Shown here piece after piece: positions 1-64,000 of a stretch of 64,000 bases of DNA (position 1 is its first letter; each line of letters begins with the position of its first letter). Under the pieces are notes generated by a model that saw nothing but the letters and a program-made list of their open reading frames with translations, had not been told where the DNA came from and made no database searches. The translations under genes and the position numbers were made by a program. Source of the DNA: Alteromonas sp. LMIT006 (GTDB taxonomy: Bacteria > Pseudomonadota > Gammaproteobacteria > Enterobacterales > Alteromonadaceae); contig NZ_CP101291.1 of NCBI RefSeq assembly GCF_024300645.1, positions 992,001 to 1,056,000 of the forward strand. The letters are read 5' to 3'.

Positions 1-2
1 AA

Positions 3-524
3 GGCCAGTTGCACCTATCCGTCGCACCTGCTCCTGAGTACACGGATGAGCTTGCTGAACAAGCGCTGTCTATCTTTACTAAAATTGCCAACGAATTGGA
101 TTATGTCGGTGTGCTGGCAGTGGAATTGTTCCAGGAGGGTAATACGCTTTTGGTGAATGAACTCGCACCACGAGTTCATAATTCAGGGCATTGGTCCATG
201 CATGGTGCGCATACCTGTCAGTTTGAAAATCATTTGCGTGCAGTGTGTAACTTACCACTAGGTTCGACTCAAGCAAGGACGGTGAGCGCAATGATAAACA
301 TCATTGGTTGCGACAACCTAGGTCCAGCTGCATTAGAAATGGAAGATGCACATCAGCATTGGTATGGTAAAGCAGTGCGAGCAAAGCGCAAAATGGGGCA
401 TATTAATGTCAATGCTGATTCGTATGCCGACTTGGGGCAAAAATTACTAGACTTGAACGGTCAGTTTCCCTCAGAATATTTTCCTGAACTTGGCCCACAG
501 GCTCAATTATTACTGGTAAAGTAA
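3..524 (+). CDS. purK: 5-(carboxyamino)imidazole ribonucleotide synthase, C-terminal part
   Basis: PurK makes N5-carboxyaminoimidazole ribonucleotide from AIR, bicarbonate and ATP in de novo purine synthesis. The frame is open to the left edge, so the gene begins before the window and only about 173 C-terminal residues are present. The visible part is the end of the ATP-grasp domain (GVLAVELF, then NELAPRVHNSGH, the metal- and ATP-binding loop) followed by the small C-terminal domain. A TTG at position 9 could be misread as a start, but it lies inside the ATP-grasp fold. purE usually precedes purK and would be expected just outside the window. Confidence 0.95.
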   Translation, partial: GQLHLSVAPAPEYTDELAEQALSIFTKIANELDYVGVLAVELFQEGNTLLVNELAPRVHNSGHWSMHGAHTCQFENHLRAVCNLPLGSTQARTVSAMINIIGCDNLGPAALEMEDAHQHWYGKAVRAKRKMGHINVNADSYADLGQKLLDLNGQFPSEYFPELGPQAQLLLVK

Positions 525-576
525 TCTGAGTCGTTGAGGTTCGTAAGTTGAGCCGTTCACTAATAAGGGAAATAAC

Positions 577-1101
577 ATGTCAAGATTGCTATGCTCTATA
601 AGTATACTGTCAGTTGTCACATTGGCAGCCGCCTGTTCACCTCAGCAAGAATCACATTCTCACGCGCAGCCTTCACCTCAACATCATGCTCATCAAGCAA
701 CAGCTGTTGTGGATATGTCGACACTGCCCGAAGGACTTACGCTCTCTGATGTACGAATACGAGCCGCATTTTCAGGCGCAACAACTGGAGCTGCGTATGT
801 CACTATCAACAATAATACTGAAGATGATGTGCATTTAACGTCAGTATCTGTTAGTGAAGATATCGCAATGAAGGTAGAAATCCATGACATGCGTATGGAG
901 GGAGAAATGATGCAGATGTTTGAACTAGAAGACGGGGTCATAATCCCTGCAAAATCTCAACTTCAGCTACGTCCGGGTGGAAAACACATCATGTTGATGG
1001 GATTGGCAACTGAATTGAGTGAAGGCAAATCGCTTGAAATGACATTGAAGTTTGCACAACATCCAGCTCAAACTGTTTTGGTTCCAGTAGTTAGAATGTA
1101 A
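577..1101 (+). CDS. PCu(A)C-family periplasmic copper chaperone (lipoprotein)
   Basis: 174 residues. The N-terminus is a lipoprotein signal with lipobox LAAAC, so the mature protein should be anchored by the Cys near residue 20. A His-rich linker (HSHAQPSPQHHAHQ) follows. The rest is a cupredoxin-like PCu(A)C domain, with the His/Met copper ligands visible in VEIHDMRMEGEMMQMFELEDG and PGGKHIMLM. Family members carry Cu(I) to the CuA centre of cytochrome oxidase or take part in copper homeostasis. No oxidase or Sco gene is adjacent, so the client is not shown by context. The His-rich linker may add copper-binding capacity; that is inference. Confidence 0.88.
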   Translation: MSRLLCSISILSVVTLAAACSPQQESHSHAQPSPQHHAHQATAVVDMSTLPEGLTLSDVRIRAAFSGATTGAAYVTINNNTEDDVHLTSVSVSEDIAMKVEIHDMRMEGEMMQMFELEDGVIIPAKSQLQLRPGGKHIMLMGLATELSEGKSLEMTLKFAQHPAQTVLVPVVRM

Positions 1102-1159
1102 ACTCAGACTTATTGAGAAACGTATAAGAATAATACTACTGCGATAGGACGGATAAACG

Positions 1160-2212
1160 ATGCGATTCATTTCTTTTTTGTGTTTATTAATGAGTGGGAT
1201 CACACTGGCTGCACCAGAAGTTACCACAAAAACCATAACTGATGGATTGGAACATCCCTGGGGCGTTGCGCCTTTACCTGATGGACGGTTTTTAGTCACA
1301 GAACGTCCTGGTTACATTACCTTAGTCGAACGAGATGGGGCGAAAACGCGTTTGACAGGTGTGCCTGAGATCACTGCAGAGCGCCAAGGTGGCGCATTAG
1401 GCATCACCTTGGATCCCGATTTTGAAAAAAACCAAACGTTTTACGCATGCTTAGTGATTGCGGATGCCTCGGGCGCGACATCTTCAGAAATACATAAAGG
1501 ACAGTTAAAGGGAGCACAATGGGTTAATGTGAAACCTATTGTGATTGCTCAACCAAAAGATAAGTCTGGTTTCCATTTTGGTTGTCGACTTGCTTTTGCA
1601 GAAGATGACTCTTTGTATGTTGGGTTAGGTGATCGCTGGGTTGGTATGGAAAAAACCCAAGACTTAGATAATCATTACGGTAAAGTATTAAGAGTCACAA
1701 AAGATGGCAACCCCCATCCGCAGAACCCTTATCTGGATAGTGCTGTGCCTGAAGTATTCTCAATTGGTCACCGTAATATCCAGGGTATGGCTTGGCACAG
1801 TAAGTACTCACAAATGTGGGCTCACGAGCATGGACCGAAAGGCGGAGATGAGATCAATATTTTACGAGCAGGCGCTAATTATGGCTGGCCAACCATCACT
1901 TATGGCGTCAACTATAACGGTACGCCGATTACTGACAAGACCAAGCAAGAAGGTTTAGAACAGCCATTACATTATTATGTTCCTTCCATTGCTCCAAGTG
2001 GAATGGCTTTTTATAAAGATGATTTACTGATGGGCTCTTTAAAGTTTCGCTACCTAAATTATGTCGAACTCAAAGAGGGTAAGGTGGTTGCTGAGCATGA
2101 ATTACTCAAAGACCTGGACGCTCGTATTCGCGACGTAGTAGTTCATAATGAGCAAGTTTTTGTGGTAACTGATGAAGTCAATGGGCGTCTGTTGGAAATA
2201 GTCTTTCAATAA
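1160..2212 (+). CDS. PQQ-dependent aldose sugar dehydrogenase (YliI/Asd-like)
   Basis: 350 residues with an N-terminal signal peptide ending near LAAPE, so the product is periplasmic. The body is a six-bladed beta-propeller of the soluble glucose/sorbosone dehydrogenase family. Visible hallmarks are LEHPWGVAPLPDGRFLVTER, GGALGITLDP, GDRWVGMEKTQDLDNHYGKVLR, SIGHRNIQGMAW, WAHEHGPKGGDEINI and GANYGWP. These family motifs contribute the catalytic His and the PQQ- and calcium-binding residues. It oxidises aldose sugars at C1. It is close to the E. coli YliI length. It ends 5 bases from the convergent rluA stop. No PQQ synthesis genes are in the window. Confidence 0.9.
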   Translation: MRFISFLCLLMSGITLAAPEVTTKTITDGLEHPWGVAPLPDGRFLVTERPGYITLVERDGAKTRLTGVPEITAERQGGALGITLDPDFEKNQTFYACLVIADASGATSSEIHKGQLKGAQWVNVKPIVIAQPKDKSGFHFGCRLAFAEDDSLYVGLGDRWVGMEKTQDLDNHYGKVLRVTKDGNPHPQNPYLDSAVPEVFSIGHRNIQGMAWHSKYSQMWAHEHGPKGGDEINILRAGANYGWPTITYGVNYNGTPITDKTKQEGLEQPLHYYVPSIAPSGMAFYKDDLLMGSLKFRYLNYVELKEGKVVAEHELLKDLDARIRDVVVHNEQVFVVTDEVNGRLLEIVFQ

Positions 2213-2217
2213 GCTCT

Positions 2218-2910
2218 CTAAAACACAATTGATTGAATACTTGCAGGCTCATCAGCAAAGCAATGTTCGGATGTGAATTCAAGCCACTCATTCGTTGCGG
2301 GGTGAGTAAGTCCTAATTCACCTGCATGCAGGTGCATTCTTTCAATGCCAATACGGCTGGCTTCAGATGAATACAGCCTATCGCCCAAAATCGGATGTCC
2401 CAAACTGAGCATGTGTACTCGTAACTGATGCGAGCGACCTGTTTTGGGTTCAAGCCGTACTAAACTGGTTTTATCATCACGACTGATCACACGGTAGTGG
2501 GTAAGCGAGGCTTTACCAGTTTGGTAACAAATTTTTTGCTTAGGACGATTCGGCCAATCCACAATTAAAGGCGCATCACATACCCCTTCATCTTCAATGG
2601 GATGACCTAAAACCCGTGCGTAATATATTTTATGAGTGTTTCTTTCGGCAAACTGTTTACCTAGGTTGGTACTGGCTGTTTTGTGCATAGCAAGAACCAT
2701 TAGCCCAGAGGTTGCCATATCCAACCGATGAACGATATACGCTTGCGGGAAGACGGTATTGACACGTTTTTGGATACTGTCTTGATGTGCATCACCACGC
2801 CCACGTACCGATAGAATCCATGCTGGTTTATCAACGACCAATATATCATCGTCTTGATAGATGATCTTCAGATAGGGCACCATCGGCGGTTGGTAGTTAA
2901 AAAAAGCCAT
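2218..2910 (-). CDS. rluA: RluA-type pseudouridine synthase (23S rRNA U746 / tRNA U32)
   Basis: Isomerises uridine to pseudouridine. The sequence holds the RluA catalytic motif YIVHRLDMATSGLMV, whose Asp is the nucleophile, plus GRSHQLRVHM and HPILGDRLY. The N-terminus matches E. coli RluA when the start is the ATG at 2910 (MAFFNYQPPM), giving 230 residues. The longer frame reaching 2961 would overlap rapA and adds residues that do not fit the family. The gene lies 13 bases downstream of rapA on the same strand, the same order as in E. coli, so the two are probably cotranscribed. The exact target among rRNA and tRNA cannot be proven from sequence. Confidence 0.93.
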   Translation of the reverse strand: MAFFNYQPPMVPYLKIIYQDDDILVVDKPAWILSVRGRGDAHQDSIQKRVNTVFPQAYIVHRLDMATSGLMVLAMHKTASTNLGKQFAERNTHKIYYARVLGHPIEDEGVCDAPLIVDWPNRPKQKICYQTGKASLTHYRVISRDDKTSLVRLEPKTGRSHQLRVHMLSLGHPILGDRLYSSEASRIGIERMHLHAGELGLTHPATNEWLEFTSEHCFADEPASIQSIVF

Positions 2911-2923
2911 GACAGCAAACTCG

Positions 2924-5689
2924 TTATTGTGGGTTATTGACAAGGACACGTATCGAGTCAAGGTTGACTGGTGCGTTTTCGATTTGCCAGCATGCCTCGC
3001 GCAACTGTGCCTCTAATATACTGATTTCTTCAGGTCTTACAGCTGGGTTGATATGTTGCAAATAGTGCAAACGTTCCAGCTCGGTCCCGAGTGTTAATTG
3101 CATGTGTTGGAGAGCGTTATTCTTAATGTGCACTGCTTGTTCTAAGGCAGTGTTTTCGCACGTCCTTATGGCTTGTTTAATTTGGGCTGCCAAGGCGGTG
3201 ATCAGTTTGGCTGCGATGACTTTTTTGACTCTGTGAATCGACTCAACAGTCTCATTGAAGATTTGATTTGCATGATCACAGCTCACAACAAAACTTTGCG
3301 GAGTCAAATAGGGGTTGTGCTCAGCTTGAGATGCTGCTTGTATCACAAATTGACATTGCACAATAAACGCCCCAACCGGTTTATTACTATCTGAAAATAG
3401 ACCGATGCTGGCTTTCCCTGTGTTATCACTGAGTAATGTTGCCATTAGTTCACGCACGAATGGATGTTCAAAACTGATAAAATGATAGTCTTCTCTAGCG
3501 GTGGCTACGCGTCTTGAAAATGTCACCGTCATACCTTCATCCGGTAAGGTTTGTAATGGGTATAACAAATCTTCTGTAGGTTGTATGACATAGCTCACGT
3601 GATCATTGATGATAAATTTAAAGCCAACCACATCTGCCATAGAGCTTAAATACTGATAAACCTCTTCACCTTCAGCTTCATCATCAAGTGCGGCGATAAT
3701 GTCTGCATGTTGGTCAAAACCTTTGGCATTAAGTTCGAGTAGTTTGTTTCTGCCTTGCTCTTGTGCCGTAACCAAGTTTTTGGTGAGTGAGGCAATATTC
3801 GGTAATTCGGCATCAAAGTCAGGATCTTGTATCAGCTTAGCCAAAGGTTGTCCGAGTTCCGTTAACACTTCATTTCCGACAGTACAGGTTTGGTTAAACG
3901 CATTCAGACCGACATCAAAAAATCGGAAAAGGCGTTCTTGCGCACTATTGCGATGAAAAGGCACAATAATTTCGACCTGACTGGTTTGCCCGATGCGATC
4001 CAGGCGTCCAATGCGTTGTTCTAACAAATCTGGATTAAGTGGCAGATCGAATAAAATAAGTTGCTGACAAAACTGGAAATTTCGACCTTCTGAGCCAATT
4101 TCTGAACACAATAGCATGGGGGCGCCATCTTCGTCATCGGCGAAGAAATGTGCCGCTCGATCCCGCTCACTAATACTCATTTGTTCATGAAATACAGGTA
4201 ATGAAATACCTCTCTTGATACGGATATGTTCTGCTAATTCAAGAACGGCCCGAGCGGTTCGACAGATTAAAAGGGTTTTTCCTCGAGCATTTTGTAAAAA
4301 TTCCAAAAGCCAATTGACCTTTGGATCCTGTTCAAGCCAATCTTTTACCCAATCGGTATCTTCATGAATGTGGGCAATTACTCTGTCTTTAATTGTCGTG
4401 TATTCTTCCGGGGAATCTAGTGGGTGAGCAATCACCTGTCGAGCATTAGCATGGCCAATGGCCTTGCGTGTGTTGCGATAAAATAGTCTTCCCGTACCGT
4501 GCCGATCGATGAGTTCTTGAATTAATTCAAAGACACTTTTGTCAGCAATATCTGAAATGCTTAATTCGGGCAAAAATTCATGACAACGAGCAATTAAATC
4601 GTGATCCAACTGTGTGCAAGACAATAAGGCATCACTTAAATCCGCAAGGGCTTGATAGCTAGCCTGTTCAGCATGAAATTGCTCTGCACTGGTAAACCGA
4701 TTTGGATCAAGTAGCTGTAATTGTGCAAAATGGGCGTCGCTACCTTGTTGATCAGGAGTCGCAGTGAGTAGTAACACACTTGGGATGAGTTGACATAGTT
4801 TGGCAATCGCCTCATATTCGCTATTGTGAGAGCTTTGCTCGGTGAGATGGTGTGCCTCGTCGACAATTAAGCAGTCCCAAGGCGTTTCACACAGTTGTTG
4901 TAGAGCCTGAGGTTGCGCTTGTAAGGTACTCACATTGGTAATGACCCATTGAGCAGTTAGCCATGGATTGTCATTTTCATCGCTCAATGCTTCAAGTCGT
5001 TCTTCATCGAACAAAGAAAACATCATATTGATGCGGCGATGCAATTCAACCAGCCATTGGTGTTGCAATGACTCAGGAACGATGATCAAAGCTCGTTGGC
5101 AGCGACCCAGTAAGATTTGTTTGTGCAAAATCATCGCCGCTTCGATGGTTTTACCCAAGCCTACTTCATCAGCAAGGAGTACTCTTGGGGCAAAACGCTG
5201 GCCTACTTGCTGAACAATATTCACTTGATGCTCCAGTGGCGTCATCCGTGCACCCAATAGGCCTATCCCAGGATGAGTGTTGTGTTTGTATTGTGCTTGG
5301 TAGGTTTGATGGCGCACATCAAACCAAGCGGTATGATTGATCTGGCCATTGAATAGGCGTTTTTCAGGTTGATTGATTTGTAAGTGATGCGCGATTTGGG
5401 TTTCAAAGAGAGTGGTACGCGCACCGTTTGGATATTCTACCTCATAGCTCATCAATCCATTGTCTTCGTCAGAGCTTATGACCTCAAAGGTACGGTTATT
5501 GATGTCTTGAGCACATTCACCGACGTCTAAGGTGAAACGCAATAAAGGAGCCGATTCGCTTGCATAGCGCGCGTCGCTATCGACAAGAGGAAAATACAAA
5601 GCGACTTGGCGTCCTTGTACTTCGGTTACTAAGCCTAATCCTAGCTCGGGTTGTTGGCTGTTAAGCCAACGTTGTCCAATCACATACAT
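2924..5689 (-). CDS. rapA: RNA polymerase-associated SWI2/SNF2 ATPase RapA
   Basis: 921 residues, slightly shorter than E. coli RapA (968). RapA binds core RNA polymerase and uses ATP to recycle it from posttermination complexes. The N-terminal Tudor-like region (GQRWLNSQQPELGLGLV) is followed by the helicase core: Walker A region ADEVGLGKTIEA near residue 175, the DEAH box in IVDEAHHLTEQ, motif III LLLTATP, and motif VI QRIGRLDRIGQ. The C-terminal spacer and RapA-specific region follow. The ATG at 5689 gives the usual N-terminus. It is divergent from the PhoH gene, with a 124-bp shared upstream region, and heads a probable rapA-rluA operon. Confidence 0.96.
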   Translation of the reverse strand: MYVIGQRWLNSQQPELGLGLVTEVQGRQVALYFPLVDSDARYASESAPLLRFTLDVGECAQDINNRTFEVISSDEDNGLMSYEVEYPNGARTTLFETQIAHHLQINQPEKRLFNGQINHTAWFDVRHQTYQAQYKHNTHPGIGLLGARMTPLEHQVNIVQQVGQRFAPRVLLADEVGLGKTIEAAMILHKQILLGRCQRALIIVPESLQHQWLVELHRRINMMFSLFDEERLEALSDENDNPWLTAQWVITNVSTLQAQPQALQQLCETPWDCLIVDEAHHLTEQSSHNSEYEAIAKLCQLIPSVLLLTATPDQQGSDAHFAQLQLLDPNRFTSAEQFHAEQASYQALADLSDALLSCTQLDHDLIARCHEFLPELSISDIADKSVFELIQELIDRHGTGRLFYRNTRKAIGHANARQVIAHPLDSPEEYTTIKDRVIAHIHEDTDWVKDWLEQDPKVNWLLEFLQNARGKTLLICRTARAVLELAEHIRIKRGISLPVFHEQMSISERDRAAHFFADDEDGAPMLLCSEIGSEGRNFQFCQQLILFDLPLNPDLLEQRIGRLDRIGQTSQVEIIVPFHRNSAQERLFRFFDVGLNAFNQTCTVGNEVLTELGQPLAKLIQDPDFDAELPNIASLTKNLVTAQEQGRNKLLELNAKGFDQHADIIAALDDEAEGEEVYQYLSSMADVVGFKFIINDHVSYVIQPTEDLLYPLQTLPDEGMTVTFSRRVATAREDYHFISFEHPFVRELMATLLSDNTGKASIGLFSDSNKPVGAFIVQCQFVIQAASQAEHNPYLTPQSFVVSCDHANQIFNETVESIHRVKKVIAAKLITALAAQIKQAIRTCENTALEQAVHIKNNALQHMQLTLGTELERLHYLQHINPAVRPEEISILEAQLREACWQIENAPVNLDSIRVLVNNPQ

Positions 5690-5813
5690 ATTTTAAAACC
5701 AAATCTTTCTTATGTACCTATTATGACATCGAACGTCGGGCTTAACAAAAAAACGTGCTTTTTGTTCAAACTTGCAGTAGGGTTAAATTTGAATCTAAGT
5801 TGAGGAGTCACGG

Positions 5814-7202
5814 ATGTCAAAAGACGCTACCAAGATTTATATATTAGATACCAATATCTTATTACACGAACCACTCGCATTTTTATCTTTCCAAGAACAC
5901 GACGTCATGATCCCAATGACGGTTTTAGAAGAACTCGACCATATAAAAGACACTAAAAAAGACGTTGCTAGAGACGCTCGAGTGGCTATCCGAGCAATGG
6001 AAAATATTCTGGCGAATGCCTCACCAGAACAAATGACCGCAGGAGTCAGCTTGGCTGGACAGGGCTCCAAAGAACATGGGCCAAGTGGTCATTTATCGAT
6101 TTATACGGATTTGTTGATGGAAGCCAACAAACAAGTATTTACCAGTAATGAAAACGATAATCGCATCATCAATGTTGCTTTAGACATGCAAACTACTCAT
6201 CCTCAGCGCGAAGTTATCTTGGTTACCAAGGACATTAATATGCGTCTGAAAGCCAAAGGCGCAGGGATGAAGTTTGTTGAAGATTACCGTACGGATCAGC
6301 TCATTGACGATATAAAATACTTATCCACAGGATATATTAAAGTGGATGGTCGCTTTTGGGATGCTGTGAGTGATGTCGAAAGTCATACTGAGGGACGAGA
6401 TACGATTCATCGGATTGCACTGTCACAACTCCCAGAGTTGTACATCAATGCATTTATTGTCGATGAGGTGAATGAATTTTGTGGCGTAGTTGAAGCAATC
6501 GATGAGACCCATGCAGAGTTACTCGATCTAGGTGTAGAGCGCTTGATGTCCCGACAAGCATGGGGGATCCACCCCAAAAATATGCCACAAGCCATGGCAT
6601 TACATGCTTTGTTAGATCCACATATTGATTTAGTGATTTTGACCGGTCCAGCGGGTTCAGGTAAAACCGTATTGGCGCTAGCGGCAGCACTCGAAATGGT
6701 TGTTGAAAAAAATATGTATGACAAAATTATTGTGACGCGTTCTACACCTGAGATTGCTGAATCGATTGGATTTTTACCCGGCACGGAAGAAGAAAAAATG
6801 GCACCATGGCTATCTGCGATTACCGATTCTTTAGAAGCCTTGCATCATCAGGATGTCAATACATCTGGTTCGTTATCCTACATCATGGAAAAAGCCAACA
6901 TTCAGTTTAAATCCGTTAATTTTATGCGCGGTCGAAGTATCCAAAATGCCATTGTTATTTTGGATGAATCACAAAATCTTACTGCGTCACAACTCAAAAC
7001 AATCATCACTCGTTGTGGGGAAGGCACCAAATTGATTGTTGGTGGTAACTTAGCACAGATTGACAGTAATTATTTGTCTGCTGTGACATCGGGGTTAACC
7101 TATTTAGTAGAAAAATTTAAACATTTTTCTGGCTCCTCTACGATAATGCTGGATGGCGTTGTAAGAAGTCGACTAGCGGAGTTTGCAGAAAATTCGTTAT
7201 AA
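5814..7202 (+). CDS. PhoH-family protein with N-terminal PIN domain (PhoH2 type)
   Basis: 462 residues. Residues 1-150 form a PIN-type nuclease domain (YILDTNILLHEP, then acidic residues in LEELDHIKD and NDNRIINVAL). The second half is a PhoH P-loop ATPase with Walker A LTGPAGSGKTVLAL, Walker B VILDESQN and the PhoH signature around residues 335-400. Family members of this architecture are described as RNA helicases/nucleases (PhoH2); the cellular role in gammaproteobacteria is not settled. A Shine-Dalgarno GAGGAG ends 9 bases before the ATG. It stands alone, divergent from rapA and convergent with the Mpo1-like gene. Confidence 0.92.
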   Translation: MSKDATKIYILDTNILLHEPLAFLSFQEHDVMIPMTVLEELDHIKDTKKDVARDARVAIRAMENILANASPEQMTAGVSLAGQGSKEHGPSGHLSIYTDLLMEANKQVFTSNENDNRIINVALDMQTTHPQREVILVTKDINMRLKAKGAGMKFVEDYRTDQLIDDIKYLSTGYIKVDGRFWDAVSDVESHTEGRDTIHRIALSQLPELYINAFIVDEVNEFCGVVEAIDETHAELLDLGVERLMSRQAWGIHPKNMPQAMALHALLDPHIDLVILTGPAGSGKTVLALAAALEMVVEKNMYDKIIVTRSTPEIAESIGFLPGTEEEKMAPWLSAITDSLEALHHQDVNTSGSLSYIMEKANIQFKSVNFMRGRSIQNAIVILDESQNLTASQLKTIITRCGEGTKLIVGGNLAQIDSNYLSAVTSGLTYLVEKFKHFSGSSTIMLDGVVRSRLAEFAENSL

Positions 7203-7285
7203 GTTGTGAGCAGTGGCATTTTGGGGACATCTAACTAAACTTTTATCATAATTTGGTTAAAAGTATTTTCAGGCCTAGTGTCGGG

Positions 7286-7600
7286 TTACCGAAACAAGGA
7301 CAATTTGCCTCGCAAGATTTGTCCATACATAATCCAATCGCCCAAAAAACTGTACCAAGGATGTTTAAAGGTCGCCGGTTTGTTTTTTTCAAACAATAAG
7401 TGACCAAGCCATGCGCAACCATAGCCGATCAAAGGTAAGCCCCATGCCAACACCCATTGTTGGGTAAGCAAGACATAGAACAGCAATATCAGCACTCCAG
7501 TCGAGCCAATAAAATGTAACATGCGACATTGTGGGTTGCGATGTTCTGCAAGGTAATAAGGGTAGAACTCTTTAAAGCTTGAAAAGGTCTTTTCGTTCAT
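7286..7600 (-). CDS. DUF962 / Mpo1-like membrane protein
   Basis: 104 residues from the ATG at 7600 (MNEKTFSSF). An upstream extension in the same frame overlaps the cnoX start and does not resemble the family. Two to three hydrophobic segments (GVLILLFYVLLTQQWVLAWGLPLIGYGCAWLGHLLF) and the conserved His positions in YLAEHRNP, MLHFIGST, WLGHLLFE and FKHPWYSFLGDW match the Mpo1/YGL010w family. Yeast Mpo1 is an Fe(II)-dependent dioxygenase for 2-hydroxy fatty acid alpha-oxidation; whether bacterial members do the same is inference. It is convergent with phoH and divergent from cnoX. Confidence 0.82.
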   Translation of the reverse strand: MNEKTFSSFKEFYPYYLAEHRNPQCRMLHFIGSTGVLILLFYVLLTQQWVLAWGLPLIGYGCAWLGHLLFEKNKPATFKHPWYSFLGDWIMYGQILRGKLSLFR

Positions 7601-7714
7601 AGGTATTGAATGTTGTTTTTTTGAGCATATTACCAATACTGAATTGCTGTGCCAAGACTTGAGTTTTGGAATATTGCCCCCAATATTACAACAAAGATAA
7701 TTAGGATTTTTATT

Positions 7715-8560
7715 ATGCAAACCCCTCTGGCCATTACCCTTGAGAATTTTCAGCAAGTCATTTTAGAAGACAGTAAAGAAAAGTGGATTTTGTTGCAATT
7801 TTACATGCCTGAAAATCAAGCGTGTGTACAAATGACTCAGCTTTTAGCAACGGCTATACAGGGCTATGAGTCGCATTTAGTCTATGCTCAAATCAACTGT
7901 CAAAGCGAACAGCAGATTGCGATGCAATTCGGTATTCAAAGCCTACCTACAGTGATGTTAGTGAAAGATGGCCAACCTGTTGATGGCTTTGCTGGCATGT
8001 CAGATGAAGCCGGTATACAAGCATTACTGGAAAAGCATCTGCCCAAGCCGGAAGATGAGTTGTTACAAAAAGTGGCTGAGTTAGTGCATGAGGCAGACTA
8101 TAGCCAAGCTTTGCCGTTGGCGAAACAAGCATTTGAATTAAACGGAGCCAATGTACAAGCGCGTTTCGTCTATGCGGATTGTTGCATTGAAACGGGGCAA
8201 GTTGAATTGGCGAAAACGCTGTTGGAGCCAGTCGGTTTGGTTGACCAAGACAACTATTATCAAGTCTTACAGGGTAAAATAGAACTCGCCGAACAAGCAG
8301 CCGAGTCACCTGAAATTAAAGCGTTGCAAGCTGCAGTCGAGGCGTCACCAAATGATCTTCAGCTCAAAATTGATTTAGCGGTGCAACTGCATTCTGCCCA
8401 TCAATCAGCTGAAGCATTAGCTTTACTGTTCAGTGTCGTCCAGTGCGATATGAATTTTGGCGATGGCAAAAAAACCTTTCTAGACATGGTGAATGCCTTG
8501 CCTGATGGAGAGCCGTTAAAGTCAGAGTATCGTCGTAAAATGTACAGCCTGCTGTATTAG
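7715..8560 (+). CDS. cnoX: CnoX (YbbN)-like thioredoxin-TPR co-chaperone
   Basis: 281 residues from the ATG at 7715 (MQTPLAITLENF). An in-frame upstream ATG at 7649 overlaps the divergent gene and adds an unlikely leader. Residues 1-110 are a thioredoxin fold in which the CXXC site is degenerate (ENQACVQM keeps a single Cys). The remainder is TPR-like helices (LVHEADYSQALPLAKQAFEL and on). This matches E. coli CnoX/YbbN, which holds clients under oxidative chlorine stress and passes them to GroEL/DnaK. A strong terminator follows at 8591-8638, so it is probably monocistronic. Confidence 0.9.
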   Translation: MQTPLAITLENFQQVILEDSKEKWILLQFYMPENQACVQMTQLLATAIQGYESHLVYAQINCQSEQQIAMQFGIQSLPTVMLVKDGQPVDGFAGMSDEAGIQALLEKHLPKPEDELLQKVAELVHEADYSQALPLAKQAFELNGANVQARFVYADCCIETGQVELAKTLLEPVGLVDQDNYYQVLQGKIELAEQAAESPEIKALQAAVEASPNDLQLKIDLAVQLHSAHQSAEALALLFSVVQCDMNFGDGKKTFLDMVNALPDGEPLKSEYRRKMYSLLY

Positions 8561-8590
8561 ACCAAAAAGTCATAACAATCTACTGAACTT

Positions 8591-8638
8591 AGGCGTGAAT
8601 TTTGTCCCGAATGTGGTAAAATCCACGCCTATTTTTTT
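8591..8638 (+). terminator. Rho-independent terminator after cnoX
   Basis: A 13-bp stem with one A/C mismatch pairs 8591-8603 (AGGCGTGAATTTT) with 8618-8630 (AAAATCCACGCCT) around a 14-nt loop. A T-run (8632-8638) follows. It separates cnoX from purA; the purA start is only 25 bases further on, so a role as a leader attenuator for purA cannot be excluded. Confidence 0.8.
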
Positions 8639-8659
8639 ACACACAGTAAACAGTATTGA

Positions 8660-9961
<1,302 letters not shown>

Positions 9962-9985
9962 TCTTCGTTTGCTATAACATCCGTC

Positions 9986-10405
9986 ATGGTTCAGCCATTT
10001 CATCTTGCAATACCAGTCACTGATTTAGAGCAAGCTCGCCAGTTTTATGGTGAGCTTCTTGGTTGTGATATGGGGCGCAGTAGCGATCAATGGATTGATT
10101 GGAACTTCTTTGGGCATCAGCTCGTGACGCACTGTGTTGCGCAGATGCCATCTTCTCCCCAGTACAACAGTGTAGACAGTCATGCAGTGCCCGTGCCGCA
10201 CTTTGGTGTCGTACTCTCTGTCGAGCAATGGCATGCGTTATGTGAAAAGGTGCGCGGCAAAGTGGATTTTGTGCTCGAACCTTATACCCGATTCGCCGGT
10301 CAAGTAGGCGAGCAACATACCATGTTCTTTACCGATCCATTTGGTAATGCATTGGAGTTTAAAGCGTTTGCTGACATGGGACAGTTATTCGCAACTGACG
10401 AATAA
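9986..10405 (+). CDS. VOC-family (glyoxalase-like) protein
   Basis: 139 residues forming a single glyoxalase/bleomycin-resistance/dioxygenase module: [22 protein letters not shown] at the N-terminus and [15 protein letters not shown] at the C-terminus. His6 of the first strand and the Glu of ALEFK are the usual metal ligands. The substrate cannot be deduced. It lies 24 bases after purA on the same strand, so it may be read through from purA, and it is convergent with ggt. Confidence 0.87.
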
Positions 10406-10436
10406 CCCCCAGTTTTTTCAGTATGGAATTGACGTT

Positions 10437-12119
10437 TCACTGCTGAGCAAGTGCGACTTGCGCTTTACCCCGGCCATTGGTCTCTGATGCTGCATCGATA
10501 CCGTTATCAGTTACTGCCAACAAATGAATATCACCAAAACGACTTTCTCGCACGTTGTAACCCATCTCTTCAAGTGCTTCTATGGTTTCTTCGGCCATGC
10601 CTTGGTGATGACGAATGTCGTCTTTGGGTAACAGCTGATGATGAAAACGTGGTACATCAACGGCCTCTTGAGCGCTCATTCCGTACTCTAATACATGCAA
10701 AATCGATTGATAGACGGAGCTGATGATCGTCGTGCCGCCAGGCGAACCGGTCACAACCTTGACCGCATTATTAGAATCCAACACAATAGATGGGGTCATT
10801 GATGACAGCATACGCTTTTTAGGTACAATTGCATTAGCCTCACCACCTACCGCACCAAAGAAATTGGGCACTCCCGGTTTGACGCTAAAATCATCCATTT
10901 CGTTATTTAATAAAAATCCAGCGCCTTCCACCACTATACCACTGCCAAAACCTAAGTTAATCGTCGTGGTATTTGAAACCGCATTGCCTTGCGCATCAAT
11001 GATAGAGAAATGTGTTGTATCTTCGCTTTCGGGTAATCCAGGCTTCATTTTTTCGGTATCCGAAATGCCATTGCGCTTGACGCCACTGGCGCGCATCGCA
11101 ATGTATTCATCCTTAATCAACTCTGCAACGGGGACATCAAAAAAATCTGGATCGCCTAAATACTCCGCTCGGTCGGCAAATACGCGTTTACCAATTTCGG
11201 CCAGTAAATGCACATATGGGGCGGAATTATGCGGATACAAAGGGGTGGATTTACCTTCATCATTATAAATTCGCGGGGCGAGGATATCGTACATTTTGAG
11301 CCATTGAGTCACTGCGATCCCCCCAGAACTCGGTGGCGGTGCGCTCAATAATGTATACTCACGCCATTGGGTTTGAATTGGTTCGCGAGCAACTGCCACG
11401 TAGTTTGCGAGATCTGCTTCAGTAATTAACCCATTGTTGTTGCGCATAAATTCAGCAATTATTTTGGCGGTCTTACCTTTATAAAAACCATCAGGTCCCA
11501 AGTCACGAATGCGTTTTAGTGTGAGTGCTAATTCGGGTTGAACAAATTTTTCACCAGCTTCAACATGCCCAAAATATTCTGGGAAATTCAAATCCAATTC
11601 GCGCTTTGCCATGCGTTCCATAAAACGTGCGACATTACGAGCGAGTTTGGGGTGCACGACAAAGCCATCTTCAGCAAGGCGTACAGCAGGCTCGACAAGC
11701 TCTGCCCACGGCAATGAGCCATGGCGCTGGTGGGCTAGCCACATACCTGCGACGGTTCCAGGGACACCGGAGGCAAGGCTATCATAGAGACTTTGTAGGC
11801 GCCGAGGATTACCTTCTTCATCTAGGTACATATCACGATGCGCCCTAGCCGGTGCCATCTCACGATAATCAATAAAATCATTTCCTTCCGGGGTATGAAT
11901 CAACATGAACCCTCCACCGCCAATATTTCCAGCCTCAGGCAAGGTCACAGCCAGCGCGAACTGTACGGCAATTGCCGCATCGATAGCATTACCCCCTCGC
12001 TTCATAATGGCCATGCCCACATCTGAGCTATAGCTGTCTGGGGCGGCAATGGCCATCTGAGAGTTAGCCGAAACCGGTAAGGTGAATACGAGAGCGAGGC
12101 ACAATATTATTTTTTTCAT
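10437..12119 (-). CDS. ggt: Gamma-glutamyltransferase (glutathione hydrolase), periplasmic
   Basis: 560 residues from the ATG at 12119; a TTG two codons earlier is less likely because AGGAA lies 6 bases before the ATG. An N-terminal signal peptide (ends near VSANS) sends it to the periplasm. The proenzyme self-cleaves before the catalytic Thr in DTTHFSIIDAQGNAV, which would start the small subunit. Other hallmarks are GGNAIDAAIAVQFAL, GNIGGGGFMLI, SGVPGTVAGMW, LSAPPPSSGG and GSPGGTTIISSV. It cleaves glutathione and gamma-glutamyl peptides. The gene appears monocistronic. Confidence 0.96.
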   Translation of the reverse strand: MKKIILCLALVFTLPVSANSQMAIAAPDSYSSDVGMAIMKRGGNAIDAAIAVQFALAVTLPEAGNIGGGGFMLIHTPEGNDFIDYREMAPARAHRDMYLDEEGNPRRLQSLYDSLASGVPGTVAGMWLAHQRHGSLPWAELVEPAVRLAEDGFVVHPKLARNVARFMERMAKRELDLNFPEYFGHVEAGEKFVQPELALTLKRIRDLGPDGFYKGKTAKIIAEFMRNNNGLITEADLANYVAVAREPIQTQWREYTLLSAPPPSSGGIAVTQWLKMYDILAPRIYNDEGKSTPLYPHNSAPYVHLLAEIGKRVFADRAEYLGDPDFFDVPVAELIKDEYIAMRASGVKRNGISDTEKMKPGLPESEDTTHFSIIDAQGNAVSNTTTINLGFGSGIVVEGAGFLLNNEMDDFSVKPGVPNFFGAVGGEANAIVPKKRMLSSMTPSIVLDSNNAVKVVTGSPGGTTIISSVYQSILHVLEYGMSAQEAVDVPRFHHQLLPKDDIRHHQGMAEETIEALEEMGYNVRESRFGDIHLLAVTDNGIDAASETNGRGKAQVALAQQ

Positions 12120-12375
12120 AGCCAATTCCTAATTAATCATCATGTCATCAGCAATTCGCTGATCAAAAATTCAATAAAACTCAAGATACCACCAAATACC
12201 GCATAAGGTAACTGTGTTTTTACATGAACCAATAAATCACACCAGAGACTGATACTCTCTTGTTGTCATTTCGATAAAATGAATAAGTTGTTGTGCAAAA
12301 TGGGTACAGCTGGATATAAAATAGGGTATCAAATGTAATTTTACAAAATGTTTTTTATTGACTTAGGGAGTGTTA

Positions 12376-14166
12376 ATGATGCTACCACAAGGCGTATACA
12401 GACTTCTGCATTGTTTATATGTCGCGATAACATTGTTGTTTTTTTCGGTTCAAGCCGATCCTCGCCTAGGCCAAAAACTCATGCTCGATATTCGGTATTT
12501 TTGTCAAGATGGCATAAGTATCGAATGTCGAGAACCCGTTACGGAATTACCATTAGAATTACGTGAATGGTTACAAAAATATCACATTGGCGGGGTGATT
12601 TTGTTTGCAGAAAATATTCACACGTCTAAACAGTTAATAAAGTTGACCCAAGATTTGCAGTTGAGTATGTCAGACATTGAGGCTCCGCCGTTATTTATCG
12701 CTGTGGATCAAGAAGGCGGTCGAGTAGCGCGTTTACCGCAACACGTTTTACCGGCTTTCTCTGGAAGTATGGCACTTGGCGCGACTTATGCCGGCAGTCA
12801 GGATAATTTTGCCCGTGCCGTAGCAAAGGTTCAGGCTCAAAAATTACTCAGTCACGGGATTAATGTCAACTTTGCGCCGGTGTTAGATGTGAATAGCAAC
12901 CCGGAAAATCCAGTGATTAATGTCAGAGCTTTCGGCAGTGACCCAGAAACGGTGGCTGCACTTGGTAGCAGTATGGTCAAAACGTATCAAGACAATGGGA
13001 TTTTGAGCGCAGTTAAGCACTTTCCCGGTCACGGTGATACTCAAGTTGACAGTCATACGGGGTTGCCTCAAGTGACGCACTCTTTATCACAAATAATGCA
13101 ACAGGATATTGCGCCTTTTGCGCAGGTCATCAAAGACGCACAACCTGCATTTGTGATGACTGCACACATACAATTTCCTAACTTGGATGATACGAAATTG
13201 AGTACGATGGATGGTACTTCTATCATTGTGCCGGCCACTTTTTCCCGAAAAATTCTTCATGACTTGTTGCGAGAGCAATTAGATTTTGATGGGATTGTCA
13301 TTTCTGATGCATTGGATATGGCAGGTATTGCGGATCATTTTACCTCAGAGGAAGCACTTTTGAATACATTTGCCGCTGGCAGTGATATTGCGCTAATGCC
13401 GTTTGCAATCCGTACCCCAGATGACATCGTTGCCTTCGATCGTTGGTTTCGTGCAGCTCGACAAGCATTGAGCGAGCGGATGCAAGAGACATCGTGGCAA
13501 GCGTCTTTGAGCCGTATTGCAACACAAAAAAACAGCATGCTACGCAATAAGCATTCTGCGATTACGCAGCAAATATCTGAAAAGGGAATCGATACGTTAG
13601 TGGACAACCTCGCCATGGCTAGCCTTACGGCGTTGCCTGGTTCGCAAGCCGTCACCCTAAAACCCGATGATAGGGTATTCGCGGTAATGCCCGATGACTT
13701 GCGGTGTGCTGGTTTAAGAAAAGCGTTGTATGATCAAGGCATTGTCAATCTCGAATGTATTTCGACATTGTTGGACGCATCTTTACCAGTTATATGGGAC
13801 TTTGACAAATATCACTATGTTATTTTAGGCGAGTTATCACCAGCAATATCAGCAGTAGAAATGGGCGGTATGGACGATGTTTTCGCATTGCGTCAACGCA
13901 CAGCCCAACGAGCATCGGCAAACGATGTTCTGCACTATATGACCTCACTATTGACAAATCAGGAGCTTGCAAAGAGAACCATTCTCATTGGACTCAGAGC
14001 ACCTTATGTTGTGCGTCAACTGGCGGCACAGACGCAACCGTTAGCGACGTTTTTACTGTATGATTATCGGGTCGACGAAACGACATTTACCAGTCCGTCA
14101 TTCAAATCGTTGAGTCAAATATTGACGCAAGGGCTTATGCCAACCGGAACGCTTCCGGTGGATTGA
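12376..14166 (+). CDS. nagZ: Secreted GH3 beta-N-acetylhexosaminidase (NagZ-like, two-domain)
   Basis: 596 residues from the ATG at 12376 (GGGAG ends 5 bases upstream; an ATG at 12379 is equally possible). A hydrophobic signal (LLHCLYVAITLLFFSVQA) precedes a GH3 barrel with FIAVDQEGGRVARLP, the NagZ signature KHFPGHGDTQVDSHTGLP (K214 to P230; the DSH His is the acid/base element), and GIVISDALDMAGI with the nucleophile Asp. Residues after about 380 form an extra C-terminal domain absent from the 341-residue cytoplasmic E. coli NagZ. This layout recalls the exported B. subtilis enzyme. It is convergent with namZ-murQ, giving the trio used for muropeptide breakdown. Confidence 0.9.
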   Translation: MMLPQGVYRLLHCLYVAITLLFFSVQADPRLGQKLMLDIRYFCQDGISIECREPVTELPLELREWLQKYHIGGVILFAENIHTSKQLIKLTQDLQLSMSDIEAPPLFIAVDQEGGRVARLPQHVLPAFSGSMALGATYAGSQDNFARAVAKVQAQKLLSHGINVNFAPVLDVNSNPENPVINVRAFGSDPETVAALGSSMVKTYQDNGILSAVKHFPGHGDTQVDSHTGLPQVTHSLSQIMQQDIAPFAQVIKDAQPAFVMTAHIQFPNLDDTKLSTMDGTSIIVPATFSRKILHDLLREQLDFDGIVISDALDMAGIADHFTSEEALLNTFAAGSDIALMPFAIRTPDDIVAFDRWFRAARQALSERMQETSWQASLSRIATQKNSMLRNKHSAITQQISEKGIDTLVDNLAMASLTALPGSQAVTLKPDDRVFAVMPDDLRCAGLRKALYDQGIVNLECISTLLDASLPVIWDFDKYHYVILGELSPAISAVEMGGMDDVFALRQRTAQRASANDVLHYMTSLLTNQELAKRTILIGLRAPYVVRQLAAQTQPLATFLLYDYRVDETTFTSPSFKSLSQILTQGLMPTGTLPVD

Positions 14167-14233
14167 GCATTGTAGCACTCTGTACACACAAGCTGTGATT
14201 GTTTTCCTTACAAGATGATTATGCAATAAAGTA

Positions 14234-15433
14234 TTAGGGTGAAGCGTCCCTTGCATAAAGAAAATACTTTTCTGCTTTAACCTTATACGCTTTCAACTCT
14301 ATTTGCCACTTTTGTTCAAGCGCCTTTAGTTTGTCTCGATTGCCAAGAGCCATGCGTAACTCCGACGTACCAGCAAGCTTGTCAAAAAAATCAGTCGAGG
14401 TAAAAAAAGGGTCATTGTGTAGCTTACTTTGCGTAAAGGCATGTTGAATCAGACTGACATCAAAGCCGCTCAATAATGGGTTCGTTTGTTTAATCAACAT
14501 TGCATGAATAGCTTGGTCTTGCCATTTGGGATATGGTGCAGCGTATGGAGTTGATATCGGCGTAATTGAAACGGTGTTGCCCGACAGTATTATCCGAGGA
14601 TGCCCAATCATTTGGAAAGGAAATGGAGTACCTCTGCCGACACTGAATGTAGTTGGCTCAAGTAAACATAAGGACGCATAAAACTGAATTGCCGCAGCAT
14701 TGGGTAAATTAGGGCTCGGGGGGATCGGTAACTCATACGTATCTGCTGCACTGTAATGCGCGACTGGCACAACCGTTAGAGACAAGGATTCGGCATTGGC
14801 AATCCAACGTTCTCCTTTAATCATTAAGGCTAGTTCCCCCACAGTTAACCCATGTAAAACCGGTATTGGGTGCATGCCGACAAAGGATTGCAGTTCAAGA
14901 TCAAGGATAGGCCCTGCAATATGTGCAATATTAGGGTTGGGCCGGTCGAGAATGATCATGGGGATACCAAACTCCGCTGCGGCTTCCATCACATAATGCA
15001 TCGTGGAGATATAGGTATAGAATCGCACTCCGACATCTTGGATATCAAAGAGAATAACGTCGATGCCTTCTAGCATGGCTGCACTTGGCTTTTTTTGTTT
15101 GCCATAGAGCGATACGATAGGTAATTGGGTCGATAGATCCACTCCGTCTAGGACGGTTTCTCCCGCACCTTTATTCCCCCGAAACCCATGTTCAGGAGCA
15201 AAAACCACACGGACATCGACCCCTTTTTCTAATAAAATATCAACTAAGTGTTGCTCGCCAACGGTTGCAGTTTGATTTACAACGAGCGCGACTTTTTTGT
15301 CTTTTAAAAGGTGTAAGTACTCACTAATTTGCGCTGCACCTAATTGATCCTGGCCGACTTGAGCCACAGCAACATGAGAGTAAACCAAATAGGCGCAACT
15401 CCAAATAAAGAGTCGCACACAATGCATGAGCAT
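14234..15433 (-). CDS. namZ: DUF1343 exo-beta-N-acetylmuramidase (NamZ-like)
   Basis: 399 residues with a signal peptide (ends near SHVAVAQ), so it is exported. The family signature is clear: VALVVNQTATVG, VVFAPEHGFRGNKGAGE, PIVSLYGKQKKPS, DVILFDIQDVGVRFYTYIST and IILDRPNPN. DUF1343 proteins were shown in B. subtilis to be exo-lytic N-acetylmuramidases (NamZ) that free MurNAc from the non-reducing end after NagZ removes GlcNAc. Here murQ begins immediately upstream (3-base gap), so murQ-namZ is an operon, convergent with nagZ. Confidence 0.92.
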   Translation of the reverse strand: MLMHCVRLFIWSCAYLVYSHVAVAQVGQDQLGAAQISEYLHLLKDKKVALVVNQTATVGEQHLVDILLEKGVDVRVVFAPEHGFRGNKGAGETVLDGVDLSTQLPIVSLYGKQKKPSAAMLEGIDVILFDIQDVGVRFYTYISTMHYVMEAAAEFGIPMIILDRPNPNIAHIAGPILDLELQSFVGMHPIPVLHGLTVGELALMIKGERWIANAESLSLTVVPVAHYSAADTYELPIPPSPNLPNAAAIQFYASLCLLEPTTFSVGRGTPFPFQMIGHPRIILSGNTVSITPISTPYAAPYPKWQDQAIHAMLIKQTNPLLSGFDVSLIQHAFTQSKLHNDPFFTSTDFFDKLAGTSELRMALGNRDKLKALEQKWQIELKAYKVKAEKYFLYARDASP

Positions 15434-15436
15434 GGT

Positions 15437-16375
15437 CTAGTCCCTCTCTACATTGGTGGGAGATTCAAGTGCGGCGCGCAAAAATCCATGATGCTCATCC
15501 AGTAATCTGCGTGCCGTCGTGCTCTCTAATCCTGAATGCACCATTAAAATGGCCAGTTTAGCACTGTGATCGGCTGCGATGAGTGCCGCACTGGCCACAT
15601 CTTCACTGCATTGAGTGGCTTGCATTACAATGCGTTTGGCGCGAGCAACGAGTTTGGCATTGCTCGCATTAACATCCACCATGAGATTTTGATATACCTT
15701 ACCCAGCTTGACCATGACAGTGGTACTGATCATATTCAAAATCATCTTTTGTGAGGTACCGGCTTTCATCCGAGTCGATCCAGTGACGACCTCAGGTCCA
15801 ACTGGTGCACATATAACATGTTGGGCAAGCGAGTTGATGATGCCATTAGGATTATTGCTTATCGAAATAGTAAGTGCTCGCTTTTGATTGGCATATTGCA
15901 ATGCGCCAACCGCGTAAGGCGTGCGCCCAGAGGCGGCGATGGAAACCACACAATCCTTTTCAGTGATGTGCTTATCCGCTAAGTCTTGTATAGCGAGATT
16001 GGGATCATCTTCAGCGCCTTCTGCGGCTTTAATAAATGCGCTTTCTCCTCCAGCAATGCAGGCCTGAATCATGGTATCTGGCACACTGAATGTCGGGCGG
16101 CATTCCACCGCATCAATGATCCCCATCCTGCCAGAGGTGCCCGCGCCACAATATAACAAACGCCCTCCTTGCTTGAGCCTAATGACAATTGCATCCACAG
16201 CGTGACTGATTTGGGGGATGACAGAACAAATTGTAGAGGCCACCCTTTGGTCTTCTCGGTTAATGAGTGTCAATATTTCGCACGAGCTTAACGTATCTAA
16301 GTTCATTGAATCAGAATGACGGGATTCAGATAAAATAGCATTGAGTTCATCTTGTGACGCACTAGGCTGGGTCAT
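15437..16375 (-). CDS. murQ: N-acetylmuramic acid 6-phosphate etherase
   Basis: 312 residues from the ATG at 16375 (MTQPSASQDEL). The frame continues upstream to 16480, but the extra 35 residues do not fit the family. MurQ is a SIS-domain enzyme that splits the lactyl ether of MurNAc-6-P to give GlcNAc-6-P and D-lactate. Visible are GAGTSGRMGIIDAVECRPTF with the catalytic Glu, AAEGAEDDPN with the second Glu, SIAASGRTPY, and GPEVVTGSTRMKAGTSQK. It is the first gene of murQ-namZ. No MurNAc kinase or MurP transporter gene is adjacent, so the source of MurNAc-6-P is not shown here. Confidence 0.96.
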   Translation of the reverse strand: MTQPSASQDELNAILSESRHSDSMNLDTLSSCEILTLINREDQRVASTICSVIPQISHAVDAIVIRLKQGGRLLYCGAGTSGRMGIIDAVECRPTFSVPDTMIQACIAGGESAFIKAAEGAEDDPNLAIQDLADKHITEKDCVVSIAASGRTPYAVGALQYANQKRALTISISNNPNGIINSLAQHVICAPVGPEVVTGSTRMKAGTSQKMILNMISTTVMVKLGKVYQNLMVDVNASNAKLVARAKRIVMQATQCSEDVASAALIAADHSAKLAILMVHSGLESTTARRLLDEHHGFLRAALESPTNVERD

Positions 16376-16729
16376 ACTTGTGATTTTCCAGATAAACAGA
16401 TTAGTGTATAAACCAGTGTACCGAGACACAATTGCCATGTAAATCCTAGTTACCGCCAAACAGACAATGCAATGCCACATACGCTGTTATCAGTAACATG
16501 GACAGCGGTACACTGGTAGGTTAAATGTTGGTAAAAATACGCATAGACAGAGCAAACGCAGCCATGAAGAGTCGAGCGGCAACATGAGAACGATTGACCC
16601 ACTAACCTGATATGACTAGAATCGGGATATAGCTAAAAATACCAGAATATCGAGCCATTAGTATTCAGACATATTGATGTGATTGAACGGATTGAATATT
16701 TTTTCAGCATCACGTGAAAGGACCGAAAG
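16376..16729. promoter_or_regulatory. Divergent murQ/alr intergenic region with 12-bp inverted repeat
   Basis: 354 bases without a convincing gene. A perfect 12-bp inverted repeat, ACCAGTGTACCG at 16412-16423 and CGGTACACTGGT at 16506-16517, lies 37 bases upstream of the murQ start. The alr Shine-Dalgarno AAGGA is at 16718-16722. The region must hold the promoters of both genes. The repeat could be paired operator half-sites or a long-stem hairpin; which one is inference. Confidence 0.45.
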
Positions 16730-17827
16730 TTGCAACGCAAAACCTTCGCCGAGATCGACTTGGCCGCCTTACGGCACAATATTAAGCTTTTGGATGATGG
16801 CCAGGCAACGCTGATTGGTGTGGTGAAAGCCAACGCGTATGGTCATGGTATCGAGGTCATTGCGCAGGAACTTGTTCATTCAGGTATAGAGGTTTTGGCG
16901 GTCGCATTTATTGATGAAGCAGTATTGTTGAGAACACGTGGCATTCGTCAGCCAATCTTGGTGCTAGAGGGGCCAATGGCTAAAGACGAGCTTGAGTGGA
17001 TGCTCGCGCATAATTGCTGGCCGATGCTGCATACGCCAGAGCAATTTACGTGGTTGCCCAAACACAGCGAGCCGAGTGTGCCCATTTGGTGCAAACTAGA
17101 CACTGGTATGCATCGTTTAGGACTTAGCCCCGAAGAATTGGAACCGGTGTTATCACAAACTAGCTTGTGGGGCATCAAAAATAACATCGTATTGGCGACG
17201 CATTTTGCGTGCGCGGATACGCCCAATGACCCATTCTCTCAACAACAACTAGCGCGATTCACTCGAATTCAGCAGAAGTTTAATTGTCCAGTGAGCATCT
17301 GTAATTCTGCAGGGCATATATACCAACTGGGTCAAGGTATTGAGCAACAACAATACGCACGTGTTGGCATCAGTTTGTACGGTTGTGCGCCCAGTAATCA
17401 GGTTGAAGACATGGCTCTATTGGATTTACGCCCCGTTATGACTTTGCAAGCCCCAGTGATTGCCTTACGACAAGTCAAGCAAGGCTGTAGTGTTGGATAC
17501 GGGCAAAGCTGGCGTGCAGAACGTGATTGTTTGATTGCGACGGTTGCAATTGGATACGCCGATGGATATCCACGCCATGCTAGTAATTGTGCTCATGTGA
17601 TGCTCAATGGGGTGACTTGCCCAGTGGTTGGCCAAGTATCAATGGATATGATCACAATTGATGTCACTGATGCTTCAGTAAATATTGGGGATTGGGTAGA
17701 GCTATGGGGCAACAAGTACCCTGTCGAGCAGCTTGCCAACGCAATTGGAACCATCAATTATGAGTGTGTTACGCGTGTTTCAGAACGAGTGCCAAGACTG
17801 TACTTGGATCCACAGCAAATAGATTAA
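16730..17827 (+). CDS. alr: Alanine racemase, TTG start
   Basis: 365 residues. PLP-dependent enzyme making D-alanine for peptidoglycan. The PLP lysine is in VVKANAYGHG (about residue 35); the catalytic Tyr is in GCSVGYGQSW; other family motifs are KLDTGMHRLG, CNSAGHI, RVGISLYGC, VAIGYADGYPR and GQVSMDMI. The start is TTG at 16730, preceded by AAGGA with a 7-base gap; this is the only start giving the usual N-terminus (QRKTFAEIDLAALRHN). A TTG start may keep expression low. It is divergent from murQ. Confidence 0.95.
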   Translation: MQRKTFAEIDLAALRHNIKLLDDGQATLIGVVKANAYGHGIEVIAQELVHSGIEVLAVAFIDEAVLLRTRGIRQPILVLEGPMAKDELEWMLAHNCWPMLHTPEQFTWLPKHSEPSVPIWCKLDTGMHRLGLSPEELEPVLSQTSLWGIKNNIVLATHFACADTPNDPFSQQQLARFTRIQQKFNCPVSICNSAGHIYQLGQGIEQQQYARVGISLYGCAPSNQVEDMALLDLRPVMTLQAPVIALRQVKQGCSVGYGQSWRAERDCLIATVAIGYADGYPRHASNCAHVMLNGVTCPVVGQVSMDMITIDVTDASVNIGDWVELWGNKYPVEQLANAIGTINYECVTRVSERVPRLYLDPQQID

Positions 17828-17952
17828 AAAAAGTAATCCAAAACACTAATTTAATTTACGCATGATAACTAGTCAAAATCACTAAAAAAGCGTAAATTTG
17901 CATTGATAATAATAATAATAATATAAGACAGAAATCCTTAAAGAGGCAATGC
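17828..17952. promoter_or_regulatory. putA upstream region: 9-bp inverted repeat and AAT tract
   Basis: The alr-putA gap holds a perfect 9-bp inverted repeat, AATTTACGC at 17853-17861 and GCGTAAATT at 17890-17898, with a 28-base spacer. Directly after it is an AAT trinucleotide tract of five full units (17908-17922). The Shine-Dalgarno AAGAGG of putA is at 17941-17946. The spacing suits a regulator-binding site and a promoter, but no regulator is identified. Confidence 0.4.
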
Positions 17953-20900
17953 ATGTTGTTATCTCTCCCTGATTCCGCACATTCTTTTTTGCGTCAAACG
18001 ATTCGCCAACACTATCGCATCGACGAAGCTCAGGCAATGGCAAGTATTTTGCCTCGGGCAGAAATCCCGTTAACCCAGCGCACTCGAGCATGGGAGCGTG
18101 CCCGTAAGATGGTGTTGCACATTCGCCAAGCGCAACAGGGACACGGAGGGGTCGATGCGTTGCTCAACGAATTTTCGCTCTCCACAGCAGAAGGCATTGC
18201 GTTAATGTGTTTGGCGGAAGCCTTATTGCGCATTCCCGATACCAAAACCCAGGACGATTTAATTCGAGATAAATTGGCACGAGGCGAATGGACACCGCAT
18301 CTAGGTAATAGCGATTCGCTGTTTGTAAATGCCTCAGCTTGGGGGTTATTGTTTACTGGCAACTTAGTTGAGTACGCTGATGAAAAACGCACAGCTGAGT
18401 TTGGAGTATTGAAAAAAACCCTCGGCCGTCTTGGTGAACCAGTCATTCGTAAATCCATGAATATTGCGATGAAAGTCATGGGTAAGCAGTTTGTAATGGG
18501 GGAGACCATAAACGAAGCAGTTAAACGAGCTCGTACTAAAGAATCAGCGGGTTATGCATATTCTTACGACATGCTTGGCGAAGGTGCTCGTACGCAGCAT
18601 GATGCCGATCGCTATTATCAAAATTACGTCGATGCGATTCATGTTATCGGTAAAGCGGCAGAGGGCAAAGGGCCAATAAAATCCCCCGGAATTTCAGTCA
18701 AATTATCTGCGATCCACCCTCGCTATGAATGGACGCATTACGATCGAGTTATGTCGGAGTTACCGCAGAGATTAAAGTCGCTTTGTCTTCTTGCCAAACA
18801 GTACGATATTGGTTTGACAGTCGATGCCGAAGAATCAGAGCGACTGGATATTTCGTTAGACATTATTGGCCAAGTGTACAGTGATCCTGAACTAGGGCCA
18901 TGGTGTGGTTTTGGTCTGGCCGTTCAAGCGTATCAAACCAGAGCGATTCATGTCATTGATTATTTGTGCGAGCTAAGTCAATCGGTCGGGCGCAAGTTAA
19001 TGGTTCGTCTGGTGAAAGGTGCCTACTGGGATTCGGAAATTAAGCATTCACAACAACTTGGTGTTGCTCATTATCCGGTCTTTACCCGTAAATCTTCTAC
19101 CGATGTATCTTATCATGCGTGTGCCAATAAACTGCTGGCGCATCGCGATACGATTTTCCCCCAATTTGCCACGCATAATGCGTATACCGCATCGGTCATC
19201 ATCGAAGCGTCAGGCGGTTGCAAAGATGATTTTGAGTTTCAGTGTTTACATGGCATGGGTGATTCACTATATGACCAGGTTGTTTCAGAAGAAAAAATTC
19301 AATGTCGAGTTTACGCACCCGTCGGACAGCATGAAGATTTGTTGGCTTACTTGGTAAGACGATTGTTAGAAAATGGTGCGAATTCCTCATTTGTGAATGC
19401 CATAGTTGATCCAGACCTACCCGTTGAGTCCTTGTTAATAGACCCAGTGGAGCGCACAACAAGACTGGCTCAGATTGCCAATACACAAATACCTCTGCCC
19501 ACCGAAATGTTCCAAGATCGCAAGAACTCAAAAGGTCTTGATATTTTTGACCAGCAGGGAATGGAGCCATTAGTAGAAAAAATTAACCAGTTTGTGTCTA
19601 CTTACCTACCGCTGGATTTATCGCAAAAGCCATATCAGTCAGATGATCAACTTGTCATTTATAACCCAGCTCGGCCAAATGACGTCGTCGCAGTGCTGCC
19701 AAAAGATAATCAAGACGCAATGTTGGACAAATTAACTAAAGCCCAACAAGCACAGTTAGAATGGTCTTCAATCAGCGTAAACGCACGAGCAAAATACATT
19801 AATCAACTGGCAGATGCACTAGAAATCCATCAAGCCGAATTGATCGGATTGTGTATGCAAGAAGCGGGTAAAGTGTTGCAAGACAGTATCGACGAGATCC
19901 GCGAAGCCGTAGATTTTTGTCGTTATTATGCGGTCGAAGCTCAAACACTTGAAAAAGATCCGCGTTTATCGCCACGAGGCGTTGTTTTGTGTATTAGTCC
20001 ATGGAACTTTCCGTTGGCGATATTTTTGGGCCAAGTGGTGGCAGCCTTGGTCACCGGTAATACGGTATTGGCGAAACCCGCAGAACAAACCAGTCTCATT
20101 GCGCATTACACAAGAGAATTGATGACACAAGTCGGGATCCCTTTAGATGTGTGTCAGTTAATTTTTTCTGAAGGCAATCCAGTTGGTGAGTGTTTACTTC
20201 CAGATGATCGAATCAATGCTGTAATGTTCACTGGGTCAACGCAAACAGGCACTCGAATCTCCCAAACTCTAGCTCAGCGCAAGCATGAGCAAGTGCCACT
20301 GATTGCAGAAACAGGCGGCCAAAATTGTATGATTGTCGATTCAACGGCTCTCCCTGAGCAGGTGGTTGATGATGTTATTACTTCCGGTTTTCAAAGTGCC
20401 GGGCAACGTTGTTCCGCACTGCGAGTCTTATACGTGCAGGAAGACATTGCCGATAAGGTCATTACTATGATCAGTGGGGCTATGCGAGAGCTAAATATCG
20501 GTTTGCCTTCCAATTTAGCGACCGATATAGGTCCTGTTATTGATGCCAAAGCATTGCGAAACTTGGAACAACACGCACATTACATGAGCGACTTAATTGG
20601 CCATGGACATGCTCAATGCCATTATCAATGCGAGATTGATAATGAACTAGAAGGCTACTTTTGGGCGCCGAGACTATATGAAATCGATTCTATTTCTCGA
20701 CTCGAAGGCGAGGTGTTTGGGCCCTGTGTCCATGTGATTCGCTTCAAAGGCGATGAGATAGACGCGGTCGTGGAGCAAATTAATGCAACCGGCTTCGGTT
20801 TGACAATGGGGATCCATTCTCGTCTTGAATTTCGGGCAGAAGCCTTGTCACGAGCATCTCGCGCCGGTAATGTCTATATTAATCGCAATATGATCGGCGC

Positions 20901-21768
20901 TGTGGTGGGAGTACAACCTTTTGGTGGACGCGGCCTTTCTGGTACGGGGCCAAAAGCGGGTGGACCGAATTATTTACCCCGTCTGTTATGTGAAAAAGCA
21001 ACGCCCAACGTTGGCGCTGCAGTCAGCCATCAAGATGAATTGTTACAATCGACTCAGAATTCACAGGACGAAGTCAATGCTATGTTGACTGCATCAGAAG
21101 CACAATTTTCTGCTTGGAGAGGATTATCTGTTATGCAGCGCACTTCGGTATTGCGCCAGATGTTGGCACAATTAGATGACGTACCTATGTTACTCGACTT
21201 TGCCGATGACCTTGAAAGAACACTGGGTGTGTGTCGTCAACAATTAATGGACATTGAAAAGCATTTGAAGAGCCCTAGGGTGTTACCTGGTCCTACAGGT
21301 GAGCGCAATGTTTTGCGGTATGAACCGAGAGGTATCTTGGTCTGTTTGGCTGATAAGGAAGTGTCATTTGAATACTGGGCTTTGTCTTTGGTCACAGCAT
21401 TAGGCACGGGTAATATGGTAATTTCGGTCGTTTCGGATGAGTTTTATGCTCCGGCACAGGCTTTTGCGCAAAAATTAGCGAAAACAGGAAGATCATCAGA
21501 CATATTTCAAATTGCAAGATTACATCATGTGCAGGCTTTATTGAAAGACGCGAGGTTAGCAGGGGTTATCATTGATAGCAAATCCATGCGTAGCGGCGTG
21601 ATAAGCTCTATGCTGGCAGCGCGTGAAGGAGCAATTTTACCCGTGATCACGGCTGAATATAATGATACTCTACTGCAACGCACAGTCACAGAAAAAACCA
21701 TCAGTATCGATACCACTGCATCTGGAGGCAACACCTCGTTAATGACATTGGTCGATAGCGATGACTAG
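17953..21768 (+). CDS. putA: Bifunctional proline dehydrogenase / L-glutamate-gamma-semialdehyde dehydrogenase
   Basis: 1271 residues. Oxidises proline to glutamate in two steps at the membrane, with FAD then NAD. The PRODH barrel shows VDAEESERLDISL, LMVRLVKGAYWDSE and FATHNAYTAS (residues about 290-420). The aldehyde dehydrogenase half shows SPWNFPLAIFLGQ, FTGSTQTGTRI, AETGGQN and the catalytic Cys820 in AGQRCSALR. A further C-terminal domain of about 230 residues resembles a degenerate ALDH fold, as in long PutA types. The N-terminal ribbon-helix-helix DNA-binding domain of E. coli PutA is absent, so this PutA should not repress its own gene. AAGAGG lies 6 bases before the ATG. Confidence 0.96.
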   Translation: MLLSLPDSAHSFLRQTIRQHYRIDEAQAMASILPRAEIPLTQRTRAWERARKMVLHIRQAQQGHGGVDALLNEFSLSTAEGIALMCLAEALLRIPDTKTQDDLIRDKLARGEWTPHLGNSDSLFVNASAWGLLFTGNLVEYADEKRTAEFGVLKKTLGRLGEPVIRKSMNIAMKVMGKQFVMGETINEAVKRARTKESAGYAYSYDMLGEGARTQHDADRYYQNYVDAIHVIGKAAEGKGPIKSPGISVKLSAIHPRYEWTHYDRVMSELPQRLKSLCLLAKQYDIGLTVDAEESERLDISLDIIGQVYSDPELGPWCGFGLAVQAYQTRAIHVIDYLCELSQSVGRKLMVRLVKGAYWDSEIKHSQQLGVAHYPVFTRKSSTDVSYHACANKLLAHRDTIFPQFATHNAYTASVIIEASGGCKDDFEFQCLHGMGDSLYDQVVSEEKIQCRVYAPVGQHEDLLAYLVRRLLENGANSSFVNAIVDPDLPVESLLIDPVERTTRLAQIANTQIPLPTEMFQDRKNSKGLDIFDQQGMEPLVEKINQFVSTYLPLDLSQKPYQSDDQLVIYNPARPNDVVAVLPKDNQDAMLDKLTKAQQAQLEWSSISVNARAKYINQLADALEIHQAELIGLCMQEAGKVLQDSIDEIREAVDFCRYYAVEAQTLEKDPRLSPRGVVLCISPWNFPLAIFLGQVVAALVTGNTVLAKPAEQTSLIAHYTRELMTQVGIPLDVCQLIFSEGNPVGECLLPDDRINAVMFTGSTQTGTRISQTLAQRKHEQVPLIAETGGQNCMIVDSTALPEQVVDDVITSGFQSAGQRCSALRVLYVQEDIADKVITMISGAMRELNIGLPSNLATDIGPVIDAKALRNLEQHAHYMSDLIGHGHAQCHYQCEIDNELEGYFWAPRLYEIDSISRLEGEVFGPCVHVIRFKGDEIDAVVEQINATGFGLTMGIHSRLEFRAEALSRASRAGNVYINRNMIGAVVGVQPFGGRGLSGTGPKAGGPNYLPRLLCEKATPNVGAAVSHQDELLQSTQNSQDEVNAMLTASEAQFSAWRGLSVMQRTSVLRQMLAQLDDVPMLLDFADDLERTLGVCRQQLMDIEKHLKSPRVLPGPTGERNVLRYEPRGILVCLADKEVSFEYWALSLVTALGTGNMVISVVSDEFYAPAQAFAQKLAKTGRSSDIFQIARLHHVQALLKDARLAGVIIDSKSMRSGVISSMLAAREGAILPVITAEYNDTLLQRTVTEKTISIDTTASGGNTSLMTLVDSDD

Positions 21769-21779
21769 TTAGGGTATTA

Positions 21780-23300
21780 ATGGACGTTAATCAACCGCAG
21801 ACACAACCTTTGGAAGTCGAGCTTAAGCTCATTACTCAGCACGATGCATTAAGTGTTTTCCAAGAAATAATACTGCCTCAATTTTCAGGTACTGTTGAGA
21901 AGGTTTCGGCAACGCTCAAAAATCAGTATTTTGATACGCCTGAACAGTTACTGAGACAGCACCGGATGGGGCTGAGAGTGCGCAGTATTAATGACGTTCA
22001 TGAGCAGACTTTAAAACAAAAAGGGGCAGTCGTTGGTGGTTTGCATCGACGTCCCGAATACAATGTGCCACTTGCCACAGCAAATGTCGATATTCGGTTA
22101 TTTCCAGAAGAAATTTGGCCTAGTGATTTTCATATCAATACCGTTCAAGATACGTTGGTACCTATTTTTACGACTCACTTCCACCGCACAACGTTTACCT
22201 TAGCTGATGCAAGCGGTAACGTGTTTGAGGTGGTGTTTGATGTGGGGGATATCGCAACAGATAAGGCCAACCGCGCAATCAATGAAATTGAGTTAGAGCT
22301 TGTCAAAGGACAACCAGAACAACTATTTGCCTTTGCCAAAATAATTGCCAAACACATTCCGGTTAGGGTAAATGATCTGACCAAGGCTGCGTTTGGCTAT
22401 GCTTTAGCGAATGGCAAAGAGTTTAAAGTAAAACATTTACCTTATGTACTCCCACTATCTCGCCATGCAACTACTGAAGAAGCCTTTATTGCCGCGGTAA
22501 ATGCTGCGTTAAGCCACTGGCAATATAACCAAAGTGTCTATATGGAGTCCTTTAAGTTACAGGCACTGACTGAAGTGGTCAAAGGAATACGTCTGCTATT
22601 ACAAGCTTTGTCATTATATTTACCTGTATTACAGTGTCGCGAGTTGTTGAACCTGCATAAGCAACTGATCAAGTTTTCACAGCAATTAGATTGGGAAGAT
22701 GAGATTCATGCGATTCGATACTTGCGTTCTCGTAAAGGACCTTTCAGCAAACGCATCAATAAAGAACAAGGCTTGATGGGGTACTTACAAGGTCGCAAAG
22801 AAGGTATATTAAACACGCAAGCTCCCCAAGAAATCATCTTTTCTCAACAGTCGTCTACTTTGCAATTAACAACGGCGGAGCTCATGCTATTAAAACCATG
22901 GCGAAGCGTTGCAAAAGCTTATGACGCTCCCGTTACCGAACACGCTCATGGCTGGCTTTCCCAGGGTTGGCAAACTATTCTGCAAGCGATGCCCAAGCGC
23001 GCTATGACGGTCACACAATATCTCTCTACTGAAGCTATGTTACGTCAAATATTGCGCAATGGCTTTATGCTGGCGGGATTGTTTGACGAAGAACGAGAAC
23101 AATTTCGCGCTCCTTGGTTAGATCTTGCACTAGGTTTAGAAGAACTTAATGCTCTAGTGTTACTCGATGAGATTTTGTTGGAGATTGACCTCGATGAACA
23201 ACATGAACTACAACAGTGGACAAAAGACAAAATCAAAGCATTGTTAAATGTAATGGAAATGACTCGTCAAGTTGCGATCAGTGCTGATATCTATTGGTGA
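21780..23300 (+). CDS. CYTH-CHAD inorganic triphosphatase (YgiF-like)
   Basis: 506 residues. The N-terminal CYTH domain has the ExExK signature (EVELKL, about residue 13), then NQYFDTPEQLLRQHRMGLRVRS, TLKQKG and NEIELELVKG. This forms the acidic/basic tunnel that hydrolyses inorganic triphosphate. The C-terminal half (from about 230) is a helical CHAD domain, a polyphosphate-associated fold with repeated His/Arg helices (EEAFIAAVNAALSHWQYN; EDEIHAIRYLRSRKG). It starts 11 bases after putA, so it may be cotranscribed, though no functional link is obvious. Confidence 0.9.
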   Translation: MDVNQPQTQPLEVELKLITQHDALSVFQEIILPQFSGTVEKVSATLKNQYFDTPEQLLRQHRMGLRVRSINDVHEQTLKQKGAVVGGLHRRPEYNVPLATANVDIRLFPEEIWPSDFHINTVQDTLVPIFTTHFHRTTFTLADASGNVFEVVFDVGDIATDKANRAINEIELELVKGQPEQLFAFAKIIAKHIPVRVNDLTKAAFGYALANGKEFKVKHLPYVLPLSRHATTEEAFIAAVNAALSHWQYNQSVYMESFKLQALTEVVKGIRLLLQALSLYLPVLQCRELLNLHKQLIKFSQQLDWEDEIHAIRYLRSRKGPFSKRINKEQGLMGYLQGRKEGILNTQAPQEIIFSQQSSTLQLTTAELMLLKPWRSVAKAYDAPVTEHAHGWLSQGWQTILQAMPKRAMTVTQYLSTEAMLRQILRNGFMLAGLFDEEREQFRAPWLDLALGLEELNALVLLDEILLEIDLDEQHELQQWTKDKIKALLNVMEMTRQVAISADIYW

Positions 23301-23816
23301 TCAGCAGTAAATAAGTTTAGAAGGGCTGGCTTGGTAATACGATATGATATGATTCTGAGTAAGTTTAATTGGATAAGTCAAAGGAATGTAGTCAGTCAAC
23401 TTGTGTGTATAAGCATTGATTATCTGGTCAAAATGATCGATCTGATGGAAACTGAATTTGTTAAACGCACTGTGCAAATGCTGAAGCGTATTGATTATTA
23501 CCGAGTTTGGCCGTCGCACAAAATAAATACGACGTTCAACTTGGTAAAACTGAGTGTTGAAAAACAACTGCCAGCCAGCTTCTCGCATTAATAATTTATC
23601 AGAGCTTTGGCACTCGGTCGGAATGTTATGCTCTGCTGTCCAGATAAAACAATCATGACTCGCCAACATCCCATCTCCGTGATAAATATCGATATGAGTC
23701 GGTTTTGGATTGAATGGATGCAATAAATAAAGACCAGATCGAATCGGATGGCCAATAACTACGGGACGATTTTCCTGAGTGATAAAGGTAAACATAATGT
23801 TCAGGTATTTAATCAA
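23301..23816 (-). CDS. Unrecognised protein, paralogue A of a tandem pair
   Basis: Up to 171 residues; the ATG at 23795 (MFTFITQENRP) gives 164 residues and aligns better with the neighbour, while the ATG at 23816 is also possible. I do not recognise the family. It aligns without gaps to the next gene over 163 residues, with about 78 identical by hand count. Shared blocks are DCFxWxAExNIP, MREAGWQLFFN, FYQV, PNxxIIN and IISYYxAxPSxxxYC at the extreme C-terminus. No signal peptide or membrane segment is evident, so it is probably cytosolic. The DNA is visibly AT-richer than mutH. It lies 10 bases downstream of its paralogue on the same strand. Confidence 0.8.
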   Translation of the reverse strand: MIKYLNIMFTFITQENRPVVIGHPIRSGLYLLHPFNPKPTHIDIYHGDGMLASHDCFIWTAEHNIPTECQSSDKLLMREAGWQLFFNTQFYQVERRIYFVRRPNSVIINTLQHLHSAFNKFSFHQIDHFDQIINAYTHKLTDYIPLTYPIKLTQNHIISYYQASPSKLIYC

Positions 23817-23826
23817 TTCTACTGTT

Positions 23827-24360
23827 TTAACAATAGACGATTTCAGAAGGTTTTGCGTAATAATAAGAAATAATATCAGTAGAACTGAACTTTAATGGAA
23901 ACATCAACGGCAAATAATCGTTGACTCTATGCCTGACTGAATTTTTGAGTTGTTTAAAGTGCGTCAGGTGACGAAAGTCAAATGCTTGAAAATTGGGGTT
24001 AATTGAGATTAATGAGTTGATAATCATTTTGTTGGGCTTGCGGGTAAAAAACAACGTCGTCCCTACTTGGTAAAAACTGACATTAAAAAATAACTGCCAA
24101 CCGGCTTCACGCATGATGTGGAAGTCATCACACTGCATTTGCACTGGTATATTGTTCTCGGCTATCCACAAGAAGCAGTCTTTATTGGCAAAGACACCAT
24201 TGCCATCGTAACTTTTAATTAGAGTAGGTTTATTGTGAAAAGGATTAAGTTGAAACAAATCATCGTAGATGTGTTTCTGGATCATAATTGGCTGATTGTC
24301 TTGGTTTGTAAACGTAAACACAGGTAATGCAGAACCCTTTATGTAAAATTGGGTAACCAC
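23827..24360 (-). CDS. Unrecognised protein, paralogue B of a tandem pair
   Basis: 177 residues, family not recognised. It is the upstream member of a tandem duplication with the gene at 23301-23816 (about 48% identity, gapless). Compositionally it is rich in aromatic residues, Asn, Ile and Lys, with a conserved central block (DCFLWIAENNIP and IMREAGWQLFFN) and a C-terminal VYC. The first 14 residues (MVTQFYIKGSALPV) have no counterpart in the paralogue. The gene follows mutH by 32 bases on the same strand, so cotranscription with mutH is possible. Function unknown; conservation of spacing and of both reading frames suggests both copies are expressed. Confidence 0.82.
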   Translation of the reverse strand: MVTQFYIKGSALPVFTFTNQDNQPIMIQKHIYDDLFQLNPFHNKPTLIKSYDGNGVFANKDCFLWIAENNIPVQMQCDDFHIMREAGWQLFFNVSFYQVGTTLFFTRKPNKMIINSLISINPNFQAFDFRHLTHFKQLKNSVRHRVNDYLPLMFPLKFSSTDIISYYYAKPSEIVYC

Positions 24361-24392
24361 TCAAAAGGGTGGAAATTTTTTTTCTAATGCTA

Positions 24393-25067
24393 TCACTCAA
24401 ATATAGACTGAGTAAATGATTTTCGCAAATAAAAGCCTCGTGGTCGAGTTAAAATTGACTCTCCTTTGCTACCGGTTGCTGGAGTTAGGGCTTTCCCATC
24501 GGCTGCTTTAGGTCGAATGTGCAGCGCAACGCCTCGTTTGGCGTTGATCTTTTCAATATTGCCAAGGCTTATCATCTCACACAGTTCTTCCCAGTCTTGC
24601 TGCAAAACTCGTTCTTGCTGAGTGTTAGGGCGCCACAGTTTTGGCATGCCGACGATGCGTTCTCGCGGTGCAATACTTCGCTCGCCTAGAATAGGTACAA
24701 ACAATACACGTTGGAGTTTGTTTCTGACTGAGCTATTTTGCCAAGTGGTACCAAAAGGGATTTTGGTATGGGCAAAGCAGACATAGGTGGTCTCTAAAAC
24801 TTTTCCACACCGGTCTACCGGAATAGTTTTGAGTTCCACTCCTAACTCAGGGAAGTCTTGTTGTGGTGTTGAGCCCGCGGTTGCCCCAAGCCATAATTCA
24901 ATCAATTGCCCAGTAAAGCCTTTGTGTTGCCGAAAATGCTCAGGCACATTTACATTTGCTAACTCACTAAGCTCGCCTAACGACAGCCCTGCAATCAACT
25001 CAGCTCTATTCAATAGGGATGTTATGTCTGGTGGGGGGGTCGATGGAGGATGCAAAATAATATTCAC
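24393..25067 (-). CDS. mutH: DNA mismatch repair endonuclease MutH
   Basis: 224 residues, typical length. MutH nicks the unmethylated strand at hemimethylated GATC when activated by MutS/MutL. The type II endonuclease-like core is visible: DFPELGVELKTIPV carries the catalytic D-(6)-ExK set (about residues 71-80), with GFTGQLIELWLG before it and VLFVPILGERSI after it. Presence of mutH implies Dam-directed mismatch repair, restricted to certain gammaproteobacterial lineages. It is divergent from rppH, sharing a 73-bp upstream region. Confidence 0.95.
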   Translation of the reverse strand: MNIILHPPSTPPPDITSLLNRAELIAGLSLGELSELANVNVPEHFRQHKGFTGQLIELWLGATAGSTPQQDFPELGVELKTIPVDRCGKVLETTYVCFAHTKIPFGTTWQNSSVRNKLQRVLFVPILGERSIAPRERIVGMPKLWRPNTQQERVLQQDWEELCEMISLGNIEKINAKRGVALHIRPKAADGKALTPATGSKGESILTRPRGFYLRKSFTQSIFE

Positions 25068-25140
25068 TTAACGCTAGGAAATGTTAACAGTTTGTGGAAA
25101 AATGACAGTATATATAAGATTGATTTGAATTGGTATTCAA

Positions 25141-25692
25141 GTGATTGATACTGAAGGCTACAGAGCCAATGTCGGTATCATTATCTGCAACCAACAAGGG
25201 CAAGTTTTTTGGGCTAAACGCATAGGCCAACACACTTGGCAATTTCCCCAAGGGGGAATTGATGATGGGGAGACCCCTGAGCAGGCAATGTACCGCGAAT
25301 TGCAAGAGGAAGTTGGGCTTGCGCCAAGTGATATTGAGATTCTTGGCGTAACCCGAAATTGGATCCGTTATAAACTACCAAAACGTTTTATTCGTACAGG
25401 CTCACAACCTGTATGCATCGGACAAAAACAAAAGTGGTACCTACTGCGTTTAACCTGTCCTGAAGATAGTGTTGATGTGCTGCATTCAGGGCATCCAGAA
25501 TTTGACGGTTGGCGTTGGGTCAGTTATTGGTATCCCATTCGCAACGTCGTCTCGTTCAAACGGGAAGTCTATCGTCGAGCGTTAAAAGAGCTATTACCCT
25601 GGATTCAAGCGCTGACGCGTTCGCAACAACCAGGTCGTCGGCATCGCCACAAACGCAGAAAACAACGTCAAGCTGGAACTACGTATTCATGA
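25141..25692 (+). CDS. rppH: RNA pyrophosphohydrolase RppH (NudH), GTG start
   Basis: 183 residues from GTG at 25141 ([15 protein letters not shown], matching E. coli RppH MIDDDGYRPNVGIVI). RppH converts 5'-triphosphate mRNA ends to monophosphate and starts RNase E decay. The Nudix box is [20 protein letters not shown] followed by VGL (residues about 38-60). A basic C-terminal tail ([12 protein letters not shown]) may bind RNA. The stop codon overlaps the ptsP start in an ATGA, so the two are translationally coupled, as in the E. coli rppH-ptsP-lgt-thyA region. Confidence 0.96.
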
Positions 25693-27974
25693 ACATGCTT
25701 ACCACGCTGCAGCGTATTGTCCAAGAAGTGAATCGAATCCCAGAGATTGAACGGGCATTGCAGTATTTGGTGAGTACGATTAAAGCCACAATGCAAGTTG
25801 ATTCTTGTTCTGTTTACCTTTCTAATTATGACGCACAACATCATGTTCTCACTGCAACGGATGGACTTTCTCCCGATGCGGTTGGTGCGGTCTGTATTGG
25901 TTTTTCTGAAGGATTGATAGGATTGGTAGGTCAGCGTGAAGAACCGCTAAATATCGACGATGCACATCATCATCCGCGGTTTAAACACTATCCTGAGGTA
26001 AAAGAAGAAAACTACAATGCATTTTTGGGCGTCCCAATTATCCATCAACGTCGCGTATTGGGCATCTTGACCATGCAACAAGGTGAACAACGACGGTTTA
26101 GTGCAGATGAAGAAGCTTTTTTGGTGACTCTAGCAACGCAACTTGCATTAGCGATCGCCCACGCAAATACGTTTGGCGAGTTAATGTTCTCAGAGGCCAA
26201 TGCAACGCCAACAGTTGCGCAAGTGATCAATGGTGTACCTGGTTCGACAGGGCTTGGCCTTGGGCGTGGTTATGTACCGGTATTAAGCGCAGACATTGAT
26301 AAAGTCATCCATCGCAAAGCAAGTGATATCTCGGAGCAGATCGTTTTATACCGGCAAGCCGTTGAGGCGACTCGCACTGAGGTTGCACAACTATCATCGA
26401 ATCTGGACGATAGCTTACCAGAAGACGTCAAAGCAATATTTGTGTTGTATGACCAATTATTAGATGCCAATTCTCTTGGGCGCGAAGTTGAAGCACAAAT
26501 TAAAGACGGCTGGGATGCTGCAACTGCTTTAAAACTGGTGATTCAAGATTATGCCGGTCGATTCAAAGCAATGGACGACCCATACATGCAAGAACGCGCA
26601 GTAGATATTGTGGATTTGTCTAATCGCATTCTCAAACACATTATGTTTGATGATACATATACTGCGATCCCACAGGACGATGTTATTGTGGTCGCTGAAG
26701 AACTCAGCCCGACGTTACTAGCGGAATTCCAGAAAGAACGCCTTAAAGGGATAATCACGATCCGTGGTTCACAAAACTCGCATGCGGCGATTTTAGCTCG
26801 TGCCATGGGTATCCCAGCGGTGATGGGGGTAAGCTCTATTCTGCCCAATTTGTTACACAATAAAACCTTGTTTATCGATGGTTATGCAGGTTCTATAATC
26901 GTCAGCCCGTCTGAGGTGCAAGCCAAAGAATGCGCTTTATTAATAGCCGAAGAAGAATCATTGCACGAGCGCATTGATGCGCAAAAAGACCTGCCTACCG
27001 TCACAAAAGATTCTCATCCAATGGATTTGTTTGTTAACGCAGGATTAGCGGCTGACCAAGAGCTAAAAGATAATCAAAACATTATGGGAGTCGGTCTATT
27101 TCGTACTGAAATCCCTTTTATGATGCGCGAACGCTTCCCTTCAGAAGATGAGCAATTTGAGATTTACCGCGGAATTTTGCAGGCGCATCCTGAAAAACCC
27201 ATCACTATGCGCACACTTGATGTCGGTGGCGACAAGCCGTTACCTTATTTTCCTATTGTCGAAGACAATCCATTTTTAGGCTGGCGAGGGATCCGCATGA
27301 CGCTCGACCAGCCGGAGATATTTTTGGTACAAGCCAGGGCCATGATTCGGGCAAGTGAGGATCTCACCAATCTACAAATTTTACTGCCGATGGTGTCATC
27401 GCTTAATGAAGTGCGAGAGGCAAAACGTTTGTTACAACAGGCGTTTTATGAAGTGAAAGAAGAATCGAACAAAAATCGCACTACTTTGATGATGCCCAAA
27501 CTCGGGGTAATGCTAGAAGTCCCTGCGGCGGTACACATCATGGCACAGCTAGCTAAAGACGTGGACTTTTTCTCAGTGGGTACGAATGATTTAACCCAAT
27601 ATTTGTTGGCCGTTGATCGCAACAATCCACGGGTTTCTGCTTTGTATCAAAGTTATCATCCAGCCGTGTTGCAGGTGATGATGCACATTGCTGAGCAAGC
27701 TGAATTACTGAATAAGCCAGTGACCGTGTGCGGAGAATTAGCTGGCGATCCAGCTGGAGCGTTGTTGTTAATGGCAATGGGCTATACCAAACTCAGCATG
27801 AGTGCGTATAATGTGCGCAAGATCAACTGGGTATTGCGCAGTATTCGCTTGTATTCAGCTCAGCACTTGTTAAGTGAAGTACTGAACTTGTCTGATCCGC
27901 ACATCATCAAATCCCATCTTGATGCCTATCTCGAATCACATCAACTGGGCGGCCTTGTGAGAGCCGGCAGTTAA
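25689..27974 (+). CDS. ptsP: Phosphoenolpyruvate-protein phosphotransferase PtsP (EI-Ntr)
   Basis: 761 residues from the ATG at 25689, which overlaps the rppH stop; a longer frame from 25509 would lie inside rppH. PtsP is enzyme I of the nitrogen PTS, passing phosphate from PEP to NPr. Domains: an N-terminal GAF (residues 1-165; [20 protein letters not shown]), then the EI core with phosphohistidine H365 in [15 protein letters not shown], and the PEP-binding barrel with [23 protein letters not shown] and the active Cys of [11 protein letters not shown]. The GAF domain is known to sense glutamine or alpha-ketoglutarate in E. coli. Confidence 0.96.
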
Positions 27975-27997
27975 TACGGAGCTTTGTTTACTTTTTT

Positions 27998-28807
27998 ATG
28001 CCTGTTGAAATCATTATATTATTGTTCTGTGTTGGGATTGGTTCGATCGTTGGTATCTTAGCCGGGATGTTGGGAATTGGTGGCGGTCTCATTATCGTGC
28101 CAGCGCTGACTTATATGTTGAGTTATTTTTTGGGCTTATCGCCTTTCTTAACGATTACCATTGCTATTGCGACATCTTTATCGACCATTATTTTGACTGG
28201 ATTGTCCTCTTCTCGTGCCCATTATGCTTTGGGTAACGTCAAGCGAGACATTGTATGGTATTGCGCGTTAGGCATTGCATTTGGTGCATCTTTTGGGGCA
28301 CAAACGGCCAGTGTTTTAGACGGTAGAATACTTAAGGGGATTTTTGCGGGGTTGGTGATTCTGGTTGCTTTGCAGATGATTTTGGGTAAAAAATCCAGCT
28401 CTTCTGTGTCATATACTCCGGTTATCCTCTTGGTAGTAGGCCTAATTGCCGGATTTTTATCAGCGTTAATGGGAATAGGCGGGGGGGCATTGCTTGTGCC
28501 CGCTCTAGTGTTATTTCGTGTTGAATTACGCCAAGCCATTGGTTGTGCCGCAGTATGCGGGTTGGTGATTGCGCTATTTGGAACAGTTAATTTTGTGTAC
28601 ACCGGTTGGTCGGTGCCGGAGTTGCCCCCGTATTCGTTAGGTTATGTATATTTGCCGGCGGCTTTGGGGATTGTCTTAAGTTCAGTCTTTACCGCACCTG
28701 TGGGCGCGCGTTGGGGGCAGGCAATGGATACGGTAAAGTTAAAACGATTTTTTGCCCTGTTTTTAGTCATTGTGAGTATTCGTATGCTTTACGACATAGG
28801 AGTGTAA
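27998..28807 (+). CDS. TauE/SafE (TSUP) family membrane transporter
   Basis: 269 residues, about eight hydrophobic segments and the twin TSUP repeat motif: GILAGMLGIGGGLIIVPAL near residue 19 and GFLSALMGIGGGALLVPAL near residue 150. Family members export sulfite, sulfoacetate or related organosulfur anions, or take up small acids; the substrate is not predictable. It sits between ptsP and lgt with short gaps (23 and 0 bases), apparently in one transcription unit; this insertion between ptsP and lgt is common in Alteromonadales and related groups as far as I recall. Confidence 0.9.
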   Translation: MPVEIIILLFCVGIGSIVGILAGMLGIGGGLIIVPALTYMLSYFLGLSPFLTITIAIATSLSTIILTGLSSSRAHYALGNVKRDIVWYCALGIAFGASFGAQTASVLDGRILKGIFAGLVILVALQMILGKKSSSSVSYTPVILLVVGLIAGFLSALMGIGGGALLVPALVLFRVELRQAIGCAAVCGLVIALFGTVNFVYTGWSVPELPPYSLGYVYLPAALGIVLSSVFTAPVGARWGQAMDTVKLKRFFALFLVIVSIRMLYDIGV

Positions 28808-29614
28808 ATGCAACCTGAGCAAAGTTATTGGGTATTTGAAGCTATTGATCCGGTGATATTTAGTATCGGCCCTTTGGCAGTGCGCTGGTATGGATTGATG
28901 TATTTAGTGGGTTTTGTGGCCGCTTACTATCTTGCCAAATCTCGAATGAAACGCATTGGCTGGAATGAAGACGATATTGGTGATCTGTTATTCTGGGGGT
29001 TCGTCGGTGTGGTCGCCGGAGGCCGAGTTGGCTATGTGTTGTTTTATCAGTTTTCATCTTTTTTGGCTGATCCGCTGTACCTTTTCAAGATCTGGACCGG
29101 TGGAATGTCCTTTCACGGTGGTTTAATCGGGGTACTGGTGGCTTTGTGGCTGTTTGCCCGCAAGAAGACGGTCTCGTTTCTCACCGTCGGGGATTTTGTT
29201 GCACCGATTGTTCCGCTTGGCTTAGCAGCCGGTCGAATTGGTAATTTTATCAACGGTGAATTGTGGGGACGAGTCACGGATGTGCCTTGGGCGATTGTTT
29301 TTCCTGCGGCAGGTCCTGAACCGCGTCATCCCTCTCAGTTGTATCAATTTGCCCTAGAAGGTCTTACTCTATTTGTGTTGATTTGGTTGTTCTCTCGTCA
29401 GCCTCGCCCGACTGGTGCAGTGGGCGGACTGTTTCTTGCAGGTTATGGTGTATTCCGTTTCATCGTTGAATTTGCACGTCAACCGGATGCGCATTTAGGG
29501 TTGAACACGCTCGGACTGTCGCAAGGACAAATGCTCAGTATACCTATGATTTTGCTTGGTTTAGGCTTGATCGTGTATGCTTACAAATATAACAACAAAG
29601 AGGGCAAAGCATGA
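28808..29614 (+). CDS. lgt: Prolipoprotein diacylglyceryl transferase
   Basis: 268 residues, a polytopic inner-membrane enzyme that attaches diacylglycerol from phosphatidylglycerol to the lipobox Cys of prolipoproteins. Signature motifs: [34 protein letters not shown] with the essential His, and [16 protein letters not shown], the Lgt signature with the essential Arg and Asn. It begins at the base after the TSUP stop and overlaps thyA by four bases (ATGA). Lipoproteins in this window (PCu(A)C, PrsT, NlpD) are its expected substrates. Confidence 0.97.
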
Positions 29615-30468
29615 TTTACCGCCAATACGAAGATTTGTGTCAACGCATCATTGATGAGGGTGAATGGGTCGCTAATGAACGCACCGGTAAGCGCTGTTTG
29701 ACGCTAATTAATGCTGATTTGGAATACGATGTTGAGAACAATGTGTTTCCTTTGTGTACGACGCGTAAAAGTTTCTATAAAGCGGCCATAGCAGAGCTTC
29801 TAGGGTATTTACGCGGTTACGACAATGCCGCTGATTTTCGTGCCATTGGTTGTAATACCTGGAATGCCAACGCCAATGAAAATGCGTCTTGGCTGGCCAA
29901 TCCTCATCGCAAAGGTGAGGACGATATGGGGCGTGTCTATGGCGTACAAGGGCGTCGTTGGCAAAAGCCGGACGGTTCAACCTTAGATCAACTACGCAAA
30001 ATCGTCGATGATTTATCTAATGGGGTGGACGATCGCGGTGAGATCCTAACCTTCTACAATCCGGGCGAATTTGAGATGGGCTGCTTGCGTCCGTGTATGC
30101 ACACGCATCATTTTTCATTACTCGGTGGTAAGCTGTATTTGAATAGCATGCAGCGCAGTGCGGATATTCCATTAGGTGTGAATTTTAATCAGGTGCAAGT
30201 GTATGTGTTGTTGGCGTTGATGGCGCAGATCACCGGTCACAAGCCGGGTAAGGCGTATCACAAAATAGTCAATGCTCACATCTATGAAGACCAACTCGAA
30301 CTGATGCGTGATGTACAGCTCAAACGTGAACCGTTTGCCGCGCCGAAGCTGTGGATCAACCCGGAAATCAAATCACTTGAAGACATTGAAACATGGGTGA
30401 CGCGAGATGACTTTAAAGTCGAAGGGTACGAATGTCATGAGCCAATCGCTTATCCGTTCGCAGTGTAG
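29611..30468 (+). CDS. thyA: Thymidylate synthase
   Basis: 285 residues. Methylates dUMP to dTMP with methylene-tetrahydrofolate. This is the longer Vibrio-like ThyA subtype in which the catalytic Cys sits in [12 protein letters not shown] rather than the E. coli PPCH context. Other motifs are [49 protein letters not shown] (phosphate-binding Arg and Ser) and [10 protein letters not shown]. Its ATG overlaps the lgt stop, so it is coupled to lgt as in E. coli. The frame continues past its TAG stop into a decayed remnant. Confidence 0.97.
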
Positions 30469-30624
30469 TTGCGGTCAGCAAAAGGTCTCATTTCTAACCT
30501 CTATTTAATCAGTGATGCATTACCTCAACACTGTGCGCGTTTGGACGAGTTTGAAGGCGCATATCGGTTCTATGAATTGATGATGCGCCTGTGGGTCGAA
30601 CGGCGTTTAGTTATGGAAGATTAA
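30469..30624 (+). pseudogene. Remnant of a gamma-glutamylcyclotransferase (AIG2)-like gene
   Basis: After the thyA TAG the same frame stays open for 51 codons without a good start. It encodes NLYLISDALPQHCARLDEFEGAY in two overlapping short blocks; the LPQHxxxLDEFEGxxYxR pattern is typical of the C-terminal part of AIG2-like gamma-glutamylcyclotransferases. Beyond EFEG the match is lost in this frame, while another frame reads IDDAPVGRTAFSYG, resembling the family's final strand. This suggests a 5'-deleted, frameshifted gene. Its end overlaps the azoR stop. The family call rests on one short motif. Confidence 0.4.
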
Positions 30625-31202
30625 ACCAATGCCTCTAACTCCGCTTTCGCTGCGTTCAAAACGGTCTCAGGCTCTTCCATGCCTAAACCTTCTGCATGCA
30701 CAACATGCACATCGGTTAGCCCCAAGAAATTAAAGAAAGTGTGTAACCAAGGAGTCAAGGTGTCCATCGGTGTGCCTTTGTATTTGCCGCCGCTGGCAAT
30801 GGCGATGATGACTTTTTTGCCATCAAGCAACCCTTGTGGGCCCGTTTCGGTATAGCGAAAGGTCACGCCAGCACGCGCAATATGATCGACCCAAGCCTTG
30901 AAAGTCGAAGGCGCCCCAAAATTATACATTGGCATCCCAATCACTATGGTATCTGCCGCTTGCACTTCAGCAATCAAATCATCAGAAATTTGGGCTAATT
31001 CATTTTGTTCCGCAGTACGGGTTGAGGTATCGGTCATCCAAGCCCGCATCGCTTCGCTCGATAAAGAAGGTATTGCATTCGGGGTTAAATCACGTTTTGT
31101 AATAGCAACGCCACTTAACTTACTGACATAGTGCGCCGTTAATGCGCTAGAATTGCCGTTATCACCTTGAATTGATGCGTTGACCACAAATACTTGAGTC
31201 AT
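30621..31202 (-). CDS. azoR: FMN-dependent NADH-azoreductase
   Basis: 193 residues from the ATG at 31202 (MTQVFVVNASIQ); GGAG lies 6 bases before it, favouring it over the ATG at 31214. A flavodoxin-like quinone/azo reductase: VNASIQGDNGNSSALT at the phosphate-binding loop, IVIGMPMYNFGAPSTFKAWVDHIARAGVTF as the AzoR signature, and IAIASGGKYKG. It reduces quinones and azo compounds by two-electron transfer. It is divergent from the pirin gene, an association that fits a shared electrophile/redox response but is not proof of one. Confidence 0.93.
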   Translation of the reverse strand: MTQVFVVNASIQGDNGNSSALTAHYVSKLSGVAITKRDLTPNAIPSLSSEAMRAWMTDTSTRTAEQNELAQISDDLIAEVQAADTIVIGMPMYNFGAPSTFKAWVDHIARAGVTFRYTETGPQGLLDGKKVIIAIASGGKYKGTPMDTLTPWLHTFFNFLGLTDVHVVHAEGLGMEEPETVLNAAKAELEALV

Positions 31203-31411
31203 CTTGTTCTCCAAAAAATAGTTTAATCAGGGTAAGTGAGATAATCATAGTATTAAATTATTTAGAATAAAAATGATAAAAATAGCGCATAATGTTCGAT
31301 TTTATAGAATGAAAAAGATTCGAAAAAATAGATGGAAACATTGGGGTTTTTGCACTGGAAGTTACATCATATTGGGGTATAGTAAAAGGACGCAGCCAAG
31401 GAGAAGTTAAC
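31203..31411. promoter_or_regulatory. Divergent azoR/pirin promoter region
   Basis: 209 AT-rich bases between two divergent start codons, holding the promoters of both. AAGGAG for the pirin gene is at about 31398-31403. No regulator gene of the LysR or HxlR type is next to it. No clear operator palindrome is visible. Confidence 0.3.
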
Positions 31412-32260
31412 ATGCCACGATTACTCAAAGCCAAACAACACGATATTGGTGGATTATACGTGAAACGCATTTTGCCCAATCCGGAGCAGAAGATGGTGGG
31501 GCCGTTTGTGTTTTTTGATCATATGGGCCCAGGTCAGTTTGCCCGTGGAGAAGGGATCAATGTTCGTCCGCACCCACACATCGGTTTGTCCACTTTGACG
31601 TATTTGTTTCGTGGCAGTATTTTGCATCGCGATTCGTTGGGAAATCATCTTGAAATTTATCCAGGTGACTTGAACTGGATGACCGCAGGGCGGGGTATTG
31701 TGCACTCTGAACGTGAGACCTTGGAGGTCAAAGCCAGTGAGCATGATATCGATGGATTACAGTGCTGGATTGCATTACCACCAGAGAAAGCAGAGATCGC
31801 GCCAGATTTTGCGCATGTCAAAAAACATCAGCTGCCTCACTATATTCATGACGGCATTACACTTCGCTTGGTTGCGGGCGATGCCTATGGTATGTCCGCT
31901 CCGTTCAAAACCCACTCCCCGCTGTTTTACGTGGATGCGTTGCTCGATGCTGGGAACCACATTGATAGGCCTCACTCACATCAAGAAACGGCTGTGTATG
32001 TGATCTATGGTGAGGTCGAAATTGGTAATGAAACTTATAACCAACACGATTTTGTGGTACTTGATAAAGATAAAACGATCACAGCAAATCAGCATTCACG
32101 CGTGATTATCTTAGGCGGTGAGCCTTTTGCTCAAAAACCACTGTTGGAATGGAATTTTGTGGCTTATAGCAATGAGCGTTTACAAAAGGCTAAAGAAGAC
32201 TGGCGCGCTGGCAAATTCCCATCGATTCCGGGGGATGATCATGAATTCATTCCGTACTAA
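31412..32260 (+). CDS. Pirin-family protein
   Basis: 282 residues with the bicupin pirin fold. The N-terminal metal site is visible in VRPHPHIGLSTLTYLFRGSI (His pair) and MTAGRGIVHSE; a Glu and a further His complete it. The second cupin shows HIDRPHSHQETAVYVIYGEV. Bacterial pirins have quercetinase activity or modulate partners such as pyruvate dehydrogenase; none can be assigned here. A strong Shine-Dalgarno AAGGAG precedes the ATG by 8 bases. It converges on the AmpG-like gene. Confidence 0.93.
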   Translation: MPRLLKAKQHDIGGLYVKRILPNPEQKMVGPFVFFDHMGPGQFARGEGINVRPHPHIGLSTLTYLFRGSILHRDSLGNHLEIYPGDLNWMTAGRGIVHSERETLEVKASEHDIDGLQCWIALPPEKAEIAPDFAHVKKHQLPHYIHDGITLRLVAGDAYGMSAPFKTHSPLFYVDALLDAGNHIDRPHSHQETAVYVIYGEVEIGNETYNQHDFVVLDKDKTITANQHSRVIILGGEPFAQKPLLEWNFVAYSNERLQKAKEDWRAGKFPSIPGDDHEFIPY

Positions 32261-32288
32261 CGATGAGTGGCTTACTGAAAAATTTGCG

Positions 32289-33635
32289 CTAACGCCCTTC
32301 TAAGCGATGTATTTCATGCCGGATTCGATACAAAAACCACAGACTTGGGATCACCATCACGGCCGTTAACACAAAAAACAGCGCCCAATTACCATCCAAG
32401 CCATCGACAATAAGACCGCTGGACGAGGCCAAGAGAGTGCGACCAAATACCCCCAATGAGGCCATAAGTGCATATTGAGTCGCACTGAAGGCTTGGTTGC
32501 ATAGCAAGGATATAAACGCAACCAGCGCCACACTGCTCCATGCTGAGGTAAAGCCGTCCACAAATACCGTCGCAGCAAATAATGCCTGGTTAGGACCCAC
32601 CATAGCCATAAGGGAGAACATCAAATTCGAACTGGCCATTGCAATCCCACCAATCATTAGCCCACGGTAAATGCCATATTTCATATTTACCGCACCACCA
32701 ATCACGGCAAAAATGATCGTTACCCACCAGTTTAACAGTTTGGAGTACGTGCCAATCTCGGAATTGCTAAAGCCAATTTCTTTATAAAAGACAATGGACA
32801 TTCTACCTAAGAACGCTTCTCCGATTTTGAATAAAAAGATGAACAACAAAATGGATAACGCCAAGCGCACCCCATTGCGAGTAAAAAACTCCTTAAACGG
32901 TTCAATGACCGTCACTGCAATCCAGGTAAAGTATTTGCTGTAAGCAGTGTGAGTGCCTACTTTATTTTGAAAGTCAGTTGTGGCTTGCGCTTGCGTGGCT
33001 TGTCGGTTGGTCTGCGGTTCTGATACCCACCACACTGTGATGGATAACAACAACATGACCGCAGCCATCGCCCAATACAATGTGTGCCACTCGAACACTG
33101 GCAAATCTATTAGAAAAAACGGCAATGCCCCCAGCCCACCATAGCCAGTCCACCACCCAGCAGTAGCCATCGCGGACGCGCCGGACAAGGCTTCTTTTTC
33201 ATGTCGCGCAATACTGTCTACGCGAAACGCATCAATCGCAATGTCTTGTGTGGCTGAAGCTACCGCGATGCCCACCCCAAACAGTGCCACAAAATACAAA
33301 TCCGACGTGATATTTAACGTACCCATCATCACACACAATACGATGATGCAACATTGCGTAAGAAGGATCCAACTGCGCCGTTGCCCTAGGCGCCCTAGCA
33401 GTGGTAAGCGTACCCGGTCTAATAAAGGCGACCACAAAAAATTGATGGAGTAGGCCACAAAAATTGACCCGAATAAACCAATGGCAGAACGACTCAGTCC
33501 TGCCTCTTGCAGCCAAGCGGTCATCGCGGAGCCAATTAACACCCATGGGAACCCACTGGCCATGCCCAAGCAGAAAATGGCAAGCAGCCGTTTATCGCGA
33601 TAATAAGAAAAGCTTCGAGTGAGAGTGGCGAGCAA
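32289..33635 (-). CDS. ampG: AmpG-like muropeptide MFS permease
   Basis: 448 residues, 12-14 hydrophobic segments. The N-terminus (LAIFCLGMASGFPWVLIGSAM, given in two parts: LAIFCLGMASG and FPWVLIGSAM), LWSPLLDR and RRSWILLTQ, and ATQDIAIDAFRVD match AmpG, which imports GlcNAc-anhydroMurNAc peptides for recycling. The apparent start is TTG at 33635; no ATG is available before residue 25, and no strong Shine-Dalgarno is visible, so the true start may differ. It fits the peptidoglycan-salvage genes elsewhere in the window but is not linked to an ampR or ampC gene here. Confidence 0.87.
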   Translation of the reverse strand: MLATLTRSFSYYRDKRLLAIFCLGMASGFPWVLIGSAMTAWLQEAGLSRSAIGLFGSIFVAYSINFLWSPLLDRVRLPLLGRLGQRRSWILLTQCCIIVLCVMMGTLNITSDLYFVALFGVGIAVASATQDIAIDAFRVDSIARHEKEALSGASAMATAGWWTGYGGLGALPFFLIDLPVFEWHTLYWAMAAVMLLLSITVWWVSEPQTNRQATQAQATTDFQNKVGTHTAYSKYFTWIAVTVIEPFKEFFTRNGVRLALSILLFIFLFKIGEAFLGRMSIVFYKEIGFSNSEIGTYSKLLNWWVTIIFAVIGGAVNMKYGIYRGLMIGGIAMASSNLMFSLMAMVGPNQALFAATVFVDGFTSAWSSVALVAFISLLCNQAFSATQYALMASLGVFGRTLLASSSGLIVDGLDGNWALFFVLTAVMVIPSLWFLYRIRHEIHRLEGR

Positions 33636-33811
33636 GATACGTCCGATGGATTTTTTGTTTTATTGTAAGTGAGCGCGCCAACAAAAGAAAGGGCTAAGGC
33701 CTAACCCCTATCCAGTCGAACGGACACGATCCATGATGTAGCAAAAAACCTTTGATTTCTTTTTGCAAATACTTTGCTTGTTTGCGGATGCTTAAATACT
33801 GGCTGATTAAA

Positions 33812-35215
33812 TTACATTGGGTCAGATAAACTTGGTTGGTACCAATTGAGTTCTTCACGCAAGGAGACGACCGTCCCAACAATAATCAATGCAGGTGGCT
33901 TGACCTCTGCGGCTTCGACTTTGGCTTTGATATCAGTAAGTGTACCGGTGACAACATGTTGGTGCGCAAGGGTAGCGCTTGCGACAATGGCGATGGGCAT
34001 ATCTTTGGGCATACCGTGAGCAATGAGTTCTCGGCAAATGATATCAAGCCCGGTCATACCCATATAAAATACCAAGGTTTGATTGGTGTTGACGAGCGCT
34101 GGCCAATCAAGATTGATACTGTCGTCACGCAAATGTCCGGTGGCAAACGTCACTGATTGCGCATGATCACGGTGGGTAAGGGGGATCCCGCTATACGCTG
34201 AGGCACCAGACGCAGCGGTGATCGCAGGGACCACTTGAAAGGCTACCCCTTGCTCGACCAAGGTCTGTAGTTCCTCGCCACCACGACCAAAGATAAACGG
34301 ATCGCCGCCTTTGAGACGAACGACTCGATTCCCCAATTTGGCTTGGTCAACTAATAACTGATTAATCTCTTCTTGTGGAATGGTGTGCTTAGATTTGGCT
34401 TTGCCAACATAGATCTTTTCAGCGTCGCGTCGAACCAGTTCAACAATCGCTGGTGAGACAAGCCTGTCATAGACGACCACATCGGCTTTTTGCATCAAAC
34501 GCAGGGCGCGAAATGTCAATAAATCCGGATCACCCGGCCCAGCTCCGACAAGATAAACTTCCCCTTGAGCTTTTTCGCCTTTGGCGAATGCATCTAACGC
34601 TACAGCAAAATCGGCTTCTGCCTTGGAATCATTGCCTTGTAAAACATCTTCGGCAATCTGTCCATCGAGTACGTCTTCCCAAAAATATCGGCGCTGGGTC
34701 ACACTGCTCAGAGATTGCTTAACCGAATCGCGAAATTTCTCACTGAAGGTACCTAATCGAGCAAAATTGACAGGAATCAACGATTCGAGTTTTTGGCGCA
34801 TGTAGCGCAAAACCACAGGAGCTACACCACCACTTGACATGGCTATGATCAAGGGTGAGCGATCAACTATTGAAGGGGTAATGAATTCACATAATGGGGT
34901 ATTATCAACAACATTCACAAGTTGATTACGTTCGGTCGCTAGACGATGAATCTCCCGATTCGTGTCTTCACTGTCAGTGGCCACAAACACAATATTTTTG
35001 TCATTCAGATCATCTTCGACAAACTTTCTCTGTGCTAATTGCAAATTGTGTTGCGTGGCAAGGTTTTTGACCGTATCGCACACCCAAGGGGCGACGATGG
35101 TAATATTGGAGGTACTTTTGAGGATGAGTTCTAGTTTGCGAGCGCCCACTTCTCCTGCACCCACAATCAACACCTTGAGGCTACTGCCTTTCAAAAATAC
35201 CGGAAAATACTCCAT
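33812..35215 (-). CDS. cysG: Siroheme synthase (trifunctional CysG)
   Basis: 467 residues from the second of two adjacent ATGs (35215), where AGGAG lies 6 bases upstream; the first ATG (35218) leaves only 3. The N-terminal third is the NAD-dependent precorrin-2 dehydrogenase/ferrochelatase (VLIVGAGEVGARKLELI; FVATDSEDTNREI; MSSGGVAPVVLRYMRQKLE). The C-terminal half is SAM uroporphyrinogen-III methyltransferase (YLVGAGPGDPDLLTFRALRL; VRLKGGDPFIFGRGGEE; GIPLTHRDHAQSVTF). It makes siroheme for sulfite and nitrite reductases. No cys or nir genes flank it. Confidence 0.96.
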   Translation of the reverse strand: MEYFPVFLKGSSLKVLIVGAGEVGARKLELILKSTSNITIVAPWVCDTVKNLATQHNLQLAQRKFVEDDLNDKNIVFVATDSEDTNREIHRLATERNQLVNVVDNTPLCEFITPSIVDRSPLIIAMSSGGVAPVVLRYMRQKLESLIPVNFARLGTFSEKFRDSVKQSLSSVTQRRYFWEDVLDGQIAEDVLQGNDSKAEADFAVALDAFAKGEKAQGEVYLVGAGPGDPDLLTFRALRLMQKADVVVYDRLVSPAIVELVRRDAEKIYVGKAKSKHTIPQEEINQLLVDQAKLGNRVVRLKGGDPFIFGRGGEELQTLVEQGVAFQVVPAITAASGASAYSGIPLTHRDHAQSVTFATGHLRDDSINLDWPALVNTNQTLVFYMGMTGLDIICRELIAHGMPKDMPIAIVASATLAHQHVVTGTLTDIKAKVEAAEVKPPALIIVGTVVSLREELNWYQPSLSDPM

Positions 35216-35246
35216 CATCTACTCCTAACCGTTTCTTACATGATGA

Positions 35247-36995
35247 TTACTTGCGAGGTTTACGCTTCTCACCGTCACGTTTACCACCGCCATCACGTTT
35301 TCCTCTTGTCGGTGGTTTATCAGACCAAGCACGGATGTCGAGCTTTTGCCCAGCCACGCGCGTATTGCGCAAATGTGATTGTAAGTCTTCAGGCATGCCT
35401 TGAGGCAAATCAACAGTAGAGTAAGTATCATAGATTTCAATGGCACCAATGTTTTTACTACTAATGTTTGCTTCGTTTGCAATCGCGCCGACAATGTTAC
35501 CTGGCTTGACTTTGTGCATATGACCAACCGCGATACGGAAGCGTTGCATACCCGCTTCTGGCTTGCTGTTACCACGTTGGCGTCTCTCGCCGCGCTCACG
35601 TCCACTGCGTTCACGACCTGAGCGATCGCCACGATCACCGCGTTCAGGACGCGCATTCAAATCTGGACGGTCCGCTTCATTTAGGAATAATGGTTCATCG
35701 CCTTGCGCAAGTTTGGCAAATGCAGCCATTAACTTCTCAGGAGCGGCTTCGGTTTCGGTTTGAATCGTTTCAATCAAGGGAATAAAGCTTTCAATTGAAT
35801 CGTCTTCTAACGCTTCCACTATACTCGTTTTGAAACGTACCAAGCGCGATTCGTTAAGATCTGAAATAGAAGGAATCGCCATCATTTCGATGGGTTGTTT
35901 GGTCGTACGCTCAATTTGATTCAGTAAGCGTTTTTCACGATGAGAGATGAACAAAATGGCATCACCATTACGTCCTGCACGTCCGGTACGACCGATACGA
36001 TGCACATAAGATTCGCTATCGTAAGGGATATCGTAATTGATCACGTGACTGACGCGTTCGACATCCAGGCCACGTGCGACAACGTCTGTCGCCACTAAGA
36101 TATCAATGGTGCCTTTTTTGAGGCGGTCAACGGTGCGCTCGCGAGCATTTTGTGGAATGTCACCATTAAGTGGTTCGACATCATAGCCCCTCGCAGATAA
36201 TTTATCAGACAGCTCAATGGTCGCGGTTTTGGTGCGCACAAAGATAATTACGCCATCAAACTCTTCTACTTCAAGAATACGGGTTAACGCTTCGAGTTTA
36301 TGATGACCAGCTACCTGACAATAACGTTGACGAATGGTATCAGCAGTCGTTACTTTAGGGGTGATCTTGACGTGTTCTGGCGAATGCAAATAGCGCTCGG
36401 TGATCTTTTTGATCGGCGGCGGCATGGTCGCGGAGAACAAGGCGGTTTGTTTTTGCTCTGGTGCGTGGCTCAAGATCAATTCCACATCATCAATAAAGCC
36501 CATACGGAGCATTTCATCCGCTTCGTCCAGAACTAAAAAGCGCAACTGGTCGAGTTTTAAGGTTTTGCGTTTGATGTGATCGATGATTCGACCTGGAGTA
36601 CCTACAACGACTTGTACACCGCGTTTTAATTGACGGATTTGATTGTCGTACGACTGACCGCCATAGATGGGTAATACTTTGATTTTTTTGGAAAAACTAG
36701 CATACACTTGGAATGCTTCAGCGACCTGAATCGCGAGCTCCCGTGTTGGGGCTAACACTAATAATTGTGGGAAGTTCTCATCTGGGTCGATGTTGGCAAG
36801 CATCGGTAATGCAAACGCGGCGGTTTTGCCCGTACCGGTTTGTGCTTGTCCTAGCAAATCTTTGCCGTTGAGAATGTGCGGGATACTGGCCGCTTGGATC
36901 GGAGATGGTTTTTCATATCCGACTTTTTCTAATGCCTGCAAAATGGGCTCAGGTAAACCTAAGTCACTAAAAGTCAATTCGACTGTGTCTGTCAT
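35247..36995 (-). CDS. deaD: DEAD-box RNA helicase DeaD (CsdA)
   Basis: 582 residues. Helicase core: Q-motif region GLPEPILQALEKVGYEKPSPIQ, Walker A AQTGTGKTAA, DEAD box LDEADEMLRMGF, SATMP, and HRIGRTGRAGR. After it comes a long acidic linker, an Arg/Gly/Glu low-complexity stretch (RGDRGDRSGRERSGRER), and the DbpA-type RNA-binding domain (IAVGHMHKVKPGNIVGAIANE, in two blocks), then a basic KRDGEKRKPRK tail. CsdA acts in cold-shock ribosome assembly and mRNA decay. It is divergent from prsT across a 164-bp upstream region. Confidence 0.95.
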   Translation of the reverse strand: MTDTVELTFSDLGLPEPILQALEKVGYEKPSPIQAASIPHILNGKDLLGQAQTGTGKTAAFALPMLANIDPDENFPQLLVLAPTRELAIQVAEAFQVYASFSKKIKVLPIYGGQSYDNQIRQLKRGVQVVVGTPGRIIDHIKRKTLKLDQLRFLVLDEADEMLRMGFIDDVELILSHAPEQKQTALFSATMPPPIKKITERYLHSPEHVKITPKVTTADTIRQRYCQVAGHHKLEALTRILEVEEFDGVIIFVRTKTATIELSDKLSARGYDVEPLNGDIPQNARERTVDRLKKGTIDILVATDVVARGLDVERVSHVINYDIPYDSESYVHRIGRTGRAGRNGDAILFISHREKRLLNQIERTTKQPIEMMAIPSISDLNESRLVRFKTSIVEALEDDSIESFIPLIETIQTETEAAPEKLMAAFAKLAQGDEPLFLNEADRPDLNARPERGDRGDRSGRERSGRERGERRQRGNSKPEAGMQRFRIAVGHMHKVKPGNIVGAIANEANISSKNIGAIEIYDTYSTVDLPQGMPEDLQSHLRNTRVAGQKLDIRAWSDKPPTRGKRDGGGKRDGEKRKPRK

Positions 36996-37159
36996 GTGGG
37001 ATCCTAACTGGAAGCAGACGCTGCGGTATTACAAAACTGATCTGCTATATGAACGTGGTAATTATACGCTGTAAGTTGCCGATATACCATGTTAATGCAC
37101 TTTTATTTTTGTCAGTATCGACTAAAATTTAAGATATAGAATAAAAAAGGATTTTGTCT

Positions 37160-39925
37160 ATGGTCTCACTACAACACAAAGCTAAAGTTACATTAGTTGC
37201 TTCTTCCATTGCATTCGTATTGGTTGGATGCGGTCAGAAAACAGCGCAACAGGCATATAATGACGCCAGTCAGAAGCTAATTCAAAAGCAATATAACTCT
37301 GCAGTTATCGAGTTAAAGCATGCTATTCAACAATCACCAGATTATGCTGATGCTCGATTTTTACTTGGCAAAATCTACATGCAGCAGCAGCTTTTTGCAT
37401 CGGCACAAAAAGAATTTGAAAAAGCAAAGAAAACAGGGTTTACCAATTCCGAACTGACCGTTTTATTAGCAAAAGCGTACCATAAAACCGAAAATCTCGT
37501 CGGTTTAATTAACTTAGATGCGCAACCTGACTTTACAGCAGAGCAAGACGTTCAATTTGGTTTTTATCAAGCTTATTCATTACTGCGACTAAAAAAAACC
37601 GATCAAGCAATGCTTCTTCTACAGCAATTGCAATCTGTCGATACGAACACTGAGTTTAGCCAACTGATTGATGCACTTGCTCATGTCCAAAATAGTGAAC
37701 TAGAAAAAGCAGAAACGCTCTTATTATCAATGGCAAAAGCATACCCTGAATCAGTTGACACGCTCGAGATTTTGACTCGAATATATTTATCGCAAAACAA
37801 CTTATCTAAGGTTTCGCCAGTTATTGAGCAGTATTTAGAAATTACGCCAGATGATTTAGAACGGAAATTTATGTTCTCACAGATACTCTTTGAAACTGGA
37901 CAATATCAACGAGCATTGTCGGAGGTTGACAGCTTATTAGAGGTGACAACGAATAATCCACGAATTCATCAATTAAAAAGCATGATTCATGCTGGAACTG
38001 AGCAATTTGATCTCGCTTTTGACAGTGCAGTGAAGTCATTACAACAAGGTCTCGATAACACATCTGTTCGTTTCGTAGCGGGTATGAGCGCATTTATGTT
38101 GCAGAACTACAGTGACGCGAATGAGCACTTGAGCTTGATAGCAAGCCAAATGCCAGATAATCATCCCGGCCTCAAAATGTTAGCAGCGGCACGACTGAAT
38201 TTAGGCCAATCATTAGATGCGAGTGAATTATTATCTCGGTATACCGATGTCAATCATAATGATTCAGCGCTTTTAGCAAAAGCAGGGTTTGATTTATATA
38301 AAGACGGACATTTAGCTGAAGCAAAAACGGTTATGGAGCAACTAGAAAAGATATCTGAATCTTCGATGGCGAAAACGAAGCTGGGCATTCTTAAATTGCA
38401 ACTAAAAGATATAGAAGGCATTCGTGATCTAGAAGCTGCCGTTGATAAAAACCCGAACAATCAAAATGCCCTAGAAGCTTTAGCTAAGGTTTATGTGAGA
38501 ACTAACCAGCTTGATAAAGCGAATGAACTTGCAACAAGGTGGCAATCAATCCACCCGGAAAATTATAAAGGTTTTCTATTAGCAGGAGAAGTTGCACTGC
38601 AAAGGGAGGATTTAAAAACGGCTAAAGTGGCTTTTGAAACCGCGACTCAACTTGCACCGGACGTACCGCAAACTCATTTGGCGCTTGTTAATATCAATAT
38701 GAAACAAAAAAATTACGATGCTGCTTACCATGCAGTCAGCAACACGTTAGAGCGCTTTCCGAACAATATGAATGCCATAGCAGCACATTATGCATTGGTT
38801 AAAATGCTCCAAAAAGACGTTGATGCAATTATTCCTTTAAAAACGTATTTAGCCACAGGCAAGGTAACATCAGATGAGAAAATACTCAGCGCTGAATTGA
38901 TGCAAAAAGAAGGTATGTTAGACGAGGCGGTCTCCATATTAGAGTCTATTCAAATCGACACGTCAACATCGAGAAAATATTGGACTACAAAATCTCGAGT
39001 GCTTCTGCAACGCAATGACTTCAAATCGTTAGACGAACACTATCAGAAGTGGAATCAAACTCTACCCTCTGATTTAGCCGGTTTCATTGGTCGTCTAGTC
39101 ATGTTCGAACTTAAAAAAGATTTTGTTGGCGGTTTGGATTTTATTGACCAAAATCCCCTAATTGCCAGTAACAACGTGATATCCAGAGTACTCCATACTC
39201 ACTTTGCAACCAAAGAACGCCGAGTACGTGTGGCACGTAGAGTGTATGATTCAATACCTGAATCGGTCCAAAAAACGCCGAATGTTCAAGGAATTTACGC
39301 CCGTTTATTACTGCTTGAGGGCAAAGTTAAAGAAGCAATAGTTCCGGCTAGAGTGGCTTTTTCGGCAAGACCAAGTGAAGATAACTTTAAATCGTATTAC
39401 GATGCTTTGCGTTGGAGCGGCAAAGAAGAAGACGCATATGTGCTTGTTTCAGAGTTTAGCCAAATGAAACCTGATAACTCTCTAGCTAATTTGATATTAG
39501 CGCAAGAATATATTGAGAGTGAACCGTTAAAAGCGATGAAAAAATATCAGGCTTTTGTTGAAAAAAATCCGAAACATTTTGTAGCGTTAAATAATTTAGC
39601 GTATTTGATGACTCAACAATCTCAATATGAACAAGCACTAGAATATGCTGAAAAGGCTTTGGGGCTAGCGCCAGATAATGTTGCGGTACTGGATACCGTG
39701 GCACAAATTCACATTGCCTTAAATGCGCCGGAAGTTGCTTTAGAGTATTATCAAAAAGCGTTTGAACAAGATGTCACTAATAAAGAGATTGTTTTAAATT
39801 ATGTTGAAACGTTATTGCAGAATAACCAATCGCGTATTGCACAACGAACGATTGAGCGACATGAGTTCAGTGACCGGTTATCCCAAGACCGGTTAAATGT
39901 ACTGAAAGCCAAATACAATTTGTAA
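37160..39925 (+). CDS. prsT: PEP-CTERM system TPR-repeat lipoprotein PrsT-like
   Basis: 921 residues from the ATG at 37160, preceded by AAAAAAGG; a TTG two codons earlier is unlikely. A lipoprotein signal (VLVGC, lipobox near residue 25) is followed by about 20 TPR-like units along the whole length, such as ALNNLAYLMTQQSQYEQALE. The opening GCGQKTAQQAYNDASQKL and overall size match the PrsT family found in exosortase/PEP-CTERM exopolysaccharide loci. None of the usual neighbours (exosortase, PrsK/PrsR, glycosyltransferases) is in the window. A bidirectional terminator follows. It is lower in GC than deaD. Confidence 0.85.
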   Translation: MVSLQHKAKVTLVASSIAFVLVGCGQKTAQQAYNDASQKLIQKQYNSAVIELKHAIQQSPDYADARFLLGKIYMQQQLFASAQKEFEKAKKTGFTNSELTVLLAKAYHKTENLVGLINLDAQPDFTAEQDVQFGFYQAYSLLRLKKTDQAMLLLQQLQSVDTNTEFSQLIDALAHVQNSELEKAETLLLSMAKAYPESVDTLEILTRIYLSQNNLSKVSPVIEQYLEITPDDLERKFMFSQILFETGQYQRALSEVDSLLEVTTNNPRIHQLKSMIHAGTEQFDLAFDSAVKSLQQGLDNTSVRFVAGMSAFMLQNYSDANEHLSLIASQMPDNHPGLKMLAAARLNLGQSLDASELLSRYTDVNHNDSALLAKAGFDLYKDGHLAEAKTVMEQLEKISESSMAKTKLGILKLQLKDIEGIRDLEAAVDKNPNNQNALEALAKVYVRTNQLDKANELATRWQSIHPENYKGFLLAGEVALQREDLKTAKVAFETATQLAPDVPQTHLALVNINMKQKNYDAAYHAVSNTLERFPNNMNAIAAHYALVKMLQKDVDAIIPLKTYLATGKVTSDEKILSAELMQKEGMLDEAVSILESIQIDTSTSRKYWTTKSRVLLQRNDFKSLDEHYQKWNQTLPSDLAGFIGRLVMFELKKDFVGGLDFIDQNPLIASNNVISRVLHTHFATKERRVRVARRVYDSIPESVQKTPNVQGIYARLLLLEGKVKEAIVPARVAFSARPSEDNFKSYYDALRWSGKEEDAYVLVSEFSQMKPDNSLANLILAQEYIESEPLKAMKKYQAFVEKNPKHFVALNNLAYLMTQQSQYEQALEYAEKALGLAPDNVAVLDTVAQIHIALNAPEVALEYYQKAFEQDVTNKEIVLNYVETLLQNNQSRIAQRTIERHEFSDRLSQDRLNVLKAKYNL

Positions 39926-39943
39926 ATGATGCTCGATAGAGTT

Positions 39944-39972
39944 AAAAAAGCGGACATTTAGTCCGCTTTTTT
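39944..39972. terminator. Bidirectional rho-independent terminator between prsT and tolC
   Basis: A perfect 12-bp stem pairs AAAAAAGCGGAC (39944-39955) with GTCCGCTTTTTT (39961-39972) around an ATTTA loop. The A-tract and T-tract on the two sides let it serve the convergent prsT (+) and tolC (-) genes. Confidence 0.93.
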
Positions 39973-39999
39973 GGGTGGGGTTTGGAGATTTGTCGATGC

Positions 40000-41325
40000 C
40001 TAGCTCGCCGCAGGGACTAATCCTTGATTAATGGCTTCAAGATCCGCCACACTTAATGTGCCTGCCGCGCGTTTTAAGTTCACTACCGAGGTAATAAAGT
40101 CATAACGTGCATTGGCTAGGTTCTTACGGGCATTAAACAAATTACGGGTCGAATTTAACACGTCAACAATAGTGCGCGTGCCCACATCAAACCCAGCTTC
40201 AGTTGCGCGCAGGGCACTTTCCGCTGAGATGACCGCTTGCTCAAATGCTTTGATGGTCGACACATTTGCACGAATATCATTAAACGAATTGCGAACATTG
40301 CGAACGGTTGCGCGGTAGGTCTGCTCCAAAGTCTCGCTTTCAGCAACAAACTGTGAGCGTGCAGATTCGGTACGAGCAGTGGTCGCAAAACCTGAGAATA
40401 TCGGTACATTCATGGTCACACCGAGAGACGAACTGTTGGTTCGAGCCAGATCGATGTCATTGTTCTCAACGTCAGCGCCACTGAGTGAGCCAGATAAAGA
40501 CAATGTTGGGTAGTTCTCCGCTTTCGCACTATCAATACTTGCCTTAGCGATATCCACCGCAAATTGTGCGGCTTGAAGCTCTAAGTTATTGTCTTGTGCG
40601 AGTGTTAACCAATCCTCCACATTCGCAGGGCTCGGGGTTACGGCGCTGAACGTATCCGTGTTTAGCACGTTGACATTGTTATAAAATACACCAGTGATTT
40701 CTCTAAGCTGTTCTTTACGCAGTTCAAGGGCGTTCAGCGCACGGATTTCTGATGCAACGGTGGTGTCAAAGTTTGCTTGCGCTTCGTGTACATCGGTAAT
40801 GGCGGTCAAACCAACTTCAAAACGCTGCTTGGTTTGCTCAAGTTGACGCTCGATGGCGCGCTTTTCCGCCTGCACAAATTCCACATTGTCTTGAGCGCGT
40901 AAGATATTTAAGTAAGCATCAACTACCCGAACGATTAAGCCTTGTAGGGTGGCCGCATAATTTGCTTCCGCTTGTTGCGCTGATTTTTCAGCTCGGTCTA
41001 AACCAACGTAGTTGGCATGATCGTATAATGACATGCTTAAGCCTAGACTGTAGCTTAGAGCATTTCTGTCGCTAGAAGAGACTTCAGTGGCCGAAAGAGC
41101 GCTTTCCGAATCGGAAATAGAATAGCCAATTTGCCCAGAGATCTTGGGTAACAGGGCAGAGCGAGAAAGAGTGACTCCAGAGAACGCAGTATCGCGTATC
41201 GCTTTTGCACGATTAACCACAGGATCTTTAGCCAAAGCCTGAGCATAAATTTCAGATAAATCTTGTGCTTGCACGACACCGCATAAAGTAATACCGACAA
41301 ACACGCTAAGAAGGGTTTTTTTCAT
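40000..41325 (-). CDS. tolC: TolC-type outer-membrane efflux channel
   Basis: 441 residues from the ATG at 41325 (MKKTLLSVF); a GTG four codons upstream is possible. A signal peptide (ends VVQAQ) leads to two outer-membrane-factor repeats rich in coiled-coil helices (AKDPVVNRAKAIRD; DHANYVGLDRAEKSAQQAEANY; TRTIVDVLNSTRNLFNARKNLANARYDF in shorter blocks TRTIVDVLNSTRNLF and NARKNLANARYDF). It is the exit duct for RND/MFS/ABC efflux and type I secretion. It is divergent from nudF, the same arrangement as in E. coli, and ends at a strong shared terminator. Confidence 0.94.
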   Translation of the reverse strand: MKKTLLSVFVGITLCGVVQAQDLSEIYAQALAKDPVVNRAKAIRDTAFSGVTLSRSALLPKISGQIGYSISDSESALSATEVSSSDRNALSYSLGLSMSLYDHANYVGLDRAEKSAQQAEANYAATLQGLIVRVVDAYLNILRAQDNVEFVQAEKRAIERQLEQTKQRFEVGLTAITDVHEAQANFDTTVASEIRALNALELRKEQLREITGVFYNNVNVLNTDTFSAVTPSPANVEDWLTLAQDNNLELQAAQFAVDIAKASIDSAKAENYPTLSLSGSLSGADVENNDIDLARTNSSSLGVTMNVPIFSGFATTARTESARSQFVAESETLEQTYRATVRNVRNSFNDIRANVSTIKAFEQAVISAESALRATEAGFDVGTRTIVDVLNSTRNLFNARKNLANARYDFITSVVNLKRAAGTLSVADLEAINQGLVPAAS

Positions 41326-41457
41326 GGCTCTATCCACGTAATATGTTTAATTCCATTAAGTTAGGTTAAAGTGTAAAAAATTCCATCGAATTGATAAATC
41401 TTTTTACTACGACTTTATCCGGTTATGTGTAACAGAATGTAATAAATAAGGAAACAA

Positions 41458-42084
41458 ATGTCGAAAATCCAAAGGTTTACTCACGCAGATGTGCAAATAA
41501 CACAGACGGAGACCGCTTTTCGTGGATTTTTCAAAATGATGCGCTATCAACTCAAGCACAAATTATTTGCTGGGGGCTGGTCTACACCGATTCAAAGAGA
41601 GATGTTTGAGCGTGGCCATGCTGTCGCACTATTACCTTATGATCCGGTAACCGATGAGTTTGTGTTGATTCAGCAATTTCGCCTCGGTGCCATGGCAACC
41701 TGTGATAATCCATGGTTGGTCGAAGTCATTGCCGGTATGATAGATGAGGGCTACACCGCAGAAGAAGTCTGTCATAAAGAAGCTATGGAAGAGGCAGGTA
41801 TTACATTAACCGATTTGCAAAAAGTAACTAGTTACTTATCCAGTCCAGGCGGCACAACGGAGCGCATTGATATTTTTGTGGCGCGCACCGATAGCACGGT
41901 TGCTGTTGGATTACACGGTTGCGACAACGAAGCAGAAGATATCAAAGTGTTGCGAGTTAAACGTGAACAAGCTCGGCAGTGGTTAAGTGACGGCACCATG
42001 AATAATGCTGCGGGGATCATTGCCTTACAGCATTTTTTCTTAAACGAAGCGACCCTCATTAGCGCATTAAAGACTCATGCATAA
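41458..42084 (+). CDS. nudF: ADP-ribose pyrophosphatase NudF
   Basis: 208 residues. A Nudix hydrolase that splits ADP-ribose to AMP and ribose-5-phosphate. The Nudix box is visible in GMIDEGYTAEEVCHKEAMEE with AGI after it (about residues 99-121), and the downstream SYLSSPGGTTERIDIFVA loop, with a Pro some 16 residues past the box, is typical of ADP-ribose-specific members. The N-terminal FRGFFKMMRYQLKHKLF is the dimer-swapped region. It heads the nudF-yqiB-yqiA-parE cluster and overlaps yqiB by 8 bases. Confidence 0.95.
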   Translation: MSKIQRFTHADVQITQTETAFRGFFKMMRYQLKHKLFAGGWSTPIQREMFERGHAVALLPYDPVTDEFVLIQQFRLGAMATCDNPWLVEVIAGMIDEGYTAEEVCHKEAMEEAGITLTDLQKVTSYLSSPGGTTERIDIFVARTDSTVAVGLHGCDNEAEDIKVLRVKREQARQWLSDGTMNNAAGIIALQHFFLNEATLISALKTHA

Positions 42085-42505
42085 GAAAAACCCCATCAAA
42101 CGCAAGTATGTCCCACATTTACCCAGCCTATTAGCGATGGGGGAGCACAACTATGGCAAATTAATGATGCTATTGCCCGAAGTGGACGAGGTGAATCTGC
42201 AATATGAGTTCTCTATTAATGAAACATTAACCTATCGAATCGTGATCAAAGATGCCGCGCGCTACACCACGACCGTCGACATCGCACAAGTGGCAAAAAA
42301 TTTACCGAAATTTTTACTACCATCTCTTACAGTCCGGTTATATCATGACGTACGCAGCGCCGAAGTATTGGCTGCGCAAAATATTGGACGTATTAAAGCA
42401 AGTTATGATTATCCTAACTTGCACATGCATCAAAAGAATGAAAAGTTCATGGTCAATGTGTTTTTGACTGAATGGCTGACCTTTTGTATGCAACATCAAC
42501 CATAA
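42077..42505 (+). CDS. yqiB: DUF1249 protein YqiB
   Basis: 142 residues. YVPHLPSLLAMGEHNYGKLMMLLP at the N-terminus (blocks YVPHLPSLLAM and EHNYGKLMMLLP) and KASYDYPNLHMHQKNEK near the C-terminus mark the DUF1249/YqiB family, conserved beside nudF and parE in gammaproteobacteria but without a proven biochemical role. It overlaps the nudF 3' end by 8 bases and is followed by yqiA after 17 bases. In E. coli cpdA lies between yqiB and yqiA; here it is absent. Confidence 0.93.
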   Translation: MHKKNPIKRKYVPHLPSLLAMGEHNYGKLMMLLPEVDEVNLQYEFSINETLTYRIVIKDAARYTTTVDIAQVAKNLPKFLLPSLTVRLYHDVRSAEVLAAQNIGRIKASYDYPNLHMHQKNEKFMVNVFLTEWLTFCMQHQP

Positions 42506-42522
42506 CCGCCGAGGGAAAACAG

Positions 42523-43107
42523 ATGGCAGGTTCTTTACTTTATTTACATGGATTTTTGAGCTCGCCACAGTCTGCGAAAGCATGCCAAACGTTTGCTTAC
42601 CTGCAACAACACCATCCTAAAGTGCGATTTGTCGCCCCTCAGTTGAGTGGTATTCCTTCTCAAGCATGGCAACAAGCCCAAGAGGTTATGTCTGGCTTAA
42701 AAGAGGATATCATCGGCATCATGGGCAGTTCGATGGGCGGCTTTCTCGCCACGCTTTTAGCTGAAAAGCACCAGTGCAAAGCCAGTATTATTAATCCAGC
42801 GGTGGCGCCGCATATTCTCTTTCCTGATTACTTGGGTAATCATGTGAATCCATATACCAAAGAAGCGTTTGAGCTTACCTCTGAGCATATCCATACGGTC
42901 GAAAAGCTCGTTGTGAATCGCATTAACCAGCCTGATAATTATCAAGTGTTTTTGCAAACCGCAGATGAAGTACTCGATTATCGATTGGCTGAAAGGTTGT
43001 ATGCTCAAGCAAATCTGCATGTGGTACAAGGTGGCGATCATGCTTATCAAAATTTTGCCAGTGAATTGCCTAAAGTCATGCGATTTTTGGGGCTAACTAA
43101 GTCTTAA
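42523..43107 (+). CDS. yqiA: YqiA-like alpha/beta-hydrolase (esterase)
   Basis: 194 residues from the ATG at 42523 (MAGSLLYLHGFLSSP), which has GAGGG upstream; the longer frame from 42472 lies in the yqiB tail. The alpha/beta-hydrolase triad is recognisable: the nucleophile Ser in GSSMGGFLAT, an Asp in the TADEVLDYR strand region, and the His in QGGDHAYQNFA. E. coli YqiA shows esterase activity on short acyl and CoA esters; the physiological substrate is unknown. It is followed by parE after 76 bases. Confidence 0.93.
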   Translation: MAGSLLYLHGFLSSPQSAKACQTFAYLQQHHPKVRFVAPQLSGIPSQAWQQAQEVMSGLKEDIIGIMGSSMGGFLATLLAEKHQCKASIINPAVAPHILFPDYLGNHVNPYTKEAFELTSEHIHTVEKLVVNRINQPDNYQVFLQTADEVLDYRLAERLYAQANLHVVQGGDHAYQNFASELPKVMRFLGLTKS

Positions 43108-43183
43108 TTGCTCAAGGCGATAAGTATTGGTAATATCGTGACATTCTCAAGCGTCATAATACTTATAAAAGCGTAATCACCTT

Positions 43184-45073
43184 ATGTCGAATCAATATAC
43201 CGCAGATGCCATTGAAGTTCTTAACGGATTAGAACCAGTTAAGCGTCGACCAGGGATGTACACAGATACCACCCGCCCCAATCACCTCGGTCAAGAAGTC
43301 ATCGATAACTCAGTGGATGAGGCGCTTGCCGGGCATGCTCGTTCAGTCAAAGTTATTTTGCACGATGATAATTCACTCGAGGTGCATGATGATGGTCGCG
43401 GGATGCCGGTGGATATTCACCCAGAAGAAAAAATCTCTGGTGTCGAACTCATCATGACTAAACTCCATGCTGGGGGCAAGTTCTCCAACAAAAACTACGA
43501 GTTCTCTGGTGGTTTGCACGGGGTAGGTATTTCAGTTGTGAACGCTTTATCAACGCGAGTTGAGGTAACAATTCGCCGCGATGCAAAGGTTTATCGCATT
43601 GTGTTTGCTAATGGTGACAAAATCGAAGACTTGGCGGTGATTGATAGCTGTGGTCAGCGCAACACTGGTACGTCCGTGCGTTTTTGGCCAGATCCTCAGT
43701 ATTTTGATTCTGACAAATTCAGTGTGCGCCAACTCACCCATAATTTACGTGCCAAAGCAGTGTTATGTCCTGGCTTGCGCATTCGCTTAGACAACAAATT
43801 CACTAAAGAAACCACCGAATGGTACTATGAAGATGGCTTGCGTGATTACTTATTAAGTTCGGTAAAAGATTGCATCACTCTTCCCGAAGACGAGCCATTT
43901 GTTGGGACGTTTTCAGCTAATTCTGAAGTGGCTGATTGGGCGGTCTTATGGCTACCTGAGGGTGGTGATATGGTCACCGAAAGCTATGTGAATCTTATTC
44001 CTACCGCACAAGGCGGCACGCATGTCAATGGTTTACGTCAAGGTTTGCTGGAGTCCATGCGCGAGTTTTGTGAGTTCCGCAATCTATTGCCTCGTGGCGT
44101 AAAACTCACGCCTGATGATATTTGGGATCGCTGTGCATATATTCTATCTACAAAGATGCAAGATCCTCAATTTGCCGGGCAAACCAAAGAGCGCTTATCC
44201 TCGCGGCAAGCGGCGGCATTTGTGTCTGGAGTAGTCAAAGACGCATTTAGCTTGTGGTTGAATCAACACACTGATGTCGCTGAATTACTTGCGGAAATGT
44301 GTATTAGCAACGCCCAGAAGCGTTTGCGTCAAAGCAAAAAAGTCGCTCGCAAAAAAGTCACTCAAGGCCCGGCATTACCGGGTAAACTCACTGATTGTTC
44401 CTCGCAAGATATTGATCGTACAGAGCTATTTTTGGTTGAAGGTGATTCTGCAGGTGGTTCAGCGAAACAAGCTCGCGACCGTGAGTTTCAGGCGATTATG
44501 CCATTACGAGGTAAGATTCTGAATTCCTGGGAAGTAGATTCGTCACAAGTCTTGGCGTCACAAGAAATTCACGATATTTCGGTTGCTTTGGGCATCGATC
44601 CCGATTCTGATGATTTATCTGGTCTGCGCTATGGCAAAATTTGTATTTTGGCCGACGCGGACTCAGATGGTCTGCACATTGCTACATTATTGTGTGCGCT
44701 ATTCGTTAAGCACTTCCGCACCTTAGTTGAACAAGGTCATGTCTATGTGGCGATGCCACCGCTATTCCGAATCGATGTGGGCAAAGAGGTGTATTACGCT
44801 CTTGATGAAAGTGAAAAGCAGGGTGTACTCGACCGCATAGAAGTTGAGAAAAAACGTGGAAAAGTCAACGTTCAACGCTTCAAAGGTCTAGGTGAAATGA
44901 ACCCGCTCCAACTTCGCGAAACCACTATGGATCCCAATACCCGTCGGCTGGTGCAGTTGACCATTGATGATGCCCAAGGAATGTTAGAGTTGATGGATAT
45001 GCTACTGGCGAAAAAGCGCTCTGGCGACCGCAAAGAGTGGCTGGAAAACAAAGGGAATTTGGCTGAAGTTTAG
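43184..45073 (+). CDS. parE: DNA topoisomerase IV subunit B
   Basis: 629 residues, standard. ATPase subunit of topoisomerase IV, which decatenates daughter chromosomes. The GHKL site shows EVIDNSVDEALAG, HDDGRGMPVDIH and FSGGLHGVGISVVNALS (N, D and G boxes). The Toprim domain shows LFLVEGDSAGGSAKQARDR, ADADSDGLHIATL and KGLGEMNPLQL. The ParE-type NSWEVDSSQV loop separates it from GyrB. parC is not adjacent within the window. The stop codon is directly followed by the next start. Confidence 0.97.
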   Translation: MSNQYTADAIEVLNGLEPVKRRPGMYTDTTRPNHLGQEVIDNSVDEALAGHARSVKVILHDDNSLEVHDDGRGMPVDIHPEEKISGVELIMTKLHAGGKFSNKNYEFSGGLHGVGISVVNALSTRVEVTIRRDAKVYRIVFANGDKIEDLAVIDSCGQRNTGTSVRFWPDPQYFDSDKFSVRQLTHNLRAKAVLCPGLRIRLDNKFTKETTEWYYEDGLRDYLLSSVKDCITLPEDEPFVGTFSANSEVADWAVLWLPEGGDMVTESYVNLIPTAQGGTHVNGLRQGLLESMREFCEFRNLLPRGVKLTPDDIWDRCAYILSTKMQDPQFAGQTKERLSSRQAAAFVSGVVKDAFSLWLNQHTDVAELLAEMCISNAQKRLRQSKKVARKKVTQGPALPGKLTDCSSQDIDRTELFLVEGDSAGGSAKQARDREFQAIMPLRGKILNSWEVDSSQVLASQEIHDISVALGIDPDSDDLSGLRYGKICILADADSDGLHIATLLCALFVKHFRTLVEQGHVYVAMPPLFRIDVGKEVYYALDESEKQGVLDRIEVEKKRGKVNVQRFKGLGEMNPLQLRETTMDPNTRRLVQLTIDDAQGMLELMDMLLAKKRSGDRKEWLENKGNLAEV

Positions 45074-46345
45074 ATGTTTAACGCACTAAAAAAAACGGTT
45101 TTTTCCTTCATCGTTATTGCATTGATAGCTGTCTTTATCGTCCTTGAAGGAAAGCCGTTAGTAAGTGTTAACTCAGCTGAGCAAGTTGAAGCTGCTCAAT
45201 CGGTCACTCATCTTTTTAAAGATCTCAATCAGTTACGCGAACGCGACCGCGCCTATCACGATTTAGTTTTAACCACAGCACAAATTAATAGTTTATTAGG
45301 CTTTTTGCAACGTGCCCACCAGCCGTTATCGGCAGGGTTTTATACCCAAGATGATATTGGAAGCTTGTTAGTTACTTATCGTTTCTCTGTTTTTGGAATG
45401 ACTCGCTACCTAAACCTCGATTTGCAACTTACATCCGGTTCGAGAGCGAATATAGAACGGGCTAAATTAGGTAAAATTCCCTTACCAGGAAATGCCCTTT
45501 TGTCTTTTGCGCGATGGAGTGTCAACCAATACACTCGTTCAGAGGTAGCTGACATTGCTTATAATACACTGCAAGGACTCACCTTTGCAGAGCAAACTGT
45601 AACCTTGCTAGTGGCTCCTACCTTACCTTTACTGCAAGAACTCAAAATAGTCCAAGCTCGTATGGGCTATGAAAAACCTGATTTACTCGATTTGAAAGTC
45701 CAAAATTATTTGGATTACTTAGTCAATAATCACAAAACCATTGGCGATAGTGGGCGCTCACTTGCACCTTTCATAAGAGAAATTTTCCTCGAAGCGCAAA
45801 TTCAATCACAATACGGCGACCCTGCACTTGAGAATAAGGCTGCGATTCTAGCGTTAACTATATTTATGGGCGATAACCGCTTTATACGTTTATTTACCCT
45901 TAACGACCGTGTGGAGTATCGAGCTGGGCTCAAGAAACAAGTTACACTGAACAATCGACGTGACTTAGCGTTGCATTTTTTATTCTCTGCAAGTATTGAA
46001 TTGTTATCCGCACAAAGTGTCTCTATTGCGGTTGGCGAATTTAAAGAATTGATGGATAGAGCAGAAGAAGGCTCAGGTTACAGCTTTGTAGATTTGGCAG
46101 CAGACCAGGCCGGGATTGCCTTTGCTGAACGAGCTACCGAGCCCAAAACTGCCGTGCAGATGCAAACTTTACTCGCACAAAAAGCCGATGAATCTTTGTA
46201 TTTACCATTCGTAGATGACTTGCCAGAAGGTTTGAAAGTCAATGCCTTTACCGAACGCTTTAAAAACGTTGACAGCCCAGAGTATCAAGCCAAATTCGAG
46301 ATGATCATTGCGCGAATAAATGCGCTGCCAATTAGTCAGCTTTGA
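45074..46345 (+). CDS. Conserved-looking unknown protein with N-terminal membrane anchor
   Basis: 423 residues; family not recognised. An N-terminal hydrophobic helix (VFSFIVIALIAVFIVLEG, residues 9-26) acts as anchor or uncleaved signal, with the rest likely periplasmic. The body is mainly helical: HLFKDLNQLRERDRAYHDLVL, then a beta-containing part (SLLVTYRFSVFGMTRYLNLDLQL, shown as SLLVTYRFSVF and MTRYLNLDLQL) and long helices with no Cys. The ATG begins at the base after the parE stop, with no space for an independent promoter, so it is cotranscribed with and probably coupled to parE. Its last 14 bases overlap the convergent small gene. Confidence 0.82.
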   Translation: MFNALKKTVFSFIVIALIAVFIVLEGKPLVSVNSAEQVEAAQSVTHLFKDLNQLRERDRAYHDLVLTTAQINSLLGFLQRAHQPLSAGFYTQDDIGSLLVTYRFSVFGMTRYLNLDLQLTSGSRANIERAKLGKIPLPGNALLSFARWSVNQYTRSEVADIAYNTLQGLTFAEQTVTLLVAPTLPLLQELKIVQARMGYEKPDLLDLKVQNYLDYLVNNHKTIGDSGRSLAPFIREIFLEAQIQSQYGDPALENKAAILALTIFMGDNRFIRLFTLNDRVEYRAGLKKQVTLNNRRDLALHFLFSASIELLSAQSVSIAVGEFKELMDRAEEGSGYSFVDLAADQAGIAFAERATEPKTAVQMQTLLAQKADESLYLPFVDDLPEGLKVNAFTERFKNVDSPEYQAKFEMIIARINALPISQL

Positions 46346-46661
46346 GTGATTGTTTAAAGTTGTCTAACGTCGTCATCAATGACTCAATTTGTTTGACAAT
46401 CGTTTGCAGTTTTTTGGTAAGCGCCTCTTTGTCAGAATAGCCATCTTGCATGGCACTGAGCTCATCCAACAACTCGCAGGTTTCAGCAACATAAGGCTCA
46501 AACGTTTTTGCTCTGGTCGAAAAGGGCGCATCCTCTGCAAAAATCGCAACATATTGTCCTTTACCTTGTTGTTGGTAAGATGCTAATAAAGCGTCAGCGT
46601 CGACTGCTTTGCGATAGATGAGTTGAAGATTCGCTTGAATTTGTTCGATGACTTTTTGCAT
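46332..46661 (-). CDS. Small helical protein, possibly PriC-like
   Basis: 109 residues from the ATG at 46661 (MQKVIEQIQANLQ); an upstream extension to 46715 is AT-rich and unlikely. The chain is predicted almost wholly helical. FSTRAKTFEPYVAETCELLDEL recalls the middle of PriC (primosomal replication protein N''), where an LFxTR/T followed by a YLxE helix is common, and the size is close to the shorter PriC relatives. That resemblance is weak and the call is tentative. It lies downstream of epmB on the same strand after a probable terminator and overlaps the unknown gene by 14 bases. Confidence 0.6.
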   Translation of the reverse strand: MQKVIEQIQANLQLIYRKAVDADALLASYQQQGKGQYVAIFAEDAPFSTRAKTFEPYVAETCELLDELSAMQDGYSDKEALTKKLQTIVKQIESLMTTLDNFKQSLKAD

Positions 46662-46725
46662 AGCGTTGTATGATCTATTTGCAGAAAAAATAAAATAATT
46701 ACTCGAGTTTATCATAAATCAGCCA

Positions 46726-46751
46726 ATAAAAAGCCAAATTGTGTTTTTGGC
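46726..46751 (-). terminator. Likely rho-independent terminator after epmB
   Basis: On the minus strand GCCAAA (46751-46746) pairs with TTTGGC (46738-46733) around a 7-base loop, followed by TTTTTATT. The stem is only 6 bp, so strength is moderate. It lies between epmB and the downstream small gene. Confidence 0.45.
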
Positions 46752-46773
46752 GTCACAAGGCAATTACAAAGAT

Positions 46774-47796
46774 TTATACGTCTAGCGATAAGTCGAGCCA
46801 AGTTTTGCTTTTGCGATTGCCAATTTCTCTGACCAATTTGGGGATCATATAACCAGATTGTTTGGCAATGACCTCACGCATCAAAGATACAACCTGTTCA
46901 TCCGATACATAAAAATGAGAGGCCCCTTGTACTTTATCAAACGCATGCAAGTAGTAAGGTTGAATATGATTGTCGTATAGCTTTTCATTGAGATGCATGA
47001 GCGTTTTGGCATCATCATTAATGTTCCTCAAGATGACAGCTTGGTTATAAACTCGGATCAAATTACGTGATAACTGCGCAACTTTTTCACTCAGTTGAGT
47101 GCTGATTTCTTGAGGATGATTAATGTGTAACACCATATTAGCTGTTAGACGAGAGCGCTGCAAACGATCAACTAGACCTGAAGTAATACGTTGCGGAAGC
47201 ACCACAGGGAGTCTGGTGTGAATACGCAATCGCTTAATGTGTGAAATGGTCTCAATTTGACTTATCAGCCAGTCTAATTGACTGTCATTGGCCATGAGCG
47301 GGTCCCCACCAGATAAAATCACTTCATCCAATATGGGATGCTTTTGAATGTATGTTAAAGCATCTTGCCACTGCTGCCGATTGTTGTGATGTTCATTGTA
47401 TGGAAAATGCCGACGGAAACAGTAACGACAGTTGACGGCGCAGCCTGTGCGAACGATTAATAATACGCGATTCTCATATTTGTGCACGATACCATGATTG
47501 GCTTTATCGTGTTCTTGCGTTGGGTCTTGGCCAAAGCCATCCACGCTCAAAAACTCATCTTTGAGAGGTAACACTTGCTGAAGGAGTGGATCATTGGGAT
47601 CGTGTTTGGTCATCAAATCCGCAAAAAAACGCGGTACGCGCATAGTAAATAAGCGTCTCGCTTCAATGTCTGCAAGATAATCGTTTGGGTTTAAACCTAG
47701 GTGTTCTAAGAGATTTTTAGGATCCGTGAATGCGGATGCTAATTCTTTTTGCCAATCGGTCTCTACAGTCACTATATTTTTGTGTATATTATGCAC
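46774..47796 (-). CDS. epmB: EF-P beta-lysylation protein EpmB (lysine 2,3-aminomutase)
   Basis: 340 residues from GTG at 47796. That start leaves 13 residues before the DW of ETDWQKELA, as in E. coli EpmB; the frame also opens at TTG 47811, and a later GTG is at 47772. EpmB is a radical-SAM enzyme that turns alpha-lysine into beta-lysine for EF-P. The cluster-binding CX3CX2C is in [15 protein letters not shown], followed by [16 protein letters not shown] and [13 protein letters not shown]. The gene is divergent from efp-epmA, so the whole EF-P modification set except epmC lies within 2.6 kb. Confidence 0.95.
47749..47778 (+). promoter_or_regulatory. Candidate efp promoter
   Basis: TTGCCA (47749-47754) and TATATT (47773-47778) are separated by 18 bases, a fair sigma-70 pair, 55 bases ahead of the efp start. 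The -10 overlaps the region of the divergent epmB start codons, so efp transcription could interfere with epmB. Confidence 0.4.
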
Positions 47797-47832
47797 GAAA
47801 TTAACCGTCAACTAACTAAGTTAAGAGGATTT

Positions 47833-48402
47833 ATGGCGAATTTTAGCACAAATGAATTCAAAGCTGGATTAAAGGTCATGATTGATGACGAGCCATGCAA
47901 TATTTTAGAAAATGAATATGTTAAACCGGGTAAAGGACAAGCGTTTAACCGTGTCAAAATTCGTAAACTGATCTCTGGCAAAGTATTAGAAAAAACCTTC
48001 AAGTCAGGTGATTCTGTTCCAGGAGCGGACGTGTTAGATACTGAGCTTTCATATTTGTATAACGATGGTGAGTTCTATCATTTTATGAATAACGAAACGT
48101 TTGAACAAGTTGCAGCAGATGCTAAGGCGGTTGGTGATAACGCTAAGTGGTTAGTTGAAAATACGGACTGTACGATTACTTTATTCAACGGCACGCCGAT
48201 TGTGGTCACTCCACCTAACTTTGTTGAGTTGGAAATTACTGAAACCGATCCTGGTTTGAAAGGTGATACTGCGGGAACGGGTGGTAAGCCTGCAACACTT
48301 GCGACCGGAGCAGTGGTTCGAGTGCCTTTGTTTGTGCAAACCGGTGAGATCATCAAAGTGGATACTCGCAGTGGCGAATACGTATCACGTGCTGGCAAAT
48401 AA
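47833..48402 (+). CDS. efp: Elongation factor P
   Basis: 189 residues from the ATG at 47833 ([14 protein letters not shown]), with AAGAGGA ahead. EF-P enters stalled ribosomes at the E site and rescues polyproline synthesis. The modified lysine is K34 in [10 protein letters not shown], the EpmA/EpmB target type. Three beta-barrel domains: KOW-like (1-63), OB (65-128; [13 protein letters not shown]) and the C-terminal OB with [16 protein letters not shown] and the terminal [10 protein letters not shown]. It is 2 bases ahead of epmA. Confidence 0.98.
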
Positions 48403-48404
48403 GC

Positions 48405-49316
48405 ATGACTGACCGCGTGGTCAATTTACAAAAAAAGGCTCGGATCTTATCTCAGATCCGAGCTTTTTTTTCAGAACGTGGCGTCCTCGAAGCAGACGTA
48501 CCATGTCTAGATACTCATGCCGTAACCGACCCTTATTTGACTAATTTTGAGTGTGACTGGCAAGGTCGCAAACTGTATCTACAAACTTCACCAGAATACG
48601 CATTGAAACGATTACTCAGTGAAGGGTTTGGCGACTGTTATTATTTGGGCAAAGCATTTCGCAATGAAGCAAGATCGCCACAACACAGTCCAGAGTTTTT
48701 AATGCTTGAATGGTATCGAGTTGGAATAACACCTACTCATCTCATGGCTGAGATAGCAGAACTCCTTAACTGTATCCTAGGTGTTGACAAGACAGCTTCT
48801 ATTTCCTATGCCGATGCATTTGAGCAATACGCCAATATTGATATTTGGCAAGCTGAGAATGAGCAGCTCATTGCAGCCTTTCCGGGGGAGCCGCATTTTG
48901 ATCTTGCTGCAGAATCGAGAACAGATCTCATCCAAATGCTATTTAGTATCCTAGTTGAACCTCATCTCGGACAAGAGATTCCATGTTTCGTATATGACTT
49001 TCCACTGGAACAAGCAGCTTTGGCCAAAGCAAACCATGATGGGCGGACAGCACAACGTTTTGAGCTCTATTATAAAGGCTTCGAGTTAGCCAATGGTTAT
49101 GGTGAATTGACTGACCCAACTGAACAGTCCAACCGTTTTCAGTGTGATATCGAAAAAAGATCTCGCTTAGGACTACCACAAGTTGCGCCCGATAATAGGT
49201 TATTGGCTGCGCTTGAACATGGGCTACCGCAGTGTAGTGGGGTAGCTCTAGGGGTCGACCGTCTGTGTATGCTGGCTTTAGGGCTTCGCCATATTGATTT
49301 GGTACAATATAATTAA
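48405..49316 (+). CDS. epmA: EF-P--(R)-beta-lysine ligase EpmA (GenX/PoxA)
   Basis: 303 residues, a lysyl-tRNA-synthetase paralogue lacking the anticodon-binding domain. It attaches beta-lysine to Lys34 of EF-P. Class II motifs: motif 2 with KAFRNEARSPQHSPEFLMLEW, given as KAFRNEARS and HSPEFLMLEWYRVG, and motif 3 GVALGVDRLCMLALG. TSPEYALKRLLSEGFGDCYYL is EpmA-typical (TSPEYALKRLL). The start 2 bases after the efp stop, at MTDRVVNLQKK, is the only one that keeps the conserved ILSQIRAFFSERGVLE helix. That helix is encoded by a perfect terminator-like hairpin. Confidence 0.96.
   Translation: MTDRVVNLQKKARILSQIRAFFSERGVLEADVPCLDTHAVTDPYLTNFECDWQGRKLYLQTSPEYALKRLLSEGFGDCYYLGKAFRNEARSPQHSPEFLMLEWYRVGITPTHLMAEIAELLNCILGVDKTASISYADAFEQYANIDIWQAENEQLIAAFPGEPHFDLAAESRTDLIQMLFSILVEPHLGQEIPCFVYDFPLEQAALAKANHDGRTAQRFELYYKGFELANGYGELTDPTEQSNRFQCDIEKRSRLGLPQVAPDNRLLAALEHGLPQCSGVALGVDRLCMLALGLRHIDLVQYN
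48430..48471 (+). terminator. Intrinsic terminator hairpin embedded in the epmA coding start
   Basis: A 10-bp stem, GCTCGGATCT (48438-48447) with AGATCCGAGC (48454-48463), plus a G-U and several A-U pairs, surrounds a 6-base TATCTC loop and is followed by eight T residues (48464-48471). It begins 28 bases past the efp stop and lies within codons 9-22 of epmA. By form it is a strong rho-independent terminator that would cut efp transcripts off before epmA unless read through. Function is inferred from structure only. Confidence 0.75.
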
Positions 49317-49573
49317 TTGGCTTGCTCGTAGACTTTTACGAGATCTTGTAAAACCCATTCAACAATTTGCGCTAATATCTGGTTATCAGAATGTTCTAAA
49401 TGGATGAATACATCGATGGCCTTACAAATCAAGGGTGTTGTTTCTAAAATTTCATCTGGTAATGCTGAACAAGCATGAATGAGCGCTTCCACAGATTCAA
49501 TTTGACAACTTCCCTGTAGAGAAATCTCCTGCAGACAGACATTAAGTTTGTCTTTTAATATTTCTGCAGTCAT
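49313..49573 (-). CDS. Small unknown protein
   Basis: 86 residues, family not recognised. Mostly helical and acidic (MTAEILKDKLNVCLQEI; ICKAIDVFIHLEHSDNQILAQIVEWVLQDLVKVYE in two parts ICKAIDVFIHLEH and ILAQIVEWVLQDLVKVYE). An AGG lies 8 bases before the ATG at 49573. Its stop codon overlaps the convergent epmA stop. Helical content and three Cys are all that can be said; no toxin or antitoxin partner is adjacent. Confidence 0.6.
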   Translation of the reverse strand: MTAEILKDKLNVCLQEISLQGSCQIESVEALIHACSALPDEILETTPLICKAIDVFIHLEHSDNQILAQIVEWVLQDLVKVYEQAN

Positions 49574-49805
49574 AAGGATTACCTACTATTAGTAATACAC
49601 TAAGAGTAGGCTATTTATTACTTGGTTATTGGGATGCCCTTATAAAAGTATTCTTTAGTCTAAATGAATGCTTAGACTTAAGTTTAAAAAGTAGCAATAA
49701 TACATTACTTTACAAGTTTACCTGCGCTTAAAAAACAACCAATATCAAATGTTGATAAACATCTTTTACTAGAAATTTGTGCAAAATAGAGTTACAACGT
49801 CTGCC

Positions 49806-50318
49806 ATGACAACACAAAAATACATCATAATCACTCCATACTATTCGTTACGAGAAATAGATTTAAGGGATGCTCAACAGATTTTGGTTTTAACCAACGA
49901 TCCTGACTGGCTCAAATACATAGGTGATCGGGGCATTTACAGCTACGACAATGCCTTGGCTTATATTCAAGAGCGGTTCATAGCGAGTTACCAAGAGTAC
50001 GGTTTTGGCAGTTGGGCGATTATTGATAATGAAACCGGAGCGTTTATGGGGATCTGCGGTTTATTACAAAGAGAAGCGATGGCGTTTCCAGAGTTGGGAT
50101 ATGCTTTACTCCCGGAATATCGAGGTAGAGGCGTTATTCAAGCGCTTATCCCACCTGTTTTGGAATGGGCAAAACAGCATGAGGTTAGTTTTTTAACAGC
50201 ACTAACAACACCCGATAATCACACGTCCATTCATATTTTAGAAAAGCATGGTTTTACTTTTTCACGCATTCATTTTGAGGAAGATAATTCAATTAATGTG
50301 TATCAACTTATGCTGTGA
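49806..50318 (+). CDS. GNAT-family N-acetyltransferase (RimJ/RimL-like)
   Basis: 170 residues from the ATG at 49806; a GTG at 49779 in frame is an alternative, and neither has a good Shine-Dalgarno. YYSLREIDLRDAQQILVLTNDP is the RimJ/RimL-like opening, ELGYALLPEYRGRGVIQALI is the acetyl-CoA pyrophosphate loop, and TTPDNHTSIHILEKHGF is the closing Asn-Ser helix motif. Such enzymes acetylate ribosomal protein N-termini or small amines; the target is not predictable. It stands alone, with a 205-bp AT-rich region upstream, and converges on the cyclophilin gene. Confidence 0.88.
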   Translation: MTTQKYIIITPYYSLREIDLRDAQQILVLTNDPDWLKYIGDRGIYSYDNALAYIQERFIASYQEYGFGSWAIIDNETGAFMGICGLLQREAMAFPELGYALLPEYRGRGVIQALIPPVLEWAKQHEVSFLTALTTPDNHTSIHILEKHGFTFSRIHFEEDNSINVYQLML

Positions 50319-50325
50319 AGGAGCC

Positions 50326-50940
50326 CTAAAATTGAGGCGGTAAGATCTCAGCTTTTTGCAGAATAATTGGTTCAATCGGCACATCGGGTTGGCCGAAATT
50401 AATTGAATATTCTGTTTCAACCTCACCCATCGCGTCAATGACTTCAAAGCCCTCGACAACTGAACCAAAAACGGTGTAGCCCCAGTTCCGACCGGGATCG
50501 AGTGATTCGTTGTCTTTGAGATTGATAAAAAACTGTCTGGTCGCACTGTGTGGGTCAGTTTCTCTAGCCATTGCAATACTGTAGTAAGTATTTTTTAGGC
50601 CATTGCCTGATTCATTAAAGATTTTGCCGAGCGATGGTTTGCTTTTGTAATCGACTGTATAGCCTCCACCTTGCACGACAAAATCCGGCACCACTCGATG
50701 AAAAATCGTATCTTCATAACTGCGCAGGGCAACATAGCGCAAAAAGTTATTGACGGTGATTGGCGCTTTAAAGCGGTCTAGTTCAAGTATAAATTCGCCT
50801 AGGTTGGTGTTTATTTTGACTCGCGGATAAGCATTGTCTGGCTGAATCTCGGAGCCATCTTTGACTTTCAATGCGAAGCTTGGCGCACTCAAACACAGCA
50901 TCACCATCACACACAAACAGTGAACATATCGCTTTCCCAT
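50326..50940 (-). CDS. Cyclophilin-type peptidylprolyl isomerase, exported
   Basis: 204 residues. A signal peptide (ends PSFAL) suggests a periplasmic location. The cyclophilin core is clear: NTNLGEFILELDRFKAPITVNNFLRYV, IFHRVVPDFVVQGGGYT with the catalytic Arg and Phe, IAMARETDPHSATRQFFINL and GYTVFGSVVEGFEVIDAM. It speeds cis-trans isomerisation at proline in envelope proteins, as PpiA does. It follows rlmG by 3 bases, so the two share a transcript. Confidence 0.94.
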   Translation of the reverse strand: MGKRYVHCLCVMVMLCLSAPSFALKVKDGSEIQPDNAYPRVKINTNLGEFILELDRFKAPITVNNFLRYVALRSYEDTIFHRVVPDFVVQGGGYTVDYKSKPSLGKIFNESGNGLKNTYYSIAMARETDPHSATRQFFINLKDNESLDPGRNWGYTVFGSVVEGFEVIDAMGEVETEYSINFGQPDVPIEPIILQKAEILPPQF

Positions 50941-50943
50941 GAA

Positions 50944-52086
50944 TTAACCTTTTTTGAACGTTGATAGTATGGTGAACTTATCACTATTTGCTTTGACAGT
51001 AAAACCGCCGAAACGCTTTTTCAATATTCTGCCATAGGTTAAGTGCCGGTTCGCAACAATGCGCAATTCACCACCTGGTTTTAATGCAAAATAGCTGTCG
51101 TGAAACATCTGTATAGCAATATGCTCAGTAATGGTGTTATTTTGATGAAATGGCGGATTACACAAAATCAAATCTGCAGGTTCACGCCGTCCATAGTAGC
51201 TCAGACAGTTATTGTGCCAAAACTCGCAATTCGCTAATGCGTTAGGGTGATTGGTTGCCACATTGTGTCGTGCCGAGGCAACTGCATGGTATGATTCATC
51301 GACAAAGGTAACCGATGCTTCTGGGTTAAGGCGCAGCGCAGCGCAGCCTAATACGCCATTGCCACAGCCTAAATCAATGATGCGCTGTCCACTGACAGGA
51401 TGTAGATGCTCTAACATAAATCGCGCCCCAATATCGAGCTGATTGCGAGCAAATACATTAGGCAGATTGGCAATGTTTAACTGATATTCTGGCACTTTCC
51501 AGTGACACATATCCATTTGGTAATCAGACGTTGCAGCTCTGACTTCGGCTCGCAGTAAACGAGATTTTTTCCATGCCAGACCAGTACGATTAGGGCCAAT
51601 GTATTGTTCAAACAAAGCTTGCACATTCTTGGTCATGTTTTGCATTTTACTACCAACTAGCACAATACTGTGTTTATGCAATAATGGACGTAAACGCTGT
51701 AACTGATCAGCCAAAAAGGTGAGATTTTTAGGGAGTTTAATTAATGCTATATCAATTTGCTTAGAGGGTGTTTCAAGTGAGTGACACCAGTTCACCGTAT
51801 CTTCCAATTCATTACTGGCAAGATTGGCTTTGGCCGCTTGCTGGGCAATCAATGAATCGCTCCAATGAGTTAAATGATATTCATGCAAGGCACATGTCAG
51901 CGCCCCAAAATCGTCGTTGAGTATCGCGATATGTGCGTTGGCTAAGCTGTCAACGTGGGTATCGGCAAGCGTGCGTAACAGATACTCATCAGAGGCATCC
52001 CATGCTTGTAGGGACTTGTGTTGTGCTCCACGAGGATAGCGATGTAATATGTGTGTGCCAAAAGCGTGTGTTAATTCAATCTGCAT
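50944..52086 (-). CDS. rlmG: 23S rRNA (guanine-N2) methyltransferase RlmG
   Basis: 380 residues from the ATG at 52086 (MQIELTHAFG); the frame reaches 52191 but the extra part overlaps alkB. RlmG methylates G1835 of 23S rRNA. It has two Rossmann halves: an N-terminal degenerate one and a C-terminal SAM-binding one with DIGARFMLEHL, IIDLGCGNGVLGCAALRLNP and the amino-methyltransferase motif LILCNPPFHQN. It is divergent from alkB with 20 bases between the start codons. Confidence 0.94.
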   Translation of the reverse strand: MQIELTHAFGTHILHRYPRGAQHKSLQAWDASDEYLLRTLADTHVDSLANAHIAILNDDFGALTCALHEYHLTHWSDSLIAQQAAKANLASNELEDTVNWCHSLETPSKQIDIALIKLPKNLTFLADQLQRLRPLLHKHSIVLVGSKMQNMTKNVQALFEQYIGPNRTGLAWKKSRLLRAEVRAATSDYQMDMCHWKVPEYQLNIANLPNVFARNQLDIGARFMLEHLHPVSGQRIIDLGCGNGVLGCAALRLNPEASVTFVDESYHAVASARHNVATNHPNALANCEFWHNNCLSYYGRREPADLILCNPPFHQNNTITEHIAIQMFHDSYFALKPGGELRIVANRHLTYGRILKKRFGGFTVKANSDKFTILSTFKKG

Positions 52087-52106
52087 AGACTTATTAAAGG
52101 TGACCG

Positions 52107-52709
52107 ATGTTCGACGAGCTCCCCATACAATTGTCATTACCGGATGCGACCGTGACCTACTATCCGCAATGGCTAGAGGCCAACCAGGCATCGTCGTATC
52201 AAATGACGTTGCAAGATGAACTACAATGGTCGCAAGATTATATCAAACTCTACGGTCGCGAGGTAAAGATTCCTCGTTTACAAGCTTGGTATGGTGAACC
52301 AGAAGCGACCTATACCTACTCGCAACTGGCGATGAAGCCTATGCCATGGCATTCGGTCTTAGCTGATTTGCGCGCCACACTTGAGCAAGAGTGTAATACT
52401 CAATTTAACTCGGTATTGGCCAACTGGTATCGCCATGGGCAAGATAGTATGGGCATGCACAGTGACGACGAGCCGGAATTAGGAGCGCAACCAGTCATTG
52501 CGTCTTTGACCTTCGGTGCAGCTCGGGGATTCATCATGAAACATAAACTAACCGGTCAAAAGGAGGTGTTGGAATTGGCACATGGCAGTTTGTTAGTCAT
52601 GTCTGGTGACACCCAAACGTATTGGCAGCACGGTATAAACAAGACAAAAAAACGCATTGCTGATAGAATCAATCTCACTTTTAGACACATTACACCAGTC
52701 GAATCATGA
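52107..52709 (+). CDS. alkB: AlkB-like 2-oxoglutarate/Fe(II) dioxygenase
   Basis: 200 residues, ALKBH2/3-like. It oxidatively removes methyl groups from 1-methyladenine and 3-methylcytosine. The iron ligands are the HxD in [12 protein letters not shown] and the later His in YWQHGIN; the 2-oxoglutarate-binding Arg pair is in [13 protein letters not shown]. The recognition lid [17 protein letters not shown] is also typical. It overlaps the downstream BolA-family gene by four bases (ATGA). No ada gene is adjacent. Confidence 0.93.
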
Positions 52710-53017
52710 ACATTGAGCAACAAATTACGCAAAAATTAACCGATGCATTTTCCCCAGAGCATCTAGAAGTGCATAATGAAAGTCACATGCACAATGTCGC
52801 CCCAGGTAGTGAAAGTCATTTTAAAGTAGTGATTGTGAGTCAGGCGTTTGCCGATAAGCGTTTGTTACAGTGTCATCGCATGGTCAATGAAGTGCTAGCC
52901 GATGAGTTATCTAACCACATTCATGCCTTGGCGATTCATACATATAGCGCAGAAAAGTGGGCCGCCACAAATGCTGCCCCCGATTCACCGAATTGCATGG
53001 GTGGGAGTAAGCGCTAA
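52706..53017 (+). CDS. BolA-family protein
   Basis: 103 residues. BolA fold with the helix-turn-helix-like core: [26 protein letters not shown] ([10 protein letters not shown] and [10 protein letters not shown]) and the conserved [13 protein letters not shown]-terminal segment; the invariant His near residue 85 and the HNES Glu/His loop contact glutaredoxin iron-sulfur centres in relatives. BolA and IbaG partner monothiol glutaredoxins in Fe-S trafficking and affect cell shape. The start overlaps the alkB stop. The following rpoS is convergent; bolA is an RpoS-dependent gene in E. coli. Confidence 0.92.
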
Positions 53018-53045
53018 GCTGAGCTTGATGTCAACTTAGCATTGC

Positions 53046-54059
53046 TTAATTATCGTTATTCGCCTTGAATAGAGCTTCTAAATTAAGTCCTTGCTGGCCC
53101 AAGAGATCGCGTAAGCGACGTAGCGCTTCGACTTGAATTTGGCGGACTCGCTCTCGGGTCAAACCTATCTCAGCCCCCACATCTTCTAATGTTGAAGGCT
53201 CATAGCCTAACAAACCAAAGCGTCTAGCAAGGACTTCGCGCTGTTTGGGATTGAGATCTTTGAGCCATCGCACAATCGAATGACGTAGATCATCGTCTTG
53301 TACTTCATTTTCAGGACCTGAGTGGTTCTCATCTTTAAGTACATCGAGCAAGCCCTTGTTTTCACCATCTTGATTGACTGGCGAATCCACGGAGCTAATG
53401 CGCTCATTGAGTTTGAGCATTTTAGAAACAGTTTCGACATCGTGACCAAGTGCAGCGGCAATGTCTTCTGCTGTGGGCTCATGGTCGAGATCTTGTGCCA
53501 GTTGACGAGCGGTACGCAAATATCCATTGAGTTCTTTGACTACATGAATAGGCAGGCGAATGGTGCGCGTTTGATTCATGATGGCGCGTTCGATGGTTTG
53601 TCTAATCCACCATGTTGCATAAGTTGAGAAGCGAAAGCCTCGTTCGGGATCGAACTTTTCTACCGCTCGAATTAAGCCTAAATTACCTTCTTCAATCAAA
53701 TCGAGTAAAGCCAAACCTCGGTTGTTGTAGCGTCTAGCAATCTTGACAACCAAGCGTAAGTTACAGACGATCATCCGCTCGCGCGCTTGCATATCTCCAG
53801 ACAAGGCTTTGCGTGCGTATAATACTTCCTCCTCTGCGCTAAGCAATGGAGAAAAACCAATCTCACCTAAATAAAGCTGTGTAGCGTCTAAATTACGTTG
53901 AACATCTTCAGCGATATTGACGTCATCAAAGGCGTCAGCGTCTTCTTCAGAAAACAAACTAATATCGTCTGTGTTTGATTGTGAAATTTTATCTTCGTAT
54001 TCAGCGTCAAAATCCTGAGATATGAGTTCGACATCTGAATCTTGCTTTTTCTGACCCAT
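53046..54059 (-). CDS. rpoS: RNA polymerase sigma factor RpoS
   Basis: 337 residues. Stationary-phase and general stress sigma factor. Region 1.2 [21 protein letters not shown], region 2 [59 protein letters not shown] seen as [29 protein letters not shown] and [12 protein letters not shown], region 3, and region 4 with [19 protein letters not shown]. An acidic N-terminal extension (first 40 residues) precedes it. GGAG lies 8 bases before the ATG. It follows nlpD by 66 bases; in E. coli the main rpoS promoter lies inside nlpD. Confidence 0.97.
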
Positions 54060-54125
54060 TACTGCATCTCCTGCAAACCGGAATAATCATTAACTCCTCC
54101 TAACGTCCATTTAGGTATTTTATTA

Positions 54126-54938
54126 TTATTTTTTGGGCAAAAATTGTTGTGGATCCAGTGATTTGCCTTTAAAGCGGATCTCAAAGCGAAGCTTTGCCTC
54201 AGTCGTCCCGGAGTTACCCATTTCGGCTATCATCTCTCCCGCCTTGACAAATTGGCGTTCCTTGACCAATATTTTATTATTGTGTGCATAAGCACTCAAA
54301 TACGTATCGGTATGCTTGATAATAACCAGGTTTCCATAACCTCTAAGAGCATTTCCGACATACACGACTTTACCCTCAGCTGCTGAGACGACCGGGGTAC
54401 CAATAGAGTTTGCAATAAGCAGTCCACTGTTGCCCGCTTCAGCGGTTGAAAACTTACCAACAATTTTACCTTCTGTTGGCCATACCCATCGCGAAACCCG
54501 CGAAGGGAGTGTTTTAGTTGAAGCTACTTGTGATAAAGATTTATCACTAGTAGTTTTTCCACGATACTCCTGAGTTTGAGTTGACGCAACTGGATTTTTG
54601 GACTTAGGAGCAGTATTAACTGTCTCTAATGAACTTGTATCGGCTTTAACGCTTGGTTGTTTAATGACTTTTGTTGAAAGATTGAGTTTTTGCCCAATCC
54701 TAATTTGGTACGGTTCTGTTAAACCGTTGAGTGTTGCGAGTTCCTGATAATCTTTGCCATGGAGCCACGCGATTCCATACAAAGTTTCATTTGCTTGAAC
54801 TTCATGAATAAATTGCGATTGGCGGTCGTTATCCAAGCTTATTTGTGTGTCGATGACTGATATGGGCGCGGGCACTGAACGCTGAGCACAGCCAATTAAC
54901 CCGATGAATGTCACTGCAAACAGCGCTATTTTTCCCAC
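54126..54938 (-). CDS. nlpD: NlpD lipoprotein, divisome-associated amidase activator, GTG start
   Basis: 270 residues from GTG at 54938. Lipobox LIGC near residue 17, then a LysM domain (HEVQANETLYGIAWLHGKDYQ) that binds peptidoglycan, a Ser/Thr-rich linker, and a LytM/M23 domain. In the LytM active site the usual HxH is replaced by LRFEIRFKGKSLDP, so it is degenerate, as in E. coli NlpD, which activates AmiC rather than cutting itself. The Shine-Dalgarno AGG overlaps the yqaA stop (AGGTAA), implying coupling. It is followed by rpoS. Confidence 0.95.
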   Translation of the reverse strand: MGKIALFAVTFIGLIGCAQRSVPAPISVIDTQISLDNDRQSQFIHEVQANETLYGIAWLHGKDYQELATLNGLTEPYQIRIGQKLNLSTKVIKQPSVKADTSSLETVNTAPKSKNPVASTQTQEYRGKTTSDKSLSQVASTKTLPSRVSRWVWPTEGKIVGKFSTAEAGNSGLLIANSIGTPVVSAAEGKVVYVGNALRGYGNLVIIKHTDTYLSAYAHNNKILVKERQFVKAGEMIAEMGNSGTTEAKLRFEIRFKGKSLDPQQFLPKK

Positions 54939-54944
54939 AAATAC

Positions 54945-55523
54945 TTACCTGTAAATCAAATATAGAATCACTGCAAGTAGGATAACGCCCCAGCCAAGAA
55001 TTTCAACATATTGACGCAATTTGCTTTCCATTTTTGCGCCCCCCCAATACATTAATCCAGCAACCAAAAAGAACCGTACACCTCGGCCAATTGCCGATGC
55101 GATCACAAAGGGCAAAAAGGCCATCGACATCATACCTGCAGTGATTGTAAACACTTTATAAGGTATTGGTGAAAATCCTGCTATGAAAACGACCCAAACG
55201 CCATAATGGGTAAACCATTCCATAGTGAGCGCCAATTTGTCGCTGTAACCAAAATCCACAATGATAGGATGGATAAATGCATCAAATGCAAAATAGCCTA
55301 ACAAATATCCGGCGATACCGCCTAATACAGATGCAACGGTGGTAATCATTGCGTACCACCAAGCTCTTTGCGGTTGAGCCAAGGCCATGGGGGCGAGCAT
55401 GACATCCGGTGGGATTGGAAATATAACCGACTCAGTAAAACTTAAGCCAGCCAGATATTTATCTGCATGGCGGTGCTGAGCCCATCCTAAACAAGCATCA
55501 TATAAAGGAGTAAAGAGTTTCAT
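54945..55523 (-). CDS. yqaA: YqaA-family membrane protein (DedA/SNARE-associated)
   Basis: 192 residues, four to five hydrophobic segments. The DedA-like core is seen in GYLLGYFAFDAFIH, GVWVVFIAGFSPIPYKVFTITAG and ASAIGRGVRFFLVAGLMYWGG. YqaA and DedA relatives are linked to envelope integrity and lipid flipping; the substrate is not known. Its start is 2 bases after the pcm stop and its end overlaps the nlpD ribosome-binding site, so it is inside the ftsB-to-rpoS operon. Confidence 0.92.
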   Translation of the reverse strand: MKLFTPLYDACLGWAQHRHADKYLAGLSFTESVIFPIPPDVMLAPMALAQPQRAWWYAMITTVASVLGGIAGYLLGYFAFDAFIHPIIVDFGYSDKLALTMEWFTHYGVWVVFIAGFSPIPYKVFTITAGMMSMAFLPFVIASAIGRGVRFFLVAGLMYWGGAKMESKLRQYVEILGWGVILLAVILYLIYR

Positions 55524-55525
55524 GA

Positions 55526-56176
55526 TTAAATGATCGTTCCTTGAATTAATGGCACAAAGCGCGCCTCGTCGAGTGGTATCCGTTGCACAGTTTGCCCAAC
55601 TTTACGGACATAGGTTAGAGTTTGCTGAGTATCCCCAATTGGAATCAGCATACAGCCGTTGTCGTTAAGTTGCGCAACTAATTCCTCGGGTAACGTTGCC
55701 GCGGCAGCAGTTACCAAAATGCCATCATAAGGCCCTTTGGCGCGCCAACCTTCCCAGCCATCCCCATGTTTGCATGAGATGTTGTAACAATCTAATTGAC
55801 TGAAACGGCGCTGAGCCTGAAATTGCAGGGCTTTGATGCGTTCAACGGTAAAGACGTGGGCAAAGAGTTTGGCGAGCACTGTGGTTTGATATCCCGAACC
55901 AGTACCAATTTCCAATATTTTGGGTGATTTGAACGAGTATTCTGCCATATGGGCACGCAGTGTTTGAGTCATGAATGCCACAGTAGATGGCTGGGATAAA
56001 GTCTGACCTTGCCCAATGGGTAAAGCGTCATTAATGTATGCTTGGTGCGATAAAGTAGAGGGTAAAAAGTGCTCTCGTGGGATATTACCCATTACTTCAA
56101 GTACTGCCTTATCTTCTATGCCATGCTGTAGTAACAGCTCGATAAGACCTTTGGCTCGGGGCAAAGTTTTGATCAT
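55526..56176 (-). CDS. pcm: Protein-L-isoaspartate O-methyltransferase
   Basis: 216 residues from the ATG at 56176, which overlaps the surE stop (ATGA); the frame runs on to 56326 but that part lies in surE. An ATG at 56191 is an alternative. Pcm methylates isoaspartyl residues so that they can be repaired. Motifs: GNIPREHFLPSTLSHQAYIND, IGQGQTLSQPSTVAFMT and the SAM loop ILEIGTGSGYQTTVLAKL. The surE-pcm pairing is conserved with rpoS and protects stationary-phase cells. Confidence 0.96.
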   Translation of the reverse strand: MIKTLPRAKGLIELLLQHGIEDKAVLEVMGNIPREHFLPSTLSHQAYINDALPIGQGQTLSQPSTVAFMTQTLRAHMAEYSFKSPKILEIGTGSGYQTTVLAKLFAHVFTVERIKALQFQAQRRFSQLDCYNISCKHGDGWEGWRAKGPYDGILVTAAAATLPEELVAQLNDNGCMLIPIGDTQQTLTYVRKVGQTVQRIPLDEARFVPLIQGTII

Positions 56177-56919
56177 CGCTGGGCCATCCATGCTGACAAA
56201 GACTGTTGTGCTTGATAGTCCGTCATATCTACGGATAAAGGTGTCACTGAAACATAACCGTTGGCAATGGCATGAAAATCGGTTCCAGGACCCGCGTCCT
56301 GTTCCGGTCCGAGCTTGCCATACCAAAAAATAGTGCGACCAAAGGGGTCTTTATCTTTCACCATATTTTCGGCTTGGTGACGATTCCCCAATCGAGTGAC
56401 TTGAACGCCCTTGAGTTCCTGATAAGGGACATTTGGCACATTCACATTCAGGATACTGGTATTTGTCAAAGGCATTTCTTTTAGTTTTTGCAGTAAGTCC
56501 AATAACACTTGTCCAGCAGTAGCAAATTGCCAGTTTGTATATCCATGCATCGAAATCGCAATTGCTGGCAACCCTAGGTGACGTCCCTCGGTTGCAGCAG
56601 CGACCGTTCCTGAATAAATGACATCATCTCCAAGATTAGGACCGTGATTGATACCCGATACAACGATGTCTGGCGCAGTCATAAAATCTCCATTGACACC
56701 AATCTGTACACAATCTGATGGAGTACCATTAACCGCATGAAAACCGTTATCTAGGGTTGTCACGCGTAATGGTGAATGTAGAGAAAGTGCATTACTGGCA
56801 CCTGAGTTATTGCGGTCAGGTGCAATCACAGTGACCTTATATTGGCTACTTAACGCTTGATGAGCGGCTATGATCCCTTGAGCAAAAGCGCTGTCATCAT
56901 TACTTAACAAAATGTGCAT
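56173..56919 (-). CDS. surE: 5'/3'-nucleotidase SurE
   Basis: 248 residues. A metal-dependent phosphatase acting on nucleoside monophosphates and short polyphosphate. Active-site motifs: ILLSNDDSAFAQGI (the Asp pair), PDRNNSGASNALSL and VSGINHGPNLGDDVIYSGTVAAATEG, the last two holding the Asn and Ser ligands. It starts at the base after the truD stop and overlaps pcm by four bases. Confidence 0.97.
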   Translation of the reverse strand: MHILLSNDDSAFAQGIIAAHQALSSQYKVTVIAPDRNNSGASNALSLHSPLRVTTLDNGFHAVNGTPSDCVQIGVNGDFMTAPDIVVSGINHGPNLGDDVIYSGTVAAATEGRHLGLPAIAISMHGYTNWQFATAGQVLLDLLQKLKEMPLTNTSILNVNVPNVPYQELKGVQVTRLGNRHQAENMVKDKDPFGRTIFWYGKLGPEQDAGPGTDFHAIANGYVSVTPLSVDMTDYQAQQSLSAWMAQR

Positions 56920-57981
56920 TTATTCTCCCCAGTGACATAGTTCACGCAAAACGGATGTGGCAAAGCAGCCTTTTGGTAGAGTAAATTCCACATGTAGGTT
57001 ATTCGCTTCCCACTGCCATTTAAGTTGAGACGGCAATAAGCGAATCGCTCGGCGTTCTTGCTTTAATCCTAATTGAGATAACGTAGCACAGATTTGTGGA
57101 TATTGCGCAAACAGGTTTTCTTCTAATGCGATAGCCTTGTCTTGAGTATTTAATGACCCTCTACCAAAAAGGGCGGCAGAGATATGAATATCGCCCTCAG
57201 CGAGCCGTTTAGCGATGATGTCATCATTTCTTTCTGGAATGAAAAAGCTATTACTTCCTGCCAGCATAAATGCATCGCCAGATATTGGTTGGAAGAAACA
57301 ACCTCGTTCAATTCGAGTGTGAATCAGAGTATTAAATAGCCAGCTGCGTAAGGCGGATATGGCTAGATTTTTCTTGTTGCGTTGTTTAATCGTTTTACCG
57401 TCAAGCAAATTTTTCGCGAGCTCTAGGTTACCGCCATAGCGAATAGCAGAGAGCCCATTTTCATCAGTATAATGCATCTCACCAAAACGCTGTTGTCCAT
57501 AATAGTTGGGCACACCAGACTCACGAATGTGATGAAGTCGACTCTCGACGTCTGCACAATCGGAAACATCGCGTAAAATTAAGGCAAATCGATTGCCAGC
57601 CAGATGGCCGGTTTTGAGTTTTTTATGGTGTTTGGTTACGCTTAAAACGCGTAAACCTTTGAGTGCAAATTGAGTGAAATCAAGTTCAGGGTGCAGTGGG
57701 TGATGTACGCCGAAGTATTGCCTGGTGCGTCCGTATTTGTCTTTTCTTCCCGCATACGTTACCTGACGCAGTGGAAGACGGTAACACTTGGCAAGCTCCT
57801 CTGCAACATAAGCGGTATTTAAGCCAGTTTTTTCGATGTGTACGTAACTGTGCTCACCTTCCCCTGATAATTCGTAGCCAAGAATTTCATCTACCACAAA
57901 ATCATCGATAACACGTTTGAAATCGGCTTTAGCCACAGGTTTTTGATAAAGGTGTGCCCAGTCTTGTGCAGGATACTTCAT
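56920..57981 (-). CDS. truD: tRNA pseudouridine synthase D
   Basis: 353 residues. TruD forms pseudouridine at position 13 of tRNA-Glu. The catalytic Asp is in VTYAGRKDKYGRTRQYFGV (about residue 80); GHLAGNRFALILRDV, GVPNYYGQQRFG and the C-terminal LPKGCFATSVLREL are TruD hallmarks. The first block (AQDWAHLYQKPVAKADFK) fits the family N-terminus. It sits 11 bases after ispF and abuts surE. Confidence 0.96.
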   Translation of the reverse strand: MKYPAQDWAHLYQKPVAKADFKRVIDDFVVDEILGYELSGEGEHSYVHIEKTGLNTAYVAEELAKCYRLPLRQVTYAGRKDKYGRTRQYFGVHHPLHPELDFTQFALKGLRVLSVTKHHKKLKTGHLAGNRFALILRDVSDCADVESRLHHIRESGVPNYYGQQRFGEMHYTDENGLSAIRYGGNLELAKNLLDGKTIKQRNKKNLAISALRSWLFNTLIHTRIERGCFFQPISGDAFMLAGSNSFFIPERNDDIIAKRLAEGDIHISAALFGRGSLNTQDKAIALEENLFAQYPQICATLSQLGLKQERRAIRLLPSQLKWQWEANNLHVEFTLPKGCFATSVLRELCHWGE

Positions 57982-57992
57982 GTAGCGAGCTC

Positions 57993-58484
57993 TTAGTCTT
58001 CAGCTTGAATCAACAAGACAACTGCATGAGTGGCAATGCCTTCTTTGCGTCCGGTAAACCCGAGTTTTTCAGTCGTCGTTGCTTTAACATTTACTTGTGA
58101 GGGTTCAACCTCTAATGTGTGCGCAATATACGCTTGCATTGATGGAATATAAGGGGCCATTTTGGGCGCTTGTGCCACAATCGTGATGTCGGTATTGCCA
58201 AGTATGTAGCCTCGCTGTTTCACTTGAGAATAGACGTCACGTAAGAGGACGCCACTGTTTGCACCGGCAAAAGCAGGATCGCTATCTGGAAAATGATGAC
58301 CAATATCGCCAAGCGCAACTGCACCAAGTAATGCGTCACATAATGCGTGTAATACAACATCGCCATCGGAATGCGCGAGCAACCCAGTTGTGTGAGCCAC
58401 TTCAACTCCACCTAAAATTAACGGTTTATCGCCACCAAATTTGTGTACGTCATAACCATGTCCTATGCGAAAGGGAAGACTCAT
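57993..58484 (-). CDS. ispF: 2-C-methyl-D-erythritol 2,4-cyclodiphosphate synthase
   Basis: 163 residues, standard. IspF closes CDP-ME-2P to the cyclic diphosphate in the non-mevalonate isoprenoid pathway. Zinc ligands are in [12 protein letters not shown] (D and H at about 10 and 12) and [33 protein letters not shown] carries the CMP-binding loop. It is one base after ispD. Confidence 0.97.
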
Positions 58485-58485
58485 A

Positions 58486-59169
58486 TTATAAGCGTCCTTG
58501 TTGTTGTAAATAAAACTCAGCCAATGCTAAGTCTTCGGGGTGGGTGATTTTTATGTTATCACTGCTACCAGCAACTAACTCAACAGGAATATCACAAAAT
58601 TCTAATGCGGAAGCTTCGTCGGTCACGGTCGTATTTGTCATGGCTTGCTCAATAGCATTAATTAGGGTAGCAACACCCGATGCTTGAGGGGTTTGCGCTC
58701 CCCAGATATGTTCTCTAGGTAAGGTTTTTGCAATAGTTGAGCCATGGGCAGATTTGATGGTGTCCGTCGCCGGTCTAGCCAAAATCGCCGCTTGAGCGCT
58801 GTGCTCAAGTTTTGCAATGAGTGCGTCAATATCAGTGTGACGCAAACAAGGCCGTGCGGCATCGTGCACTAATGCGGTTGCGTCTGGGGGACATGCTTTT
58901 AGTGCAGCTAGTACCGAGTCAACCCGCTCATCTCCACCAGTGACGGCGCGCAACTTGGGATGAGACGCAATCTCTAGGGATGAGAAATGATAATCCTCAG
59001 GATGTAAGGCAACCACCACTTCTGCTAATTTAGGATAAGTTAAAAGTTGTGAAAGTGAGTGCTCAATCACTGTCTTGCTTCCGATTTTGAGGTATTGCTT
59101 GGCAATATTAGCTTGCATTCGTGAACCGATACCGGCAGCTGGAACAATGGCGATATATTGATTTGGCAT
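58486..59169 (-). CDS. ispD: 2-C-methyl-D-erythritol 4-phosphate cytidylyltransferase
   Basis: 227 residues. IspD transfers CMP from CTP to MEP. The nucleotide-binding loop is [21 protein letters not shown] (PAAGIGSRM and AKQYL), followed by [26 protein letters not shown], the Pro-rich WGAQTP and VTDEASALE. It is 6 bases downstream of ftsB and directly ahead of ispF; both isp genes are in their usual order. Confidence 0.97.
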
Positions 59170-59175
59170 AGTGTT

Positions 59176-59463
59176 TTATTGTTCTGATGGGAGAATGCGA
59201 TAAAACGTTTCTCCCTCTTTGATAAGGCCTAATTCGTTTCTGGCGCGTTCTTCAATCGCTTCGAGACCAATTTTAAGATCCGCAATATCCGCTGCAAGAA
59301 GTCGATTGCGCTGTGCTAAATTCGCATTTTGCAACTGACGCTCAGCGACCTTTGCTTGCCCTGCCCACAAATCGGGAATACTGTGCTTACCGAACCACAA
59401 CCTATGCTGTAGCAAGACCAGTAAAATCAGCAAAGCAAAATTAATAATGTGTTTTTGCTGCAC
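59176..59463 (-). CDS. ftsB: Cell division protein FtsB
   Basis: 95 residues. A bitopic divisome protein: short cytoplasmic N-terminus, one membrane helix (IINFALLILLVLLQHRLWFG, about residues 6-25), then a periplasmic coiled coil (QLQNANLAQRNRLLAADIADL) and the conserved EERARNELGLIKEGETFY motif. FtsB acts with FtsL and FtsQ to control septal synthesis. It is the first gene of the nine-gene unit running to rpoS. Confidence 0.95.
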   Translation of the reverse strand: MQQKHIINFALLILLVLLQHRLWFGKHSIPDLWAGQAKVAERQLQNANLAQRNRLLAADIADLKIGLEAIEERARNELGLIKEGETFYRILPSEQ

Positions 59464-59721
59464 AAGGAACCCCTCAAATAAGTGTATCTATTGTAGCGTT
59501 TTTTGATAAAGATACCAGTGTGAGATCACTATAGGTTTGTTCCGGCTTAGCATTATTCGACTCCGATAAGTTAATCCGCACTTGAGCTAAGACAGTCCCC
59601 GTTGTTAAGAAACACATCAAACAGTCCAGGGGTAAAAAGGTGCGCATAAATCTTGCACTCAGTCCGTGGTCACATTATCTTTGTCTTTGAAGCATAATGA
59701 ACTAGTTAAAAAAGAGATGCA
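59464..59721. promoter_or_regulatory. Divergent ftsB / BadF-kinase intergenic region
   Basis: 258 bases with no gene. It contains ACCAGTGTGAGATCACT at 59514-59528; part of this (ACCAGTGT) recurs in the inverted repeat of the murQ/alr region, and AGTGTGAGATCACT is a short imperfect dyad. The promoters of the ftsB operon and of the kinase-nagA pair must be here. No regulator site is proven. Confidence 0.3.
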
Positions 59722-60591
59722 ATGGCCTCTAATCATCCCCCAATAATCGCCATCGACGGTGGTGGCACGTCATGTGACGCAGCCCTTTTTATTCAAAATA
59801 CATGCATAGATAAAGTGGTGACAGGACCGGCTAATGTGTATGTCGATCCTTCTCGAGCACAACAAAACATTGTCGCAGCGGTCAGTGAACTCGCGAGTCG
59901 TCATGATTTGGGGCTCGATCAAATCCTAGTTTCAGGAGGTTGCGCTGGAATGGGGATCGCAACGGCTCAACAAGAGATGCAAAAATGGCAATCGCCATTT
60001 TGTCGGTTAGCGCTTACTACAGATGTGCATGTTGCCAGTCTTGGAGCTAATTTAGGCGCAGACTGTCACACTATCATCGTTGGTACAGGTTCTTGTGCAC
60101 TCACCTTACATCAAGGAGAGTTGACGCAAACAGGCGGGCATGGGTGTTTATTAGGCGATGACGCCTCTGGGGCATGGTTAGGTCAAGAGTTATTACGTTA
60201 TTGCTTGTTGGCCAGTGATGGCCTTACCGAGACGAGTGAACTCATCGAAGCAGGATTTGCCTTTATCGGTACACGCCAAGCAGCTGAAATCGTCTCTCGC
60301 TATCACACTTTGGACAGTGCTATCTTGGCGACACTGGCGCCGCTTGTGTTTGAGCACGTTGGTGAGGATGAGCTGGCCAATCATTTGGTGGCACAAGGTG
60401 TCGATTATTTGGTGCATCTGCACGGTCATTTAGATGCTCAAATGGCACTGCCTAGTTTTGCCTATGGCAGTATTTGGAATGCTTATAAAAAGTGCAACAT
60501 TGAGGAGTTAACGGTCTTACAAACACCTTTATCCGATCCACTTCATGGCGCGTATCTCTATGGGTTATCTGCATTTGGATTTCAGTCATGA
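59722..60591 (+). CDS. BadF/BadG-family N-acetylhexosamine kinase (NagK/MurK-like)
   Basis: 289 residues. Actin-like ATPase fold: phosphate 1 loop IAIDGGGTSCDAALF, an adenosine/phosphate 2 region IVGTGSCALTLHQG, and GGHGCLLGDDASGAWLGQELLRY, the motif of GlcNAc or glucosamine kinases in this family. Overlap with nagA by four bases (ATGA) makes GlcNAc the likeliest substrate, giving GlcNAc-6-P. Clostridial MurK, of the same family, also phosphorylates MurNAc; that role is possible here because murQ is present with no visible MurNAc kinase. Confidence 0.85.
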   Translation: MASNHPPIIAIDGGGTSCDAALFIQNTCIDKVVTGPANVYVDPSRAQQNIVAAVSELASRHDLGLDQILVSGGCAGMGIATAQQEMQKWQSPFCRLALTTDVHVASLGANLGADCHTIIVGTGSCALTLHQGELTQTGGHGCLLGDDASGAWLGQELLRYCLLASDGLTETSELIEAGFAFIGTRQAAEIVSRYHTLDSAILATLAPLVFEHVGEDELANHLVAQGVDYLVHLHGHLDAQMALPSFAYGSIWNAYKKCNIEELTVLQTPLSDPLHGAYLYGLSAFGFQS

Positions 60592-61700
60592 AAATTCGTG
60601 CGCACAATCTGCTATTAGATAATGAGTTTGTCACAGAACAAACCGTACATATAGAATCTGGCAAAATCATCGATATTTATCCTAGTCGTAACGAAGCTGT
60701 CGAGCATGACGTGCATTATTTGGTGCCAAGTTATATCGATTTGCAAGTCAATGGTGGTGGTGGTGTATTATTACAAGAAGATGTGAAGGCATCTGATATA
60801 TTAAAGGTTGTGAGTGCTCACTCTAAATTTGGTTCTGGATTTATATTGCCGACCTTGATCACGAATTCTTATCTTGCAATGCAACAATGCGCTGATGCAG
60901 TGATCCAGGCCAGAGAACAAACCAGTGCAGTGCTTGGCGTGCATTTTGAGGGGCCTTGGTTAGCTAAAGCAAAAAAAGGGATCCATCTTGAGCAACATAT
61001 TCGTGCACCATCGGATGCTGAGCTTGCTTTGATTTCGGATGTTCAGCTGGGCAAAGTGCTCATTACTTTAGCCCCAGAAACCGTTCCTGTTGATGTGATT
61101 ACCGACTTGGTGGCACGAGGCGTTGTTATCAGCTTGGGGCATTCTAATGCCACCCACGAACAAGTATTAGCGGCTATTGAGGCTGGAGCTTCGGGTTTTA
61201 CGCATTTATACAACGCTATGAGTGGCTTGCAAGGGCGGAACCCGGGTATGGTAGGGGTCGCATTAGGCGAGGAGAGTACTTTTGCCGGGCTCATCGTTGA
61301 TCATCATCACGTAAGCCCTTATGCCGTTCGCTTGGCATATCAAAATAAATCATTCCAACGTTTGTGTTTGGTCACCGATGCGATGGCGCATGTTGGTTCA
61401 TCAAATGATGTTCTACCGTATTTTGATACTCAGATTACGCAACGAGATGGAAAACTCACGACCCCTGATGGGGCTTTGGCTGGATCTTGTTTGACCATGC
61501 ATGAAGCCGTTTTGAATATGCATAGAGATATCGGGGTATCATTTGAGCACAGTGTCATTATGGCGTCACGTACTCCTGCAAACTGGCTGGGATTGTATGA
61601 GTATGGACGAATAGGTATTGATGTGAGTGCAAATTTACTTGGAATAAACAGTGAGTTAGTCATTACTTCTCATTGGCGTGATGGAGTGTTAGTTGAGTGA
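60588..61700 (+). CDS. nagA: N-acetylglucosamine-6-phosphate deacetylase
   Basis: 370 residues. NagA removes acetate from GlcNAc-6-P, the product of both the kinase and MurQ. An amidohydrolase barrel: VPSYIDLQVNGGGGVLLQED, the metal site GVHFEGPWLAKAKKG with the Glu, VISLGHSNATHEQV, GFTHLYNAMSGLQGRNPG, LIVDHHHVSP and VTDAMAHVG with the catalytic Asp. Deamination by NagB is not encoded in the window. It is coupled to the kinase gene and ends at a bidirectional terminator. Confidence 0.96.
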   Translation: MKIRAHNLLLDNEFVTEQTVHIESGKIIDIYPSRNEAVEHDVHYLVPSYIDLQVNGGGGVLLQEDVKASDILKVVSAHSKFGSGFILPTLITNSYLAMQQCADAVIQAREQTSAVLGVHFEGPWLAKAKKGIHLEQHIRAPSDAELALISDVQLGKVLITLAPETVPVDVITDLVARGVVISLGHSNATHEQVLAAIEAGASGFTHLYNAMSGLQGRNPGMVGVALGEESTFAGLIVDHHHVSPYAVRLAYQNKSFQRLCLVTDAMAHVGSSNDVLPYFDTQITQRDGKLTTPDGALAGSCLTMHEAVLNMHRDIGVSFEHSVIMASRTPANWLGLYEYGRIGIDVSANLLGINSELVITSHWRDGVLVE

Positions 61701-61744
61701 ATGCGTTAACCAGCAGGTGAATCAGTATTAGACAGGTGGATAAA

Positions 61745-61776
61745 AAAACGCATCTCAGCTAACCAAGATGCGTTTT
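61745..61776. terminator. Bidirectional terminator between nagA and fadA
   Basis: A perfect 11-bp stem pairs AAAACGCATCT (61745-61755) with AGATGCGTTTT (61766-61776) around a 10-base loop, with an A-tract on one side and T residues on the other. It suits the convergent nagA (+) and fadA (-) genes. Confidence 0.88.
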
Positions 61777-61796
61777 CTATTTTGTGTAGGTGAGTG

Positions 61797-64000
<2,204 letters not shown>

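Follow-up and report, generated by a model that had tools for sequence, protein, structure and literature searches.

In the window (the whole 64-kb stretch of DNA that was analysed), the gene for elongation factor P, efp (47833-48402, + strand, 189 aa; recognized from its sequence and by NCBIfam TIGR00038, with 256.4 bits against a cut-off of 185.8, and PRK00529.1), is followed on the same strand by epmA (genX; 48405-49316, 303 aa), which encodes the EF-P lysine aminoacylase or beta-lysine ligase (NCBIfam TIGR00462, 354.6 bits; cut-off 286.9). The gene for the EF-P beta-lysylation protein, epmB, lies on the - strand, divergent from efp (46774-47811; NCBIfam TIGR03821, 461.4 bits; cut-off 369.3). 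The TAA stop codon of efp occupies 48400-48402 and the ATG of epmA begins at 48405, two bases past it, just as the initial annotation had read it. A consensus scan gave a candidate efp promoter, TCTACA-17-TATATT (47762-47790, + strand), and no promoter-like site on the + strand between the efp promoter region and the epmA ATG, which is a weak test; the scan returned 15 sites in 46000-51500 against 12.3 in shuffles. Judged by eye, the 20 bases upstream of epmA hold no obvious Shine-Dalgarno sequence. At its other end, epmA overlaps by four bases a convergent ORF of 86 aa (49313-49573, - strand).

The hairpin and its strength

Behind efp, and wholly within epmA, the stretch 48430-48471 consists of seven As and a G, a perfect 10-bp stem, a six-base loop and eight Ts. 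The A tract (48430-48436), which belongs to Lys codons and can pair in part with the T-run, is interrupted in two close relatives (L002 and L003). The 5' arm of the stem, GCTCGGATCT, spans 48438-48447, the loop TATCTC 48448-48453, and the 3' arm, AGATCCGAGC, 48454-48463. The eight Ts (48464-48471) comprise the last base of Ala20, the TTT TTT of Phe21-Phe22 and the first base of Ser23. All ten pairs are perfect and six are G-C, where an intrinsic terminator calls for at least 5 bp, some GC and a short loop, and the T tract abuts the stem without a spacer, as the U tract of such a terminator does. The description of the stem, loop and eight Ts in the initial annotation can thus be read directly from 48438-48471. 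Its distances need adjustment: 28 bases after the efp stop is right for the start of the A-run, and 35 bases separate the stop from the stem itself (33 nt past the first base of the epmA ATG); codons 9-22 become codons 12-23 for the stem and T-run, or 9-23 with the A-run. A start of EpmA on the 3' side, which would leave the hairpin untranslated, is rejected: no in-frame ATG, GTG or TTG lies between the hairpin and codon 45 (none from codon 5 to codon 45), so that a start past the hairpin would cost EpmA its helix. Between the ATG and the stem there is also a small 5-bp hairpin, TGACC-GCGT-GGTCA (48410-48423, + strand), which by eye is kept in L002 and weaker by a single pair in L003.

For the RNA of 48403-48480 the fold energy is -30.9 kcal/mol, whereas 200 dinucleotide shuffles give -14.3 +/- 3.06 and none of them reaches the real value (z -5.4). 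The minimum-free-energy fold, of which one was inspected, and its centroid both contain the full stem. Such shuffles do not respect the protein. The helix A-R-I-L-S-Q-I-R-A, which together with the rest of the helix before Phe-Phe we take to be motif 1 of class II synthetases, is nearly palindromic at the codon level and is followed by Phe-Phe; we therefore took as null the permutation of synonymous codons within the gene, which leaves the protein unchanged and the codon usage of the gene intact. Only 38 in 100,000 permutations of the window epmA fold as well as the real gene, and 443 in 100,000 place a perfect 10-bp stem at exactly the same position. The stability is thus above chance under the coding constraints as well (z -5.4; 38 in 100,000). 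A looser terminator criterion is passed by about 9.5% of the permutations. The site is thus predisposed, its EpmA helix (A-R-I-L-x-x-I-R-A-F-F) being a near codon palindrome that runs into two Phe codons, possibly TTT TTT.

In a scan of the 64-kb window for hairpins of -14 kcal/mol or lower before at least six Ts in eight, six sites were found, two of which are this hairpin, once on each strand. Two others (8590-8631 and 61747-61774) lie between ORFs of at least 100 aa, and the remaining two (27274-27318 and 32379-32421) lie inside such ORFs and have long imperfect stems. A dispersed repeat or REP-like element is rejected, as a search of the 2.53-Mb assembly that allowed up to 3 mismatches matched this site only, on both strands. 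A known RNA family is rejected likewise: of the four Rfam matches with E up to 1, none reaches its gathering score. The best is Thr_leader over 48362-48472 on the + strand (33.1 bits against a gathering score of 55, E 0.0015; 27.8 bits on the minus strand), for which the terminator-like hairpin is the probable cause. Read on the minus strand, the stem (48430-48463) is followed by C and seven Ts and looks bidirectional; since this T-run is broken in L002 and L003, no bidirectional terminator is claimed.

Terminator-like hairpins at the site across Gammaproteobacteria

We collected 278 gammaproteobacterial loci, of which two (L031 and L032) were the window's own genome again and six were identical to others, leaving 270 distinct epmA genes; these were mostly the better-scoring EpmA matches and do not form a random draw. 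One search gave EpmA matches in 306 of 370 genomes, from which 28 new loci and 60 stretches were used; a search of the window's family gave matches in 201 of 226 genomes, from which 20 new loci and 48 stretches were used; and 12 further stretches came from order-level matches. In that family, 46 of 49 genera have a match and 25 of the 226 genomes have none at E 1e-45; the 20 of these 25 that were listed belong to three genera (g17, g64 and g67), and in these genomes EF-P may be modified by another route or remain unmodified. The genes fall into three classes: efp directly upstream without a detected intergenic terminator (class A, n = 142), an intergenic terminator found (class B, n = 72), and no efp found within 300 nt upstream (class C, n = 56). 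EF-P was sought with the window protein as sole query (tblastn, E 1e-8), and for 10 of the 56 class C loci less than 700 nt of upstream sequence was at hand, so that efp may have been cut off. The idea arose in a first set of 122 loci, and the 148 obtained later served as a repeat set; the terminator-like criterion was fixed when the outcome of the fold-energy test was already known for both sets.

The distance from the efp stop to the first in-frame ATG has a median of 10.5 nt across the 106 class A loci that have an ATG, compared with 65 nt across 70 class B loci. In relatives with room between the two genes the terminator stands in the gap, as in 25 of the 26 loci titled Pseudoalteromonas, which are class B. 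In class A, a terminator-like hairpin ends at Phe-Phe in 34 of 142 genes, where codon permutation leads one to expect 14.4 (P 5e-5, the lowest value that 20,000 simulations can give). The corresponding counts are 2 of 72 in class B (3.9 expected) and 3 of 56 in class C (2.5 expected; 2 of 46 against 2.1 once the 10 loci with short upstream sequence are removed). The later 148 genes repeat the pattern, with 17 of 80 in class A (6.9 expected, P 1.5e-4), none of 29 in class B (1.2) and 1 of 39 in class C (1.0). Fold energy at P<0.01 agrees, the first and later sets giving 9/62 and 7/80 in class A, 0/43 and 1/29 in class B, and 0/17 and 0/39 in class C; at P 0.05 the controls are somewhat high too (8/56 in class C, 5/72 in class B). 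Within each of three GC bands the class A excess persists (P 0.0017, 0.0008 and 0.0063), and it does so too when the 19 of 142 loci whose efp stop lies more than 130 nt before Phe-Phe are set aside (32 of the other 123 against 13.0 expected).

The excess is not confined to close kin, as seen when the genes are merged into clusters scored as embedded by majority: 24 of 109 class A clusters have the hairpin at 75% identity linkage (10.0 expected, P 1.5e-4), 18 of 85 at 65% (7.2, P 1e-4), 11 of 42 at 60% (3.1, P 1.5e-4) and 5 of 14 at 55% (1.5, P 0.0055). At 65% the controls stand at 0 of 20 in class B (0.7 expected) and 2 of 36 in class C (1.6 expected); at 55%, one of the four class C clusters has the hairpin (0.1 expected), which speaks against the pattern. 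With the window's kin left out, the summed fraction is 16.9 of 83 against 7.1 at 65% (P 8e-4) and 4.0 of 12 against 1.3 at 55% (P 0.017). On a FastTree tree of the 270 EpmA proteins, the fewest changes of the embedded state number 29, of which 23 fall within class A. A tree-aware pair test, in which only 10 independent pairs on supported branches are available, gave on average 2.3 pairs with class and 1.0 against it (median p 1), and a comparison of A with B only, on 8 pairs, gave 2.1 with and 0.0 against (median p 0.5).

The T-run follows the same pattern. Phe-Phe is nearly always present at the site (140 of 142 genes in class A, 70 of 72 in B, 54 of 56 in C), so part of the T-run comes free, and we took the expectation for TTT TTT from the Phe codons in the rest of the same gene. 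Behind a hairpin, class A genes use TTT TTT in 33 of 59 cases against 20.5 expected (P 1.5e-4), and without a hairpin in 48 of 81 against 40.9 (P 0.048). No significant excess appears in class B (1 of 4 with a hairpin, 1.6 expected; 44 of 66 without, 46.9 expected) or class C (3 of 6 with, 2.8 expected; 24 of 48 without, 32.0 expected). The earlier suggestion that one stretch serves two purposes appears to be right, in that hairpin and T-run go beyond the protein's need in class A alone.

The hairpin is not required, being absent from 108 of the 142 class A genes and from 6 of the 10 genomes of the window's genus. Nor is a squeezed gap a sufficient cause, and we rejected it as such: class A is nearly universal in genus g52, whose genes resemble those of Idiomarina sp. 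MD25a (19 of 19 genomes), and in genus g26 (25 of 26), while the hairpin occurs in only 6 of 19 and 4 of 26 genomes, respectively. Five Idiomarina-like loci of g52 (L061, L087, L088, L090 and L092) form a separate subclade in which this epmA site carries a hairpin of its own, at about -21 kcal/mol; in L061 it has 16 pairs, and its sequence is unlike that of the window.

The stem in close relatives

The genus comprises 10 genomes including the window's own, and the nearest named EpmA records belong to 'Glaciecola sp.' MAGs, at 96% and 77% identity. Retention of the stem in close relatives, which the initial annotation had proposed as a check, is found in three of the nine others (L002, L003 and L004) and fails in six (L005-L010). 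The stem is identical in L002 and includes two G-U pairs in L003; in L004, whose EpmA is 54-55% identical, one pair has changed on both sides from C-G to A-U at third codon positions, and there is one mismatch. The same annotation had proposed a test for compensatory pairs at third positions, and this change is such a case. Across the four sequences, however, a both-sided change affects one pair and a one-sided change two pairs, a score reached by 121 of 500 shuffles, and four sequences are too few for a claim of covariation. Slower synonymous change in the stem codons is not borne out either: between the window and L003, 4 of 13 stem codons differ synonymously against 120 of 226 overall, and 39 of 212 gene windows are as slow; between the window and L002 the figures are 0 of 13 and 25 of 284, and 113 of 289 windows are as low.

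In L005-L010, the epmA gene has a longer N-terminus, and no hairpin at the site reaches the terminator-like criterion, with weak ones in L008 and L010. Within the first ~20 epmA codons of these genomes, other hairpins without a T-run lie close behind the efp stop; that of L006 has the arms AGCCGGTGT and ACACCGGCT, and its counterpart in L008 shows a change from C-G to U-A. Tested by codon permutation after they had been seen, the start-region folds of L005 to L010 gave, in order, P values of 0.0075, 0.0025, 0.017, 0.0012, 0.11 and 0.029, and the six share no more than a weak common fold (-3.7 kcal/mol).

A putative efp terminator within epmA

The hairpin at the locus is far stronger than the protein requires, and the sequence statistics show that, among the Gammaproteobacteria sampled, such hairpins and T-runs are in excess only in class A genes. 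Found in class A only, this excess of hairpin and T-run is best read as efp's own terminator, placed inside epmA since the gap was lost. We thus consider it likely, from the sequence, that the hairpin is the intrinsic (Rho-independent) terminator of efp, lodged in epmA codons 12-23 where almost no gap remains. RNA polymerase would mostly stop at 48464-48471 and release an efp mRNA with a 3' hairpin. Every transcript with the epmA start would have to pass the hairpin, which lies past that start, so EpmA would be made from leak-through messages, translated probably by re-initiation behind the efp stop. The cell should require less of the enzyme EpmA than of EF-P, on which it acts, and we infer plentiful efp mRNA and little epmA mRNA.

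The geometry of the locus is consistent with this reading. According to the available part of a study in E. coli (PMC4824070), the tR2 terminator has its maximum efficiency (about 0.9) beyond about 27-30 nt past a stop codon, a terminator 30 bp past an AUG works without ribosomal repression, and ribosomes did not repress terminators located within the first 100 bp of a coding region. The distances of 35 and 33 nt match this range of good termination and no promoter-like site was seen, so most efp transcripts likely end in the T-run; by analogy with the E. coli terminators, the geometry predicts full termination. Among the results that count against a terminator, embedded stems lie at a median of 60.5 nt past the efp stop, compared with 19 nt for intergenic ones.

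Alternatively, the hairpin could be a coding coincidence, in which the helix A-R-I-L-x-x-I-R-A-F-F favors palindromes and T-runs, and the window holds a strong draw with weak or no termination and no selection. Many of the above results fit this idea: the loose criterion is passed by 9.5% of the permutations of the window gene, class A is inherently more prone to such hairpins (mean permutation rate of 0.101, compared with 0.054 in B and 0.044 in C), six of the ten genus members do without the hairpin, the stem codons are not clearly conserved, and the tree-aware test, with its 10 pairs, has a median p of 1. However, the strength at the locus was reached by just 38 in 100,000 permutations, and L002-L004 retain the stem. 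Moreover, the excess is counted over that proneness, occurs only in class A and was repeated in the later set, for the hairpin and TTT TTT alike. We therefore regard coincidence as unlikely.

A second possibility, which the initial annotation had raised, is a translation-coupled attenuator, in which ribosomes re-initiating on epmA disrupt the hairpin and readthrough reports translation. Coupled re-initiation is plausible because epmA starts 2 nt past the efp stop and no obvious Shine-Dalgarno sequence precedes it. Furthermore, pyrBI and the leader attenuators of amino-acid operons act via ribosomes on overlapping leader genes, as the available part of PMC4824070 describes. The Thr_leader match (33.1 bits, E 0.0015) over 48362-48472 would point the same way; we take this sub-threshold match for chance. 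On the other hand, a stem 35 or 33 nt away should be out of reach for a ribosome positioned at the efp stop or the epmA AUG, and in the same part of PMC4824070 E. coli terminators within the first 100 bp of a coding region were not repressed. Control of the hairpin by ribosomes translating epmA is therefore less likely, and we hold the attenuator to be decidedly improbable. In leader-peptide attenuators, too, the terminator overlaps a translated region and readthrough sets downstream expression (PMC4824070, in part), but at efp-epmA the overlapped ORF encodes the enzyme and not a separate leader peptide, and the geometry disfavors control by ribosomes.

About as improbable, in our view, is a stem that acts on translation or stability, as a structure at the epmA start site or as 3' protection of processed efp mRNA, with a T-run that is merely Phe-Phe; the other start-region folds of L005-L010, which lack a T-run (permutation P 0.0012 to 0.11), are in its favor, but a hairpin for translation control would not need TTT TTT, which is enriched behind class A hairpins and not in B or C, and here the T-run exactly abuts the stem.

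A terminator of efp within epmA has partial counterparts in known systems. Terminators inside coding sequences, including near the ORF start, have been reported before (PMC7815308, PMC10319736 and PMC4824070, each as far as available). The construct W48 of lambda tR2, in which the natural lambda insert brings the NinA initiation site, likewise has a terminator 30 bp past an AUG and tens of bp past a stop codon. It is, however, a reporter construct with a short ORF (PMC4824070, in part), whereas efp and epmA are conserved, functionally linked genes and the putative terminator lies in the codons of a conserved helix. Mapping of 3' ends in E. coli (PMC7815308) and Borrelia (PMC10319736) revealed, in the available parts of these catalogues, 3' ends inside coding sequences, some with the scores of intrinsic terminators; the data there are RNA data, whereas the evidence here is comparative and assigns the terminator to the upstream gene. 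We found no report, in an open-access literature search that covered few subscription papers, of a conserved gene's terminator being kept in the codons of its functional partner, in several lineages and at the same protein motif.

EF-P itself has been tied to termination inside coding regions. In the available part of PMC5021804, EF-P affects intrinsic termination through transcription-translation coupling, as it helps to keep ribosomes close behind RNA polymerase. That work differs from ours in using polyproline reporters and the rsxC and narY sites of E. coli, and a word search of its main text returned no mention of epmA. Since EF-P keeps ribosomes near RNA polymerase, its activity could influence the leak-through from which EpmA is made. 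It would be tempting to combine the two ideas, such that the EpmA helix before Phe-Phe has repeatedly been recruited as the efp terminator where the gap was lost, and EF-P tunes the supply of its own modifier through EF-P-dependent leak-through at a terminator that lies in the modifier's codons. This combination is speculative, and we consider it quite unlikely.

If the hairpin is the efp terminator, a terminator can survive when the gap between two genes closes, encoded within the coding sequence of its downstream neighbor, and a conserved protein motif can ease such embedding. The site would then carry a dual code and come with natural controls, namely the relatives with a terminator in the gap and those without efp upstream. 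An annotation based on distance only would label efp-epmA a simple operon; despite this operon-like look, EF-P and EpmA would be kept at unequal levels by termination.
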